DNA from: Dasypus novemcinctus
Taxonomy: Eukaryota > Chordata > Mammalia > Cingulata > Dasypodidae
Reading direction: 5' to 3'
NCBI RefSeq assembly: GCF_030445035.2
Contig: NC_080695.1
Span: 1,606,545-1,670,544, forward strand
Length of the DNA stretch: 64,000 nt
This document shows, in pieces, positions 1 to 64,000 of the stretch (the stretch's first letter is position 1; each line of letters opens with the position of its first letter). Both the position numbers and the translations under genes were made by a program. The notes below the pieces were generated by a model. It had not been told where the DNA came from. It saw only the letters and a program-made list of their open reading frames with translations, and ran no database searches.

Positions 1-118
1 GCCCCAGGCCCACTCACGCCCAGGGGCTGGAGGCTGCCGCCGTGACATGGTATGTGCACTGCCGCGCCCCTCGGACCTGCGCCCTGCTCAGCGCCCCTCA
101 CTGCTTCCCACCCCCCAG

Positions 119-2266
119 CTGGGCCCCGCGGCCTGCCTCCTGCTGTGCGTCCAGGCCGCGCTGCAGATGCTGCTCACCGAGCTGCCCTGGCTGACGTCGC
201 TGCTGGAGATCCTCCTCGCCTTCGGGGTAAGGCCATGCCCACCGGGCCCCCAAGTCCTGCCCGAGTCATTGGCCTTGCTGGTTCTCAGCAGTTGGCGGTC
301 AGTCAGAGACAAAGGGTGCTCTTGTAGCCTGCGACATGGTACAGACACCCGTCGCTTTGTTTCCCGTTCTAGAGAAACTTCTGGGCTCTGAAGCTGTTCT
401 TAGAAGGTCTTCTGTACCAGACGCCCGTTCTCCAGGATGCAGTGCGTGTGATTGTGCAGGACCTGAGCTACCAGAAGGGCTCCCTGCTGAAGATGTGAGG
501 GGCCCTCGCACCCTTGCTCCTTGGGGCCCCTGGCTGGGGCGGCAGGGCCCTGTACAGCCCTGGAGGCAATTGGCACCCACACCACCATGTCCCCTGCTCG
601 TACGGGGTTCCTGTGTGCAGGCTGCCATGCCTGCTAGCAGCTGCGGCACCGCAGCTCCAGGCCAAGACTGAGGTGACAGCTGGCTCGAGAGAACCGGGAG
701 CCCAGCTTCTTGGACCAGGATGTCCAAAAGCTGCCGCTGGCCTAGCCCCTGCCCTTAAGCCTGGCAGATGAGCACGGCCTCACACCGGGGAGCCTGTGCC
801 CGGGGCTTGGCTTGGCAGTCGGTGTGTGCGTGCACGCTCATGCTCCGGCAAGGGCTGGGGAGGCATCAGGCTGGCCCAGGAGGCTGCACGCCTGTCAGGT
901 GACATTGTCTGTGTCCCAGGGTGGTGTCCTCTGTGGGCCTGGGCGCCCGGAGCCCGCCGTGCCTGAGTGCCCTGTGTTGGCGCAGGTGGCAGGTCCTGGG
1001 CCCCGACTACGTTGGCGAGCTGCTGCACCTGTTCCTGAGCTTCAGGAACCCGGAAATTCAAACCATTGGCATCTTCCTGTCCCGCATCGTGGTGGACAAC
1101 CTGAGCCTGTAAGCTTGTCTGTTGGCTGTCCAGGCGGCTGAGAGCCACAGGGGCCTATGTGTTCCTGGCAGGGGCGCTGGGCCCGGTGCTCCCACCTCGG
1201 CCTACCTCCTCTGCCCGTTTAAGGACTTGCGCTCAGACCTGGGGCCCATGCACGTGGCCCAGCCACTCAAGTCCTTAACTCTGCAAAAACCGGTCTCCAA
1301 GTTAGGTCACCTGTGCAGGTGCTGCAGCTTGGCTCTGGACTGGCCTCTTGGGGCAGTTCAGCACACAGCATTCTACTTCTTGGTTTCCAGAGTCCTCCAT
1401 CCCACATGTAAAACGTGCTCTCCCCACCCCAGCTTCCACAGAGACTGTTCCCAAGCAGCTGGGACAGGCCTGGTTCCATTTTCCTGTCCCAAAGGGAAAG
1501 CTGCAGGAACAGGACCCCCAGTGAGCACCCTGTGTGTGCCCACAGCAGCTTGGGACAGGCCTAAAGCCTGCAGCCCCTTCCCCTGGCAGCCAGATGGGAG
1601 GGAGGGCAACCGGACCTCCAGAAGCAGCCCCTGCCGCCCTCCCCTGCTCTGGGCCACTGCCCAGACCACCCCAGGCCCAAACCCAAGCAAGCAGTCCCAG
1701 TTCTGGGGCTGACCTGGGAAGTGACCCTCAGCTCACGCCACCGATCACCTGTGAGCCGAGGAGGGCTTGGGGGCCGCTGGCCTGCCTGGGAGCAGGGAGC
1801 GGCCGCTGAGCAGGTGCCTTGACCTTTCCAGGTGTCCTTGGGCTAAATCGCTCGATCTTGATCGGCTCAAAGTAAGTGTCTCTCTACAGGGCTAAGTTTT
1901 AGCCAAGGGATCCTGTCTGGGGCTGCTGAAAGTGTCTCCTGTAATTCGGCAGTTCAGCGTCACCACGTGACCTGGACGTTTCTGATTAAAAGTGATCCCC
2001 GCAATGACGAAACGGCTGGGTCTGGGCCCTCCCGTGTCCCGTAAGCTCAGGCCACAGCTCAGCCAGGCTGTCTGCTCTTGGCCTGGAGCCGCTCCCTGGC
2101 CCGGGGTGCCCGAGAGCTGGGGAGGGGCGGGCGCTGGGAGGGGTGCGCAGCTCCAGGCGCTGCCCTCGCCCCCCCTCTCCTCCCGCAGACTCTCAAGGGG
2201 CCCCACCTGGAGGCCGCACACCACCTGCAGCTGAGCGAGTTCGTGTCTGTCCTGGAGAGCCTGTGA
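119..2266 (+). CDS. 3' part of an unrecognised multi-exon gene (helical repeat-like C-terminus)
   Basis: Five exons join in frame: 119-226, 373-494, 986-1108, 1832-1871 and 2189-2266, each with AG acceptors and GT donors, ending in TGA at 2264-2266. They encode about 156 residues that are leucine-rich and amphipathic, as in HEAT/ARM-like or other all-helical proteins. Readable stretches include LLTELPWLTSLLEILLAFG, LHLFLSFRNPEIQTIGIF and the C-terminus LQLSEFVSVLESL. The 5' part lies outside the window. I do not recognise the family. In human the neighbour of GNG13 on this side is LMF1 (with PRR25 between), and these residues do not resemble LMF1 as I remember it. The exon structure is well supported; the identity is open. 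Confidence 0.6.
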
Positions 2267-2614
2267 CGGTCTCGGCCGCCTGCAGTCTGCTCCTCACTGA
2301 ATCCTGCCTGCAGGCCCGAGGGCTCGTGCGCTGGGGGGTGTCAGTGGACACCTGGGTCCAGACGAGGGAGCTGCTGCAGGCCAGAGTCCTCGGGGTGCCT
2401 GACGCCTTCCTGGCCTAACGAGCCGCGGGGTTGGAGCCGGGACCCGCCCCCACATTCCATGGTTTTGCACGATGGAAGAGACAGATGAGCGCTACCATCG
2501 GGAAGTTTTTCTGGAATAATTTGTTGTATTTTTGCACAAGGTTTAAGAGCTTAAATTATTTTTGGAAATCCATTTTGAAACTTAAAAGGTTATGTGAGAA
2601 GTTGTTTGTTGTGG

Positions 2615-2682
2615 AGTGGGTGCAGGTCAGTTGAGCATCCACTTCCCATGTCCAAGGTCCTAGGTTCAACCCCAGGTACCAC
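2615..2682 (+). repeat. tRNA-derived SINE fragment
   Basis: This stretch has a tRNA-like A-box region followed by a B-box-like GGTTCAACCCC and matches the head of the longer SINE copies at 22.3, 46.9 and 47.9 kb. It sits in the 3'UTR of the first gene. Confidence 0.6.
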
Positions 2683-2716
2683 TTTAAAGACAAGTATTAG
2701 CTCTTTAATGTGTCGC

Positions 2717-2722
2717 AATAAA
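2717..2722 (+). terminator. Poly(A) signal AATAAA of the first gene
   Basis: AATAAA lies about 450 bases after the stop at 2266, just downstream of a SINE fragment. The 3'UTR therefore appears to include the SINE. Confidence 0.5.
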
Positions 2723-2729
2723 AGTTCTT

Positions 2730-4640
2730 TGGTATTTTCCCGCCCCCACGCCTGCCCCACTGCTTGTCTGTGGGAGAGGAGCCGGGCAGCCGGCCCCCTG
2801 CATAGCACCATGGCATGTTGAGCTCGGCCTGGTGTCAAGGCCCCGGCGCACGCCAGACCCCGTGGTCTGTGATGTGGAGGAAAGGAGGGGCTTCGCAGGG
2901 CTGCGGGAGGGGATGGGTGCTGTGCAACAGGGACAGAGGCACTGCACACCTCCTGGTGGGCGGCCTTGCTGGCCCCAGGCAGGCTAAGCCAGCAGTGCCC
3001 GGCACTGGGACGTGAGGATCGCCACGGGGCCCGAGGCCGTGACATCCAGCTCGAGGCACTGCAGGGGCTTCTCCCCCCAGCAGCTGCCTCGGGAAGGGAC
3101 GAGGTGGTCTCTGCCTGGCCCCTGCTCGCTCCCAGGCTCGCCATCTCTGTGCTGCTAGGGTAGAACTGCAGCTTTGCTCTCATGTGGTACCCCTGCCCGG
3201 GGGAAGGGGCACCAGGGCTGAGGGAACCCAGTGGCTTCTCAGGCACCCCGAGTACGTCCTGAGGGCCAGGGCCCCCCCACCTCCTAGCTCCCCGCTTGAC
3301 GTGGGGGTGCTCACAGGGCCTTGAGCCACCTCTGGCAGGCGCGTTTCTAGGCCACCCTTGCTCCCTGGCAACCCAGTTAGGAAGCTAATTTCAGAGCTGT
3401 GGGTCTCCAGGGCCCTGGCCTGTGCAGGAGGACTGCCAGGGACAAGACAGGGCACAGGCAGGGACAAGGGAGGCCCCAGCCCTGGCCACATGTACATGCA
3501 GCACAGGCCAACGCTGGCCGGACAAGCCCCACGCGGTGGCCCTGGGCTGCGCAGGCTCAGCAGCGCCCCTGGCCCACCCCCATCGCCCTCAGCCAGAGGC
3601 CTTGGGGGCCGCCTTGCTCCTGGGGCCCCCGCAGACCCCCCACCTGGCCACTCTTTGGGGTCTGGATCCTCCTCAGGGTCCAGGGAGCACTGACGGCAGC
3701 TTCTCGGGCCGCTCCCGAGCTTCAGGCCTCAGGACCACGCTGTCCTGCCTGGGGACAGCAGGACCCCCCACCAGCTCATGGCGGAGCGCCCTCCTGGGAC
3801 CCACGTGGCCTCAGCATGGCCAGGGCACCCTGATCTCAGCTTTCAGCCTGTTCCCCACCACACCCACAAATCCCCAATTTCAATAATTCCTTATCTCCCT
3901 GAGGGCCTCAGCGTCCAGGGGGGACCCTGATCTGTCAGTGCTGGGGGCCTGGGAGGTGGGGTAGGGGCACCCCATCTCACGGCCAGCCAGCCTGGGGCGG
4001 GCCCCCACGGAACGTCCCCACACCCACCGTCCTGCCCCCAGGGCCTCGGCTTGGAGCTTGGCGCTGCTGTTGCTGCCTGGGGGCCCCCACCCAGGATGCA
4101 GCCTGGCACCTGCGTCACCCGCCTCCCCTGGGCGCAGCTCCCCCCAGAGTTGTGCAGGGCTGCTGGAGGCATCTGGGAAACGCCTGGAAGGGGCTAGGAA
4201 AGCCATGTTGGGGGGCAGGCGCCTCACCCAGGCTGCAGGGAGCATGCTGTGGTGCTGCCTCAGCCTGGGGGTGCACCCCTCAGCAGCACCCCCTCCAGGG
4301 CCGCCAGCCCATCTGACACCCCCCCCCAGCTGGGCCCCACTCCCCCCAGGTGCATCTCAAGAGGGAGGCCTGTGGGGGCCTGGCTGGGCTGCGACCCCCC
4401 TCCCCAGGGCCTGCAGAGCCCCTTGGCCAGGCCACCCCAGCTCCAGGCACACTGGGGTGGGCAGCTGCCCCAGGGAGGGGGCTCAGCGCTGTGGGACCCC
4501 AACGCCCAGGCTCTGCCCTCCGAGAGGGCCTCCGCTGCGGTCCGAGGGCCCGTGAGGGGGTGCGGGGGCCATCAGGGGACCTGGAAGGCTCAGGCCAGGG
4601 CCTCTGGGGCAGTTCACTCGGAGCCAGGCGCTCTGCAGGG
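2730..4640. other. Intergenic DNA without a recognised gene
   Basis: GC-rich sequence with many shadow reading frames but no exon-like run that I can tie to a protein. Human PRR25 maps near GNG13 on this side, but I see no convincing match. Confidence 0.4.
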
Positions 4641-5130
4641 CCAGGCGGCCCCACCGCCCGCTGCGTGGTGGCCGCCCGCCCCGCCCGCTGGGGGGGGCAG
4701 CGGGGCCGCGGGGGGCGGGGCCGGCCGGGGGCAGGCGGGGGCGGGGCCGGCCGGGGAGCTGCCGGGGTGCTGCCGCCCGCTTCGCCCGTCCTTCGTCGTC
4801 TCTCTCGCTTCTCCGCTTCTCCTCGTTGTCACTTTTCAAGGTAGGTCCGGGGGACCGGGGAAACCGAGGCCTGGGGCTGACCCAGAGCGTCCCCACGCGG
4901 AGGACGCCCTCGTTCCCGGGGCGCCCGCCGGCCTGTCCCCAGATGACGAGGGCTCGAGACCCCCGTGCACTCCGGGCTCCACGGCGGGGATGGGGGCCGG
5001 CGCGCGCGGCCAGGGAAGCAGCCGGAGCCGTGCGCGCCGCCCCGCAGCGCTTGCCGGCCGTGCGCGCCCTGGGCGCTGGGAGCGGCTCCGGAGGCGCGAG
5101 CGGGGCGGGCTCCGAGCAGGTAAGTGTGCG
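4640..5130 (+). promoter_or_regulatory. GNG13: CpG island and probable GNG13 5' untranslated exon
   Basis: Very CpG-dense sequence with repeated GGGGCGGGGC boxes at about 4680-4750. Two good splice donors follow: AAG|GTAGGT near 4842 and CAG|GTAAGT near 5120. Either could end a noncoding first exon that joins the coding exon beginning near 6064. The open reading frame through the 4.9-5.1 kb exon is not in frame with GNG13. Confidence 0.5.
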
Positions 5131-6098
5131 GCCAGGGGCCCGTGGGCGCCCACGTGGGGTCCAGGGGAGGCCCGCCCAGAAAGCTGTGGGGTGGGGGACC
5201 AGGGGATGGTGGCTCGCGGGTCTCCGGGGAGTAAGCCCCGCCCACCCACCTGCCCACTCCCCAGCTCGCCCCTCTCAGGTCCAGCTTCCAGCCCGCAGCC
5301 CAGCTCCCGACCTCACAGCCCTGGGTCCCTCCTTGTGCTGGGTGCGCCCACAGCGCCCCCGGTGCGGGACCCCTGGGTAGAGCCCACTGCCCGAGGCTGT
5401 CTGGCTGCCAGCCTTGCCTACCCCCTACCTACCCCAAAGCTCGGTGAAGCCCATCCCCTGCCTCCCAGCCTGGGGAAGGGGCAGGGAGCAGTGAAGGGCC
5501 CTGGGGGGCTGCCACTCCCTCACCCCAACAAGATGGGCCCCAAATCCCCGCCTGCAGCAGGACCAGCTCCCAGGCAGAGCCAGGCTGGGGCGGCACGAGC
5601 TGGTCCAGGAGACAGGGGACGGGGGGGTAGCACGAGCAGGTCCAGGAGACACAGGGTGGGGGTGTGGCTCTAATCCTGGATCTCTCTGGGTCCCCAGAAG
5701 GCACCCCCTGCCCTGCAGCCCAGTCCCCCTGGGTCCAGGACTAACTTGGCCCCAAGGTGGGCTTCCTCGAGCAAACTGGGTCGTGCTGTAGGGTCCGAAG
5801 CCAGGGGGCGGCCAGCAGGGGCGGAGAGGGGGCTGTGGGCAGTCCCCAGCCCTGCTGCCTCCTGGGGGCGGGGCCAAGTAGGTTTCCCCCTAATGGGCCC
5901 CGCGGGGGTGGGGCATGTGGGGCCTCGTTAGTGGGGCCCAGCCCGGCTCCTGGCGCCACGCGGTCCCAGCAGCCCAGCTGTGCTCCGAGGGGGCGCGGGC
6001 CGGGCGGGCGGGGCGGCGGGGTGACCCAGGCCGGTGGCCGGCGGTGGCTTGTCTGCGCCCGCAGCCCCAGGCTGGCTGCCGCGGAAAACCCCGACCCC

Positions 6099-6401
6099 AC
6101 GGAGGAGTGGGACGTGCCGCAGATGAAGAAGGAGGTGGAGAGCCTGCAGTACCAGCTGGCCTTCAAGCGGGAGATGGCGTCGCAGACCATCCCGGAGTGA
6201 GCACCGCCCCCGCTTTGCATCCCTTTGCCTGAGCTTTGCATGAGCGCCCCGCACACCCAGGCGGCACGGCCGCTCACCCCACCCCCTGCCCCCAGGCTCC
6301 TCAAGTGGATCGAGGACAGCATCCCCAAAGACCCCTTCCTGAACCCCGACCTCATGAAGAACAACCCGTGGGTGGAGAAGGGCAAGTGCGCCATCCTGTG
6401 A
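6099..6401 (+). CDS. GNG13: G protein subunit gamma-13 (start codon reads ACG)
   Basis: Two coding exons, 6099-6196 and 6296-6401, joined at a phase-2 junction (GA|G), give 67 residues, the human length. The product is the Ggamma13 subunit that pairs with Gbeta for signalling in taste and retinal cells. Visible features are EEWDVPQMKKEVESL at the N-terminus, the GGL-type NPFEE-equivalent stretch KDPFLNPDLMKNNPWVEKG, and the C-terminal CAAX box CAIL, whose final Leu predicts geranylgeranylation. The codon aligned with the human ATG is ACG (6099-6101). The next in-frame ATG is at 6123 (MKKEVE), which would drop eight residues. No upstream in-frame ATG was found in a plausible 5' exon. The gene converges on CHTF18. 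Identity is very sure; the start is not. Confidence 0.92.
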
Positions 6402-6437
6402 CCGCCCGCCCTCCCCGGCTGTGGGCGCCGCTGAGGC

Positions 6438-6445
6438 TTTATAAA
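6438..6445. terminator. Palindromic TTTATAAA, possible poly(A) signal for both GNG13 and CHTF18
   Basis: TTTATAAA reads the same on both strands, so each strand carries TATAAA, a known minor variant of the poly(A) hexamer. It lies 37 bases after the GNG13 stop and 92 bases after the CHTF18 stop. No AATAAA is seen for either gene here. Confidence 0.5.
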
Positions 6446-6536
6446 GACTCTGAAGGGCTGTCCGCGTCTGCGCGTCATGTTGGGGCGGGGAGGGGGTGGG
6501 CCTCGCGCTCTGCGGGCACGTGGCACGTCCTGGCGG

Positions 6537-9500
6537 CTACAGCAGGTCCCTGACGTACAGGCTGCGGCGCACAGCGTTGGAGACACCCTCGTTGAAGCGG
6601 AACCACACGTCGCTCTGGCCCACGGCCGTGCCCAGGCGCTCCGCCGGCTCGGGGGCCGCGTCCTCTGGGGGGCACACGCTGCTGTCCGCGGCCCCGCCTG
6701 GGCCCCAGGCCCGCCTCACCGCCCAGCACACCTGGGCGCACCTGGGCTCACCTGGGCTCGGGGCAGCTCTCCGGACGACCACCCGCCCAAAGAAGTCTCT
6801 CTCCGGCTGGGGGGAGGGAGGCCAGTCAGGCCGGGGAGCCCCAAGGCCCCGGCCCCACCCTCCCTGCTACTCCCGGGACCGGCCGGCCGGGCCCCAACCC
6901 CGCAGTGATGGGGTCGAGACCTCTGCCACCCCCAACAGACCCGCCGGGCGAGGGGGCGTCCCTCAGAGCCGCCTGCTCCCGGCCAGCCGGGCCTGGGGGA
7001 GAACGGCATCGGGCCCCGGGCACCGAGGCCACCCTGGACCCTGGGGCTCAGCACAGCCCCAGCCCTCACCTGCTCCTTGAAAGCTGCTCTCCTGATGACG
7101 TGCTCTAGCCGCTGCTCGTGGTTACGGGGGGAGGGACGCACACCCCCTTGCCCCACACGGTCCCCCACCGGGCCTTCAGCCCCCAGGGGCCCCCCGGCCA
7201 GCTGCAGGGTGGGAATGCGGTGAGGGGGGACTGGGCAGGCCGGGCCAGGACCCCCGAGGCTCTGCAGCCAGGGCCTCCCTGCTCGCAGCCCAGGGCGGGG
7301 GCTCACACGGGGGCGCCCCGGGAGCTCACCTGGGGCCCAGGGCCCGCCCGGGCCGAGGCCTCCGCCCGCCGCATCTTCTCCAGGTCGATCTCGCGGGCGA
7401 TGAGCTGCTTGGCCTGGTAGCTGAGCGGCTTGCGCACAGGCAGCTCGGGGAAGCGGCAGATCTCCTCCACGTTCCTGTCTCGGGTGGGCAGGACCCCAGG
7501 GCGCATCAGTGGGCCCCACGGCAGGGCCCCTGCTCCCCCAGCCCCGACGACCAGAGCCCTACACTGGTGGCCGGTCATCCCAGCACCATCTCGGGCCAGG
7601 GGTGATGAGATTCACTCTTCTGAGCCTGTCTCCCCAACTTCCAGAGGCCCCCCGGGACAACAGGGTGTGGTGGCTGGTGGCTGGGGCCCAGGACCACCTG
7701 CCTGAGACCCCCTTGGATGAGCTGCCAGAAGGGGCTGGGGGCCCCTGCCTCATTTCAAGGGGCCTTTGGGGGCCTGAGCCTCGTTTCCAGGGGCCCTTGG
7801 GATGCCTGCCTGGTTTCCAGGGGACTTTGGGCATCCAAGTGGCTCCCATAACTCAAGCCTGCAGCCCCCACTTGTGGTCTGGCGCAGGCCCTGCTGCCCC
7901 CAGGCGTCTGAGTAAGTCCCCGCTGTGGTCTGACCGCAGGTGTGAGGTCCCGGGGGGACACGGCGCTTGGCTCCTCCCCTGCCCGAGCCCCAACTCCAGA
8001 GCTGCCAGGACGAGTCACCGTCTCCCCCCAGGCCTTCCCTGGGCACCCGCTGCGGGGAAGCGCAGAGCGCAGAGGGCAGGCTCGGCCATGCGCCCGGAAG
8101 CTTCTGGGAGGAGGCAGGGATGGGAACAGAACTTGCTAACCAGAGAAGAGGGGCCCGGCTCTGGGCAATGAGGGCCGAGGGCAGGCAGCACCTCAGCCGG
8201 GCTGCCTGGCGGCCCCAGGGGCGCCTTCCCTGCCCGTGTGGACCCCGAGGCGAAGCCCCAGCGCGGCGTGCCGGGGCGCAGGACCCACGGCCGAGGCCCT
8301 GGCTCGGCGCTCCCACCCCCCGCCCTGCTCAGCCGCGGTCGGCGGGAGCCTGCCACCTGCAGGCCGACCGGGCCCAGGGGTGGGAAGCTAGAACCACCTC
8401 CCGCGCGGGACAGGTGGGAAAACCGAGGCCCACGCCCCACCCCGGCCTCCTCCGGCCTGCGGCCCGCACTCACGGCTCCAGCCTGTAGGTGTACTGGCCG
8501 TCGGGCGTGCGCTCCTGGCGGTAGCTGAGGCTGTAGGCCGTCATGGTGTCCACCAGCGCCGCCAGCTGCTGCTTCTCGCGGGCGCTGTACAGCTGCGCGC
8601 TCACCTGCGGGGGGCGGAGCTCAGCACCCGGCCCCGCGCTCCCCCCGGCCCCCACCCCCGCCCCCGGCGGGCACTCACAGGGCGCAGCTTGGGCGCGAGG
8701 ATGTCCAGGAGCAGGCAGAGCGTGTCCAGGACGAGGGCCTGGGGCACGGCCCGGCTGCGGGTGGCCGGCGTGGCGCCCGACAGCAGCGTCTGAACCAGGG
8801 TCCGTGTCCGGCTCAGGCGGGCCTGCGCCTGGGCGGAGGAGACGGCCCGTCACGCCCGGGCACGGTGGGCAGCATGGGGCGGGGGAAGGGGCCGCGCACC
8901 TCCTGCTGGCTGCTGGGGAAGGCGAGGCGGGCACGGGGCTGGGGGGGGGCGCGCACCTCCTGCTGGCTGCTGGGGAAGGCGAGGCGGGCACGGGGCTGGC
9001 TGCTGGGGAAGGTGAGGCGGGCACGGGGCTGGGGGGAGCGCGCACCTCCTGCTGGCTGCTGGGGAAGGCGAGGCGGGCACGGGGCTGGGGGGAGCGCGCA
9101 CCTCCTGCTGACTGCTGGGGAAGGCGAGGGCGCGGCGCGTGGCTGGAGGCGAGGAGCACGTGGAAGGCCACGGGCACGAAGACCGGGTAGCGCAGCAGCT
9201 GGAAGCTCTGGCCGCGGTGTGCAGCGCGGGCCAGGACGTCGTCGAAGGCCAGCCAGTCAAGGGCGGTGCACACCACGCCCAGGCCGGGCTCCCGCAGCCG
9301 CAGCCGCAAGAAGTTGTCATACAGGCCCTGCGGGGGACAGCCTGTGAGCCCCTGCTGCCGGCCCGGGCCGCCACCTCCAGGCAGCCCTCCCTGACCTAGC
9401 CTCCACACAGCTCCATCAAGGCCTCCTGTTCGCCAGCGGGGCCCCGGGGGAGAAGGCTGACCCAGCCCCAAAACCCACCCCCCCACCCCCAACTGCCTGG

Positions 9501-12500
9501 AGGAGCCCACGGGGTACAGCCCCAACCCCCCGAGGCAACCTGCACACAAATTCCACTGCCCAGAGTCAAGGGCACGAAGCCCCCACCACCCAATCCTGTA
9601 CGGCAGCCCCGTCCCTGCCGGCTGCGCGCCACCCCACCTCACCCCCGCCCTGTGGCGTGGGATTTGTCTGGGCACAGACCCCCCGTTGCTAATCCAAAGC
9701 TGCTTAGGACAAGAAGGCGGCTTAGCCCCAGCTCCCCGGAGGGGCGGGGGCGCTGCCACCTGCTCGGGATGCAAGCCGCCACCGCCTGCCACGCTCCCAC
9801 CCCACGTGCAGCCCGTCCAGTGGGCAGGGGGCCGCCCCTCCCCGGCGGCCCTGGCAGGAGGCGCCCGCCTCTCCCCTTGCCCCGGGCACCACCTGGCACC
9901 CCGCCCTGGGGAGCAGCCACCTGGACCAGCTTCTCGTGCTCGCCCGTGGAGCTGGCGACGTGCAGCACGTGGTAGAAGCGCTGCGAGGCCACAGTCGGGG
10001 GCTCACTGGGGTGGGGCCCTGCACCCCCGTCCCCATCGCCCCCCAAGAACATGTGGGCAGGCTGCGCTGGGTCCTGGCCCCCCCGCCACCTGCAGGGAGG
10101 AACAAGGAGGCTGAGGCCGAGGGGCCCTGTCCCCACTCCCCCCAAACCCTCAGAGCACGCCCCCCCAGCCCCCACCCACTCCCGCCAGGCCTGAGGGCTG
10201 TGCCCTGGACCGGCCCAAAGCCCTCCGCATGCACGGTGCAGACCGTAGGGAGGGCGCCCTCGGAGGCTGGCAGCGCCATGTCCCACCTGGTGAGCTCCTG
10301 GGGGCAGCGTCCTGGGGTCCCGAGACCCCCCGGTAGCCGGCTTGCCCCCCACAAGCATGGCCGGGCCTGCAGCAAGGCCCCCCCACCCGCAGCAGACGGA
10401 CCCCCCGCGCTGCTCACCGCTGCGCCCGGGGCAGCTGGAAGACCTCCTGCCACACAGAGAAGAGCCCCCGGCGCTGGTCCTTGAGGCCGACGTGCGCCGT
10501 CCGCACCGTCCCCAGGCTCAGCCCCCGCCGGCCCTGCCCGTGCAAGAACTGCCCCCGCGGGCGGGCGTGAGAGGCACGGGGAGGGTGGAGCGGGCCCCCC
10601 GCCGCACCCCCGCGCCCCGCGCGCCCACCTGCAGGGTGTTGACGCAGGCCCGGATGTCGTTGCCCGTCTTCTCGCAGAGCGCGGCGAGCGCGCCCGGGTC
10701 GGCCTGCATGCCCCGCTTCAGGGCGATCTGTGGGAGGCCAGCGGTGGGCCCAGGGACGGGTGAGGGCGAGTGCACCGGCCCATGCAGCCCTCCGGCGCGG
10801 CCCCCCCACCTCCCCCACCCCCACCGACCTCCAGGAGCCGCTGCGCGAGCCGCGACGGCAGCGTCGGCGGGAAGTGGAGCAGGAGCGCCTGCTGCTTCAG
10901 CTGCCGCAGGGAGGGCGCGAACCTGGGGGCGCAGGGGCGGTACCCTCAGCCGGGGTCCTCGGGGTCTGCACCCCGGCCCAGCCCCAGCTCTGCAGCCTTG
11001 ACGTGGCCGGGCAGGCAAGCAGGGCGGCCCTCCCCAGGGGCCCGAGACCCCGCGCGGCCCACCCGACGCCCCCCACTCACGGGTCGTTGCAGATGCAGAT
11101 GACGGGCCTCAGCAGCAGCCCCCCCGCCTGGCGCCGCCGCCCCGCCCCCGCGGGCACGCTCTGGCCCCCCGGCTCCGGCCCCTGCGGGCCCCTGCGCTCC
11201 AGCACACTCAGGAGGACGTTGACGGCGGCCTGGGGGAGGCGCGGGGGACCGCTTGAGCCACTGCCCGCGGCCACCAGCCCGCCCGCGCCAAGCTCACCCA
11301 CCGTGGGGGCCCCGTCGATCTCGTCAATGACCAGGCAGTTGGGCCGCCCGCCGGCGCCCAGCACCGACTCCATCTGCGTGGCCGCCTCGATGCGCGCGCG
11401 GAAGGCCTCGGGGCTGCGGTCGTCGCTGGTGGCGATGGCACTGTGAGCTCAGGCGCCCGCCTCTCGTCGGCGTCCCCGCAGGGAGCCTCTGGGTCCCACC
11501 CGCCACTTGAGGCTCCTGCCCATCCCGGCAGGCCCAAGGCGCGGGATTCCCGCGGCAAGCGCCCTAGGCCCAGCGCCGGCTCAACCAGGCACGTCGGGAC
11601 AGCGGGGCCACCCGCTCACCTGGCGTTCATCTCCACCACCGCGTAGCCCGCGTGCCGGGCGATCACGTGGGCCAGGGTGGTCTTGCCCAGCCCCGGGGGC
11701 CCACACAGCAGCGCCACCTGCAGGCCGGGCGGAGTAGGGGCTGAGCCCAGCCCCCTCCAAGAAGCCCCCTCCCAGGGCGGCACCAGCGAGCAGCCAGAAC
11801 CCGCCCCCAAGGATCGACGACCCCCCAGGCTCAACGCCCCCCAAAGCTCAATGGCCCCCGAGACTCAACACCCCTCCCCGAGGCGCAACGCCCCCGCAGG
11901 CTCAATGCCTGGGGAAGCCCCTCTGTCAGGGGAGGACGACCCCAGCAGCAGAGCTAGGGCTCAGTCAGCAGGTCACGGGGGGACCGAGGGGCATGGCCGT
12001 CAGCACGCACAACCCCCAAAACCTCCACCGTCCGCCAAGAGCAGCTGGGGGGAGAGGAGCAGGGCCTGCCGAGAGCGTCAACTCTACCCACGATGCCTGG
12101 GGACCGCTCACAAGCTCCAACTCGTGCCGCCAACGCTGCACTAGCCCCCGAGGCCTCGGAGGCGGGGAGAGCAAGCCCCCCCTCCTCCCCCCTCCCTCCC
12201 CCCCCACCCGTCATCCCAGGCCCTGGAGGCGCCCACAGCATGGCCCACCCAGGGCACGGCCAAGTGGCCTCACCTTCTGCCGCGGCCGCTGGCTCGGGTC
12301 CAGCTCGGCCTCCAGCATCTCCTCCAGCACCTGCTCGTGGCTCTTCCACTTGGCGGAGGCCGTGGCCTCCTTGCCGGCCCGAGGCGGCTCTGCGCCGAGC
12401 CTTGGCCTCCGGGCGGGCCTCTCGCGGCCGAACACCACCACGTCCCACAGCTTCAGCCACTTGAGCAGGCAGCGGTTGGTGAACTGCGGGGGAGGCGTGG

Positions 12501-14429
12501 CTCGAGGGGCAGGTGCTCGTCCACCTGCCACCACGAGCCCACCTGGCGGGCCCCGAGGCCCAGAGCCGAGCGGCTGGCACCCACCACCCTGCATCTCCAA
12601 ATGCCTTCCCGGTGCCAACCCTGACATTGGGTAACGGGGAAGAGGGAACAGAGGCTCAGGCAGGGGCGCCCCAGCAGGCCAGCCACACAGACCCCACTCC
12701 CGCCGGGCGCCTCACGTCGTCGCTCAGCAGCTCCGTGTAGTGCCGCGGTGCGAACTCATCCACCCAGAGGTGCTGGGGGTCGTCGGAGCCGCCGGTCGCC
12801 TCCTGCTCCTCCCCGGGGACCGCGGGCTGGGCCTCCTCCTCCAGCTCGGGCCTGAGGCTAGAGAGGTGCATGCCCTCAGCCGCCGGGTAGGACCACAGAG
12901 ACCACACACCAGACGCCGGCCCAGCAGGGAGCGGTTCCAGGCGCGGGAGGACCACGGAGTCACCTGCGCAGCGTGTCCGAAAGGCGCTGGGCCTCCTGGA
13001 GCAGCCGCTGCCGCCGCTGCACGAACAGAAAGCTGGGGTCAGGACAGCCCAGGGGCCACGTGTCCCCAGGCCCCCTCCCGGGCAGGGCCCAGTAGAACCA
13101 CCTCGCTGTCAACCTGCTCCTTCAGGGAAGAGAATGGCACCCCCAACAGGTCCAGCTGCCTGCGGCCACGCCACCAGATGTCAAGAGGCGGGTTCTGGGA
13201 AAAGGGAGCACGGCACCTGCCTCTGAACGCCCCCCAAGCCACAGGGGTCCCTGCAGTGTCCCGTGTCCCCCCACCCCCCCGCCGACAACACACTTAGAGC
13301 ACAGCATCAGCGGCAAGAGAGACACACAAGCTCCTCTCTAATCAGGGCAAGGTGGCGCTCAAAAGCAGCCCGGCTGGCGCACAGAGGTGGAGAAGTGTCC
13401 TCTGAGATCCCCTAGGCTGGCCAGACCACAGGCCACCCCCCCCCCCAAGCAACTTCTGCTGTCCCCCGTCCCAGAGCCGAGCAAACACCCGGTTCACGCA
13501 AGCCCGGCTCGCAAAGGCTCCCGTCTGCCCAGCAGGTGGCAGGAGCCGGGAGAGCTGCCAAGGATGCCCGGGCTCCAGCCCCCACCTGTACCTCCGTGCC
13601 CGTGGGGTCAGCCTGCAGCAGGAGGAAGGCCCGGTCGCCGTCTGTGGACGTCACATGTACGTAATCCTCCAGGACGGGCGGCCGCCTCAGGACGCGGTTC
13701 CGGGCGGCTGGCAAGACCTGCGTGAGCTCCGCGCAGGCACCGGCATCCGGGGGCCTGGCAGAGGCTAGGGCTCAGTCCCGTGGCCTCCCGCTACTGGGGC
13801 GAAGGGCTGGGGTCTAGCACCTCTCCACCCCCCCAGGCCTCAGGGCCTCCTCAGGAATGCCCCCGACCCACCCGTGCGGCGAGGGGCCGTGCAGGGGCAC
13901 ACACCCGTTGGCCCACGGCGCAGCAGGGACCTCAGGGCTCGGTGGGGGTGTGACGCCCCGCGGGGAGGCGGGAGGTGGCAGCTCCTGCGGCTCCTCTGGC
14001 CCGAAGTTCAGCCTCTTGACCACCTCCAACCGGGGCCGTTTGGCCTTCGGGGCTGCGGAGACAGGAGGAAACAAGAGCCCCGAGTCTCCCAGCCCCGCCG
14101 CTGCCCCGCGCCAACCGCGCACGTCCTGCGGCGCAAGGGTCCGTCCGCGCGCGGCGGCGTCCTCGGATGAGGGCCGGGTCGGCCCGCCCTGGGAACCCCG
14201 CAGGGCGGCGGGACTGAGGTACGGACGGCGCGGTCTCGGCAGCCGCCCCGGGGCAGGGCGCGGGAGAGCCCCGCAGCCGCGCCGCGCTCGCCTCCTGCTC
14301 CTCCGCGAAGGCCTCCCCGAGGCCGGGGCCGCGCCCACCTTCCAGCTCGGCCAGCACCTCGAGCTCGTCCGCGAACTGGCTGTGGAAGTCGTCCTCGGCG
14401 CCGAACGGCGCCCACTCGTGGTCCTCCAT
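6537..14429 (-). CDS. CHTF18: Chromosome transmission fidelity factor 18, alternative clamp-loader large subunit
   Basis: Many exons on the minus strand run from ATG at 14427-14429 ([19 protein letters not shown]) to TAG at 6537-6539 ([10 protein letters not shown]). CHTF18 with DSCC1, CHTF8 and RFC2-5 forms the Ctf18-RFC that loads PCNA and supports sister chromatid cohesion in the nucleus. The AAA+ core is plain: Walker [13 protein letters not shown] near 11.69 kb, Walker [11 protein letters not shown] near 11.32 kb, and the sensor region VICICNDP near 11.08 kb. Conserved later blocks are [20 protein letters not shown] near 10.46 kb, [15 protein letters not shown] near 9.23 kb, [16 protein letters not shown] near 7.44 kb and [18 protein letters not shown] at the end. 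One exon end near 9.05-9.10 kb lies in a minisatellite that repeats its splice donor (separate entry). The 5' end faces RPUSD1. Individual exon edges were not all fixed. Confidence 0.95.
8894..9130. repeat. 56-57 bp minisatellite carrying a copied exon end and splice donor of CHTF18
   Basis: Four copies of a unit containing, on the minus strand, the exon end FPSSQQE followed by a GTGCGC donor start at 8894, 8951, 9040 and 9096. A further partial copy without the donor lies inside the second unit. Unit spacings are 57, 89 (53 plus a 36-base partial) and 56 bases. The copy at 9096 is continuous with the CHTF18 coding exon. Confidence 0.85.
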
Positions 14430-15528
14430 GTCCCGGCGCGCGCTCGAACCTCCCGCGCCGCCCGCGCCGCCGCCCGCGCCCTGATCCCCGGCGCCGCCAA
14501 TCAGCGGCCGGCTGGCTGACGGCGCTCGCCATTGGCCGACGGGCCCAGCCTGGGCGGGGCGGGGATGCGCGCGCAGGCCGGGCGGGCCGAGGCGACCCCG
14601 CCCTATACTCGCCGCGATGGTCCCAGGGCGCTTGCCATTGGTCAGCAGAGCAGCCCGTCCGCGGCGGGATGGGGCGGGGCGGGGCCGAGGGGCGGGGCCG
14701 AGGGGCGGGGCTCTGCCCGTAGTAGCCGGAGCGTCCCCAGGGGCGTTTGCCATTGGTCAGCAGAGCCGCCCGTCCGCAGCGGGGGCGGGGCGGGGTTGGA
14801 GCAGCGCGCGCATCCCCGCCCGGGCCGAGGCGCTGCTGGGTTGTCTGACCTGCGGGTCCGGAGCCCCGGAGCTGAATCCCGGATCGGGCGGCTGGCCCGT
14901 GCGGCCCGTCTGCAGGTGGTTCCCGGGCCGCTGGAGGGGCTGGGAGTCGGGGACCGTCCGCACTTGGGCCCACCCTCGGAGGCGGCGGGCTCGGGCTGCC
15001 CCTCCGAATGCGGGCGGGGGCGCTTCCGGGCGGGGGGTTCTCTGCGGGCAGGTGACAGGTGGGCAGGTGACAGGTGGGCAGGCAGGTGGGCCGCGGGTAC
15101 CGCTGGATTGGCCGCCGACGGCCCCAGCCCCAGGCTGACCTGGGGGTCCCTGAGTCTGGGGGCCCAGCAGCTTCTCCTTGGCTCTCCCCTGGGCTCGGCA
15201 AGCCATCGCTGTGTCCTCAAGGCGGCGGGAAGTCCGCGGGGTGGGCTGCTGCGGTGGACAGGGCTTTCCAGCGGCCACGCCGGGGGACCGCTGCAGCTAA
15301 AGCCCAGAAAGCCCAGGTTGATCCCCACCCCCGCCGCCCTCCTGGCCTGGCCCAGCGAGGGAGGGTGCCCGTGCACAGTGGGTCTACACATCCAGAGCTG
15401 GGGATCTGGTCGGGGCGACATGGGGCTGACCGTTCCTTGGGGGCCAGTGCCAACCGCGCAGGACACTGACATGTGCCAGGTGCTCCTCAGGGCCCCCACC
15501 GTACACAGCCCCTGGCGCCGCCCGCACC
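14430..15528. promoter_or_regulatory. Shared divergent promoter of CHTF18 (-) and RPUSD1 (+)
   Basis: The start codons of the two divergent genes are about 1.1 kb apart and the interval is CpG-rich. It holds a forward CCAAT at 14497-14501 and inverted CCAAT boxes (ATTGG) at 14531-14535, 14637-14641 and 14752-14756, each followed by GGGGCGGGG-type GC boxes. These are classical NF-Y and Sp1 sites. A 16-base direct repeat (GGGCAGGTGACAGGT) follows near 15.05-15.09 kb. Confidence 0.75.
14524..14800. repeat. Tandemly copied CCAAT/GC-box promoter module
   Basis: The string GCCATTGGTCAGCAGAGC followed by CCCGTCCGC and GC boxes occurs twice, around 14634 and 14749. A diverged copy, GCCATTGGCCGACGGGCC, lies at 14528. 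The CCAAT spacing is 106 and 115 bases. Confidence 0.75.
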
Positions 15529-17120
15529 ATGGAGCCCGGCAGCGTGGAGAACCTGTCCATCGTGTACCGCAGCCGCGACTTCCTGGTGGTGAACAAGCAC
15601 TGGGACGTGCGCATCGACAGCAAGGCCTGGCGCGAGACGCTGACCCTCCAGAAGCAGCTGCGGCACCGCTTCCCCGAGCTGGCCGACCCGGACACCTGCT
15701 ACGGCTTCAGGTGCCGGGCGTGGGGGGCGGCCCGGACGTGGGCTCCGCCGGGGGGCCGCCGGCTGGGCCGAGGCGGACGGGGGTTTCTCAGCCGCCCCCT
15801 CCCTCCGCCCGCCAGGTTCTGCCACCAGCTGGACTTCTCCACCAGCGGGGCGCTCTGTGTGGCCCTCAACAAGGCGGCCGCGGGCAGCGCCTACAGGTGC
15901 TTCAAGGAGAGGCGTGTCACCAAGGTTTACCTGGCGCTGGTGAGGCCTTGTGCCCAGGGTGGGGCCTCAGGACCCCTGCCCGCCTCAGCACTGTGTCACG
16001 CAGCCCCAGGGATGGCAGGTGGGCTCCCGCGAGCCGTGTGCAACACTTCCCCCCGGCAGGTGCGGGGACACGTCCAGGAAAGCAGGATGACCATCAGCTA
16101 CGCCATCGGCAGGAGCAGCACGGAGGGCCGGGCGCACACCATGTGCGTTGAAGGCACACTGGGTAGGGGCGAGGGCGGGGCTGCGCCTAGGGGGCTGGGG
16201 CCCTGGGGTCTGGCTGGGGGCCGGGGCCTGAGGCCGGCGCCCCGCGCTCACGCCGGCCCTCCCGGCCAGGCTGCGAGAACCCGAAGCCGAGCCTCACGGA
16301 GCTGGTGGTGCTGGAGCACGGGCTGTACGCCGGGGATCCGGTTTCCAAGGTGCTGCTGCAGCCGCTCACAGGTGTGGCAGGGGCGGGCCAGGCCCAGGAA
16401 AGGAAACCGAGGCACGGGTAGAGTAGCCTGCCCCGGGGCCTCCCCGGGCCGCCCACAGAGCTCGTGTCCCCCGGGGGGGTGCTGGCCCGGGGCCCTGCCC
16501 CTGCCACGGAGAGGGCGTTCTCTTCCGCCTCTGGTGCAGGGGGACACAAGCGGGCGGCTCTTGTCGCATGCAGTCACTGCAGGCTGCCGAGCGGGGGTTG
16601 CCGGGTGGGCGCGGCTTGTCAGTGGCAACTGGGGGTGCGGCCCAGGCACTAGCAGTCCCCTCCTCACCCTGGCCGGGCCCACCGCCCCCCTCCTGCCCCC
16701 GCAGGCCGCACACATCAGTTGCGCGTGCACTGCAGCGCCATCGGACATCCCGTCGTGGGCGACCTGACGTACGGCCAGGCCACAGCCCGCGAGGAGCAGC
16801 CCTTCCGCATGATGCTGCATGCACTGTACCTGTGCGTCCCCACACCGGCCGAGCGCGTGGAGGCCTGCACGCCGGACCCCTTCCTGCCGGCCCTCGACGC
16901 CTGCTGGAGCCCCCGCGCCCTCGTGCACCCGCTCGACCAGCTCGTCCAGGCCCTGCGGGACGCCCCCACGGGCAAGGGCTCCAGACCTGACAGCCCCACC
17001 CCACACCTGCCGGGCCCAGGCCGGCCCCCACCGCCGCCTCCCGAGCCCCCCGAGACCGAGGCGCAGCGGGCTTCGTGCCTACAGTGGCTAGCGGAGTGGA
17101 CACTGGAGCCGGACAACTGA
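15529..17120 (+). CDS. RPUSD1: RNA pseudouridine synthase domain-containing protein 1
   Basis: Five exons, 15529-15710, 15816-15939, 16060-16162, 16270-16371 and 16705-17120, join with consistent phases to give 308 residues (human about 312). The protein belongs to the RluA-like pseudouridine synthases, which isomerise uridine to pseudouridine in RNA. It begins MEPGSVENLSIVYRSRDFLV, with no S4 domain in front. The catalytic-loop motif is HQLDFSTSG, with the catalytic Asp at about residue 67. The later RluA block LTGRTHQLRVHCSAIGHP near 16.7 kb holds the conserved RTHQLRVH. The tail is proline-rich and ends QWLAEWTLEPDN. It shares a promoter with CHTF18. No breaks were found. Confidence 0.96.
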
Positions 17121-17174
17121 GCGGGCCCAGGATGCGCGCGGGGCCGCAGGGCGAGGGCCGTCGCTGGCGGACAG

Positions 17175-17236
17175 GCGAGCGCTGACGCTCCTCGGGTGGC
17201 GGATTGCGAGCGCTGACGCTCCTCGGGTGGCGGATT
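17175..17236. repeat. Two-copy 31 bp direct repeat in the RPUSD1 3'UTR
   Basis: The unit GAGCGCTGACGCTCCTCGGG plus TGGCGGATT occurs twice head to tail just after the RPUSD1 stop. Each unit contains the small inverted pair GAGCG/CGCTC. Confidence 0.85.
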
Positions 17237-17867
17237 CCAAGGACCCCGCTGGCGCCAAGGGCAGCAGGAGCAGCGGCCCCAACAGGCGAGGGCAGCGGGA
17301 GCCCAGCGGGGGTGCCCGGTGACCACGCCGGCTCGCTCACGTGGCTTGGTCTCCCCAGGCCTCCCACGTGGTGCCCCTGGGGAAACCGAGGCCTGCCTTC
17401 CCTCACTGGCACCGAAGCACCGCCCCCGGGATCCCCGTGGCACAGGTGTGGCTGGAAGCCCGGGACGGCGCCTCGCCAGCTCACCCAGCCGGACTAGGCA
17501 GAGCCCATGCTGGGTGCCAGCCTGTGCCCCTTCTCTACCCCGCAGGCTCCGCCATTGCTGGGCGCCACGGCCGCTCCCCACTCCCACCGTCCCACCCGGG
17601 CCCCTGCCTGTGCTGCTCCTGCCTGCAAGCCCCGTCCTTGCCCCGGGCCGGGCGGGTGGCAGGGGCTCTGCAGACGGGGGGCACGGGGCACGGGGCAGGA
17701 GCCCCCACCCAGCACGCTCTAGCTCGCACATGCCGGCCTGCCCTCCGGAGCCTTCCGGGGGCCCTGCTGGCTGCTGCAGCCAGGGGTTGTCAGCCGTGCG
17801 ACCCCCGGCCTGGGAGCCCTGGGTGGCCTGGGGCCCCTCTGCCCCCCGCCGAGCCGTGGAGACTAGA

Positions 17868-17873
17868 AATAAA
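17868..17873 (+). terminator. RPUSD1: Poly(A) signal AATAAA of RPUSD1
   Basis: The only good AATAAA after the RPUSD1 stop, giving a 3'UTR of about 750-780 bases. Confidence 0.7.
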
Positions 17874-17889
17874 CCCGACAACTGTAACC

Positions 17890-19551
17890 GGCAGCCAGCG
17901 TGAACTCGTCTCCCATGGAAGAGTCTGTGCCTCGCGCCCTCGCTGCGCGGTGTCCCTAGGCCTCAGTTTCCTTGTCTGAAGGGGGGACCGTGGCCGTGCC
18001 GAGGGCGGTGGGGTGGGCCCAGCGGTGGGCGCCAGGTGCACTGCGGCACGGTTTCCTCCCCGGCCTCCTGCTGTTGCTCCCCGTGTCGCCCCCTCTCAGC
18101 AGCCAGAGACTCCCACAAGACCTCAACCCACAGCTCTTGCAGGGGGGGCTCCAGGCTTGGGGTGGAGCTGGGGTGCCCCTGCCCCCTCGCCCGCTGGTTG
18201 CTAGCGCAAAGCACGGCACCCCGTGGCCACCCAGCAACCCCCACACGTCTGCGTCTGGGGGGCTTGTCCAGAACTGGGGATCCCAGCTTCTCTGCTCTGC
18301 CAGGCGGGGTAGGGGGGAGGCCTGGCGCCCCAGACCCTCCCCTGTGGCGCAATTGGAGCTCAGGGCCCCAGCACCCTCCTGGCCCTGCACGCGGGGGCCG
18401 AAGCCCCAGAAGTAGGGGAACTGGAGGTGCAGCCCCTGGGGCCGGCTTGGGGCTCAGCCCGGCACAGGGGGCAGCACCCAGTCGGGCAGAGGGTTCCGTG
18501 GCGCCGCTGCCCTAGAGGTAGAACGCGTCGGGAAGTGCCTCCTGTGGTCTAGCCTCGCCCCTGCCTGCGGAGCCGTCCCCTCCCGGTCCGCACATGCCCG
18601 GCGCTGGATCAGAGGCCAGGGGTCCGACCACAGCCACCTCAAGCAAAGCCCGGGGCGCGGCCGTCGGGGCCCAGGCTGGCGTCGGGGCGGCGGGCAGGCC
18701 CTGCAGGCCCCGGCTTCTTGCTCCAGCGCCCCCAGACACGGCGTGTGCACACACCGGGGGCGCCAGGGACCTGTGGGGAGGGGCGTGCGCTGGGCGGCTG
18801 CCAGCTGTGAGCTCAGCACGTCCCCCCGGGCCGGGAGCAGGTGCCCGCAGGGCCTGGGCCCCTGGGGCCGCCCCGCAGCGTCACCGCAAGCCCGCCCCGC
18901 CCCCCCAGGGCTGCCTGGGGGCCACAACAGGGCCGGCGGCCGCCGCGGAGGCCGCGTGTGCGCTGGGCGAGGCATGGAGGTGAGCAGGGACGCCCGCGCC
19001 ATGCGGCCCGTGGGCTCTGGCACGGGGTGGCACGTGGGGGGCCGCGGGAGCCCCCCCTCCCTGCAGCGGGGGCGCCCCCAGTGCCTGCGGGTGGCCTGGG
19101 GCGAGGGCGGAGCTGCCAGCTACAGTCCTCCCGGGCAGCGGGGGCTCCGCCCGGGCCGGGTCGCCGGGCAGAGCTGGGGCTGGACGGGCCTGGCCCCGGC
19201 GGCGGCTCTCCCCGGCAGCCGCACGTTCCCCAGGCCGCCCGCCCTCCCCGTAGGGTTTCCTTGGCTGTGGGGTCCCCTGAGCCCCGACCCGCGATAAGGA
19301 AGTCCCGGATCTGGTCCGCCCTCCCGCTGCGCCCTTTTGTTTGTGGGTTGTTTTCCCGCCCCGGGAGGGCAGACGCAGCCTCGGCGCGGGGCAGCCCTGG
19401 GACCCCGACGACGCGGGCGGCCGGCGGCTCCTCACCCCGTCCGCCCCCCCAGCCGGCCCTGGACCCCCCGCCGTGACCCCGGGCGCCGACCCGTGACCCC
19501 CGCGTCTCCCTGCCCTGGACGGCTCAGCCCGGCAACCAGCGCCTCGCGGCC
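17890..19551. other. Intergenic DNA between RPUSD1 and MSLNL, including the MSLNL upstream region
   Basis: GC-rich, with no recognisable exon. The last 600 bases before the MSLNL ATG are CpG-dense and could hold its promoter. No TATA box is evident. Confidence 0.4.
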
Positions 19552-22500
19552 ATGGCCCCCGGAACGGGTGAGCGACCCCAAGCCGCGACCCCGCCCCCAG
19601 CCCAGCCTCCCTGTCCCTGGCGGGACTGGCCGGGCACGCGCCGCTCACGCCCTCCGTTGCAGGCGGCCTTGCGCGCCCGCTGCTTGTGCTCCTGGTGTCC
19701 CTCGCGGCCCCCGGCGCCCGTCCCCAGGCCCAGGGCCTCGTCCAGGGCGGGCTAGGCAGTGGCCCGGACACAGCGCTCAGGTGAGTGCCCGGCACTTCCT
19801 CGCGGCTGCCGCCCCCCCCAGACTTCCCCCAGGTGAGCGGAGGCCGTGGCCAGTGTGCGTCCAACATGCCCAGGACCCCCTGCCCCCCCACTGTGGGGCC
19901 ACCGGGCTCTCGGGAGCCCTTGGCCGCCCTCACCCACTGGCCAGCGTGTGGGGGGCTGCAGCCCTCGCCAGGTCACATGGCTGGGGCCCCCGACCCACTG
20001 CTCCTGCCACCTCCTGCGCCCCAGCCTGTCCTCCGAGCCTCCGGGCGCCGTGCTAGCGCCTGCGGCCGGCCACCCCCGGCGCCGCTCGCCTCGGCCATTT
20101 CCCTGTGTTATCCAGGGGCCCTGCTGTCCCCCTTCCCTTGGGCACAGTGCTGCCCAGTCAGCTGATGGCTCCACTGACCAGTGGGCTGGGCAGGGCGAGC
20201 TGCGCTGGCACAGGCCAGTGCCCCAGGACACCAGGTCCCCATGGCGAGAAGGCTGGAGGGGCCCGTCCTGCCATGGCCCCAGGAGCCACCCGAGCTCAAC
20301 GCCAGCTGGGACCGGCTGTCAGTGGGGAGCACAGCCTCTGCCAGCGGCGGGGGCCAGGCTAAGCCCCCCACAACCCAGAGCCTGGCCCCCCCGTGCTCCT
20401 GGACGGAGGGACCCAGCGGACGAGCGAGTGGACGCGCGGCGCAGGATGCCGGCCAGCGATGAAGCACCCCTGCACCAGGCCCTGCGCCCGGTGCCCCGTG
20501 TCTGGGAACAGCCAAGGCTGCCCGGCCCGCCTGCAGCGTCCTGCGTGCGCCCTCTCTGGCGTCCGGCCCCCGCCCTCACCACCGGCCCTTCTGCCCTGAC
20601 CGCCGCCAGCGCCTCCCTCCTGCGAGCCTTCTGGTGCCAGCCCGCCCGCCAGCTGCCCCGGGACCAGCTCTCGGCCCTGGTCCGGACGATGGCGGCCCAG
20701 CGCATCGTCCTCCAGGCCTGGCAGGTGAGCGCCGCGCGGGGCCGGGGCGGGGGTCCCGCTCCCAGCAGGGGACATGGCCGGGGGCACAGGCCACCAGCGT
20801 GGGTGCGGTCAGGGAGCCAGTTTGCCCACCCGTCCTGACCTGACCCGCCTCTTAGGGACCTGGTGCTACGGCTGTCTCAGCCCCTTGGGCCAGTCCCCGC
20901 CCCTTGGGTGGCTTCCCTGAGGGGCCCTCGGGGGCCGTTTCCAGGGCTTCCTAGCCCACCCTTTTCCCACAGCCTCCCCTGCCTCAGGCTCTTGCTGCAG
21001 ACAGGGGAGGGTCCCCTCCTCTCCTCCCTCCTCCCCTCCTCCCCTCCTCCTCCGGCCTGAGCCCGTGGGGTGGATGTGCAGCCCCTGGCCTGGGCCCCAG
21101 CCGATGCTGCAGCCCCACGGCAGACCTAGCGTCGCTGCCCGAGGTTGGCGTTGTTTCCAGCCACCGCGCCGTCCCATAAAATCATCATAGACATGTTAGA
21201 GGAGAAGCGGGGAAAGCAGGGACGCGGGCAGCCCCATCCTCCCCGGAGAGCCGGGCCTCCGCTCTCGGCTCTCTGAGCAGAGCAGAGCTTGGTTTTCGTG
21301 GAGCTAGGCCGGCCCCGGCCCCTGCCCCTGCCCTCCCCCTCTGCCGCCGTGGCCCCAGGTCCGTCCCCACGGCGCCTCGTGTCAGGGGCCGATTCCCAGG
21401 GGAGCGGCCCCCTCTGGCCGCGCCAGCCTGGTCACGCCTGCCTTGGACTGGCCCAGGCCTAACGACCAGGTTTTTGGGGTGTCAAGGGGTTTTGGGGCGG
21501 GGAATCTCATGAAGCTCCTTCCTCATGTTGGAGATCTTGGAAGATACTGAAAGGTCCGAGGTGGGAGCTGAAAACTCCGGTGGCTCGGCCACGCGGTGCG
21601 CTGGCGGCTCGTCAGTTTGCGTCGCCTTTAGACGGAGCGGGCGCGATGGCCGCGTGTGTGCTTCCTGTGTGCTGGAGGTCCTCGAGGCAGGACGCGCCAG
21701 GTCCTGCTTTGGCTGGGTGTTCAGGGGCCCGGCTTTCCCGCTGTTGGCATCGCGGCATCGGGGCTGTTTCTACCCCAGTGTTGTCGAGGCCCTTAGAATG
21801 CCTGGGGGAAACCGGCTCTGGACCAGTCGCGCCACGTTCTCCGGCGGGGGCCCAGCTCGCCCCCCACGTTCCCCATGAGCCCATGAAAGCCTTAGCTGGG
21901 TTGAGGGGGGATGCGGGATCTTCAGGGTGAATGTTGTTAAACCACTGGTACCTGTGGTCAAGGCCCTTCCTGGAAGGCCCTACAAGCTTCTGATTCTCTG
22001 TCAATGCGTGAGGGGCTGGTCTGGCCATGTCTTCACCAGCACTGGGCATCGTGGTTTAGGAAACTTGCAATCAGAGAAAACCTTCCAGAAGGCTCCAAGC
22101 CTCCTGTCCTGGGGGAGGAGGGGGCGTCCGCTCCATCTCCACCCCTTCCACGTCGTGTGGGGTTTGACGACGGTGTTTTGCTTCATCATGCAAGACTCCC
22201 TCGTAAAACTATTAATTTTTAAGAAAAGACAGCCCATTAAGGCACATGTAGGAATACACAGATGTCTTTACAGACTTTTTAAAAATTAATAGATGACATT
22301 TTAGAGTGTTTTGGTTTTTTTTAAGGTTTATTTATCCCCCGCCCCCTTGCTGTCTGCTCTCTTTGTCCATTCCCTGTGTGTTCTTCTGTGTCTGCTTGTC
22401 TTCTCTTTGGGCAGCACCGGGAACTGATCCTGGGACCTTCTGGAGTGGGAGAGAGGTGCTCAGTCTCTCACATCCCCTCAGCTCCCTGGTTTTTTGCTAA

Positions 22501-25500
22501 GTCTCTTATTGTCTCTCTTCCATGTCTATTTGTCGTGTCATCTTGCTGCGCCAGCTCTCCGCATGGGGCAGCACTCCGTGTGGGCCAGCTCACCACAGAG
22601 GCCAGCTCACCTTCACCAGGAGGCCGCAGGAATTGTACCCTGGACCTCCCGTGTGGTAGACAAAAACCTAGTCGCTTGAGCCACCTCTGCTTCCCTCAAG
22701 TGCTTTTAGATTTACAGGAAATTGAGCACACAGTACAGAGGTGTCCGTGTGTCCCTTCTCCCTCCCAGTCTCCCGTTCCTGGCGTCTCGCATCAGGGTGC
22801 TGCATCTGCTACGACTGATGGATCAATATTGGAACATTACTAACTGAAGTCTGTATTTCTGTTAGGGTTCATCTGGGCAGCTCTGAGGCTGTGACAGACG
22901 CATCACGTTCTGCATCCGCTGGCCAGCCCAGACATTTCACTGCCTTAAAAGTCCTCCAGGATAAAAAAATAAATAATGACAAAAAAATAAAATTAAAAAT
23001 TAAAAAAAAGCCCCCCAGTCTGCCTTTTCACCTTCTTGACGAAGCCCTGATCATCACAAGGGTGTCTGGGTTTGAGGAGGTCCCATTTGTCCACGTTTTC
23101 TTTGGTGGCTCATGCTTTCTTTTTGACTATCTTCTGAGCATTTCATCCAGGGGGTGCTGTTTTGTGGTCTGCCTTTCTGCATCGATTGAGACGCTCGTGT
23201 GTTTCTTTCCCTTCGACTTGGTAGAGATGTGTTGTGTTGGTTGATTTTCTTAGGTGAACCATCCTTGCATTCCAGGAACAAAGCCCACTTGATAGTGACG
23301 TAAACCAGGCTCCACCTGCTCGTCCCTCCCTCTCCCCCAGCCCCTGGCCACCCCTGGTGTTCGTCCCTGTAGTTCTGCTTTTCCAGATGTCACACGGCTG
23401 GACTCGTGCAGCACGCAGCCCCTTCAGAGTGGCTGCTGCACCAGCAGCTGGCATTCAAGATTCCACCTCTTCTCAAGGCTTGATTTTTTCTTCTTACTGC
23501 TGAATAATATCCCATTATCTGGATGTCAGTTTGTCCTTTGGAAGGACATCCTGGTTGCTTCCAGTGTGGGGCAGTTATGAATAAAGCTGCTGTAAACCCT
23601 CATGTGCAGGTTTCGTGGGGACGGAAGTCTTCAGCTTCTTTGGCTAACGGTCAGGAGTGTGGCTGCCGGATCTTTGTTAGAAATCCTCAGTCTGTCTTCC
23701 AAAGCGGTTACTTTGTTTGCTTTCCCAGCTGCAATGAATTGGGCTCCCAAGAGCTCCTCTTGCCCCACATCCTTGCCAGCATTTGGTGTTGTCAGGTTTT
23801 ATGGGTTATGTGGGTTTTTTTATTTTGTTTCATTTTAGCCATTCTAATTAGGCGTGAAGGGGTAACTCGTTTTAATTTGCAATTCCCTAACAACCTATGA
23901 TGCTGAGCATCTTTTCACACACTCGTTTGCCATCTATATCTTCTCTGGGGCGGGGGGGGGGTGTCTATTCAGATCTTTTACCATATTTTTTTTGTTTTGT
24001 TTTGTTGTTTTTAGGTACCAGGGCCTAAAATTGCACCTGGGACCTCTCATGTGGAAGCACCTGGGACCTCTCATGTGGGAAGCAGGCATTCTACCCCTGG
24101 AGCCACATCTGCTCCCCTTTTGCCATTTTTTAATTGAGTTGTTTAGTTTCTTATTGTTGAGCTTTTAGAGTTGTCAATGTAATTCAGATACAAGTCCTTT
24201 ATCATGTATGGGTTTTTCAGACATTTTCTCCCACTCTGTAACTTGTCTTTTCATTCTCCTAACAGTGTCTTTCACAGAGTAGAAGTTTTTAATTTTAATG
24301 AAGTCCAACAACAAATTTTTCTTTCGTAGATTTTGTTTTTGGAGTTGTTTCTAAAATGTCATCTCCAGACTGAGGTTGCCTCGGTTTTTTTCTTGTGTTA
24401 TTTTCTAGAAGTTTTGTAGTTCTAGTTGTAGATTTAGGTCTGTGACCCATTTTTGAGTCAATTTTTTGAAAGGTGTATTGTCTGTGTCTAGATTCAGGTT
24501 TTTTTCCTGAATAACCAGTTGTCCCCATACCGTTTCTCCCCTGAATTGCCTCTGCGACTTTGTCAGAGGTCAGCTGACTGTGTTTGTGGGCTCTTTTTCG
24601 TGTTCCGCTGACCTCTTGCTCTATTTTTTCACAATGCCACGCTATCTCAAACATGTAGCTTCATAGTACATGTGGAAGTCAGGTGGTGACAGGTGGTCTG
24701 ACTTTGTTCTCTTCAGTGTTGTGTTGGCTATTGTGAGTCGTGTGCCTTTCTGTGTAAACTTTAGAAATAGTTTGTCAGTAGCTACAAAACAAATTGCTGT
24801 GGTTTTCAATGGGGTTGTGCTGAATCTATAGATCAAGTTGGGAAGAATTTCCTTCTGAACAAGACTGAGTTTCCTATCCATGAAAATGTACTTTATCTCC
24901 ATTTATTTAGATCTTCTTTGATTCTTTGATTTCTTTCACCAGAGTTTCTGTATAGATCTTGGATATTCATATTTTATTAGATGTATTCCTAAGTACTTCA
25001 GGTTTTGACCCTATTATAAACAGTATTGTGTTTTAAATATCAAATTCCAAGTGTTCATTGGTGGTAGGTATGAAAGCTGTTGACTTTTGTCAATTAACCT
25101 TGTATCCGTCAACTTTGCTATATTCACTTATTACTTCTGGGAGGTTTGTGGTGGTGGTTTGGTGGCTTGTAGAGTTTTCTGCATAGACAATCATGTCATC
25201 TGTAAAGATGGTTGCATTTCTTCCTTCCCATTCTGTACACCTTTTATTTCCTTTCTTGACTTATTGCACTAACTAGGACTTCCAGTACAATGTTTCACTA
25301 CCCATTAAGTGGTATAGTGTTATTTGAAAGTGGCCTTAGGTTGGTTGTAAAAGTATCTTGCAAACTCTAGGGAAACCATTAAAATTGTTTTAAAAAAGAA
25401 ATATAATTGCTAAGTGAAAAGAGAAGAGAAAATGGAATCATATAAAATGCTCAATTAAAACCAGAAAAGGCAGAATAAGAAAGGAAGACAAAAAAGAAAC

Positions 25501-28500
25501 AAACAAGAAGTGCAACTAATAGACATCAGTTACAAACATGATAGATGTTAATTCCACTCTATTGATAATCCCTTTACATGTGAATGGTCTAAATACACTA
25601 GTGAAAAGACAGACTGACAGCGTAGATTAAAAAAAAACCCACTCTAAATATAAAGACCCAATTAGATAAAAAGTAAAGGGATGGAGAGAGAGATACCATG
25701 CGAAGACTAATTGAAGGACAGCTGGAGTAGCCGGAAGGGGTGTTACTGTTGATGAAGGGGTCAGTTCACCAAGGAAACATAACCATCCTTGATGTGCTTG
25801 CACCTAACAACAGAGCATGAAAATAAGCAAGGTGAAAACGGGTAGAACTGCCAGGGAAACAGACACGTCCACTGTTACAGGTGGACACCTGATGTCCTGC
25901 TGTCAGTCACCAGCAGATCCAGAAGGCAGAAAGTCGTAAGGCCGAGGCTGAACTGGACGCCTCCTGCCAGCTTGCTGCCCCCTGCACTGGCAGAGCGCCC
26001 GTCCACAGCAGCGGGAGACACACTTCTCACGCTCACGCGGATCTTCCACCAGGCTAGAGCCCATGCCGGGCTGGAAAACACACTTCAGCAAATTCAGAAG
26101 ACTAAATCGCACCAACTTTGTTCTCGGAGCACACTGGAATCAAAGTAGGACAGGAGGATAACAGGAAAATCCCAAAATACTTGGAGATCAAACATCACGC
26201 TTGTAAATCACACATGGGTCAAAGAAGGGTCTCAAAAAAAAAATTGAAAATGTTTTTAACTAAATGAAAACAAGAATACAACAGATCAAAATTTGTGGGA
26301 TACAGCAAAAGTAGTGCTTAGAGGGTAATTTATAGCATCGACTGCATAAATGTGAAAGGGAGAAAGAGCTAAAAGCAGTAAACTAAATTTCCACCTTAGG
26401 AAATGAGAGAAAAAAGAGTGACATAAATCTAAAACAAGTGGAAGAAAATAAATGATATAAATTAAAAGCAGAAATCGTCAATATTAAAAGGAGGTAAACA
26501 ACAGAGAAAATCAACACGGCCAAAAACTGGTTCTTTGAAAACAAAATTGATATGCTCCTGGCCAGGGTAATCAAGAAAAAGGAGAGAAGACACAAATTAC
26601 CAGCATCAGAACTGAGGACAAAATATTTGTTACTAATTCCAGGGACATTAAACAGGATTAAAGAGGGAACGTCAGGAGCAAGCATTGCCCACGACTCTGG
26701 AAATGAACCGAATCCAAGGAGAAACGGGCGTCTGAATGCGCTGGAGAAACGGAAGCTTCCGAGGCAGGCTTGTTTTAGTATTTGCCAGTGGGCCCTTGCG
26801 CCTGCTTTCACCGTGACTTTATGTTTTCGGTGCGTCTTGTACGTAACACACAGCAATTCTGGAAGACCCAGAGGTCTGCCTCTTTGTTGCGAGGCAAGTC
26901 CGTTGACGCCCATCATCGCTTCCCCGGCCCTGCGCCCCCACGTACCCCGCTTGTTCTCTGAAGGGCAGCTTCGCGGGGACTGGATGATGGGACAGTAACG
27001 GCGTCCCTTCTCGCTTCAAACGCTTTTCCATCTGTTCTGCCTTTTCGTCGACGATCAGTTATGTCTGCCTCTTTTCAAACGTACAGCTGGCCTAAACGTT
27101 CACAGGTGGGGCTCGCCCTCTTTCCCCTCTTTCGCCTTCCCGGGGCCCCAAGACCTCGCCCCCGTGGGGACGCCTCCCGTGCGCAGCGCGGGGTGGGGCT
27201 TGTCAGGATGGGGCCGTCCCAGGAGCCCCAACCGAGGTCGGGTGGGGTCTCCCGGGGGCCGAGACCCCAGCAGGGGCCGCCGCCAGTGGAGGCGGCTGGC
27301 CCCGTTGGACTCGGCACGCCCTGCCCCTCACGCGTCCTGGCGCGTGCCGATTGCGGCAGCGCCAGGCAGGAGGGCTCGCGGCGACCGGGCACGACCCGGA
27401 GCTGGCCCCACCTGGCCGAGCGGCGGGCGGTGCGGGGGGGCGAGGCGGCCTCTGCCGGCGGCGCTGTGCGGGGTGGGGGGACGGGGCTCGCTGGCGGGGG
27501 CCCCTGGGCGGACAGGGAGGGTCTGCCGTCGGCCCGACCAGCGCAAGGGGCTCGAGGCTTCCGGGCAAGAGGGGCGGTGGGTGCCGGGGCCCGAGGGAAG
27601 CGCCCTGTAAGTGGGCCCCGGGCAGGGGAGGCGATGGGAGTGACCCCCGCGCCCCCCACCCAGCTCAGCTGCCTGGCCAACCTCGTGGCACGGCACGGCC
27701 TCCAGGACGACTTCGCGCTGCAGCCCCCAGACCTGCTGCTCTTCTACAAGTGAGTGGACCCCCGCCCGCCTCGGCCGCGTGGCCCCTGCCCCGGGCACCG
27801 AGCATCGCCTCCCCACGGTTCCCACCCCAGGCACCAGAGTGTTGCCTCCCCATGGCCCCAGGGCGCCCTGGAGGCCGCAGGCTCGAGGCGGGCGGCTCCT
27901 GACCGCCCACCCCCCACAGCCTGTCGCAGGTCAAGGGGGCCGACTGCAGAGCCTTCGTGGGCCGCGCCGCGCAAGGGGACACGGAGCTGCTGGCCAACCT
28001 GCCGGACCAGAGGGTCGCCCTGCGGCACGCGGCCCTGGCCTGCCTGGTAGGCGGGGCCGGGTGGGGGGCCGGGTGGGGTCCCCGCCCCTGCCCGCACCGA
28101 CCCCCTGGTCCCGCAGGGTGGGCCCCGGCCGCAGCTCAGCGCCTCAGACCTGCTGCTGCTCGGGGTCCTGGTGTGCGACATGGAGGCATCCAGCATCGCG
28201 GCCGCGGACCCCCACGTGCTGCAGAACCTGCGGCGCTGCCCCCGGCTGACCGCCCCCCAGCAGGCCGCCCTCAACGCGCTGCTCGCCCGCGGTGGCACCG
28301 AGCTCGGGTGCGTGGGGCCGGGCAGTGGCACACTCTCAGGCCAGGCCCCCTATGCGCCCCACCCCGGCCCCCTCAGCCTCTCACACCCGGCATCCCCTGG
28401 GGCACGGGGCACAGGGGGTGGCTGCTGGTGCCCCACCCACTGGATGAGGACCTGGGACCTGGAGGGGCGGGGGTCCTTAGGGGCGGGTGCTGCTAGGTGT

Positions 28501-31500
28501 CCTCAGCCTGCCCCCCCCCATGCACAGGCCCCCTGGCTCCTGGGACCTGGAGGGGCTGCGGGCTCTGGGGCCCCTGGCCACCTACATCAGCCCCCAGCTG
28601 TGGGCACGAGTGCGGGAGGTAGGACGGCCCAGGGCTGCCCAGGTGTGGGGGGGACGGGGGGGCGCCTGCCAGCCTGGGGTCGGCGGGGTCCCAGCTGCTC
28701 CGTGGCGGGGGGCGGGGCCCGTGCCCCCGGGGCGCAGAGCAGCCACGCGCGGCCCCAGGCCGTGGGCCTGGACTTCTTCCGCAGTGCCGTGGCTGAGTAC
28801 CGGGCCGGACGGCTCAGCCAGAGGGACGCCGGGCGCTTCGTCACCAGCTTCCTCGCGGCCCAGGCCGCGCCAGCGTCCCCCAGACCCAAGCGGGCTGCAG
28901 GTCAGTGTGGCCACCGCGGCCTGGGGCGCCGCCCTCCCTCGGTCCGGGCCCCTCCCCCTTGGGCGCCCGAGACGCCGGCCCAGCCCGCTGGACGTCCTGA
29001 CGGGGTCTGCGCCCACCCTTGGGGGGCCGAAGAGCAGGGGCCGGGCGCCAGGGCTGGGGTGCGGCCCGGGGCTGGACGCCTGGGTCACGCTCAGGCAGAG
29101 GGTCCGGGCCAGGTCAGGTGAGACGCCCGGGACCCCCAGTCCTCACCCCACCTCCGCGGCGCCGCAGGGAGGCCGTGCGTCCGCGGGAGCATCACGGCGG
29201 CCACGCTGCACGACGACCTCTTCCTGGTGCGCTACGACTGCTCGCAGCTCGACGCCTGCCTGGGGGGCCACGTGCTCAGGGCCAACCTGTACCCCCTGCT
29301 GCAGCACCCGCTGCCCGCCGAGTGCCAGCGCGTCGTCAAGGCCAAGCTCGCCCAGGTGCGCCAGGCCGGGAGCAGGTGGAGGGGGGGGGGAGGGAGGAAG
29401 GGGGAGGGAGGGGAGAGGAGGGGGAGGAAAGAAGGGGGAGGGAGGGGAGAGGAAGGGAGGGAGGGAGAGGGCGAGGAGAGGAGGGGGAGATAGGGAGGGA
29501 AGGGAGGGAGAAGAGAGGAGGGGGAGATAGGAGGGAGGGAGGGGAGAGGAGGGGAGATAGGAGGGAGGGGAGGGAGGAGTGGGAGGGGAGAGGAAGGGAG
29601 GGGGAGGGAGGGGAGATGGGAGGAAGGGGGGGAGTGCAAGGAGAGATGAGAGATGTGGGGTCCTTGCTGGGGGAGGAGGATGGAGGGGGAGAGGAGGGGA
29701 GGGGGAGAGGAGGAGGGGAAAGAGGGGAGGCAGCCTGGAAAGAGAGGACAGAAAAAGAGGGGGGGGAGGAGAGGGGAGGGGAGGGACGGGGATGGGGAAG
29801 AGGAGGGGAAGAGGAGGGGAGGGGGGAGGGGAGGGGAGGGACAGGGATGGGGAAGAGGAGGGAAGGGGAGGGGAGGGGAGGGGGGCAGCCGCAGGACACC
29901 GCCCCCCACCCGCCCAGGCCTACCCGCACGGGCTGCCCGAGGCACAGCTGCAGCTCATCACCTCCCTGGTCTACCTCTACTCGGGCGCCGAGATCGGCCA
30001 GTGGAACATCACGTCCGCAGACACGGTGGTGGCCCTGCTGGCCTCGGACGTGGCCCTGGAGAACCAGACGGAGGTGCGGGCAGGGGCGGGAGGGGGAGGG
30101 GCGGGCAGGGGGCGGGCGAGGGCCCTGCGCCGAGCCCCCCGCTGACTCGGCCCGCCCCCAGGCCGTGCTGCAGCAGTTCCTGGACCTGCACGGCGCCCTG
30201 ACCGGGGCCCTGCTGGTGGCCGTCGGGGGCCCGCGCCTGTGCTGGATGAGCGCCCGGCAGATCGCGGCCATCCGGCCCGCCGAGTTCCGGTGAGGCCCGG
30301 CGTAGCCCCTGGCCGGGCTGGGTGGGAGCCGCGCCCCAGCGAGGGGCGCCACCGCTTCCCGCGAGCCCGGACAAAGCACCACGACTGCACGTTTCAAGTG
30401 GGAAGTTTATTCTCTCCGCTTCTGGAGGCCGGAAGGCCAAATCCAGGGGGGCCGCTCCCTCCGCAAGCGCTGGGTCCCGCCTCTGCCAGCAACCGGGGGC
30501 TGCATCCCCGGGCCCTCACCCCACCGTCCACTGCGCCCAGCGCCCCTCTCCCCATCGGGTGACGCCCCCCACCCCTGTTAGCGTCCTCTCCAGCGGCCCA
30601 CCGGCACACGCTGTGTCCAGATCAGCGGGACACGGGCATGGGGGCCGCCCTCGGGCCGGCACGGCGGGCACGGGGCAGCTGCGGCTCACAGCCCCCCGCC
30701 CCCAGGCTGGCCGGGGCCCTGGACATCTCCTCCTGCCCCCAGAGCCGGAAAGACGCGCTCTACGCCAAGGCCCGCGAGGCCTTTGGCGGCACCGGGACCA
30801 CGGACACATACTACCGCCTCATGCGCCCCTACCTGGGTGAGCCCTCGCCCGGCGGTGGGTCCCCCCCGGAAGCCCCCAGCCCGCCTCTCACCGCCGCCCC
30901 CACCCCAGGCGGCGCCCCCGTGGAGGAGCTGCGGCACCTGGCGCAAGCCAACGTCTCCATGGACATCGACACCTTCACCAATCTGAACCCGCGCGTGCTG
31001 CAGGTGGGCGGAGGGCAGGCAGCGCGGCCCCGGCGGGCGGCGGGTGGAGGGCGGGCGGTGGGCGGCGGACAGAGGGTGGGCGGAGGGCGGCAGGCGGATG
31101 GCGCAGGCCCGGCGGGCAGAGGGTGGAGGGCGTGGGCCTGGGCATGTGGAGGGCGGCGGGAGGGCGGCGCGGGCCCGGCGGGCAGAGGGTGGAGGGCGTG
31201 GGCCTGGGCATGTGGAGGGCGGCGGGAGGGCGGCGCGGGCCCGGCGGGCAGAGGGTGGAGGGCGTGGGCCTGGGCGTGTGGAGGGCGGCGGGAGGGCGGC
31301 GCGGGCCCAGCAGGCGGAGGGCGGCGGGCAGTGGGAGGAGGACGCGGGCCCAGGTGTGTGGAGGGCGGCAGGCGGGTGGCGGGCAGAGGGCAGAGGGCTG
31401 TGGGCAGAGGGCAGGCGGCGGGCGGTGGGCAGAGGGCGGTGGGCAGAGGGCAGAGGGCGGGCGGCGGGCAGAGGGCGGCGCAGGCCCAGCAGGTGGAAGG

Positions 31501-31800
31501 CGGCAGGCAGAGGGCGGCGGCGCCCGGCCCCTGCGCGCCCCCAGCCCACTCCCCCCGCAGAGCCTGAGCGTGGACAACGTGACGACGCTGCTGGGCCAGA
31601 ACGTGGCGGACCTGCAGAAGGCGCGCAGCCACCCCACCATCCGCTCCTGGCTGCGCAGCCTGAACCGCTCGGCGCTGGGCGAGCTGGGCCTGGGCTTTGA
31701 GGTCCCCGGCACCCCCCCGCCCGGCCCGCTCGACCCGCGGGACCCCCACCACCAGCGCCCTGGCCCCCCCACCCCGCCCACGCCTCGCGCCTGCCTCTGA
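19552..31800 (+). CDS. MSLNL: Mesothelin-like protein
   Basis: Fourteen exons with matching phases: 19552-19567, 19663-19780, 20610-20724, 27664-27749, 27920-28046, 28117-28307, 28528-28618, 28759-28900, 29168-29355, 29918-30073, 30162-30289, 30706-30836, 30909-31003 and 31561-31800. They give 607 residues with no internal stop. Residues 1 to about 28 form a signal peptide (core RPLLVLLVSLAAPGARP). The remainder is the helical mesothelin/stereocilin/otoancorin-type superstructure. It has mesothelin-family blocks such as YPHGLPEAQLQLITSLV, IGQWNITSADTVVALL and LRHLAQANVSMDIDTF, and N-glycosylation sequons NITS, NQTE, NVSM and NVTT. Function is poorly known; a secreted or surface role is inferred from the family. 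Intron 3 (6.9 kb) is packed with L1 and SINE copies. The chosen stop ends ...PPTPRACL; a further exon near 32.2 kb is possible (next entry). MSLN follows convergently and is broken. Confidence 0.9.
22275..22960 (-). repeat. L1 3'UTR fragment interrupted by the SINE
   Basis: The sequence on both sides of the SINE (TAGATGACATTTTAGAGTG, then TTTTAGATTTACAGGAAATT and CCCTTCTCCCTCCCAGTCTC) reads as one old L1M-type 3' region on the minus strand. An A/T-rich simple tract follows at 22963-23010. Confidence 0.6.
22310..22695 (-). repeat. tRNA-derived SINE (DAS-like), inverted, inside an L1 3'UTR
   Basis: On the plus strand it begins with a T-rich run (the element A-tail) and TTTATTTATCC. The body is shared with the 46.9 kb copy (GTGTTCTTCTGTGTCTGCTT), and it ends at the tRNA-like head CCACCTCTGCTTCCCT. 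Flanks AGTGTTTTGG and AGTGCTTTTAG look like a decayed target duplication. Confidence 0.75.
23013..23300 (-). repeat. L1 ORF2 reverse-transcriptase-region fragment
   Basis: The part from about 23150 (TTTCTGCATCGATTGAGACG through TTGGTTGATTTTCTTAGGTG to GCCCACTTGATAGTGACG) matches the remembered antisense of mid-ORF2 in mammalian L1. It lies out of order next to 3' sequence, so it is probably a separate or rearranged copy. Confidence 0.6.
23300..25350 (-). repeat. Old L1, late ORF2 to 3' end
   Basis: Read on the minus strand, this runs from the reverse transcriptase core, where the FADDMIVY-equivalent near 25.19 kb reads TDDMIVYAEN, through IYRF-type and late ORF2 blocks near 24.8 kb, into the 3' region with GAATAATATCCCATTATCTG near 23.5 kb. 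Many stops and shifts mark it as dead. A small SINE sits inside it near 24.0-24.1 kb. Confidence 0.8.
24003..24118 (-). repeat. Short tRNA-SINE fragment with a 24-base internal duplication
   Basis: It matches the SINE head in reverse orientation. The string GCACCTGGGACCTCTCATGT occurs twice in a row at about 24037 and 24060. L1 sequence resumes directly after it. Confidence 0.7.
25390..26680 (+). repeat. L1 ORF2, endonuclease to early reverse transcriptase, in the opposite orientation
   Basis: The plus strand reads the ORF2 endonuclease (AATGGTCTAAATACAC, AAGTAAAGGGATGGAGAGAG, ATGTGCTTGCACCTAACAAC) and then the linker up to AACTGGTTCTTTGAAAACAA and ATCAAGAAAAAGGAGAGAAG. Its 5' edge abuts the 5' edge of the minus-strand L1 ending at 25350, an inverted arrangement typical of twin-primed L1 insertion. 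Confidence 0.75.
29375..29890. repeat. Long polypurine (GGA/GGGA) tract in MSLNL intron 9
   Basis: About 500 bases of almost pure G and A on the plus strand, in GGGAGGGA, GGAGAGGA and GGGGAA blocks, ending 28 bases before the exon 10 acceptor. Such mirror-like tracts can form triplex (H-DNA) structures. Confidence 0.9.
31004..31545. repeat. G-rich minisatellite filling MSLNL intron 13
   Basis: A 64-base unit is repeated nearly perfectly from about 31111, 31175 and 31239. Degenerate 14-20 base units related to GCAGAGGGCGGCGGGCA continue to within about 15 bases of the acceptor of exon 14. Confidence 0.9.
31570..31665 (-). ncRNA. MIR662: Region orthologous to human MIR662, antisense to MSLNL exon 14
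   Basis: The minus strand across this coding exon matches the human mir-662 precursor as I remember it along most of its length, including GGCTGCGCAGCCAGG on one arm and TCTGGCCCAGCAGCG on the other. The mature arm would lie at 31588-31608. Compared with the remembered human mature sequence, the second base (in the seed), the first base and one mid base differ. Whether a microRNA is made in this species is unknown, and conservation here is explained by the overlapping MSLNL codons. Confidence 0.45.
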
Positions 31801-32221
31801 ACAGCGCCGCGGCCCACGCCTCGGGTACGGCCCCCGCTGCACCCACACCCACGCCTTGCTCAGGGACCCCTGGGACCCCTCACACTCAGCCGCCGGGGGG
31901 TCTCGCCTGGCCTCGGCTCACCCCGACTTCACCTTCACTGCCCACTGAGTCATTTAGGGGCACAGCTGCCCTCCAGAGATGCTGAGCAGCAGAAGGGGTG
32001 TGGGCAGAGGAGGTGCGGGCAGAGGGGGCGTGGGCAGAAGGGGTGTGAGCAGAAGGGGTGCGGGCAGAAGGGGGCGCGGGCGGCTCTGAGGCCCCCATGG
32101 GCCCAGGAGCAAGGCCGTTGGCGGGGCCCTCACCTGCCTTCTCCACCCTCGGGAGGGTCTGGGCCGCCCCAGGGGGGCTCCCAGGGGACCCCGGTGGACT
32201 GACGGCCCCCGTGTCCCCGCA

Positions 32222-32544
32222 GGGAGCGCGCCGGCCCGCCCGGCCTGCCTGCCGCTTGCCATGGCCCTGCCCGCCGGCCTCCTCTGGCTCCTCCCCGGAC
32301 GGCGCTGCCCAGCGCGGCCAGGCCCGCGCAGGAAAGAGGCGTGTGAGGGTGGCGCTGGGCGCCTGGGGGCCCCCGAGCCCGCCGAGCCCCTCCCCACCCT
32401 GAGCTTTAGACGTGCTGGACCGAGGGCCCATGGGGAGCTCGGGACCCCAGCCGGGCAGGCCGAGCAGAGACCACCCCGGCCACGCACCTGCCTCGGGCCC
32501 GGCCGCGCTGGGGGGCTTCGCCGCCCGCGGCTGCTCTGAATAAA
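32222..32544 (+). other. MSLNL: Possible alternative last exon and 3'UTR of MSLNL with AATAAA at 32539-32544
   Basis: A good acceptor (TGTCCCCGCAG) at about 32211-32221 opens a short frame containing a hydrophobic run, MALPAGLLWLLPG, like the hydrophobic C-terminal tail of mesothelin-family GPI-anchored proteins. A potential donor, GAG|GTCCCC, lies in the preceding coding exon near 31701. AATAAA at 32539-32544 is the likely poly(A) signal for either form. The joining is inference. Confidence 0.4.
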
Positions 32545-33984
32545 GTCCGTGCCTCTGTCCCCGCCTGTGTCTCGTTCTGCGCCACGCTGGTGCCGGCCTC
32601 TGCCCAGGAGCCCGGCGGGGGGGGCACTCCCTCCTCGCGCCTCATGCACCCCGAGGTCGCGGGCCCCCACCCCACGGCCCGAAGCCCCCGCCCCGCCTCA
32701 GAGCACCGGAGGCCGAGTCTGCGGGCGGGGCTGTCCCGTTTATTGAGCTCCAGGCGCCCCGGGGTGGACGCCGGGGCCTCCTCCCAGCCAGGCGGGCTCC
32801 GCGGCGGGTCGGGGGGCGGCGAGGACATGGGCTCAGCTCAGGTTGAGCCAGGAGCAGGAGAAGGAGCGTGGCGAGCAGGGGCCCTGCGCCGAGGGTTCGG
32901 GCAGCGCCCGAGAAGTCCTCTGCGCACAGGGCTCGGCTCAGGGCCCCCTGGACCCCCGTCCCGCCCCGCTGCCGCCGCGCCCACCTTGGAAGCCCCAGTC
33001 CACGACCAGGTAGCGGCCGGGGAGGCCCCCGACGAGCCTCAGCCCCAGCGTGTCCAGGTCGTCCTGCGGCTACTGCGCCAGCCACTCCCACACGGGGCTG
33101 CTCTGCTCCCCGGCCTTCAGGACCCCCACGTGCGGCCCCAGCAGCGCGCGCACCTCCTCCACGGTCAGCGGCTGCCCGGGCACCGGGCGGCCGTCGGGGG
33201 GGTCCCGCCTCCCTCGCTGAAGGCCATGGGCTTGGTGCCCCAAACTCCCTGGCCCCCCCGACGGCCCCCAGCCCCTGCCCCCTTACCAGCAGGGCCCCCG
33301 TCCACAGCCTCTTGAACGTGGCCCCGTCCACGCTGACGTTCAGCCGGCTGAGCGCACGCAGGTCCTCCGCAGAGGCCCTGCCTGCCCACGCGAGAGGCGC
33401 CCCCAGGGCGCCCCGGGGGGTCCCCCGAGCAGGTCAAACACACCCCGGACCCTGGCCCCCGGGGCGGCCAGGGTGGGAACCCGGCCCCGCCCAGTGGGGA
33501 GTGGCTGCGGCCCCGCCTCCGCGCCCCACAGCCGACCCCCCGGGCCCGCCTCACCCAGGTAGCAGCGGATCCTCTACTAGTAGCTGGCCCGGTCACATTG
33601 TGGAAGGCGGCGCAGGCTTTGGGATGCAGCACGTCCAGCTGCTGCGGGCGGCACACGTCCAGGTGCCAGGGCTCGACCTTCCTGGGGGCGGCACGGGGTG
33701 GGCTGGGAGCAGCGCCACCCCCCGCGCCAGGCGGGCAGCCCCTCCCCCAGGCCCGGCGGCCCCGGACCTCAGCACAGGGCCTGGGGTGGCACGGAGCGCA
33801 GCTGCCCGGGGCGAGCCGGCACAGGTAGGCCCGCAGGAGGGCGGCCAGAAAGCTCAGCGAGTCCCCGCTCAGCTGCCCCCCCCCCCGCCAGGAAGCGGGC
33901 CATCAGGGCCGTCACCTGGAGGACCAATGACGTGCAGGCAGGGCGGAGGGACGCCCCCAGAGGCCTGCGCAGCCTGATGCCCCC

Positions 33985-34430
33985 CTCACGACCCCACCAG
34001 GCCCCATGACCCCCAGGCCTCACGACCCCACCCCCCCAGGACCCATGTGCCCCCCAGGCCTGCACGACCCCACCCCCCCCCAGGCCCATGCCTCCCCCAG
34101 GCCTGCATGACCCCGTGACCCCCCAGGCCTGCACGACCCCCCCCCCTCCAGACCTGCATGACCCCATCCCCCCCAGGCCCATGCCCCCCCAAGACTGCAC
34201 AAACCCACCCCCCAGGCCCCAGGCCCCCAGGCCTCACAATCCCATCACCCCCAGGCCCATGCCCCCCCCAGGCCTGCATGACCCCATGACCCCCCAGGCC
34301 TGCACGACTCCACCCCCCCCGGCCCCAGGCCCCCCAGGCCTGCACGACCCCACCTCCCAGACCCCCCCAGGCCTCATGACCCCACCCCCCAGGCCCCAGG
34401 CCCCCAGGCCTGCACCCCCATGCCCTGGGC
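33985..34430. repeat. C-rich minisatellite in an MSLN intron
   Basis: Irregular 25-50 base repeats of the theme CCCCAGGCCTGCACGACCCC fill this stretch. Confidence 0.9.
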
Positions 34431-34669
34431 AGGCAGTCGCCTGAGACTCCATGTCCTGCCACTTGCTGGCCCACATGGCCACCGTGAGCAGAGACTTGAC
34501 CACCTCCAGTGACGTCACGTTCCACTTGCTGATGTCCTCAGGGGCGGTCAGGAGGAAGAGGTCGTGCAGGTTCCGCCATGGCCTCGGGGTAGCCCTGAGG
34601 GAAGGCCTGCGGGCGGGGCCGTGAGGGCCTGGCCTGGCCCCGGGGCTGGACGGGCGGGCCAGGGTGGGC

Positions 34670-35265
34670 AGGTGGGCAGACGATTGGGCGCAGGCGGCAG
34701 CTGTGCGGGCAGCTGGGGCAGGCGGGCAAGAGGGCGCGGGCGGGCAGGCGGCTAGGGCAGGCAGCTGGGGCAGGCGGGCAAGAGGGCGCGGGCGGGCAGG
34801 CGGCTGGGGCAGGCAGCTGGGGCAGGCGGGCAAGAGGGCGCGGGCGGGCAGGCGGCTGGGGCAGGCAGCTGGGGCAGGCAGGCACAGGCGGGTGGCTGGG
34901 GCAGGCAGCTGGAGCAGGCGGGCAAGAGGGCACAGGCGGGCAGGCGGCTGGGGCAGGCAGCTGGGGCAGGCGGGCAAGAGGGCACAGGCGGGTGGCTGGG
35001 GCAGGCAGCTGGGGCAGGCGGGCAAGAGGGCGCGGGCGGGCAGGCGGCTGGGGCAGGCAGCTGGGGCAGGCGGGCAAGAGGGCGCGGGTGGGCAGGCGGC
35101 TGGGGCAGGCGGCTGGGCAGGCAGGCACAGGCGGGTGGCTGGGGCAGGCAGCTGGAGCAGGCGGGCAAGAGGGCGCGGGTGGGCAGGCGGCTGGGGCAGG
35201 CAGGCACAGGCGGGTGGCTGGGGCGGGGCAGCTGGGGCAGGTGCGGGCGGGCAGGTGGCGGCCGA
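34670..35265. repeat. Roughly 50-60 bp minisatellite in an MSLN intron
   Basis: About ten copies of a unit built from GGCTGGGGCAGGCAGCTGGG and CAGGCGGGCAAGAGGGCG, with inserted GCACAGGCGGGTGGCTGG variants. Confidence 0.9.
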
Positions 35266-36419
35266 CGGGCATGGGCCCGGCTACCTCATCCAGCTTGCGC
35301 TTCAAGACAGCTAGCTGCCCTGTGGAGAAGGGGAGCTGGTGCACGCGGTCCAGCTGCACGGCCAGCAGGGGCCCGTCCAGGCGGGCCTGCAGCTCCGTCT
35401 CCGAGTAGAAGACCAGCTCCTCCTGCACCTGGTCGACCCGGCGCCCGGGGCGACAGCCCCCCTCTGCGGGGACAAGTGGGGGGTGTGTGGGCTTTTCTCC
35501 CCACCTCTTCCTGGGCAACTCGTGACCCTGTCTGGGCCTCAGTGTACCCATCAGCAAAAGGAGAGTCTCCCACTGCGGCGTCATGAGGCGCGGGTGGCTG
35601 CAGGTGAGGGCAGCCCCACCCCACCCCCAGCTAGGACCCCTGCCCCAGCCTGACAATGCCCAACAGAGTGGGGTGCTCCCTTTCATCCAGGGAGACGGTG
35701 GTCAACTCGGGCCACTGCTGGGACGGGTCCTGCGAGACATGGTTCAGCCAGGCGGTCACGACCCTCTGGCTGGGCAGCCGGGGGTCCGCAGGCCATGGAA
35801 GTTGGGCCAGTCCAGCAGGAGCGATAGCCCCTGCAGAGCATCCAGCGTGGAAAGCGACCAGTTGGATGGGGGGCTGGCAGAGAGCGGGGGCCATGTCGCG
35901 GTCCGACCCGAGGACCCTGGAACCCAGCCCGAGACAGAGCACAGGAGAAAGAGCAGGGTCAGGCGACCCCAAGAGAGGCCATAGAAGGGGTGTTGGCAGG
36001 GACCCCCGCCCCCAACATCCCACTACCTGTAGGGAGGTCCCCCGCACTGCAGGAGCCCCCTGGCTGCCGCCTGCTGGTCAGGGTCCAGGGGTGCCGGGCA
36101 CTGGGCCAGCCGGGGCAGGACGGTGTCAGCCGAGCTGGCCACAAAGCATCCAGGCAGGTCGCAGGCCAGGCCTCCCAGGGCCTGCACGTCCGCCGTGCTC
36201 AGTTGCGCCCCCTGCAAGCCCTGTGCACAGCATGTCAGCACCGCCCCAGGGACCAGGGCCCCCCACACCCCGCCTGGCCCCGTATCCAGCAGTCCAGGGC
36301 CGCGGACAGCAGGCGCCGGTGCACGGGGGCCCCCCAGGGCAGCACGTCCACGTGGGCCTCGGCAAGCCGGGAGAAGAGACAGGCGCAGGCCTGGGGTTCC
36401 CAGAACGCAGGCGGGCTGT

Positions 36420-36600
36420 GGAGAGAGGGCATCGGGGGCGGCCCGGGGCTCCGAACAGAATGGAGCGCAGAGGAAGGTGTGGGGGTGGCCCGGGACCCCC
36501 AAACACAGCGGAGCTGCGAGGAAGGCGTCGGGGTGGGCCGGGGGCCCCGAACAGAGTGGAGCTGTAGAGGAAGGTGTGGGGGGCGGGCCCTGGCCAGGGC
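36420..36600. repeat. Three-copy repeat of about 60 bp beside an MSLN exon
   Basis: Three copies of GGGGCCCCGAACAGAGTGGA-like units followed by GAGGAAGGTGTGGGGG, directly upstream (minus strand) of the PPAFWEPQACACLF exon. Confidence 0.85.
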
Positions 36601-36849
36601 AGACCTGACAAGCTCCGGGGTCAGGGGACCAGGCGCCAGCAAAGCCGAGGGGCCACGAGGGGTGGGGGTAGAGGGCGCAAGGGAGACCACAGAGGCTAGG
36701 GGTGGGGGGTGGTTGGGGAGCACAGCCCACAGGAGGGGCCTGTGGGGGAGCACAGGGGCATTGAGGGGTGGGGGGTACAGAGGGGCTGTGGGGTATGCGA
36801 GGGCTGTGGTGGGCTGCAGGGGTGCCCGCAGGGTCTGTGAGATGGAGCC

Positions 36850-37125
36850 TGAGTGGGGTAGGGGCGCTGCGGGGGCCTGGGGGCTGTGGGGCATGGAGGG
36901 GGCTGCGGGGCCTGGGGGCTGCAGGGGGCTGCGGGGGCCTGGGGGCTGTGGGGCATGGAGGGGGCTGCAGGAGCCTGGGGGCTGCAGGGGGCTGCGGGGG
37001 CCTTGGGGCTGCAGGGGGGCTGCAGGGGGGCTGCGGGGGCCTGGGGGTCTGGGGGCTGCGGGACCTGGGGGGCTTGGGGGGCTGTGGAGGCCTGGGGGGC
37101 CTGGGGGCTGCGGGGCCTACTTGGC
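36850..37125. repeat. G-rich repeat of GGGGGCCTGGGGGCTG units
   Basis: Short units of about 20 to 60 bases, some containing TGGGGCATGGAGGGGGCTGC, repeat up to the edge of the QLRCLAHRV exon. Confidence 0.85.
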
Positions 37126-38905
37126 GAAGAGCAGCAGGGCTGACACGAAGGCCTCCAGGTCGGCCAGGACTCGAAGCTCAGAGACACGATGCGCCAAACA
37201 GCGCAGCTGCCAGGAGACCAGGTGGTGGCCGCCGCGTCCAGCATGGAACGTTCCAGGTCACTGCCCCTGGATGATCCCGGGCCTCCTGGGGCAATGCCAC
37301 CCCCCCAGGCAGAGCCCCCCGCAGGCCCCAGCCCTGCTGGCACGCACTGCGGCCAGAGGCCCCTGCAGCTGCCCCGAGGCCGTGGGCTCACCCACATGCC
37401 CCTCCGCTCCCCGCCCCAAGTCACGCCCTCCTCGATTCTTGGGGGACAGAGCCTCGAAGGCTGGCACCAGGCTGGGGCTCGCGGGGGCACGGAAGCGGGC
37501 AGAGGAGGGCCCAGGGGCCCGGCCTGCAGCTCCCAGGGCCCCCGCGGTCTGCCCAGGACCACACGGGGCCTGACCTGCTTCTCCTGAAGGATGACCTGCT
37601 CCCGCCCCCATGGCCTTGGCCAGCTCCTGAACGTGCTCCGGGCTCGGCTGCGACGCGTAGGCGCAGGCGACGTTCAGCTGGAAGCCGCGGGAGAGGCTGG
37701 GGGCGTGGCCGGGACTGGGCACCAGGAGCGCCCCTTCCCCAGCAGGGCCACCGCTCCTGCCCCGGTCTCCCCAAGGCCACCCCAGATCCAGGTGGCACGA
37801 GAGGAGGAGGAGGGAGGGCAAGGCACGGCAGGCAAAGGCGGGGGGCTCGGGCCCACCCACGGCCAGCGGAGCCGTGAGAGCCTGTCCCCCCTGCAGCCAC
37901 CTGCCCACGAAGGGCACGAAGCCCAGACCCACCTGGCTAAGTCAGACGTGCCGGCCATGACACGGTCTAAGGTCATAGCCTCCTGGGGGGCACAGGGCCT
38001 CTGGGGACTGCGCGGCGCAGGCCCAGCTCTCTGGGGACAGGTCCTTCTCAGGTGCGGCTCCACTGGGCTCAGCTTCTCCAAGTCCAGCTGCTCCCTGGGC
38101 CCAGCTGCTCCCAAGGCCCGGCCTTGCCTTGGGCACTCAGGCTGGGCTACTTCCGGATCTTGCTTTTTCCAGAGCTCAGCGCGGTTTGGCCTCTGCTACT
38201 CCAGGGGCCCAGCTCCCTGGACCCGTCACACCCCAGCTACACCTTTGCAAGTGGATCCTTTGAAAACCGGCGTGCCGGGCCAGCGATGTGTCCCCAGTGG
38301 CTGCGTGTGAACACAGCCCCCCGCTGTGGAGCTGGGACCCCCCTCCCAGGCCTGGGAAGCCCCCCCATGTGCCCAGAAGGGGGCTTACCTGTCCTGTCCC
38401 TGCAGCCTGGGCCATCAAAAGTAACGTCCACCCTGTAGGGGAGCGGGCGTGAGGCTCCAGGCCACAGAGTGTGGAAGCGAAGGGGCCCTGGCCCCACGAT
38501 GTCCCAGGCCATCAGATCAGCCCCTGCCCCCAGGGGTCCGACCCCTGCCCCACAGATGCCCCCACTTTGGCCTGAGCCCCCGTCCCTGCCCTGGCTCAGC
38601 CTCCAGCCCTGCGGGGTGAGCAGCGGGGGGGGGCCCAGGTACAGCCACCTCCAGGGCAGGGGGCGCGGCTGGTGGTCTGGCCAGGCCCCCGCCCACTGCC
38701 CACGCTGGGGAGGAAGTGCGGGCAGAGGCGGGGGAGGACGGGGTCTTCCCCAAGTCCCGCAGCCCAGCCTGCACCCCGACACTCTCCCCTTGGCACACAA
38801 CACTGCCTCACCCGCCCGCCACTCACCAAGGCTGAGGAGGAGGAGGTGGCCGTGGGTGGGCGTTCCGTGGGACCCCGGGGCCAGCCAAGTGGTCTGGAGG
38901 GTCAT

Positions 38906-41900
38906 GACCTAGGAAGGACAGCGACCCTGAAGCCCCCACCTGCCCACCGGGCAGGACGGGCTCAGGCCCCGGCCCCACCCTGGGGGCTCCCGGCCGGGGC
39001 GGGCTCTCGGGCGCACCTGAGCAGTCTGAGCCGCTCGGCGGTCCTGTCCCTGGTCATCCGGCGCCACCCCCCCCCTCCACGGAGCTCCTCCCCCGCCCTG
39101 CAGCCGGCCCCCCCCCAGGGCCTGACTCAGACCCCCGCCCCCCACCCCGCCGAGGGGCCGCCGGCCACTCCCACCCCGCCGCGGGCTGGACTTCGATGCA
39201 AGGAGTCAGGGGCCTCCCAGGCAGCCTGGCCTCGGTTTCCCCACCTGCACCGGGCAGCTCCAGGCTGGGGTCAGACTGAGCCAGGCCCCTCCCCTCCCCC
39301 CGCGCCGGGCTTCCCGGAACCCAGAACCCAGCCAGGATGAGGAGGCCCGAGAGACAGGCCGCCCCACCTGCGGGGGAGGGGGCCAGATCCTGGCTTCCCT
39401 TGTGGGTGGGGGGTGAGAGGGTCTGCATCTTGCGGGTGTCGTCAGACATGTGGGGTGCACGGGGCGCCCCTCCCTGGGGGACCCTCCTGGGGTGGGGGTG
39501 GGGCCTGCCTGCAGGGAGGGAAGGAGGGGGCAGGGCCTGTGGCTGGAATAGAGCCCCCGACCTTAGCCCAGGCCCGCGTCCGCCCCATCGTGGCTTAGAA
39601 ATGGGGGTCACTGCCTCTCTCAATGGTGACAGAGCCCCCTTGGGCCAGCCCAGCCTACAGGGGAGTGTTTTGGGGGGGACAACCTCCAGGTGACGTGCTG
39701 CCCCCTACTCACCTCCACCCAAGCCCCCAGACCAGAAAGAGGATCCAGACCACGCCCCCTCCCTGCCCTCTGACCCCACAGCCCCCACCCCAGCCCTGGG
39801 ACCCCCCCCAGCGTCCCGTGTACAGCAGCCACTGCCAAAGACCCTCAGGTGGGGCCAGAAAAGGGGGCCCCCCCAAGATGCCCGTGTCCCTAACGGCCTG
39901 CCCGGCAGGGCCTGCGGGCCGGGTGGTCCCTGGCCTCTGTGTTATCCCACACCCTCAGGAGGGCGGGCGGGCCACGGAGGCCCCCGCAGCGGCCTTGGGC
40001 TGGGGGCTTCCAAGTGTGCCTGCCCGTGACCTCGGAGTGGACGGCCCGCTCCAGCCCAGCCCGGGACACACATTCAGACCAAACGGCCCGGCAGTTTCCC
40101 TGGGCACCACCTGGGCCGCGTGAGCCCCTCGCTGCTTCCTTCTCCGTTTCTTAAAGCGTCGGATTCGGGGGGCCCGGGGGGCCGGGGTTAGGGTGCCGCC
40201 TCCCTCGTCCCCGCCCCGCACACTGGCGGCCAGCCAGTCCCCAGCTCGGCCGGGTGGGCCCCCGGAGCACGCTCCTGCCCGCCTGTCCCTGCCACCAGCG
40301 TGACCCTCGCCCCTTCCTGCCTGAGGTGGGGCCTGGGGTCTGCGAGGAGCCCTGTGGGACGGAGGGGCTGTGCCCGCGGGGGACAGCGCGAGGCCGCAGA
40401 TCCGGCCGGGTCCCCTCCTTGCCCGCCCCCACCCCACGCCGGGCCCCTGGGGAGGCGAGGGCTGTCACAGGGTGGGAGGAGGCTCGTGGCCGCTCAGGCC
40501 GCAGGAACGCAGGGGCGGAGACCGCCTGGGAGTAGCCACGGGGTCCCTTGGGGGCGTGGGGGACCCCGGGCCCAAGTGCGCGGTCACCACTGTGGGGAGT
40601 GAGGTGTTTGGTGTGGCCCGAGCACCCCGGTTCCCAGTGGGAAACCGAGGCAGCTCGACTTTGCCCCAGGGTGGGCACAGCACCCCCGGCCCGACCTGGG
40701 CAGGCGTGGCCTGTGCCCTCCCAACCTCCTGCGAGGCCCGGGCAGTGGCCGGCCACACGGTCCCCCACAGGCCACCAGGCTCTGTGGCCCCCGGGGTGGT
40801 GGGCAGCCCCTGGCCTCCAGGACCCCGACCTCTGACCCAGCACTGGGCCCCTCCTCGACCCGCCCGGGCCTCCAGTGAGGCTGCGGCCAGAGCCTGGGGT
40901 CCTGCTCCCTGCCCATCCCTGCCTGGGGTGGTCGGGACCCCTGCCCAGGTGGGGAGGGGTCTCCACAGAACCACGGCCCGCACGCCGAGTGACCTACCCA
41001 GGAGGAGGGGTGACTCCTTCTGACCCCAGGACCCCAGCTCCAGGCCTTGCAACCGCCCTCTCCCCCCCAAATAACAGGATTCCCACGGGCCAGGTGGGCA
41101 GGCGTGCAGCGGCGGGGGCCAGGGCACCCCGCTTCCCGAAGGCAGAGCCAGCCCGGGCCCCTGGTCCGCGAGAAAGGCCATGCAGCCCATGCCAGCCTCG
41201 GGCCGGGGCGGGGAGGGCCGAGGCCGAGCTGCAGACTCTTGCCCGCCCTCCATCTCCTGGGGGCTGCAGGCCTCGGACCCCCGAACCCCGCCATGCGCGG
41301 AGCCTGGCAGCCCCCGGCGGGAAAGGGTCTGAACCTCCCCCTGCACAGCGGCGAGCTGCGCCTTCCGGGCGACCCGCCCGTGTCCTCAGCGGCTCCCGCT
41401 CTGCCGTCACCCTGGCCTGTACCCTTCACTGCCCGGCGGCGACGGCTGACCCCCGGGGGGGACTGTGGTACCAGGGTGTGGGGCGGGGGGTGCCGAGGCC
41501 TGGTTCAGCGGCTGCCGGGCCGAGGCGGGGCCCTGAGGCCATCCTCCCCGGCCTGTTCCCTGCAGGACGTGGCCGCACTGGCTCAGCCAGCGCCCAGGCT
41601 CTCCCTGGGCTGCGGAGGGCACAGCACGCTGGTGTGGAGGCAGAGGGGACCCAACCGGCCCCACGGACCCCCAGCTGCGGTGCCCACCCTTCCTCCAGTG
41701 TCCCCCAAGGAGGGCCAGCACTCAACCCAGCCACGTTGCCGCCCCGTGCAGGGCAGCACACCAGCCCCCAGGGGCCACGGGCCCCCAGATGGGCCTCCCG
41801 GGCGCTGGGGTGCGGGCGGGGCCTTGCTTGCTGTAGTCCCCACCTCCCCAGGCTCCCCCCACGGTCCGCTCTCGGGGCTCAGAGGGGTGCGGGGAGGCCC

Positions 41901-44490
41901 AGGGGACGAGGAGGGGACGAGGAGCCAAGCGTGGGCGCCCGTCTGCCTGAAGGGGTGTCCCCAGGTGTCGGAGAGCAGAGACCAGTTTTCTCCCGGACTT
42001 GCCCGGTTGGCGGACCGCAGCCGCGACACCCACCCAGGGCCGCGGCTCTGCCTCTGCCTGTGGCCGGAGGAAGCTGGGGGGCGGCCGGGGCTGTGGGGGT
42101 GAAGCCATGTCCCTGGGGTGGCGGGACAGGTGGACGGAGTCCAGCAGTCTGCGGCCCCCCGGGCGCACACAGCGGGGGAGGGCGCGGTTGAGGACCCAGA
42201 CTGCGCGGTGGGCACACCTCGGAGCCGAGGGGCCCTGGGTCGGCCGCCCGGAGCTGGAGCCACCCCGAGGCGGGTCTGACACAGTGGTCAGCCGGGGGAC
42301 CTCCAACGGCCTCGGGGCTGGGCGCCGTGGCCCTCCCCAGGATCTGTGCCCGAGGTGCCACCGTCCACACGGGCCGGCCGGCCCTCCCTGACCCGCGGCC
42401 TCGCCACACGGCCAGCCCGTGTCCCCTCAGTGCACAAACCCGCCGCCTCCTCAGGCCCGCCTGGACGCCCGCCCGCGCCATCCGCGCCCCCGGCACCTCC
42501 AGGGAGCGCGGTGTTTGGGGGCCAGCTCCAGCCCCACAGGGACACTGGACGAGGTAGGGTGTCCAGGGGGCCAGGCCTGAGCCCGGGGCCCGAGGTGCCG
42601 TTTGAAGCACCTGAAGGGCCCTGCCTTCCTCCCCAGGGGCCCCACCCAGGCCGGAGCCGCCGACGGGCGCGTCCAGACGGGACCTGGGCCCCACGGGGGC
42701 AGGTGGGAGCCGAGGCCCTCACCAGGCTGGAGCAGAGCTGGGGGCAGCCTTCGTCCTCCGCGGCAGGGGACCCGGGGGGCCAGGCCGCGCCCCCCAGCCA
42801 TCCCCTCGGGACTCTCACTGCAGGGTGCGAGGACAGGGCTGTCACCCACAAACAGACCAAGTCCTGGCCTTGCCGCCCCCCCAAGCAGAGTCCCAGACGC
42901 CCTGGGAGGGGCAGGCCCCACAGGGAGCCCCACAGACCCGCCCACCCCCCCGAAAGACGAGGCACGCAGGGGCCGCCAGGGCCTCGGGGGGCCTGCTCAG
43001 GTGTGGAGGGCACGGGGCCCAGACCCCCCCCCACCGCCCCGAGCCAGGCTGCATCCCCAGAGGCCCTCAAGTTGGCCTCTCACGTCTGCTTGGACCCCAA
43101 GACATCCATGCTGGGGGGCCTGCTTCCTCTGTGTGGGCCGGGGGTGGAGGGTGGGGGCTGGGGGGGCTGGAGAAGGGCTGGGGGAGTGGAAGGGGGTTGG
43201 AGGGTGGGGTTGGAGGATGGAGATTGGAGGCTGGAGGGGAGACTGGAGGAGGGCTGGAGGGGGACTGGGGGGGCTGGAGAAGGGCTGGAGAGTGGGGGTG
43301 GAGGGTGGGCTGGGGGGGCTGGAGGGGGCTGGAGGGGGGCTGGAGGGGGGCTGGAGGGGGGTGGAAGGGGGCGGGGGCTGGAGGGTGGGGTCGGAGGTTG
43401 GAGGCTGGAGGGGAGACCGGAGGGGGGCTGGAGGGGGACTCGGGGGGCTGGAGAAGGGCTGGAGAGTGGGGGTGGAGGGTGGGCTAGAGGGGGGCTGGAG
43501 GGGGCTGGAGGGGGCAGGTGGCCTGGAGGCGGGCGGGAGGCGGGCGCAGGGCCGGCTCCTGCCCACGCTTGCACGGCTCTGGTGGACAGGTCACTCGTGG
43601 GGCTCGAGGTCAGGCTTCCAGGCTCGGGAACAGGCGTGAGGCCTCGGGGAAGGACCAGGACAGGTGGGACAGGCCACGGGCCCTGCACCGGGGGGGGGGG
43701 GGGTGAGGGGGGGCACCGCCCCCTCGGCCCTGAGAGCACCTGGGGGCAGTGATGGGCAGAGGGCCGTGGGGGCCAAGGGGCAGGGTCTCCACACAGGGGA
43801 GAAGCCTGGGCCTGGGGGGGACCCTCAGGGGACTGGGAGGGACGGTGATGAGCGCGGTGGCGGTGGGGAGAGGGGCCGCAGGTCTCCAGGCTGGGGCCAG
43901 CCCAAGGCGCAGACCCTGACCCGGGAGAACCTTCCAGAGCTGCAGGGCATGGAGCAGCACACGGCCGAGGAGGCCTGGTGGAGGCACCGGGGCTGCAGGC
44001 ACCAGCAGGGACCCCAGACCCGCTGGCAGCCCCTGACCCTGCCTGCTCAGCTCCACCCGGGGGTCCCCTCGTCAGTCTGGGGAATCTGAGTGCAAAATGT
44101 GGGTGTGGCTTGCTCGCTTTTGATGTGTGCTCTATCAATAAATACCAATAAAATTATTACAAATGTGTGTGGGAAGGCCAGCGGGGCTCCCCCACGTGGA
44201 CTGACGTTCTGGCCCGGGTTCGCAGATGGCGGTGCTCAGGGAACCCTCGTGTGCACCTCGCACGCGCCCCAAGATTTTCAAACCCTCCCCTGACAGCATG
44301 CCAGGGTCTCAGGCTACACCCCGGGCTGGAGGCTGCTCTGCCCCCAGGGCGCTCCCAGGGGGTGCCGCTGGGCTCTGAGCCTGCCCGGCTGCCGAGGCCG
44401 CTGCCCCCTTCCGGGGGGGCCCCTTCCCCGCCTCCTGCCGCCCGTCTGGCAGCAGGTGTCCTGCCCTGCCCTCGGCCCCGGGGGCTCGGG
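38906..44490. other. Intergenic DNA upstream of MSLN
   Basis: GC-rich sequence with long shadow frames but no recognisable protein. It includes a GGAGGGGGCTGGAGGG-type minisatellite at about 43140-43530 and a G13-type run near 43.69 kb. Two closely spaced AATAAA hexamers lie at 44137-44142 and 44147-44152 in AT-rich surroundings and could end an unannotated plus-strand transcript. Confidence 0.4.
43140..43530. repeat. GGAGGGGGCTGGAGGG minisatellite
   Basis: Short units combine into two long blocks of about 170-180 bases (near 43.19 and 43.38 kb), each containing TTGGAGGCTGGAGGGGAGAC or a close variant and then TGGAGAAGGGCTGGAGAGTG. Confidence 0.9.
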
Positions 44491-44499
44491 TCACCGCAG

Positions 44500-44660
44500 G
44501 CCTCCTCATTAGCGGCTAATTGCGGCTGGGCCGGCCTCACCTGGGCGAAGGGGAGATGACACCTGTTGACAAGATGGGGCGCCCCCAGGGAGAGGCCCGT
44601 GGGCGGATTAGGCCGCTAATGAGCGCTTATTGCCCTGCCGGGCTCCCTCCAGCAAATAAA
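44500..44660. promoter_or_regulatory. Candidate enhancer with paired homeodomain half-sites
   Basis: Two inverted half-site pairs, ATTAGCGGCTAAT (44508-44520, ATTA-N5-TAAT) and ATTAGGCCGCTAAT (44607-44620, ATTA-N6-TAAT), lie about 100 bases apart in GC-rich DNA. CACCTGTTG, GATGACACC and a further AT-rich string, GCAAATAAACCCG, lie nearby. No coding frame explains this. Confidence 0.4.
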
Positions 44661-45485
44661 CCCGCTGGAGGCCGGGAGGGGCCTCCCCTCCCCAGGGCGG
44701 TGGGTGCCCTGGGGAGCCCGGCAAGGGGGACGGACCCCCTGTGGCCCAGGTCAGCTCGGCAGCGCCCCGGGAAGAGGCTCCAGGTGTTTTCCCACCAGGG
44801 GGGCTCTCGGCTCAAGCCCCCTGCCTGCCCTGGGCCTGCTGTCTTGGAGAATTCAGCCGCATCCAGCCGGTCAGCGCAGGCCCTGGACGCTCTGCACGGC
44901 GGGGCCTGCTGGCGGCAGACGTGCGGCCGCAGCCCCCTGCGCCCAGCAGGCGGGGCTCCCTGATGGCCGTTTTTCCGGAACCTTCTCAGCCTGGGAACCA
45001 GGCGCAGGTGGCCTCACTGGCCGCCCACACTAACAAGCCCACGAGAAGGTCCCCGGTTCTCGGCACCGTGGGAGCAGGTGGCTCGGACCCAGGGCTGCTT
45101 CCCAGGAGCAAACGCCCGCAGGTGGGCACGGGTGCTCCACTTGGCGATCGGCCGCCGCCCCCTGGGAAAAGCCGCCCAGCGTCCTCCTGCCGCAGCCCTG
45201 ACGGGGGAGCGGGACACCCAGGGTCAGCCTCCTCCCCTGCCCGCGTGGCAGCTCGTGAGCCATGAAACCAGTCCAGGGCAGGTGCCGTGGGACGGCTGGC
45301 TCAGCCAGGCCCCGTGCGGTGCGGGGGACACGGCAAGAAGCCCCCGCGGGCCCTGGCAGCCCCCCCCACCCCATGAACACTCAGGGTCGCCCGTGGCCAG
45401 GGACATCCGCGTCTGGGGGGAAAGGGGGACGCCCCGTTGCTTCCTTCCTTGCTCCACACGTGACAAAGGGGCTTTGGAGCCTGCA

Positions 45486-45545
45486 GCAGATTATTTAAAT
45501 CACGTGGGTGGAAAAGTAAAATTTACTTTTGAAAAGACAGCTCTC
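45486..45545. other. AT-rich island with a palindrome
   Basis: It contains ATTATTTAAATCACGTGGGT, with a CACGTG E-box, followed by the near-perfect inverted repeat AAAAGTAAA-A-TTTACTTTT, in otherwise GC-rich DNA. Confidence 0.4.
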
Positions 45546-46429
45546 CCCCTACCCTTTGTCTGTCTCCCCCGCCAGGCAAGCCCCCTGTCCTGGCCCCGTG
45601 CAGGCTGTGGCCCCACAACCCCAGCCGCAGCGGCTGACCCCTGCTCCACTCACAGTTGCCCACCTCCTCTCCATGGGCCAGCCCCATCCACGGCCTCATC
45701 TCGGGGTGCGCCTGTCCCCCGGTAGGACTTGGGGTCCCTACGGTCGCACAAGAGCTAGGACACTGGGGCTCCAGGGGGTGGCGGCCCCCCAGTGCCTATG
45801 CCCCTGCAGGGCTGAGCGACGTTGTTTGGGAAAAGGGTCCTTGCAGCTGAGATCGAGATGCGTTCATCCTGGAGGACGGGCCCTAAACGCAGTGACCAGT
45901 GTCCTCAGAGATGGCAGGGGCGGGGGGACGGGGGCAGCCACGAGCCAGAGTCATGGGCTAAAGTGTCCCCACGAGGCTCAGCTCCTTCCCCCGGTCCTGC
46001 CCGCGTGCCCGCTGGTAAGCAGGACCCTCGAGGACGTGGTGAGCCACGGTGAGCCAACAGGCCTGGCCTTCCGCAGAGGGGGACAGGGGTCAGGCCGTGA
46101 CGGGGCAGCCTGGGGTTCGCACGAAGGCCTCTGGGCGAGGCTGACGCAGGCCGAGGCCTCAGGGCGCCCCTGGCCCACCAGAGCACGTGGGGAGGAGGGC
46201 AGCGGGGCACTGATGCCCTGCTCCCGGCCCGTGCCATGCAGCCTGCTCTGCACAGACGGGGTCCTGGGACCCGGCCGCCCCAAGCCAGCTCAGGGAGAGG
46301 GGCACCCGCACCGGTCCCCACCCGCAGCAAGGGGCCCACCCCCACCTCTTCGGGGCCCCCCGCTGGTCCTGCCCGGCCGGGCCAACCCCCGGCCTGCCAG
46401 CTCCGCCTCGGAGACCCGCTGACGGAAGC

Positions 46430-46560
46430 GGGCGGTAAATACTCACTAATGATGATGATGAAACAATTTGCAAAATATGAATGCAAGGCCACCCGGGGTG
46501 TGGCGGTTGGCGCAGGAACCTGGCTCTCCGGGGAAATGAGCGCGCTCGTGCAAAGACGCC
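46430..46560. other. AT-rich block of unknown role
   Basis: A short (ATG)n run is followed by AACAATTTGCAAAATATGAA and TGCAAGGCC. It stands out from the flanking GC-rich DNA and is not a repeat I recognise. Confidence 0.3.
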
Positions 46561-46929
46561 CGAGGCCTGAGAAGTACCTGCCCCGCTTGTCACCCACTAC
46601 CCCTCCGACGCAGGCCCGGCCGCGGGAGGCGGGCTGGGGTGGCCGTGGCTGCGGCGACGGCCCCGACGTGCCTTCCCACGCTTTTGCCGGGACCAACTTG
46701 GCTTCCGGGGAAAGAAGGGCTGGCGCCCACCTGTCCCCCACCCAAACGTTCCCCCACAGCTCGGTGAGAAAACGGCCCCCCCCACCACCAAATGGGGACC
46801 CTCTTGGGGCTTCCTCTCCCTCAGTCCTTGCTCCCCCCTCCCCAAAGCCTCTCACACACCACAGATTTTTTTTCTGTAAACTCACACCAGAGCATGGCAA
46901 AGTTTCTTTCTGCGTTCTATTTCTTTTCT

Positions 46930-47335
46930 TTTTAAAGATCTATGTATTTATTTCTCTCCCCTCTCCTCCCCATTGTCTGCTCTCTGTATCCATTCGCTGT
47001 GTGTTCTTCTGTGTCCGCTTGTATTCTCATCAGCCGGCAGTAGGGAACTGTTTCTTTTTGTTGTGTCACCTCGCTGCGTCAGCTCTCCATGTGTGTGGCA
47101 CCACTCCTGGGCGAGCTGCAATTTTGTGCAGGGTGGCTCTCCTAGCACAGGGGCCACTCCTTGCACGGGGGCACCCTTACGTGGGGGCATACCTGCATGG
47201 GCTGGCACTCCTTGTGAGCAGCAGCACTGCGCGTGGGCCAGCTCACCACATAGCCAGGAGGCCCTGGGTTTGAACCCTGGACCTCTCATCTGGTAGGCAG
47301 ATGCTCTATCTGTCGAGCCACATCCACTTTCCATC
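46930..47335 (-). repeat. Full-length tRNA-derived SINE (DAS-like)
   Basis: On the plus strand it starts with the reversed A-tail (TTTCTTTTTAAAGATC), runs through the family body and ends in a reversed tRNA-like head containing GGGTTTGAACCCTGGACCTC (B box) and GAGCCACATCCACTT. It looks largely intact. Confidence 0.85.
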
Positions 47336-47744
47336 TGCGTTCTGTTGCTAATAATCCCTGGCCTTGCACGTCAGACCTCAGCCAGGTATCTTCAGTGTGG
47401 GGGGGCGGCCGTCTACCTGGGCAGGCGCTGAGGGAACGCCCTCCCTGTGGCTGAGGCCCCAAGTAGCCTGGAGTGGTGGCTGAAGGCAGGCGAAGGCTTA
47501 CCTGTGAGGGGAATCCCACAGGCAGGTGCGGGGCACCTGGGCCTGCTGTCAGAACCAGCACCGGGACTCTCCCAGAACCCCAGGAAGAGTGGAAGCCCCA
47601 GGAGGGCAGGGCTGGAGGCATGAGGGGCCACAGGCAGGCTGGTGGGTAGAGGGCGGCCCAGCCAGACCCGTCCACACGGGTGCTTGCCCGCAGCCTAAGG
47701 AGCAGCCACCAAGAGGCAGGAGCTGCCGAGGGGCAACCTCAAAG

Positions 47745-48600
47745 GCCGTTCATTAGTGGGTGAAGAGAAACCAGAAGTGGTCGGGCCCCACGGGGGATTC
47801 TCATTCCGCTGTCAAATGAACGAAGCTCTGATGCAAGCAGTAACGCGGGCACGTTGTAAAGTCTCAAGCACGCTGAGCGCAGCAAGCCACACACACAAAG
47901 GACCAGCGTGGCACGACCTGTCTCATGTGAATATCTAGAATCTGGGAAGCAGACTTGGCCCAGTGGTTAGGGCATCTGCCTACCACATGGGAGGTCCGCG
48001 GTTCAAACCCCGGGCCTCCTTGACCCGTGTGGAGCTGGCCCATGCACAGTGCTGATGCGTGCAAGGAGTGCCGTGCCACGCAGGGGTGTCCCCTGCATAG
48101 GGGAGCCCCACGCGCAAGGAGTGCACCCCGTAAGGAGAGCCGCCCAACGCAAAGGAAAGTGCAGCCTGCCCAAGAATGGCGCTGCACACATGGAGAGCTG
48201 ACACAACAAGATGACACAACAGAAAAAAGAAACACAGATTCCCAGTGCTGCTGATAAGGATAGAAGCGGTCACAGAAGAGCACACAGCGAATGGACACAA
48301 AGAGTAGACAACTGGGGTGGGGGAAGGGGAGAGAAAGAAATAAAAAATAAATCTTAAAAAAAACAACCCAGAATCTGCACATGCAGAGACCAGAGGGTTT
48401 GGTGGGGCCGTTGGGGGACAGGGGCCATGGGGGGGCAGGGGCCAGTGGGGGAGCAGGCGACCTGTTTGGGCAGATGGAACATTTTGGCAATGGATGGTGG
48501 TGATGGTAGCTTGACATGGTTTATGTGCTTAACGCCACCGAATTATGTACTTGAAAGTGGTAAAAGTTTATGTCATTTCAATAAAAATTTTAAAAAAGAA
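47745..48600 (+). repeat. L1 3' end split by a SINE
   Basis: 47745-47944 and 48366-48600 read as one L1 3' region on the plus strand (TCAAATGAACGAAGCTCTGA, then ATGGAACATTTTGGCAATGG and TTATGTACTTGAAAGTGG), ending in ATTTCAATAAAAATTTTAAA. The break is filled by the SINE of the next entry. Confidence 0.75.
47945..48365 (+). repeat. Full-length tRNA-derived SINE (DAS-like) inserted in the L1
   Basis: The tRNA head GGAAGCAGACTTGGCCCAGT (A box) and GGTTCAAACCCCG (B box) is followed by the family body and an A-rich tail ending AATCTTAAAAAAAACAA. The flanks carry AGAATCTG on both sides (47937-47944 and about 48371-48378), a plausible target-site duplication. Confidence 0.85.
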
Positions 48601-48699
48601 AAGGGTCAGGGAGGTGAGAATGTTCAAACGGATTTATTATGTTAGAACCAAGAACCCACAACCTCTTCACTCAATAAAGAATGCCCCGGTGTGTGGACA

Positions 48700-48770
48700 G
48701 AGGGAGGGAGGGGGGAAGGAGGGAGGGAAGGAAGGAGGGAGTACGGAAAGGAGGGAAGGAGGGAGGCTCA
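48700..48770. repeat. GGGA/GGAA microsatellite
   Basis: An imperfect run of GGGAGGGA and GGAAGGAA units. Confidence 0.9.
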
Positions 48771-48984
48771 GAAGAGCCCTGGTCCTGAGGATTTCCCGCA
48801 GCATAGGGGAGGCAGCAGTCCTGTTTGGGGTCATGAAATCTCTTGGGGAAACCGTTTGCTCACACTGCCCGCACCGAGAGGGACACGGGGGCCAAGCAGG
48901 CCCCCCCCCAAACCCCCAGAAGGCCAGGATCCGCTCCTTGGCCCCTACGTTTTTCATTCTCCTCGGCGCCCGTGGCATTCTGGA

Positions 48985-49165
48985 CGTTCCATTCAACAGA
49001 AATGAGCGCCTACTGTATGTCAACAGAAACAAGCGCCTACTGTGTGTCAGGCGCTGGGTTCTGGGGCTGCTTCCGCCAACAAAGCGGGGAAAGGCGATGT
49101 CCCGGCAGCTCCGGGGACAGGCTCTGCTCCGGCCCGGCACCTGGCGGGCAGGTAACGCTGGGTGA
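48985..49165 (+). repeat. Ancient MIR/L2-type remnant with a local duplication
   Basis: GAGCGCCTACTGTATGTC and GCGCCTACTGTGTGTCAGGC match the widespread MIR/L2 tail theme (GAGCACCTACTATGTGCCAG). The opening segment, AACAGAAATGAGCGCCTACT, is repeated after 27 bases. Confidence 0.6.
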
Positions 49166-49442
49166 GCGCGTGGCCCTCGTTGGGATGCCTCGTTTCTCTA
49201 GGAAGGCGCAGAAGCTGTACCCCGCATCCTCCTCCGTCCACACCCGCCCTCTCCCCCCGCCCAGGGGAGAGCCACGGGGCTCGGGGTCGCCAGCAGAGGG
49301 CGCACACCTCCCGGGCGCCCGCCACGGGCCGGGGCACGCATGCGCCGCGCTAGGCGCTTTCCGGCAGCGTGGCGGAAGTACCTCGCCCTTTCGCGCCGTT
49401 TGGCGACACGTCCGGGCGGCACCCGGCAGCGGGGTGGCCGCC
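49166..49442 (+). promoter_or_regulatory. CIAO3: CIAO3 promoter region
   Basis: A CpG-rich, TATA-less stretch directly before the CIAO3 ATG, with ACTTCCGCC-type (reversed GGCGGAAGT) Ets-like sequence at about 49371-49379. The ATG has a good context (GCCGCCATGG). Confidence 0.5.
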
Positions 49443-52400
49443 ATGGCGTCGCCCTTCAGCGGCGCGCTGCAGCTGACGGACCTGGACGACTTCATCGGGC
49501 CGTCTCAGGTGGGCCGGCTTGGTCGGCGTCCGCGAGGGCCGGAGCGGGGCGGGCGAGGGGTCCCCTCCAACCCTCCGCCTCAGCCCCTGCCCCTGGGAGA
49601 TGGGAGCCAACCCAGCGGCCCCGGCCCCGGCCCTCGGGCGCTCCGCTCTTCGCAGGACAGCGACCCGGGTTACTGTGCCCCAAGCACCCGGGAGCGACCT
49701 CCGCCGGCCGGTTTGGAGGTCGTGGGGGGACAAGAGCCCGTCACCGTGCTGCCTTCAAGGCGCCCCGTTAGGGAGGTGCCGCACCACCCCCCTCACAGGG
49801 AAGTAAACGAAGCGGGAGGGAGCAGGTTAGTGGCCACCAGTGTCCCCTGGCTGGGGAGGGGTAGGGACAGGGTAGGGTGGGGCAGCACATCTGCAGGAAG
49901 ACCCCTGCAGGGCCGGCCGCGCCCCCCACCCAAAGCCAGAATTTCTTTGTCTGCTCAGGACTGACGGCCCTCCTGGTGGGAGGGCAGGTGGGGGACCGTG
50001 GAAAAGCCCAGGCCGCGGCTGCTCGGGAGCTCCGGGTGCGATGGGCTGCCACGCTGGAGGACGGGGCCGGTGTGCGCCCTCATCTGCGGGCCTGCCTGCG
50101 ACCCCCGCAGCTGCGAGGGGCCGGCGCGGGAAGCGGCCGAGCCGGGGAGGAGGGCGCAGCTGGCGGGCAGCACCGCGGGCCGGGGTGAGTGTGGCAGGCC
50201 TCCCGCCAGGGCTTTCTGGAGCTGGTCACTCCAAGGACGTGGCAGCTGGCCCATTTCTCACGTGATGACTAGGGAGACAGTGAGAACTCAGGGAGTGTAG
50301 AACGTATTGTTTCCCAAGGCCCTGGGCAGGGCTGCGGCCAGCTCTTTCCAGGCCAGAAGTCCCTGCGGAGCCCTTGGCTTCCTCTCAGGAGCCAGGTGAC
50401 CACACTTCCTGTTTGTGCTTGGAAAGGGCAGAGGTCAAGGCTGGCGGTTTCTCTGCGGACGATGTCGCTGGCAGGTGCAGTGCACACTGGCCTTCGTGCT
50501 GGTTGGGGGCCTGCGGTGACTCTTGGCACTGGGAGGATGCTACAGGAGTGTTCCCGGAGTGCAATGCACGTCGCAGCTGGAGCTCGCAGGGCTGTCTCTG
50601 GCGGGGCGGGGCCTCCACCTCTGGGGGAGTGAGACGGCCGCTACACGCCCACCTTGTCAAGGCCCCCCTCCCCAGGCCTCCCGTCTGCTCACCGGCCCTG
50701 GTGTGGGGTCTCTTCCTGGTTTAGGACTGCATCAAGCCCGTGAAGGTGGACAAGAGGGCGGGAAGTGGCGTGGCCAAGATTCACATCGAGGACGACGGGA
50801 GTTACTTCCAAGTTAATCAAGTAAGAAGCGTGAGCTCCACCCCGTGCCCAGCTCCCGGGATCCGAAACGCACTTTTCTCTCCTTCCCCGTTTACGAGGGC
50901 AGTGACCATGGGAAGTCCACAGCTTGCTGGTCCTTTCTCACTGCCTGGCGGGGAGGACATGGGGCGGAGGGGGGTGGAGGCTGTGGGCGGGGGACATCCA
51001 GACCGAACAAGGAGCTCGGTTTGTTCTGCACAAGGAGCTCTTTCTGTGGAGAGGCGGGTCTTGTCTTCTCTGAGTCTTAATGGTGTGGACATTTCCTGTT
51101 CAGGCTGCTGGTTATTACAGAACGCGCACTCTCCATGTAACTAAGAAATGGCAAAACCAAACCCCAACTGTCATTTGACCTGTTGGGGACACCTGCAGCC
51201 GCTCTGGGAACACAGGGACTGGGTGTGCTGCTGCACTGAGCAGTGAGGCCCGACCCAGCCCAGCTGAGCGCGGGGGGCCTGCCCGAGCAGTCCTCGGAGA
51301 GGGGGTTCCCCAGTGAAGGGTGATAGAAAGCCACACGCCACAGGGAGAGAGGCGGCTGTCTGCTCGGCGCGGGGCCCCTGCAGCACACAGTGGCACCTGC
51401 CCAGGGTGGGGCAGCTGGGAAAGCAAGTCCCACTGAGGGAAGAGACAGCTCACGAGGGGCCCCACGGATGAAGTGGAGGGGCCAGGGGAGGAGCCGGTGG
51501 GCCCTGCTGGCCAAACAGCTGGTCCCTGGGTGGGGCACGTGGACGTGGAGGGACTCGGGGAGGCTCGCTCGGCCCCCACTCACCCAGCAGCCTGGCCTGA
51601 GCCTTGGGCCTTCGGGTAAGTCCAGCTCGAAGCTGGGGCTTTGGTGCAAAGGGCTGACCGAGCAGAGAACGGGGCTGGGGGCCTCCAGCCAGGCCACGCC
51701 CGCCCCGGCTCCCAACTTCCTGCACCTGCAAAGGGTGTGCGAGGGCTCTAGCTGGGGCTGTTTTGCATCTGCAGAGGGTGGCTGGATGTTGGCCTGGAGC
51801 CCTGCCTGGCTCCCTGAGCTCCCGTCTCCAGGCAGTCGCACCCTTTCCCGCACCTTGCGCCTGCACGGTCGTGCTGCCCTGTAGAGCCTGGCTTGTAGTC
51901 TGCAGGCGCCCAGGCCCCGTCCTCCCCTTGCACCACGGCTTCTGTCCCGAGGCCTCCATCTCGCCTTCTTTTGCCATAGCCCCCAGTGTCTTCACCCCCT
52001 CTTTCTCTTTCTAGAGCCTCATCTTGGGTATTTTCCCAGCTGCCAGCCCAAGGGCTTGCTGAGTTAGAACTTGGTAGCAAGGTAGAAATCTAGAACGTGT
52101 GTGTCTTTAAGGTGTACGTTAAGTTCTTAAAAGCCCCACGGTACACATAGGCAGCCGCTTCCTGGGGAGTTCCGGCCCGAGCAGGGGCCCGCATCCCAGG
52201 TTCTTGCTCCTTACCAGGACGGGGGGACGCGGAAGCTGGAGAAAGCTAAGATCTCGCTCAACGACTGCCTGGCTTGCAGCGGCTGCATCACCTCGGCTGA
52301 GAGTGTGCTGATCACACAGCAGAGCCACGAAGAGCTACGGAAGGTTCTAGAGGCTAACAAGGTAAGTGGCGAAAGGTCCGCAAGACGGCAGGATGTGATC

Positions 52401-55400
52401 TGTGCGTCTCAGCCTATGGTTCGGGCAGCCCACACGTCGTGGTCTCACCAGTGGGAACTCGGTGGGTTTCCTGTCCGTGCTCTCCCCTCCGGTTTTCAGC
52501 ACAGTAACGACGGCGAGCCTTGATGGCGCCGGTGTGTGCCCTCTACAGAATCCCACCGGGATCCGTGGAGTGGCCGCCTGGCGCCCGGGCAGGAGTGAGC
52601 ACGTGTCCCCCTCGCTCCGCAGGCGGCCCCCGGGCAGCAGAAGCTGGTGGTGGTCTCTGTCTCGCCACAGTCCAGAGCGTCCTTGGCCGCGAGATTCCAG
52701 CTGAACCCGACGGACACGGCCAGGAAACTAACGGCGTTCTTTAAGAAGCTCGGTAGGCGGGGCGCGGCCGGCTTCGCAGCTCTGCCACGGGGTGTCTGAG
52801 CTCGGCGGGTGGCGCTGTGCCGCCCCAGCCGCTGACCCGGCGCTCAGCTCCAGCCAGTCCGGGCTGACCCCAGGCCGAGCTTGCCTGTGCAGAAGCACCT
52901 CGGTCTCTGTGTGATTTCAGCCGGGGGCTGTCGGGTGGCAGGGCAGAGCCTCAGGGAGACGCAGGGAGGCTGCCTGCGCGCTCTCGAGTCCCCAGCTCGC
53001 CCACTCCTTGTGGTGTTTCGAGGACCCGTCGGGCACCTCTCGCAGCCTGTGCTGCCCTTCTGGCTCTGGCTCAGGCCAGCGGTGGAGCCGCGGCCCGGGC
53101 ACTGCTGTGCCCGGCCACCTCCCGGTGGAAGCGCTGACTCGGACAGAGGAAGACAGCCGTGTTGGGCAGCTGAGTGACAGCGTGCCTGCGGGCAGAGCCC
53201 TGCTCTCAGGACAGCCCGCCCGCCCACCCGCTCGGGCGGCTCCCCTCACGGCTGGCATGGAGCCCAAGGCGCGTGGGACACCGAGTTCCACTCACGGGTG
53301 CTGAGCTGAGGCTGCTTTCCAGGGGTGCACTACGTGTTCGATACCGCCTTCTCAAGGAACTTCAGCCTCATCGAGAGCCAGCGGGAGTTCGTGCAGCGAT
53401 TTCGGAGACAGGCCGAGTCCACGCAGGCCCTGCCCGTGCTGGCCTCCGCCTGCCCAGGTGCGCCAAGCCACGGGCGGCTTCGGAGCCCCCAGGAGCTCCA
53501 GTTCAAAGCGAAGCCCAAGTGTGAAACGCTGTCAGCAGCTCGAAGCGGGTGCTGGCTGGCGGGCAGAGGGGCAAGCAGGTTCTGTAAGACGCGGGCACGG
53601 ACGAGCTCCTCCGCAGGAGGCTCGGGACGTGCCTTCCGGGCGTTTCGCTTCCTTTGGAGCCGAGGTGCACGTGGGGCGCTAAAAACGCCCGTGACAGTGA
53701 TGAGACGATGGGGCGTTCTTAGCAAGCGGGCCACCCCCAGCACGTCCCATCCCCAGCTGGGGGAAGGTGGGGGGTGGCGGCCGCCAGGCCGGCCCTGCCC
53801 GCTGACCCGGCCCGCCTGTCCCCCGTCGGCCTCAGGCTGGATCTGCTACGCCGAGAAGACCCACGGCCACGCCGTCCTCCCACACCTCAGCACCGCCCGG
53901 TCCCCTCAGCAGGCCATGGGCTCCCTGGTCAAGGACTTCTTCGCCCAGCAGCAGGTAACACGGCTGGGACGGGAGGCCACCCCAGCTTCGGGAGTGACTG
54001 GCAGCCGCCCGGAGCCACGGGGAGGGGCGCAGAGCTCGCCTGTGGCCTCCGGGCTTCCGGAGGTGCCTGGAAGCAGGACCGGCCTTGAGGGCAGCACCTG
54101 GTGGCCACCGTGACGAAGGGCCTTAAACCGTGAGGCTCAGAACGACGGGCACCAGCCTGCTGGCGGCTGAAGCCCTCAGTCGGGGGCGCGGCCAGGCTCC
54201 TCCCTGCCCCCCCGGGGCCCAGGCACTCTGGGCTCTGGCCACGTCATTCCAGGCTCTGCCACCAGTGCCTTCTCCCTGTGGGTCTATTCCGAAGGGCACT
54301 GTCGTTTAGGGCCTGCCCTGATCCGGCGAGCCCGCCTCAGCTCATGCCATCTGCAGGAACTGCTTCTGGGTGATGCCGCCGTGACAGGAGCAGGGCTCGG
54401 TGTGCACGGGTCTCTCTGGGGACACGACAGCACCACGCGGGGTACCCTGCTGGCCTCGTACCTTCCCAGCCACGAGGGCCATTTTCTTTAGCCTCACATG
54501 GAGGCGCACCAGGCCCACGGCGCAGGAAGAGACCAAGGCCAGTGCGTTAGAGCCACCAGCGGGCAGGCGGCCCCGAGCGGTGACTGCTGCCAACACCGGT
54601 GGGCGCCTCTGCCCGTGGCTGTTCACGACTGGACCCCCCAGTCTCTGTTCCTGCCTCTGTTTGCTCTTCCCTGTGGGGCCTCCCCAGCCGCTCCCGAGAG
54701 CACGCGGTGCCCAGCCTGGCCACAGGGACCTCCTGGGGCTCCGCCGGGGAGGGGCACTGCCAGGACTTTCCTCTGACACTGACCCCGGTGTCGGATGGAG
54801 ACAGCGGCCTTGGTGGGTCGTCTCATGGCCCGAGGCCTCGGTTGGGATCCTGTGCGGGCTGCGGCAGCGTCTCCTGCCTCCCCGGCGTGGGGTGCCGCGC
54901 CAAGCCCACCCGTCTGCGTCCGCACAGGGCCTGACCCCTGACAGGGTCTGCCACGTCACGGTCATGCCCTGCTACGACAAGAAGCTGGAGGCGTCCAGGC
55001 CCGACTTCTTCAACCAGGAGCACCGGACACGCGACGTGGACTGCGTCATCACCACAGGTGGGCCGGCGCCTCGGCTGCTCCCTGCGGCCTGGCCGCTGGG
55101 CCCTGGGAGCCTGCAGGGGGAGGCGGGCGGGGCGACTGCCCCCAGCCCCGCTGGGCCAGGCGGTGGGTGCTCGGCGCCCTTTTCTCTTGAGTCGAACAAC
55201 CTTGGGGTGTCCCTGAGGCCGAGCAACCCCTGTGGCGATCGCGGCCACCCCGGACCTCCTGCCTGAGACCCTCCCCCGGTGGGGTGCGTGTCCCGGGACG
55301 GGGCGGGCGCCTGCCGAGAGCCTTCGGGAGGGGCGCTGCTTCCTCATCGCCTCGCCCGGCTCGTCCTTCCCCCGCCAGCCTCCCGGGCCACACTGCAGGC

Positions 55401-57083
55401 CGCTGGGGTGCCCGGGCTCCCTGGCAACGCCAACGCCCCCGGCTTTCTGTCTCTACTGAGCTCCCGGCTAAAGAGCAGCTGTGCTTGAATCCTAGGGGAG
55501 GTCCTGAAGCTGCTGGAGGAGGAAGGGGTCTCGTTAGCAGACCTGGAACCCGCTCCCCTGGATGCCCTGTAAGTGTGGGGCGGGTGGGGGTGCGCTTGGG
55601 CCAGCCACTCCTGGCAGTGGGGGCACAGGCACGTTGGTGGCGGTAGAAGCAAATTGCCGGGGGTCCCGAGTCTCTAGATGACGGGGGGGTGGTTCCTGAG
55701 TCTCCGGGTGGCTAGGGGGCATCCTGAGTCTCTGTATGACGGGGGGGCCTGAGTCTCATGCTCTGCCCTGACCCTCTCCCACCCCGGGCCTCGTGGAGCC
55801 CTGGCTGTGGGCTGGAGCCCCCGCCCCTTCCATGGAGGCTCAGTCCCCACAGGGAAGGGCCGACCCCCAGAGTGCCGCCCGGCCCAGGGGGGCCTGAGCC
55901 CAGGAGCGCCGCAGCGTGCCTGAGCCCTGGCAGGTGCGGTCGGGTGGAGGGCTCAACAGACAGGCCTTGCCCCCTCCCCCAGGCCCAGCTGCGCACCCGC
56001 TGAGGAGCCCACCAGCCACCGGGGCGGGGGCTCGGGGGGCTACCTAGAGCACGTGTTCCGGCACGCGGCCCGTGAGCTCTTTGGAATCCACGTGGCTGAG
56101 GTCACCTACAAAGCCCTCAGGTCAGGCAGGCTGGGGCGTGGGGGCCCAGCAGCCCCGGGAGTCCTCAGCCGTGGCCCCACAGCCGTGCTGACCTCGCGCG
56201 TCTTCTAGCTCGGGGACCCCACCCCCGCTGGGCCGCCACTGTGCCCCCCACATACTCCCCACTCCAGCTGCCAGGGCTCGCACCAAAGTGGGGCTGGGGG
56301 CGGCGTGCCGTGTTTGGCAAGGTCTCCTGACGTGACACCAGCACTCCTCGGGGCGGGGGGGGGGGGGCGGGGGGGGGCGTGCCCGGCTCCTGAGAGTGAA
56401 CTCACTGTCCCCGTCCCGCCCCACCTACCACGCCAGGCCTACGGTTCCCCCCCACTTCAGAGAGAACAGGGGCGGGGGTGGGAGCAGAAAGTGGCCCGGG
56501 GGTGTCCCACGCACAGGTGGCCCCTTCCGGGAGTGGGCGGGGCTGGTGGGCTCTGGGCACTGCCGGGTGGGTGGAGCTCATCGGCAGGCTCACCCCGCGT
56601 CCCCCGTCAGGAACAAGGACTTCCAGGAGGTGACCCTGGAGCGGGATGGCCAGGTGCTGCTTCACTTCGCCCTGGTGTACGGCTTCCGGAACATCCAGAA
56701 CCTGGTGCAGAAGCTCAAGCGGGGGCGCTGCCCATACCATTACGTGGAGGTCATGGCCTGCCCCTCAGGTAGCTGTCGGGCGCCGGGGGCACCGCGGGCC
56801 GTGCCCCTGCCACGGCTGACGCCGCCCCCGTCTGCCCGCCACAGGCTGCTTGAACGGCGGGGGCCAGCTCAAGGCCCCAGACGCGGCCGGCAAGGAGCTG
56901 CTGCGGCGCGTGGAGGCGCTGTACGGGGCCGTGCGGACGGAGGCCCCCGAGGACGCGCCCGGGGTCCTGGAGCTCTACCGCCAGTGGCTGCAGGGCGAGG
57001 ACTCCGAGCGGGCCCGGCGCCTCCTGCACACGCAGTACCGCGCCGTGGAGAAGCCTGGCTCCAGCCTCAGCATCAAGTGGTAG
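49443..57083 (+). CDS. CIAO3: Cytosolic iron-sulfur assembly component 3 (NARFL/IOP1)
   Basis: Eleven exons, 49443-49508, 50725-50820, 52218-52361, 52623-52752, 53323-53457, 53836-53954, 54928-55057, 55496-55568, 55983-56120, 56611-56768 and 56845-57083, sum to 1428 bases with no internal stop, giving 475 residues (human 476). CIAO3 resembles Fe-only hydrogenase but acts in the CIA pathway, linking the NUBP1-NUBP2 scaffold to the CIAO1-CIAO2B-MMS19 targeting complex in the cytosol. Cluster cysteines are present: DCIKP at residue 24, CLACSGC near residues 71-77, [15 protein letters not shown] near 190, MPCYDKK near 246, and [12 protein letters not shown] in the last exons. It starts [17 protein letters not shown] and ends SSLSIKW. 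AATAAA at 57645-57650 ends the transcript. It converges on the HAGHL remnant. Confidence 0.96.
55660..55760. repeat. Short tandem repeat of CCTGAGTCTC units in CIAO3 intron 8
   Basis: Three imperfect units of 35-40 bases containing GAGTCTCTAGATGACGGGGG or close variants. Confidence 0.7.
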
Positions 57084-57644
57084 GGGGACAGCGGCCCCTG
57101 GGACATGTCCACGACAGCACAGGTGCGTGCAGACCAGACAGCGACCGGCCAGAACCCAAGGCAGGAGAGCCGGCCTCTGGCCAGCACCAGCTGCAGCCTC
57201 CACTGGCTCTGCAGCTCCCCCGGGGAGACCTCACCCCCACCCGTGGGTTCCGGAATCTTCTCCACAGCCAGGGGAGCACGGTGGACCCTTGCTCTTCTCT
57301 TCCCTAGCTGCGGCAGTCCAGAGGGTTGGGGTGCTCAGCCTCCCCGCGGGAGTGTTCTGCCGACTTCTAGACCTGCTCTGAGTGACGAGGGCGGTGAAGG
57401 GGTGTGCCAGGCCGGTGCTGACGGCTGTGAGGAGCCCAAGCGGCTGAGGAGGGGCGCCGGCCTCTCGGCACCCCGCATGCGGATGGGGACTGCGCCACCT
57501 GGACACAGCGTTCAGTGGCACAAGGCTAGACCTCGGGGGAGCAGCGGCCGTGTGTGGACTGGGCAGCCGGAGGTGGGCTCCTCAGCCGCTCCGGTGGGTT
57601 TCCGTCCCCAGGTCAGCAGGGACGGCAGCAGCTGAGCTTTATCT

Positions 57645-57650
57645 AATAAA
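57645..57650 (+). terminator. CIAO3: Poly(A) signal AATAAA of CIAO3
   Basis: The only AATAAA after the CIAO3 stop, about 560 bases downstream and just before the HAGHL remnant on the other strand. Confidence 0.75.
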
Positions 57651-57689
57651 GGGACCCCAGGCGTGCCGAGGGGTTGAGAAGAGTGTCCT

Positions 57690-59557
57690 CAGGCTTTATG
57701 CAGGGCTCCCCGGCGCCCCAGCCCAGGGCCCGGGCTAGGCGCCGGCAAACTCCAAACCCAAGATGCTGCAGCGAAAACTGCTGCTTCGGGCCTCGGAAGG
57801 AGGGCACAGGGGGCTAAGGGGAAGAGTCCCCCGCATCCCTGAGGGGTACGGCATGAGCAGCCGCCCGTGATCGTCCGTGCTGCGCAGCTCCTTTCTGCCG
57901 GGGCGTGCCCAGGAGGCCCCACTGCAGGGCCAAGAGCACCTGGGGCTGCGGGCGCCGCTGGCTCCACTGGCCCGCCGGCGGCACAGCGCCTCCAGGGCCT
58001 CTGCGGGGACCCCCCTCCCCGAGTACCTGCGCACCGCGTCCTCTGCAGGGGAGGGGGCTCTGAGCCGGGCGGGTGTGCGGGAGAGGGCGGGCTGCGTGCC
58101 GCCATGGCCTTCCTGGCCACGGGCAGGAGCGTGCTGGCAAGGGTGCCAGGGACACTCCTCCTGGCCCGTAAACGGTCCCCTGACGTCCTCCTTAAGCATC
58201 CAAATGACTGCCAAGGAGACCCCGGGGACGGCGGCCGGCCCTGCGCCAGCCTGTTCTGCGCACAGGGAGCCCCGAGCGCCGGGCAGAGGCGCAGCGCGCG
58301 GCTCCGGCCCTGGCCCGTGGTCCCCGGGGAGCTCCGCGCCGCCTGTCCTCACGCCTCCCTGAGGAGGGGTTGTAGAGGAGCCGCTCGCCCGGGGCTGACG
58401 GCGGTGTGGGCACGGTGTCCTCGTCCCTCCTCTGCAGCAAGCAAGGCTGCCCCTCCTGAGCCTTCTGTCGCCCCCCAGCCCTTGGGTGGCCAGAGGAGCC
58501 CCCACCTTGGCCCAGCACAGCTTGGCTCTCGCGTGCTCGCTGCAGGGCTCCACTTCCTGCGCAAACTCCAAGTTGCCCAGCGCGTGCTCACGGGGCACAG
58601 GACACCTTCTGAGGAGGCAGGGCTCACGGACGGGCCGGCTTCTCGCCCCCATCCCCTGCCTTGGGCCTGGGGCCTGGGTGGGCTCACCGCCTCCATGTGC
58701 CCAGCATCTCAGCCAGGCCGAGGCCACAGTACATCTGAGCCGCCCCTTCCAGACTGGCCGCCCACCAACAGCGCGTCCCCTGCGGGCAGGTGGGGGAGCT
58801 AGGCTCCCACAGCCCGTACCCGAGAACAGGGCGGGCAGGTCCAGGCTCTCGTCCTCCCACAAGAAGTAGCTCATGTGGCCCGAAGTGTGGCCAGGCATCA
58901 CGAGGCAGCGCGTGTGGATGGCCCCGAACTGCGCAGAGCCGAGGCGGGTGTGAGGGGGGATCCGGGTGCCCGCGCCCCCGGCCCCCACGCTGACCCACAG
59001 CTCCTCGCCGGGTGCCAGCCTGTGGGTCAGTGCGCAGATGCACTCGTGGGCGCTGAGCACCGCCAACCCAGGCTGCAGGCGCACCTGCTGTGTGGCTCTG
59101 TGCATGGTCCCTGCGCCGGGCTAGGGGTGGGCTGGGGGCGTCCCCCTGGCGCTCAGCCCAGCCCACCTGAGCTCACCAGTGATGGTGGGTGGTGGAGACG
59201 GTGGTCAGCGAGACCCCCTCCCAGTCCACGATCTCCAGCAGCTGCACGGGAGGAGACTCGGGTATGCAGCTGTGGGGGCGGGGGCTGCTTCAGTGCCACG
59301 CCAGGGGGGCGGGTATCCAGCAGGCGACTGCTTGGCACTGGGGTGTGCGGGGCGTTAGGCGCGTTAGGCGCCAGGGACAGACGAAAGAGGTCGGACCCAG
59401 GCAGCCAGATCAGGCTGTGCTGTCACACCTGGGGCCGGTAACCGCCCCGCCCTCGCCCTCGCGGGCACGGCCACGTCCACAGTACAGCCTCCTGCGCGTG
59501 CTCCTCGATGATCAGGTGCGTGTAGTTGTCCTGCAGCACGAGTACCACCTTGACCAT
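57690..59557 (-). pseudogene. HAGHL: Hydroxyacylglutathione hydrolase-like, apparently inactivated
   Basis: The minus strand carries all parts of HAGHL (a glyoxalase II-like metallo-beta-lactamase fold protein) in order. These are MVKVVLVLQDNYTHLIIEEH from ATG at 59557, LLEIVDWEGVSLTTVSTT with HHHW near 59.2 kb, RLQPGLAVLSAHECICALTH near 59.07 kb, CLVMPGHTSGHMSYFLWED near 58.87 kb, SLEGAAQMYCGLGLAEML near 58.73 kb, EHALGNLEFAQEVEPCSEHA near 58.57 kb, PSAPGERLLYNPS near 58.38 kb and VLLALQWGLLG near 57.92 kb. Breaks: a 1-base loss in exon 1 (EAV/VDVAVP near 59.49 kb); a weak GC-type donor after it; a 2-base loss just after the metal motif HHHWDHA near 59.11 kb; a shift between GDALLVGG and SLEGAAQ near 58.77 kb; a shift or stop at the second metal motif (human CGHEH) near 58.6 kb; and another near 57.95 kb. 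Neighbouring genes are intact, so a general assembly fault is unlikely. Confidence 0.8.
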
Positions 59558-60918
59558 GTCCACTGCGGGCAGTGCCTGGGCTGTGCGGGGTGACCTGTGG
59601 GCGGGCAGGCCCTTGGAGACCTGGGTGCGGGGTGTGGGTGCGTTCCAGAGGACAACGATGGGAGCCCAGGCCGGGGGGGCAGGACACTCGGATGGAGAGC
59701 GGGCCCAGCAGCCACTGGTGGCCGCCCACCGGCCACCGCAAAGGATGCGCCCCACGGCCTCCGAGCGCCCTCTCCTGGCCCTAGGCCCGGGTTTGCGAGG
59801 ACAGGGGACAGGGGATGGGGGTCGGCCCTGTGCACACGCTGGGGCCCAGAAGGAGCCGGCTCCCTGCTTCTGGCGCTGCCCGGAGGACCCGCGCAGAGCC
59901 CGCCCTGCCGCCGGCCCCGCCCCTCCCGCGGTGGCCCTGCCCCACAGGCCATCTCTCCGCACGGCACAACCCATGACCAGCCTCGTACCCCGCGTGGGCC
60001 GCAGCGCCTGAAGGACAACGAACTGATGGACGGACTGGCGGGGGCGGGGCCTCGGGCTGCTGGTCACGGGGCCGGATGGAGCGCTCTCGGCCCCCCCGCT
60101 GCCAACGCCCCTGCGCAGTCCACGAGTCTGCGCGCAGCTTGGGGTAGGGGGGCAGTGTGCCGGGGCCAGGCACCTCCTCAGGGAAGCCCTCCTGGCACCC
60201 CGCTGCGCCTGTCGTTCCCTGGCCCCGGGCCCCTGGTTCCCTGTCTGGGACGCCCGCGCCCCCTTCCTTGGGGCCCGGGAGGTGGGTGTCTCCGAATCGC
60301 CCCGGCCCAGCATTCAGCCAGGACCTGGGGGTGCCTCCTGGGGAGGCCTCTGGTAGGGCTGGCCCCCGCCCTTCCTGCTGGGGCTCTCCAGGGTGGCACC
60401 CTTGGTGTGGTACGCGTGTTACACTTGCGTGCACTTCACCTACGGGAAGCGCACGCCCAGGATGGACAAGGGCGGCCCCAAGGAGCCCCCTCGCTGGCCT
60501 GCCCCGCCCTCCGGGTGGGGCCCAGGAGCCTTGGCAACGCTGGTCACTGCGACACAGCAACAGCCAGCCGGGCAGGCGGCAGGCAGGCAGCCCCGAGTGG
60601 GGAGCAGCCCAGGTCCCTGTAGCCCATGCAGCACAGGGAGGCCCGGGGGCCCGGGCCAGGGGCCCCACCTCAGGCTGATGGGAACGTGAGTCCACCAGGA
60701 CCTGCCACTCCGCCCTGGGGAAGGGGGCTCTTCCTTTCCCCTCCAAGGCCGGCCAGGCTGGGGGTACAGTTCTGCACCTGCGGGTGATCAGACCAGGGGA
60801 GGGGCACCTGGGCTTGGCCAGGCTCAGTGGGTGGGCATGGGTGGCAGGTGGCTGATGGAGGCGGCGCACTGCCCGGGCCTCAATCAGCCAGGGTGGGTGG
60901 GGTGCCCCCATTCTGCAG
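59558..60918. promoter_or_regulatory. Divergent interval between HAGHL and CCDC78
   Basis: GC-rich DNA that should hold the 5' ends of both genes. The first coding exon of CCDC78 was not found with confidence. ATGGAGGCGGCGCACTG near 60855 resembles the human start (MEHAA), but I could not join it in frame to the next exon. Confidence 0.4.

Positions 60919-64000
<3,082 letters not shown>

Follow-up and report, generated by a model that had tools for sequence, protein, structure and literature searches.

A minisatellite over the end of CHTF18 exon 15 in an armadillo genome carries four identical splice donors, of which the second alone leaves the reading frame intact

The length variants of human IFI6 are in-frame variants produced by a 12-bp unit, and this should not be taken as a fixed rule for donors of this kind. 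It was reportedly Turri et al. in 1995 (Nucleic Acids Res 23:1854) who described a minisatellite with multiple splice donors in this gene, which is also called 6-16 or G1P3. According to the available sections of PMC4526556, a 130-aa form from human IFI6 is called predominant, and other mRNAs use two downstream repeat units. That new splice sites can arise by tandem duplication is likewise recognised, with ATP2A1 and a potato RdRp as examples in the accessible portion of PMC4974935. Competition between donors with unequal products is described, in the part of PMC5585400 at hand, for intron 4 of DOK7. Two 5' splice sites compete there, one of them yields a frameshifted, non-functional product, and the choice depends on context via SRSF1. 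SRSF1 that binds immediately upstream of the intron-distal site represses its use, an effect described for DOK7 and extended by the authors' analysis to many human genes (PMC5585400, same part).

In the armadillo gene CHTF18, as in IFI6, a minisatellite gives one exon several donors; in CHTF18 this is known from the genomic sequence. Among open-licence papers we found no report of the CHTF18 array by title or abstract, no literature on CHTF18 together with the armadillo, and none on VNTRs at splice sites under the terms tried. The DNA that we examined is a window of 64,000 bases containing no N, taken from a 3.61-Gb genome that comprises 546 contigs. CHTF18, the gene for a component of a clamp loader in DNA replication, lies on the minus strand of the window. 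We placed the coding exons by eye from homology and splice motifs, and all introns of the resulting model are GT-AG (Table 1). The coding exons other than exon 15 are in phase, 20 of 20, and if exon 15 ends at the second of the four donors described below, all exons join in phase into a CDS of 2808 nt that runs for 935 aa to the natural stop. Residues 30-935 of this protein align to residues 95-975 of human CTF18 (PDB 8umt_A; E = 0), and residues 1-37 match the same human chain in a separate alignment. Since the protein is collinear with human CTF18 along its length, and given the introns, we regard the locus as the CHTF18 orthologue. A processed pseudogene is ruled out by the 20 introns and the intact ORF. 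A search of the genome DNA for a second copy, made with exon 15 and the array, returned one full match, which was the locus itself, and one match of 42 bases.

Table 1. Features of CHTF18 around the repeated donor (positions in the window; for donors, last exon base/first intron base)
Feature	Position	Strand	Remarks
CHTF18 coding span	6537..14429	-	21 coding exons, 20 introns in the model
Coding exon 15 to donor 2	9046..9327	-	282 nt, remainder 0; acceptor ctgtcccccgcag before 9327
Exon 15 to donor 1	9102..9327	-	226 nt, remainder 1 (+1)
Coding exon 16	8679..8828	-	phase 0; acceptor partner of exon 15
CCC run in unit 1	9128..9130	-	simplest place of the extra base (other units: CC before T)
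Array unit 1	9072..9127	-	56 bp; donor 1 after 9102
Array unit 2	9016..9071	-	56 bp; donor 2 after 9046, coding part ends at the donor
Array unit 3	8983..9015	-	33 bp; lacks 23 bases and with them the donor
Array unit 4	8926..8982	-	57 bp; donor 3 after 8957, out of frame
Array unit 5	8872..8925	-	runs into unique intron; donor 4 after 8900, out of frame
Donor 1	9102/9101	-	exon 15 of 226; intron to 8828 of 273
Donor 2	9046/9045	-	exon 15 of 282; intron to 8828 of 217
Donor 3	8957/8956	-	exon 15 of 371; intron to 8828 of 128
Donor 4	8900/8899	-	exon 15 of 428; intron to 8828 of 71
Retained FPSSQQE in unit 2 (donor-2 frame)	9066-9046	-	Phe matches human Phe-719; TTC-side neighbourhood 9055..9057

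Several features of the surroundings can be recorded here. The genes adjoining CHTF18 are presumably RPUSD1 and GNG13; their coding sequences, of 927 nt and 204 nt, have no frameshift. The GNG13 frame on the plus strand is open and joins 6099-6196 to 6296-6401, with the donor CCCGGA|gtgagc. It starts with ACG (6099-6101) before EEWDVPQMKKE, and the 300 bases upstream contain, in frame, neither a stop nor an ATG. In other mammals we take the gene to have ATG at the position of this ACG, and the armadillo gene may start at a non-ATG codon or in another exon. In exon 1 of CHTF18 (13872-14429, minus strand) the model joins in frame directly to PKAKRPRL, which leaves human residues 31-94 largely unmatched; the sequence past 14339 is, by eye, open for some distance, and a longer exon 1 is possible. 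The element at 22330-22695, probably an armadillo SINE, belongs to a large repeat family of the genome: a first look gave 8635 candidates, and among the 40 that were scored the 39 besides itself were 79-83% identical.

The end of exon 15, with its donor GAG|gtgcgc, is repeated in a minisatellite of about 56 bp per unit, and the array spans the exon-intron boundary. On the minus strand the units start at 9127, 9071, 9015, 8982 and 8925, with spacings of 56, 56, 33 and 57. The first-pass annotation had counted four units; its tandem copies of the donor, four in number, are indeed present, whereas the units are five, because the unit at 9015 has 33 bases and no donor. Units 1 and 2 are identical at 55 of 56 positions. 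The main rows of TRF, with scores of 219 (8872-8999), 258 (8995-9146) and 347 (8905-9088), exclude a chance repeat; two further overlapping rows have periods of 28 and 30 and scores of 71 and 88. One other donor of the gene, that of exon 20 at 6752, also lies in a tandem repeat (6729-6759, minus strand; 10-bp unit, 3.1 copies), where copies of the GT stand at +10 and +20 and match at 15 and 12 of 20 bases. Two of 20 CHTF18 donors are thus inside TRF arrays, and as these arrays make up 6.4% of the coding span, which predicts about 1.3, there is no signal of an association.

The human counterpart of the exon end, counted from the conserved His codon, is HTPRITFPSSQQE, 13 residues or 39 nt ending at E725 of 8umt_A. 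In the armadillo the corresponding stretch up to donor 1 has 40 bases, and donors 2, 3 and 4 follow at 96, 185 and 242 bases from the same codon. When each of the four is joined to 8828, the ORF is intact with donor 2 only. Donor 1 leads to a stop after 820 codons, in exon 19 and 161 nt before the last junction, and donors 3 and 4 lead to stops after 723 and 742 codons, both in exon 16. Messages with stops this early are usually targeted for decay. Successive donors hence do not give in-frame length variants, one of the four being in frame. Compensation of the frame further upstream is excluded, since the frame matches the human one right up to the inserted residues. On all these points the first-pass annotation has been borne out: it had given the donor positions with the distances of 40 and 96 bases, the human segment of 39 nt with donor 1 shifted by +1, the next exon near 8828 in phase 0, and donor 2 as the only one in frame without stops and ending in FPSSQQE, with a reading longer by 19 residues.

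In the alignment to human 8umt_A these 19 residues form one gap, between HAPR and LAFPSSQQE. The insert corresponds to 57 coding bases beyond the human sequence, is rich in Pro, Arg, Gln and Ser, and falls in the collar domain. The Phe of FPSSQQE is human Phe-719, since the human segment closes at E725, and in the human protein Phe-719 stacks on template DNA in the A-gate of the clamp loader. Read in the +1 frame, unit 1 loses the counterpart of this residue; unit 2 supplies it, with its distance to exon 16 unchanged. The product of donor 2 would therefore keep the contact phenylalanine, behind 19 more residues. As for how much change this surface tolerates, yeast RFC mutants in another conserved DNA-facing pair, the separation pin, had no obvious growth phenotype, according to the portion of PMC8893722 that describes them.

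The additional base is most simply placed in unit 1. This unit has GCGCCC before TCGCC; units 2, 4 and 5 have CCCGCC before TCGCC, and unit 3 has CCCGCC before TCACC. The simplest account would be a change from CC to CCC at 9130-9128 after the first duplication. The other difference of unit 1 is CAGCAGTCAG for CAGCAGCCAG (AGC/AGT), which leaves Ser unchanged in the ancestral frame but is not silent in the +1 frame. It gives a weak hint, from one change only, that unit 1 may long have been translated in the old frame, in which case the extra C would be recent, private or an error.

We propose the following explanation, to which we give somewhat better than even credence. A segment of about 56 bp, made of the last ~26 bases of exon 15, the 5' splice site and ~30 bases of the intron, would have expanded into a tandem array and thereby multiplied the donor into four identical copies. 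A gain of one C in the first copy would then have shifted donor 1 out of frame. Donor 2 would now be the one in use, with one more unit read through, so that the ancestral FPSSQQE with the A-gate phenylalanine is kept directly before exon 16 and 19 residues are gained. Transcripts spliced at donors 1, 3 or 4 would meet premature stops and be decayed or non-functional. With the rest of the gene intact, at least one transcript has to bring the frame back, provided that the extra base is real and fixed. Donor 1 might be bypassed, by analogy with DOK7, through suppression of the intron-distal donor by SRSF1. The analogy with IFI6, where a predominant form is set against forms from downstream units, would rather favour donor 1.

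How much weight does the fit of donor 2 carry? As a control we considered exon ends of 39, 40 and 41 bases, altering the length by one base at 9123 and again at 9129, with the same 12 outcomes. With one base fewer, donor 1 alone fits; with the end as found, donor 2 alone; and with one base more, donors 3 and 4. In each of the three frames the fitting donor leaves the whole ORF open. The offsets of the donors (0, +56, +145 and +202) span all three frames, and because the array offers a stop-free donor for every frame, the fit of donor 2 is no evidence of a rescue: any one-base change, whether real or a sequencing error, would look rescued. The first-pass annotation had proposed that the duplication rescues the +1 change. 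In its favour stand the otherwise intact gene, the single full match of exon 15 plus array in the genome DNA, and the joining of 9046 to 8828 as the best path, but the argument from the frame falls away. In our opinion the rescue is plausible, and less strongly so than was stated there.

The path scores were obtained with matrices built from 19 donors and 20 acceptors of CHTF18 itself. When the GT and AG dinucleotides found from 9140 to 8790 were paired into single introns of at least 60 bases, 16 solutions had an intact ORF, and 9046 to 8828 scored 15.0 against 8.8 for the next. Between -3 and +6 the four array donors do not differ, each scoring 4.93; the 19 other donors of the gene, each left out in turn, score from 3.1 to 12.1, and 18 of them lie above 4.93. 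Judged by these scores the array donors are weak for CHTF18, and the local sequence from -3 to +6 does not favour donor 2 over the other three. Single-intron joins from donor 1 (9102) with a length divisible by three were considered and rejected, as all nine contain stops. The unpaired probabilities of the four donors were computed as 0 or near 0 in all three settings, and we draw no conclusion from them.

A sceptic may attribute the extra C to a fault of the assembly, or to an allele that is rare or private, and hold that the normal exon ends at donor 1, 39 bases from the His codon, with the array as mere intron. We consider this unlikely. Deleting one base puts donor 1 in frame with the full ORF, the C-to-T difference of unit 1 is silent in the old frame, and the stretch is C-rich, with units that differ by small insertions and deletions; moreover, as the control indicates, any one-base change is expected to look rescued. 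Against this, there is no other frameshift in the ~3.9 kb of coding sequence that we examined in the window (CHTF18, RPUSD1 and GNG13), and the C run is just three bases long. The chromosome-sized contigs (72.6 Mb for C37, which carries the window) suggest in addition a long-read assembly.

It is also conceivable, and in our judgement distinctly unlikely, that the extra base is real and donors 1, 3 and 4 take most of the transcripts, donor 2 being used in a minority and the level of CHTF18 being reduced. The identity of the four donors speaks for such an outcome, as does IFI6, where mRNAs arise from more than one repeat donor and a single short product is called predominant in the part of PMC4526556 concerned; yet CHTF18 is otherwise intact, as expected under sustained selection. 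More complex splicing, with one or more small exons within the array, is very improbable: each unit does hold an acceptor-like tract (ccttccccag; 8899-9114, minus strand) that scores 11.0-11.1 on the gene's own matrix, against 10.0 for the exon-16 acceptor, and open two-intron paths exist (33 starting at donor 2 and 43 at donor 1), but even the most favourable ones involve another weak donor together with a less strong acceptor. Their weakest site scores 4.9 when they start at donor 2 and 0.7 when they start at donor 1, from which we reject such paths as likely; the simple path has the best score.

Returning to the use of donor 2, one may extend the proposal, and we do so as a doubtful speculation. 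With spacings of 56, 33 and 57, the array sets identical donors in all three frames and could act as a frame buffer that absorbs one-base slips. The lineage would then tolerate such frameshifts, the end of the exon would have moved by one unit and placed 19 more residues before the A-gate phenylalanine, and individuals may differ in the number of units and in the donor used.

If donor 2 is confirmed, CHTF18 would show legibly how a repeat array lying across a splice site can carry a conserved replication gene through a frameshift and shift its exon boundary. The 19 residues would adjoin the template-contacting phenylalanine of a clamp loader, and would hence be a natural test of tolerance at this position. 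Automatic annotation may mis-call exon 15 or flag CHTF18 as broken. Should the extra base be an error or private, what remains is a minisatellite at an exon end, which has the value of a curiosity.

The nearest comparison for the protein is human CHTF18 (CTF18, in CTF18-RFC), which is orthologous and has the same collar segment, FPSSQQE with Phe-719. It has no insertion between HTPR and ITFPSSQQE, where the donor-2 reading has 19 residues. As to the origin of the sites, the potato case, as far as the accessible portion of PMC4974935 describes it, resembles CHTF18 in that a tandem duplication crossing an intron-exon boundary supplies splice sites. In contrast to intron gain by tandem duplication, CHTF18 would need no new intron: an existing donor is multiplied, and the end of the exon would shift downstream. 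The competing donors of DOK7 are not described as repeat copies in the part of PMC5585400 at hand, whereas CHTF18 has four identical copies in an array. Minisatellite donors as such are known from IFI6. Judging from the sequence, CHTF18 differs in having units whose lengths do not keep to multiples of three, and its donors therefore switch frame: unlike in IFI6, with 56, 33 and 57 bp per unit the donors are spread over three frames, and only one of them is productive.
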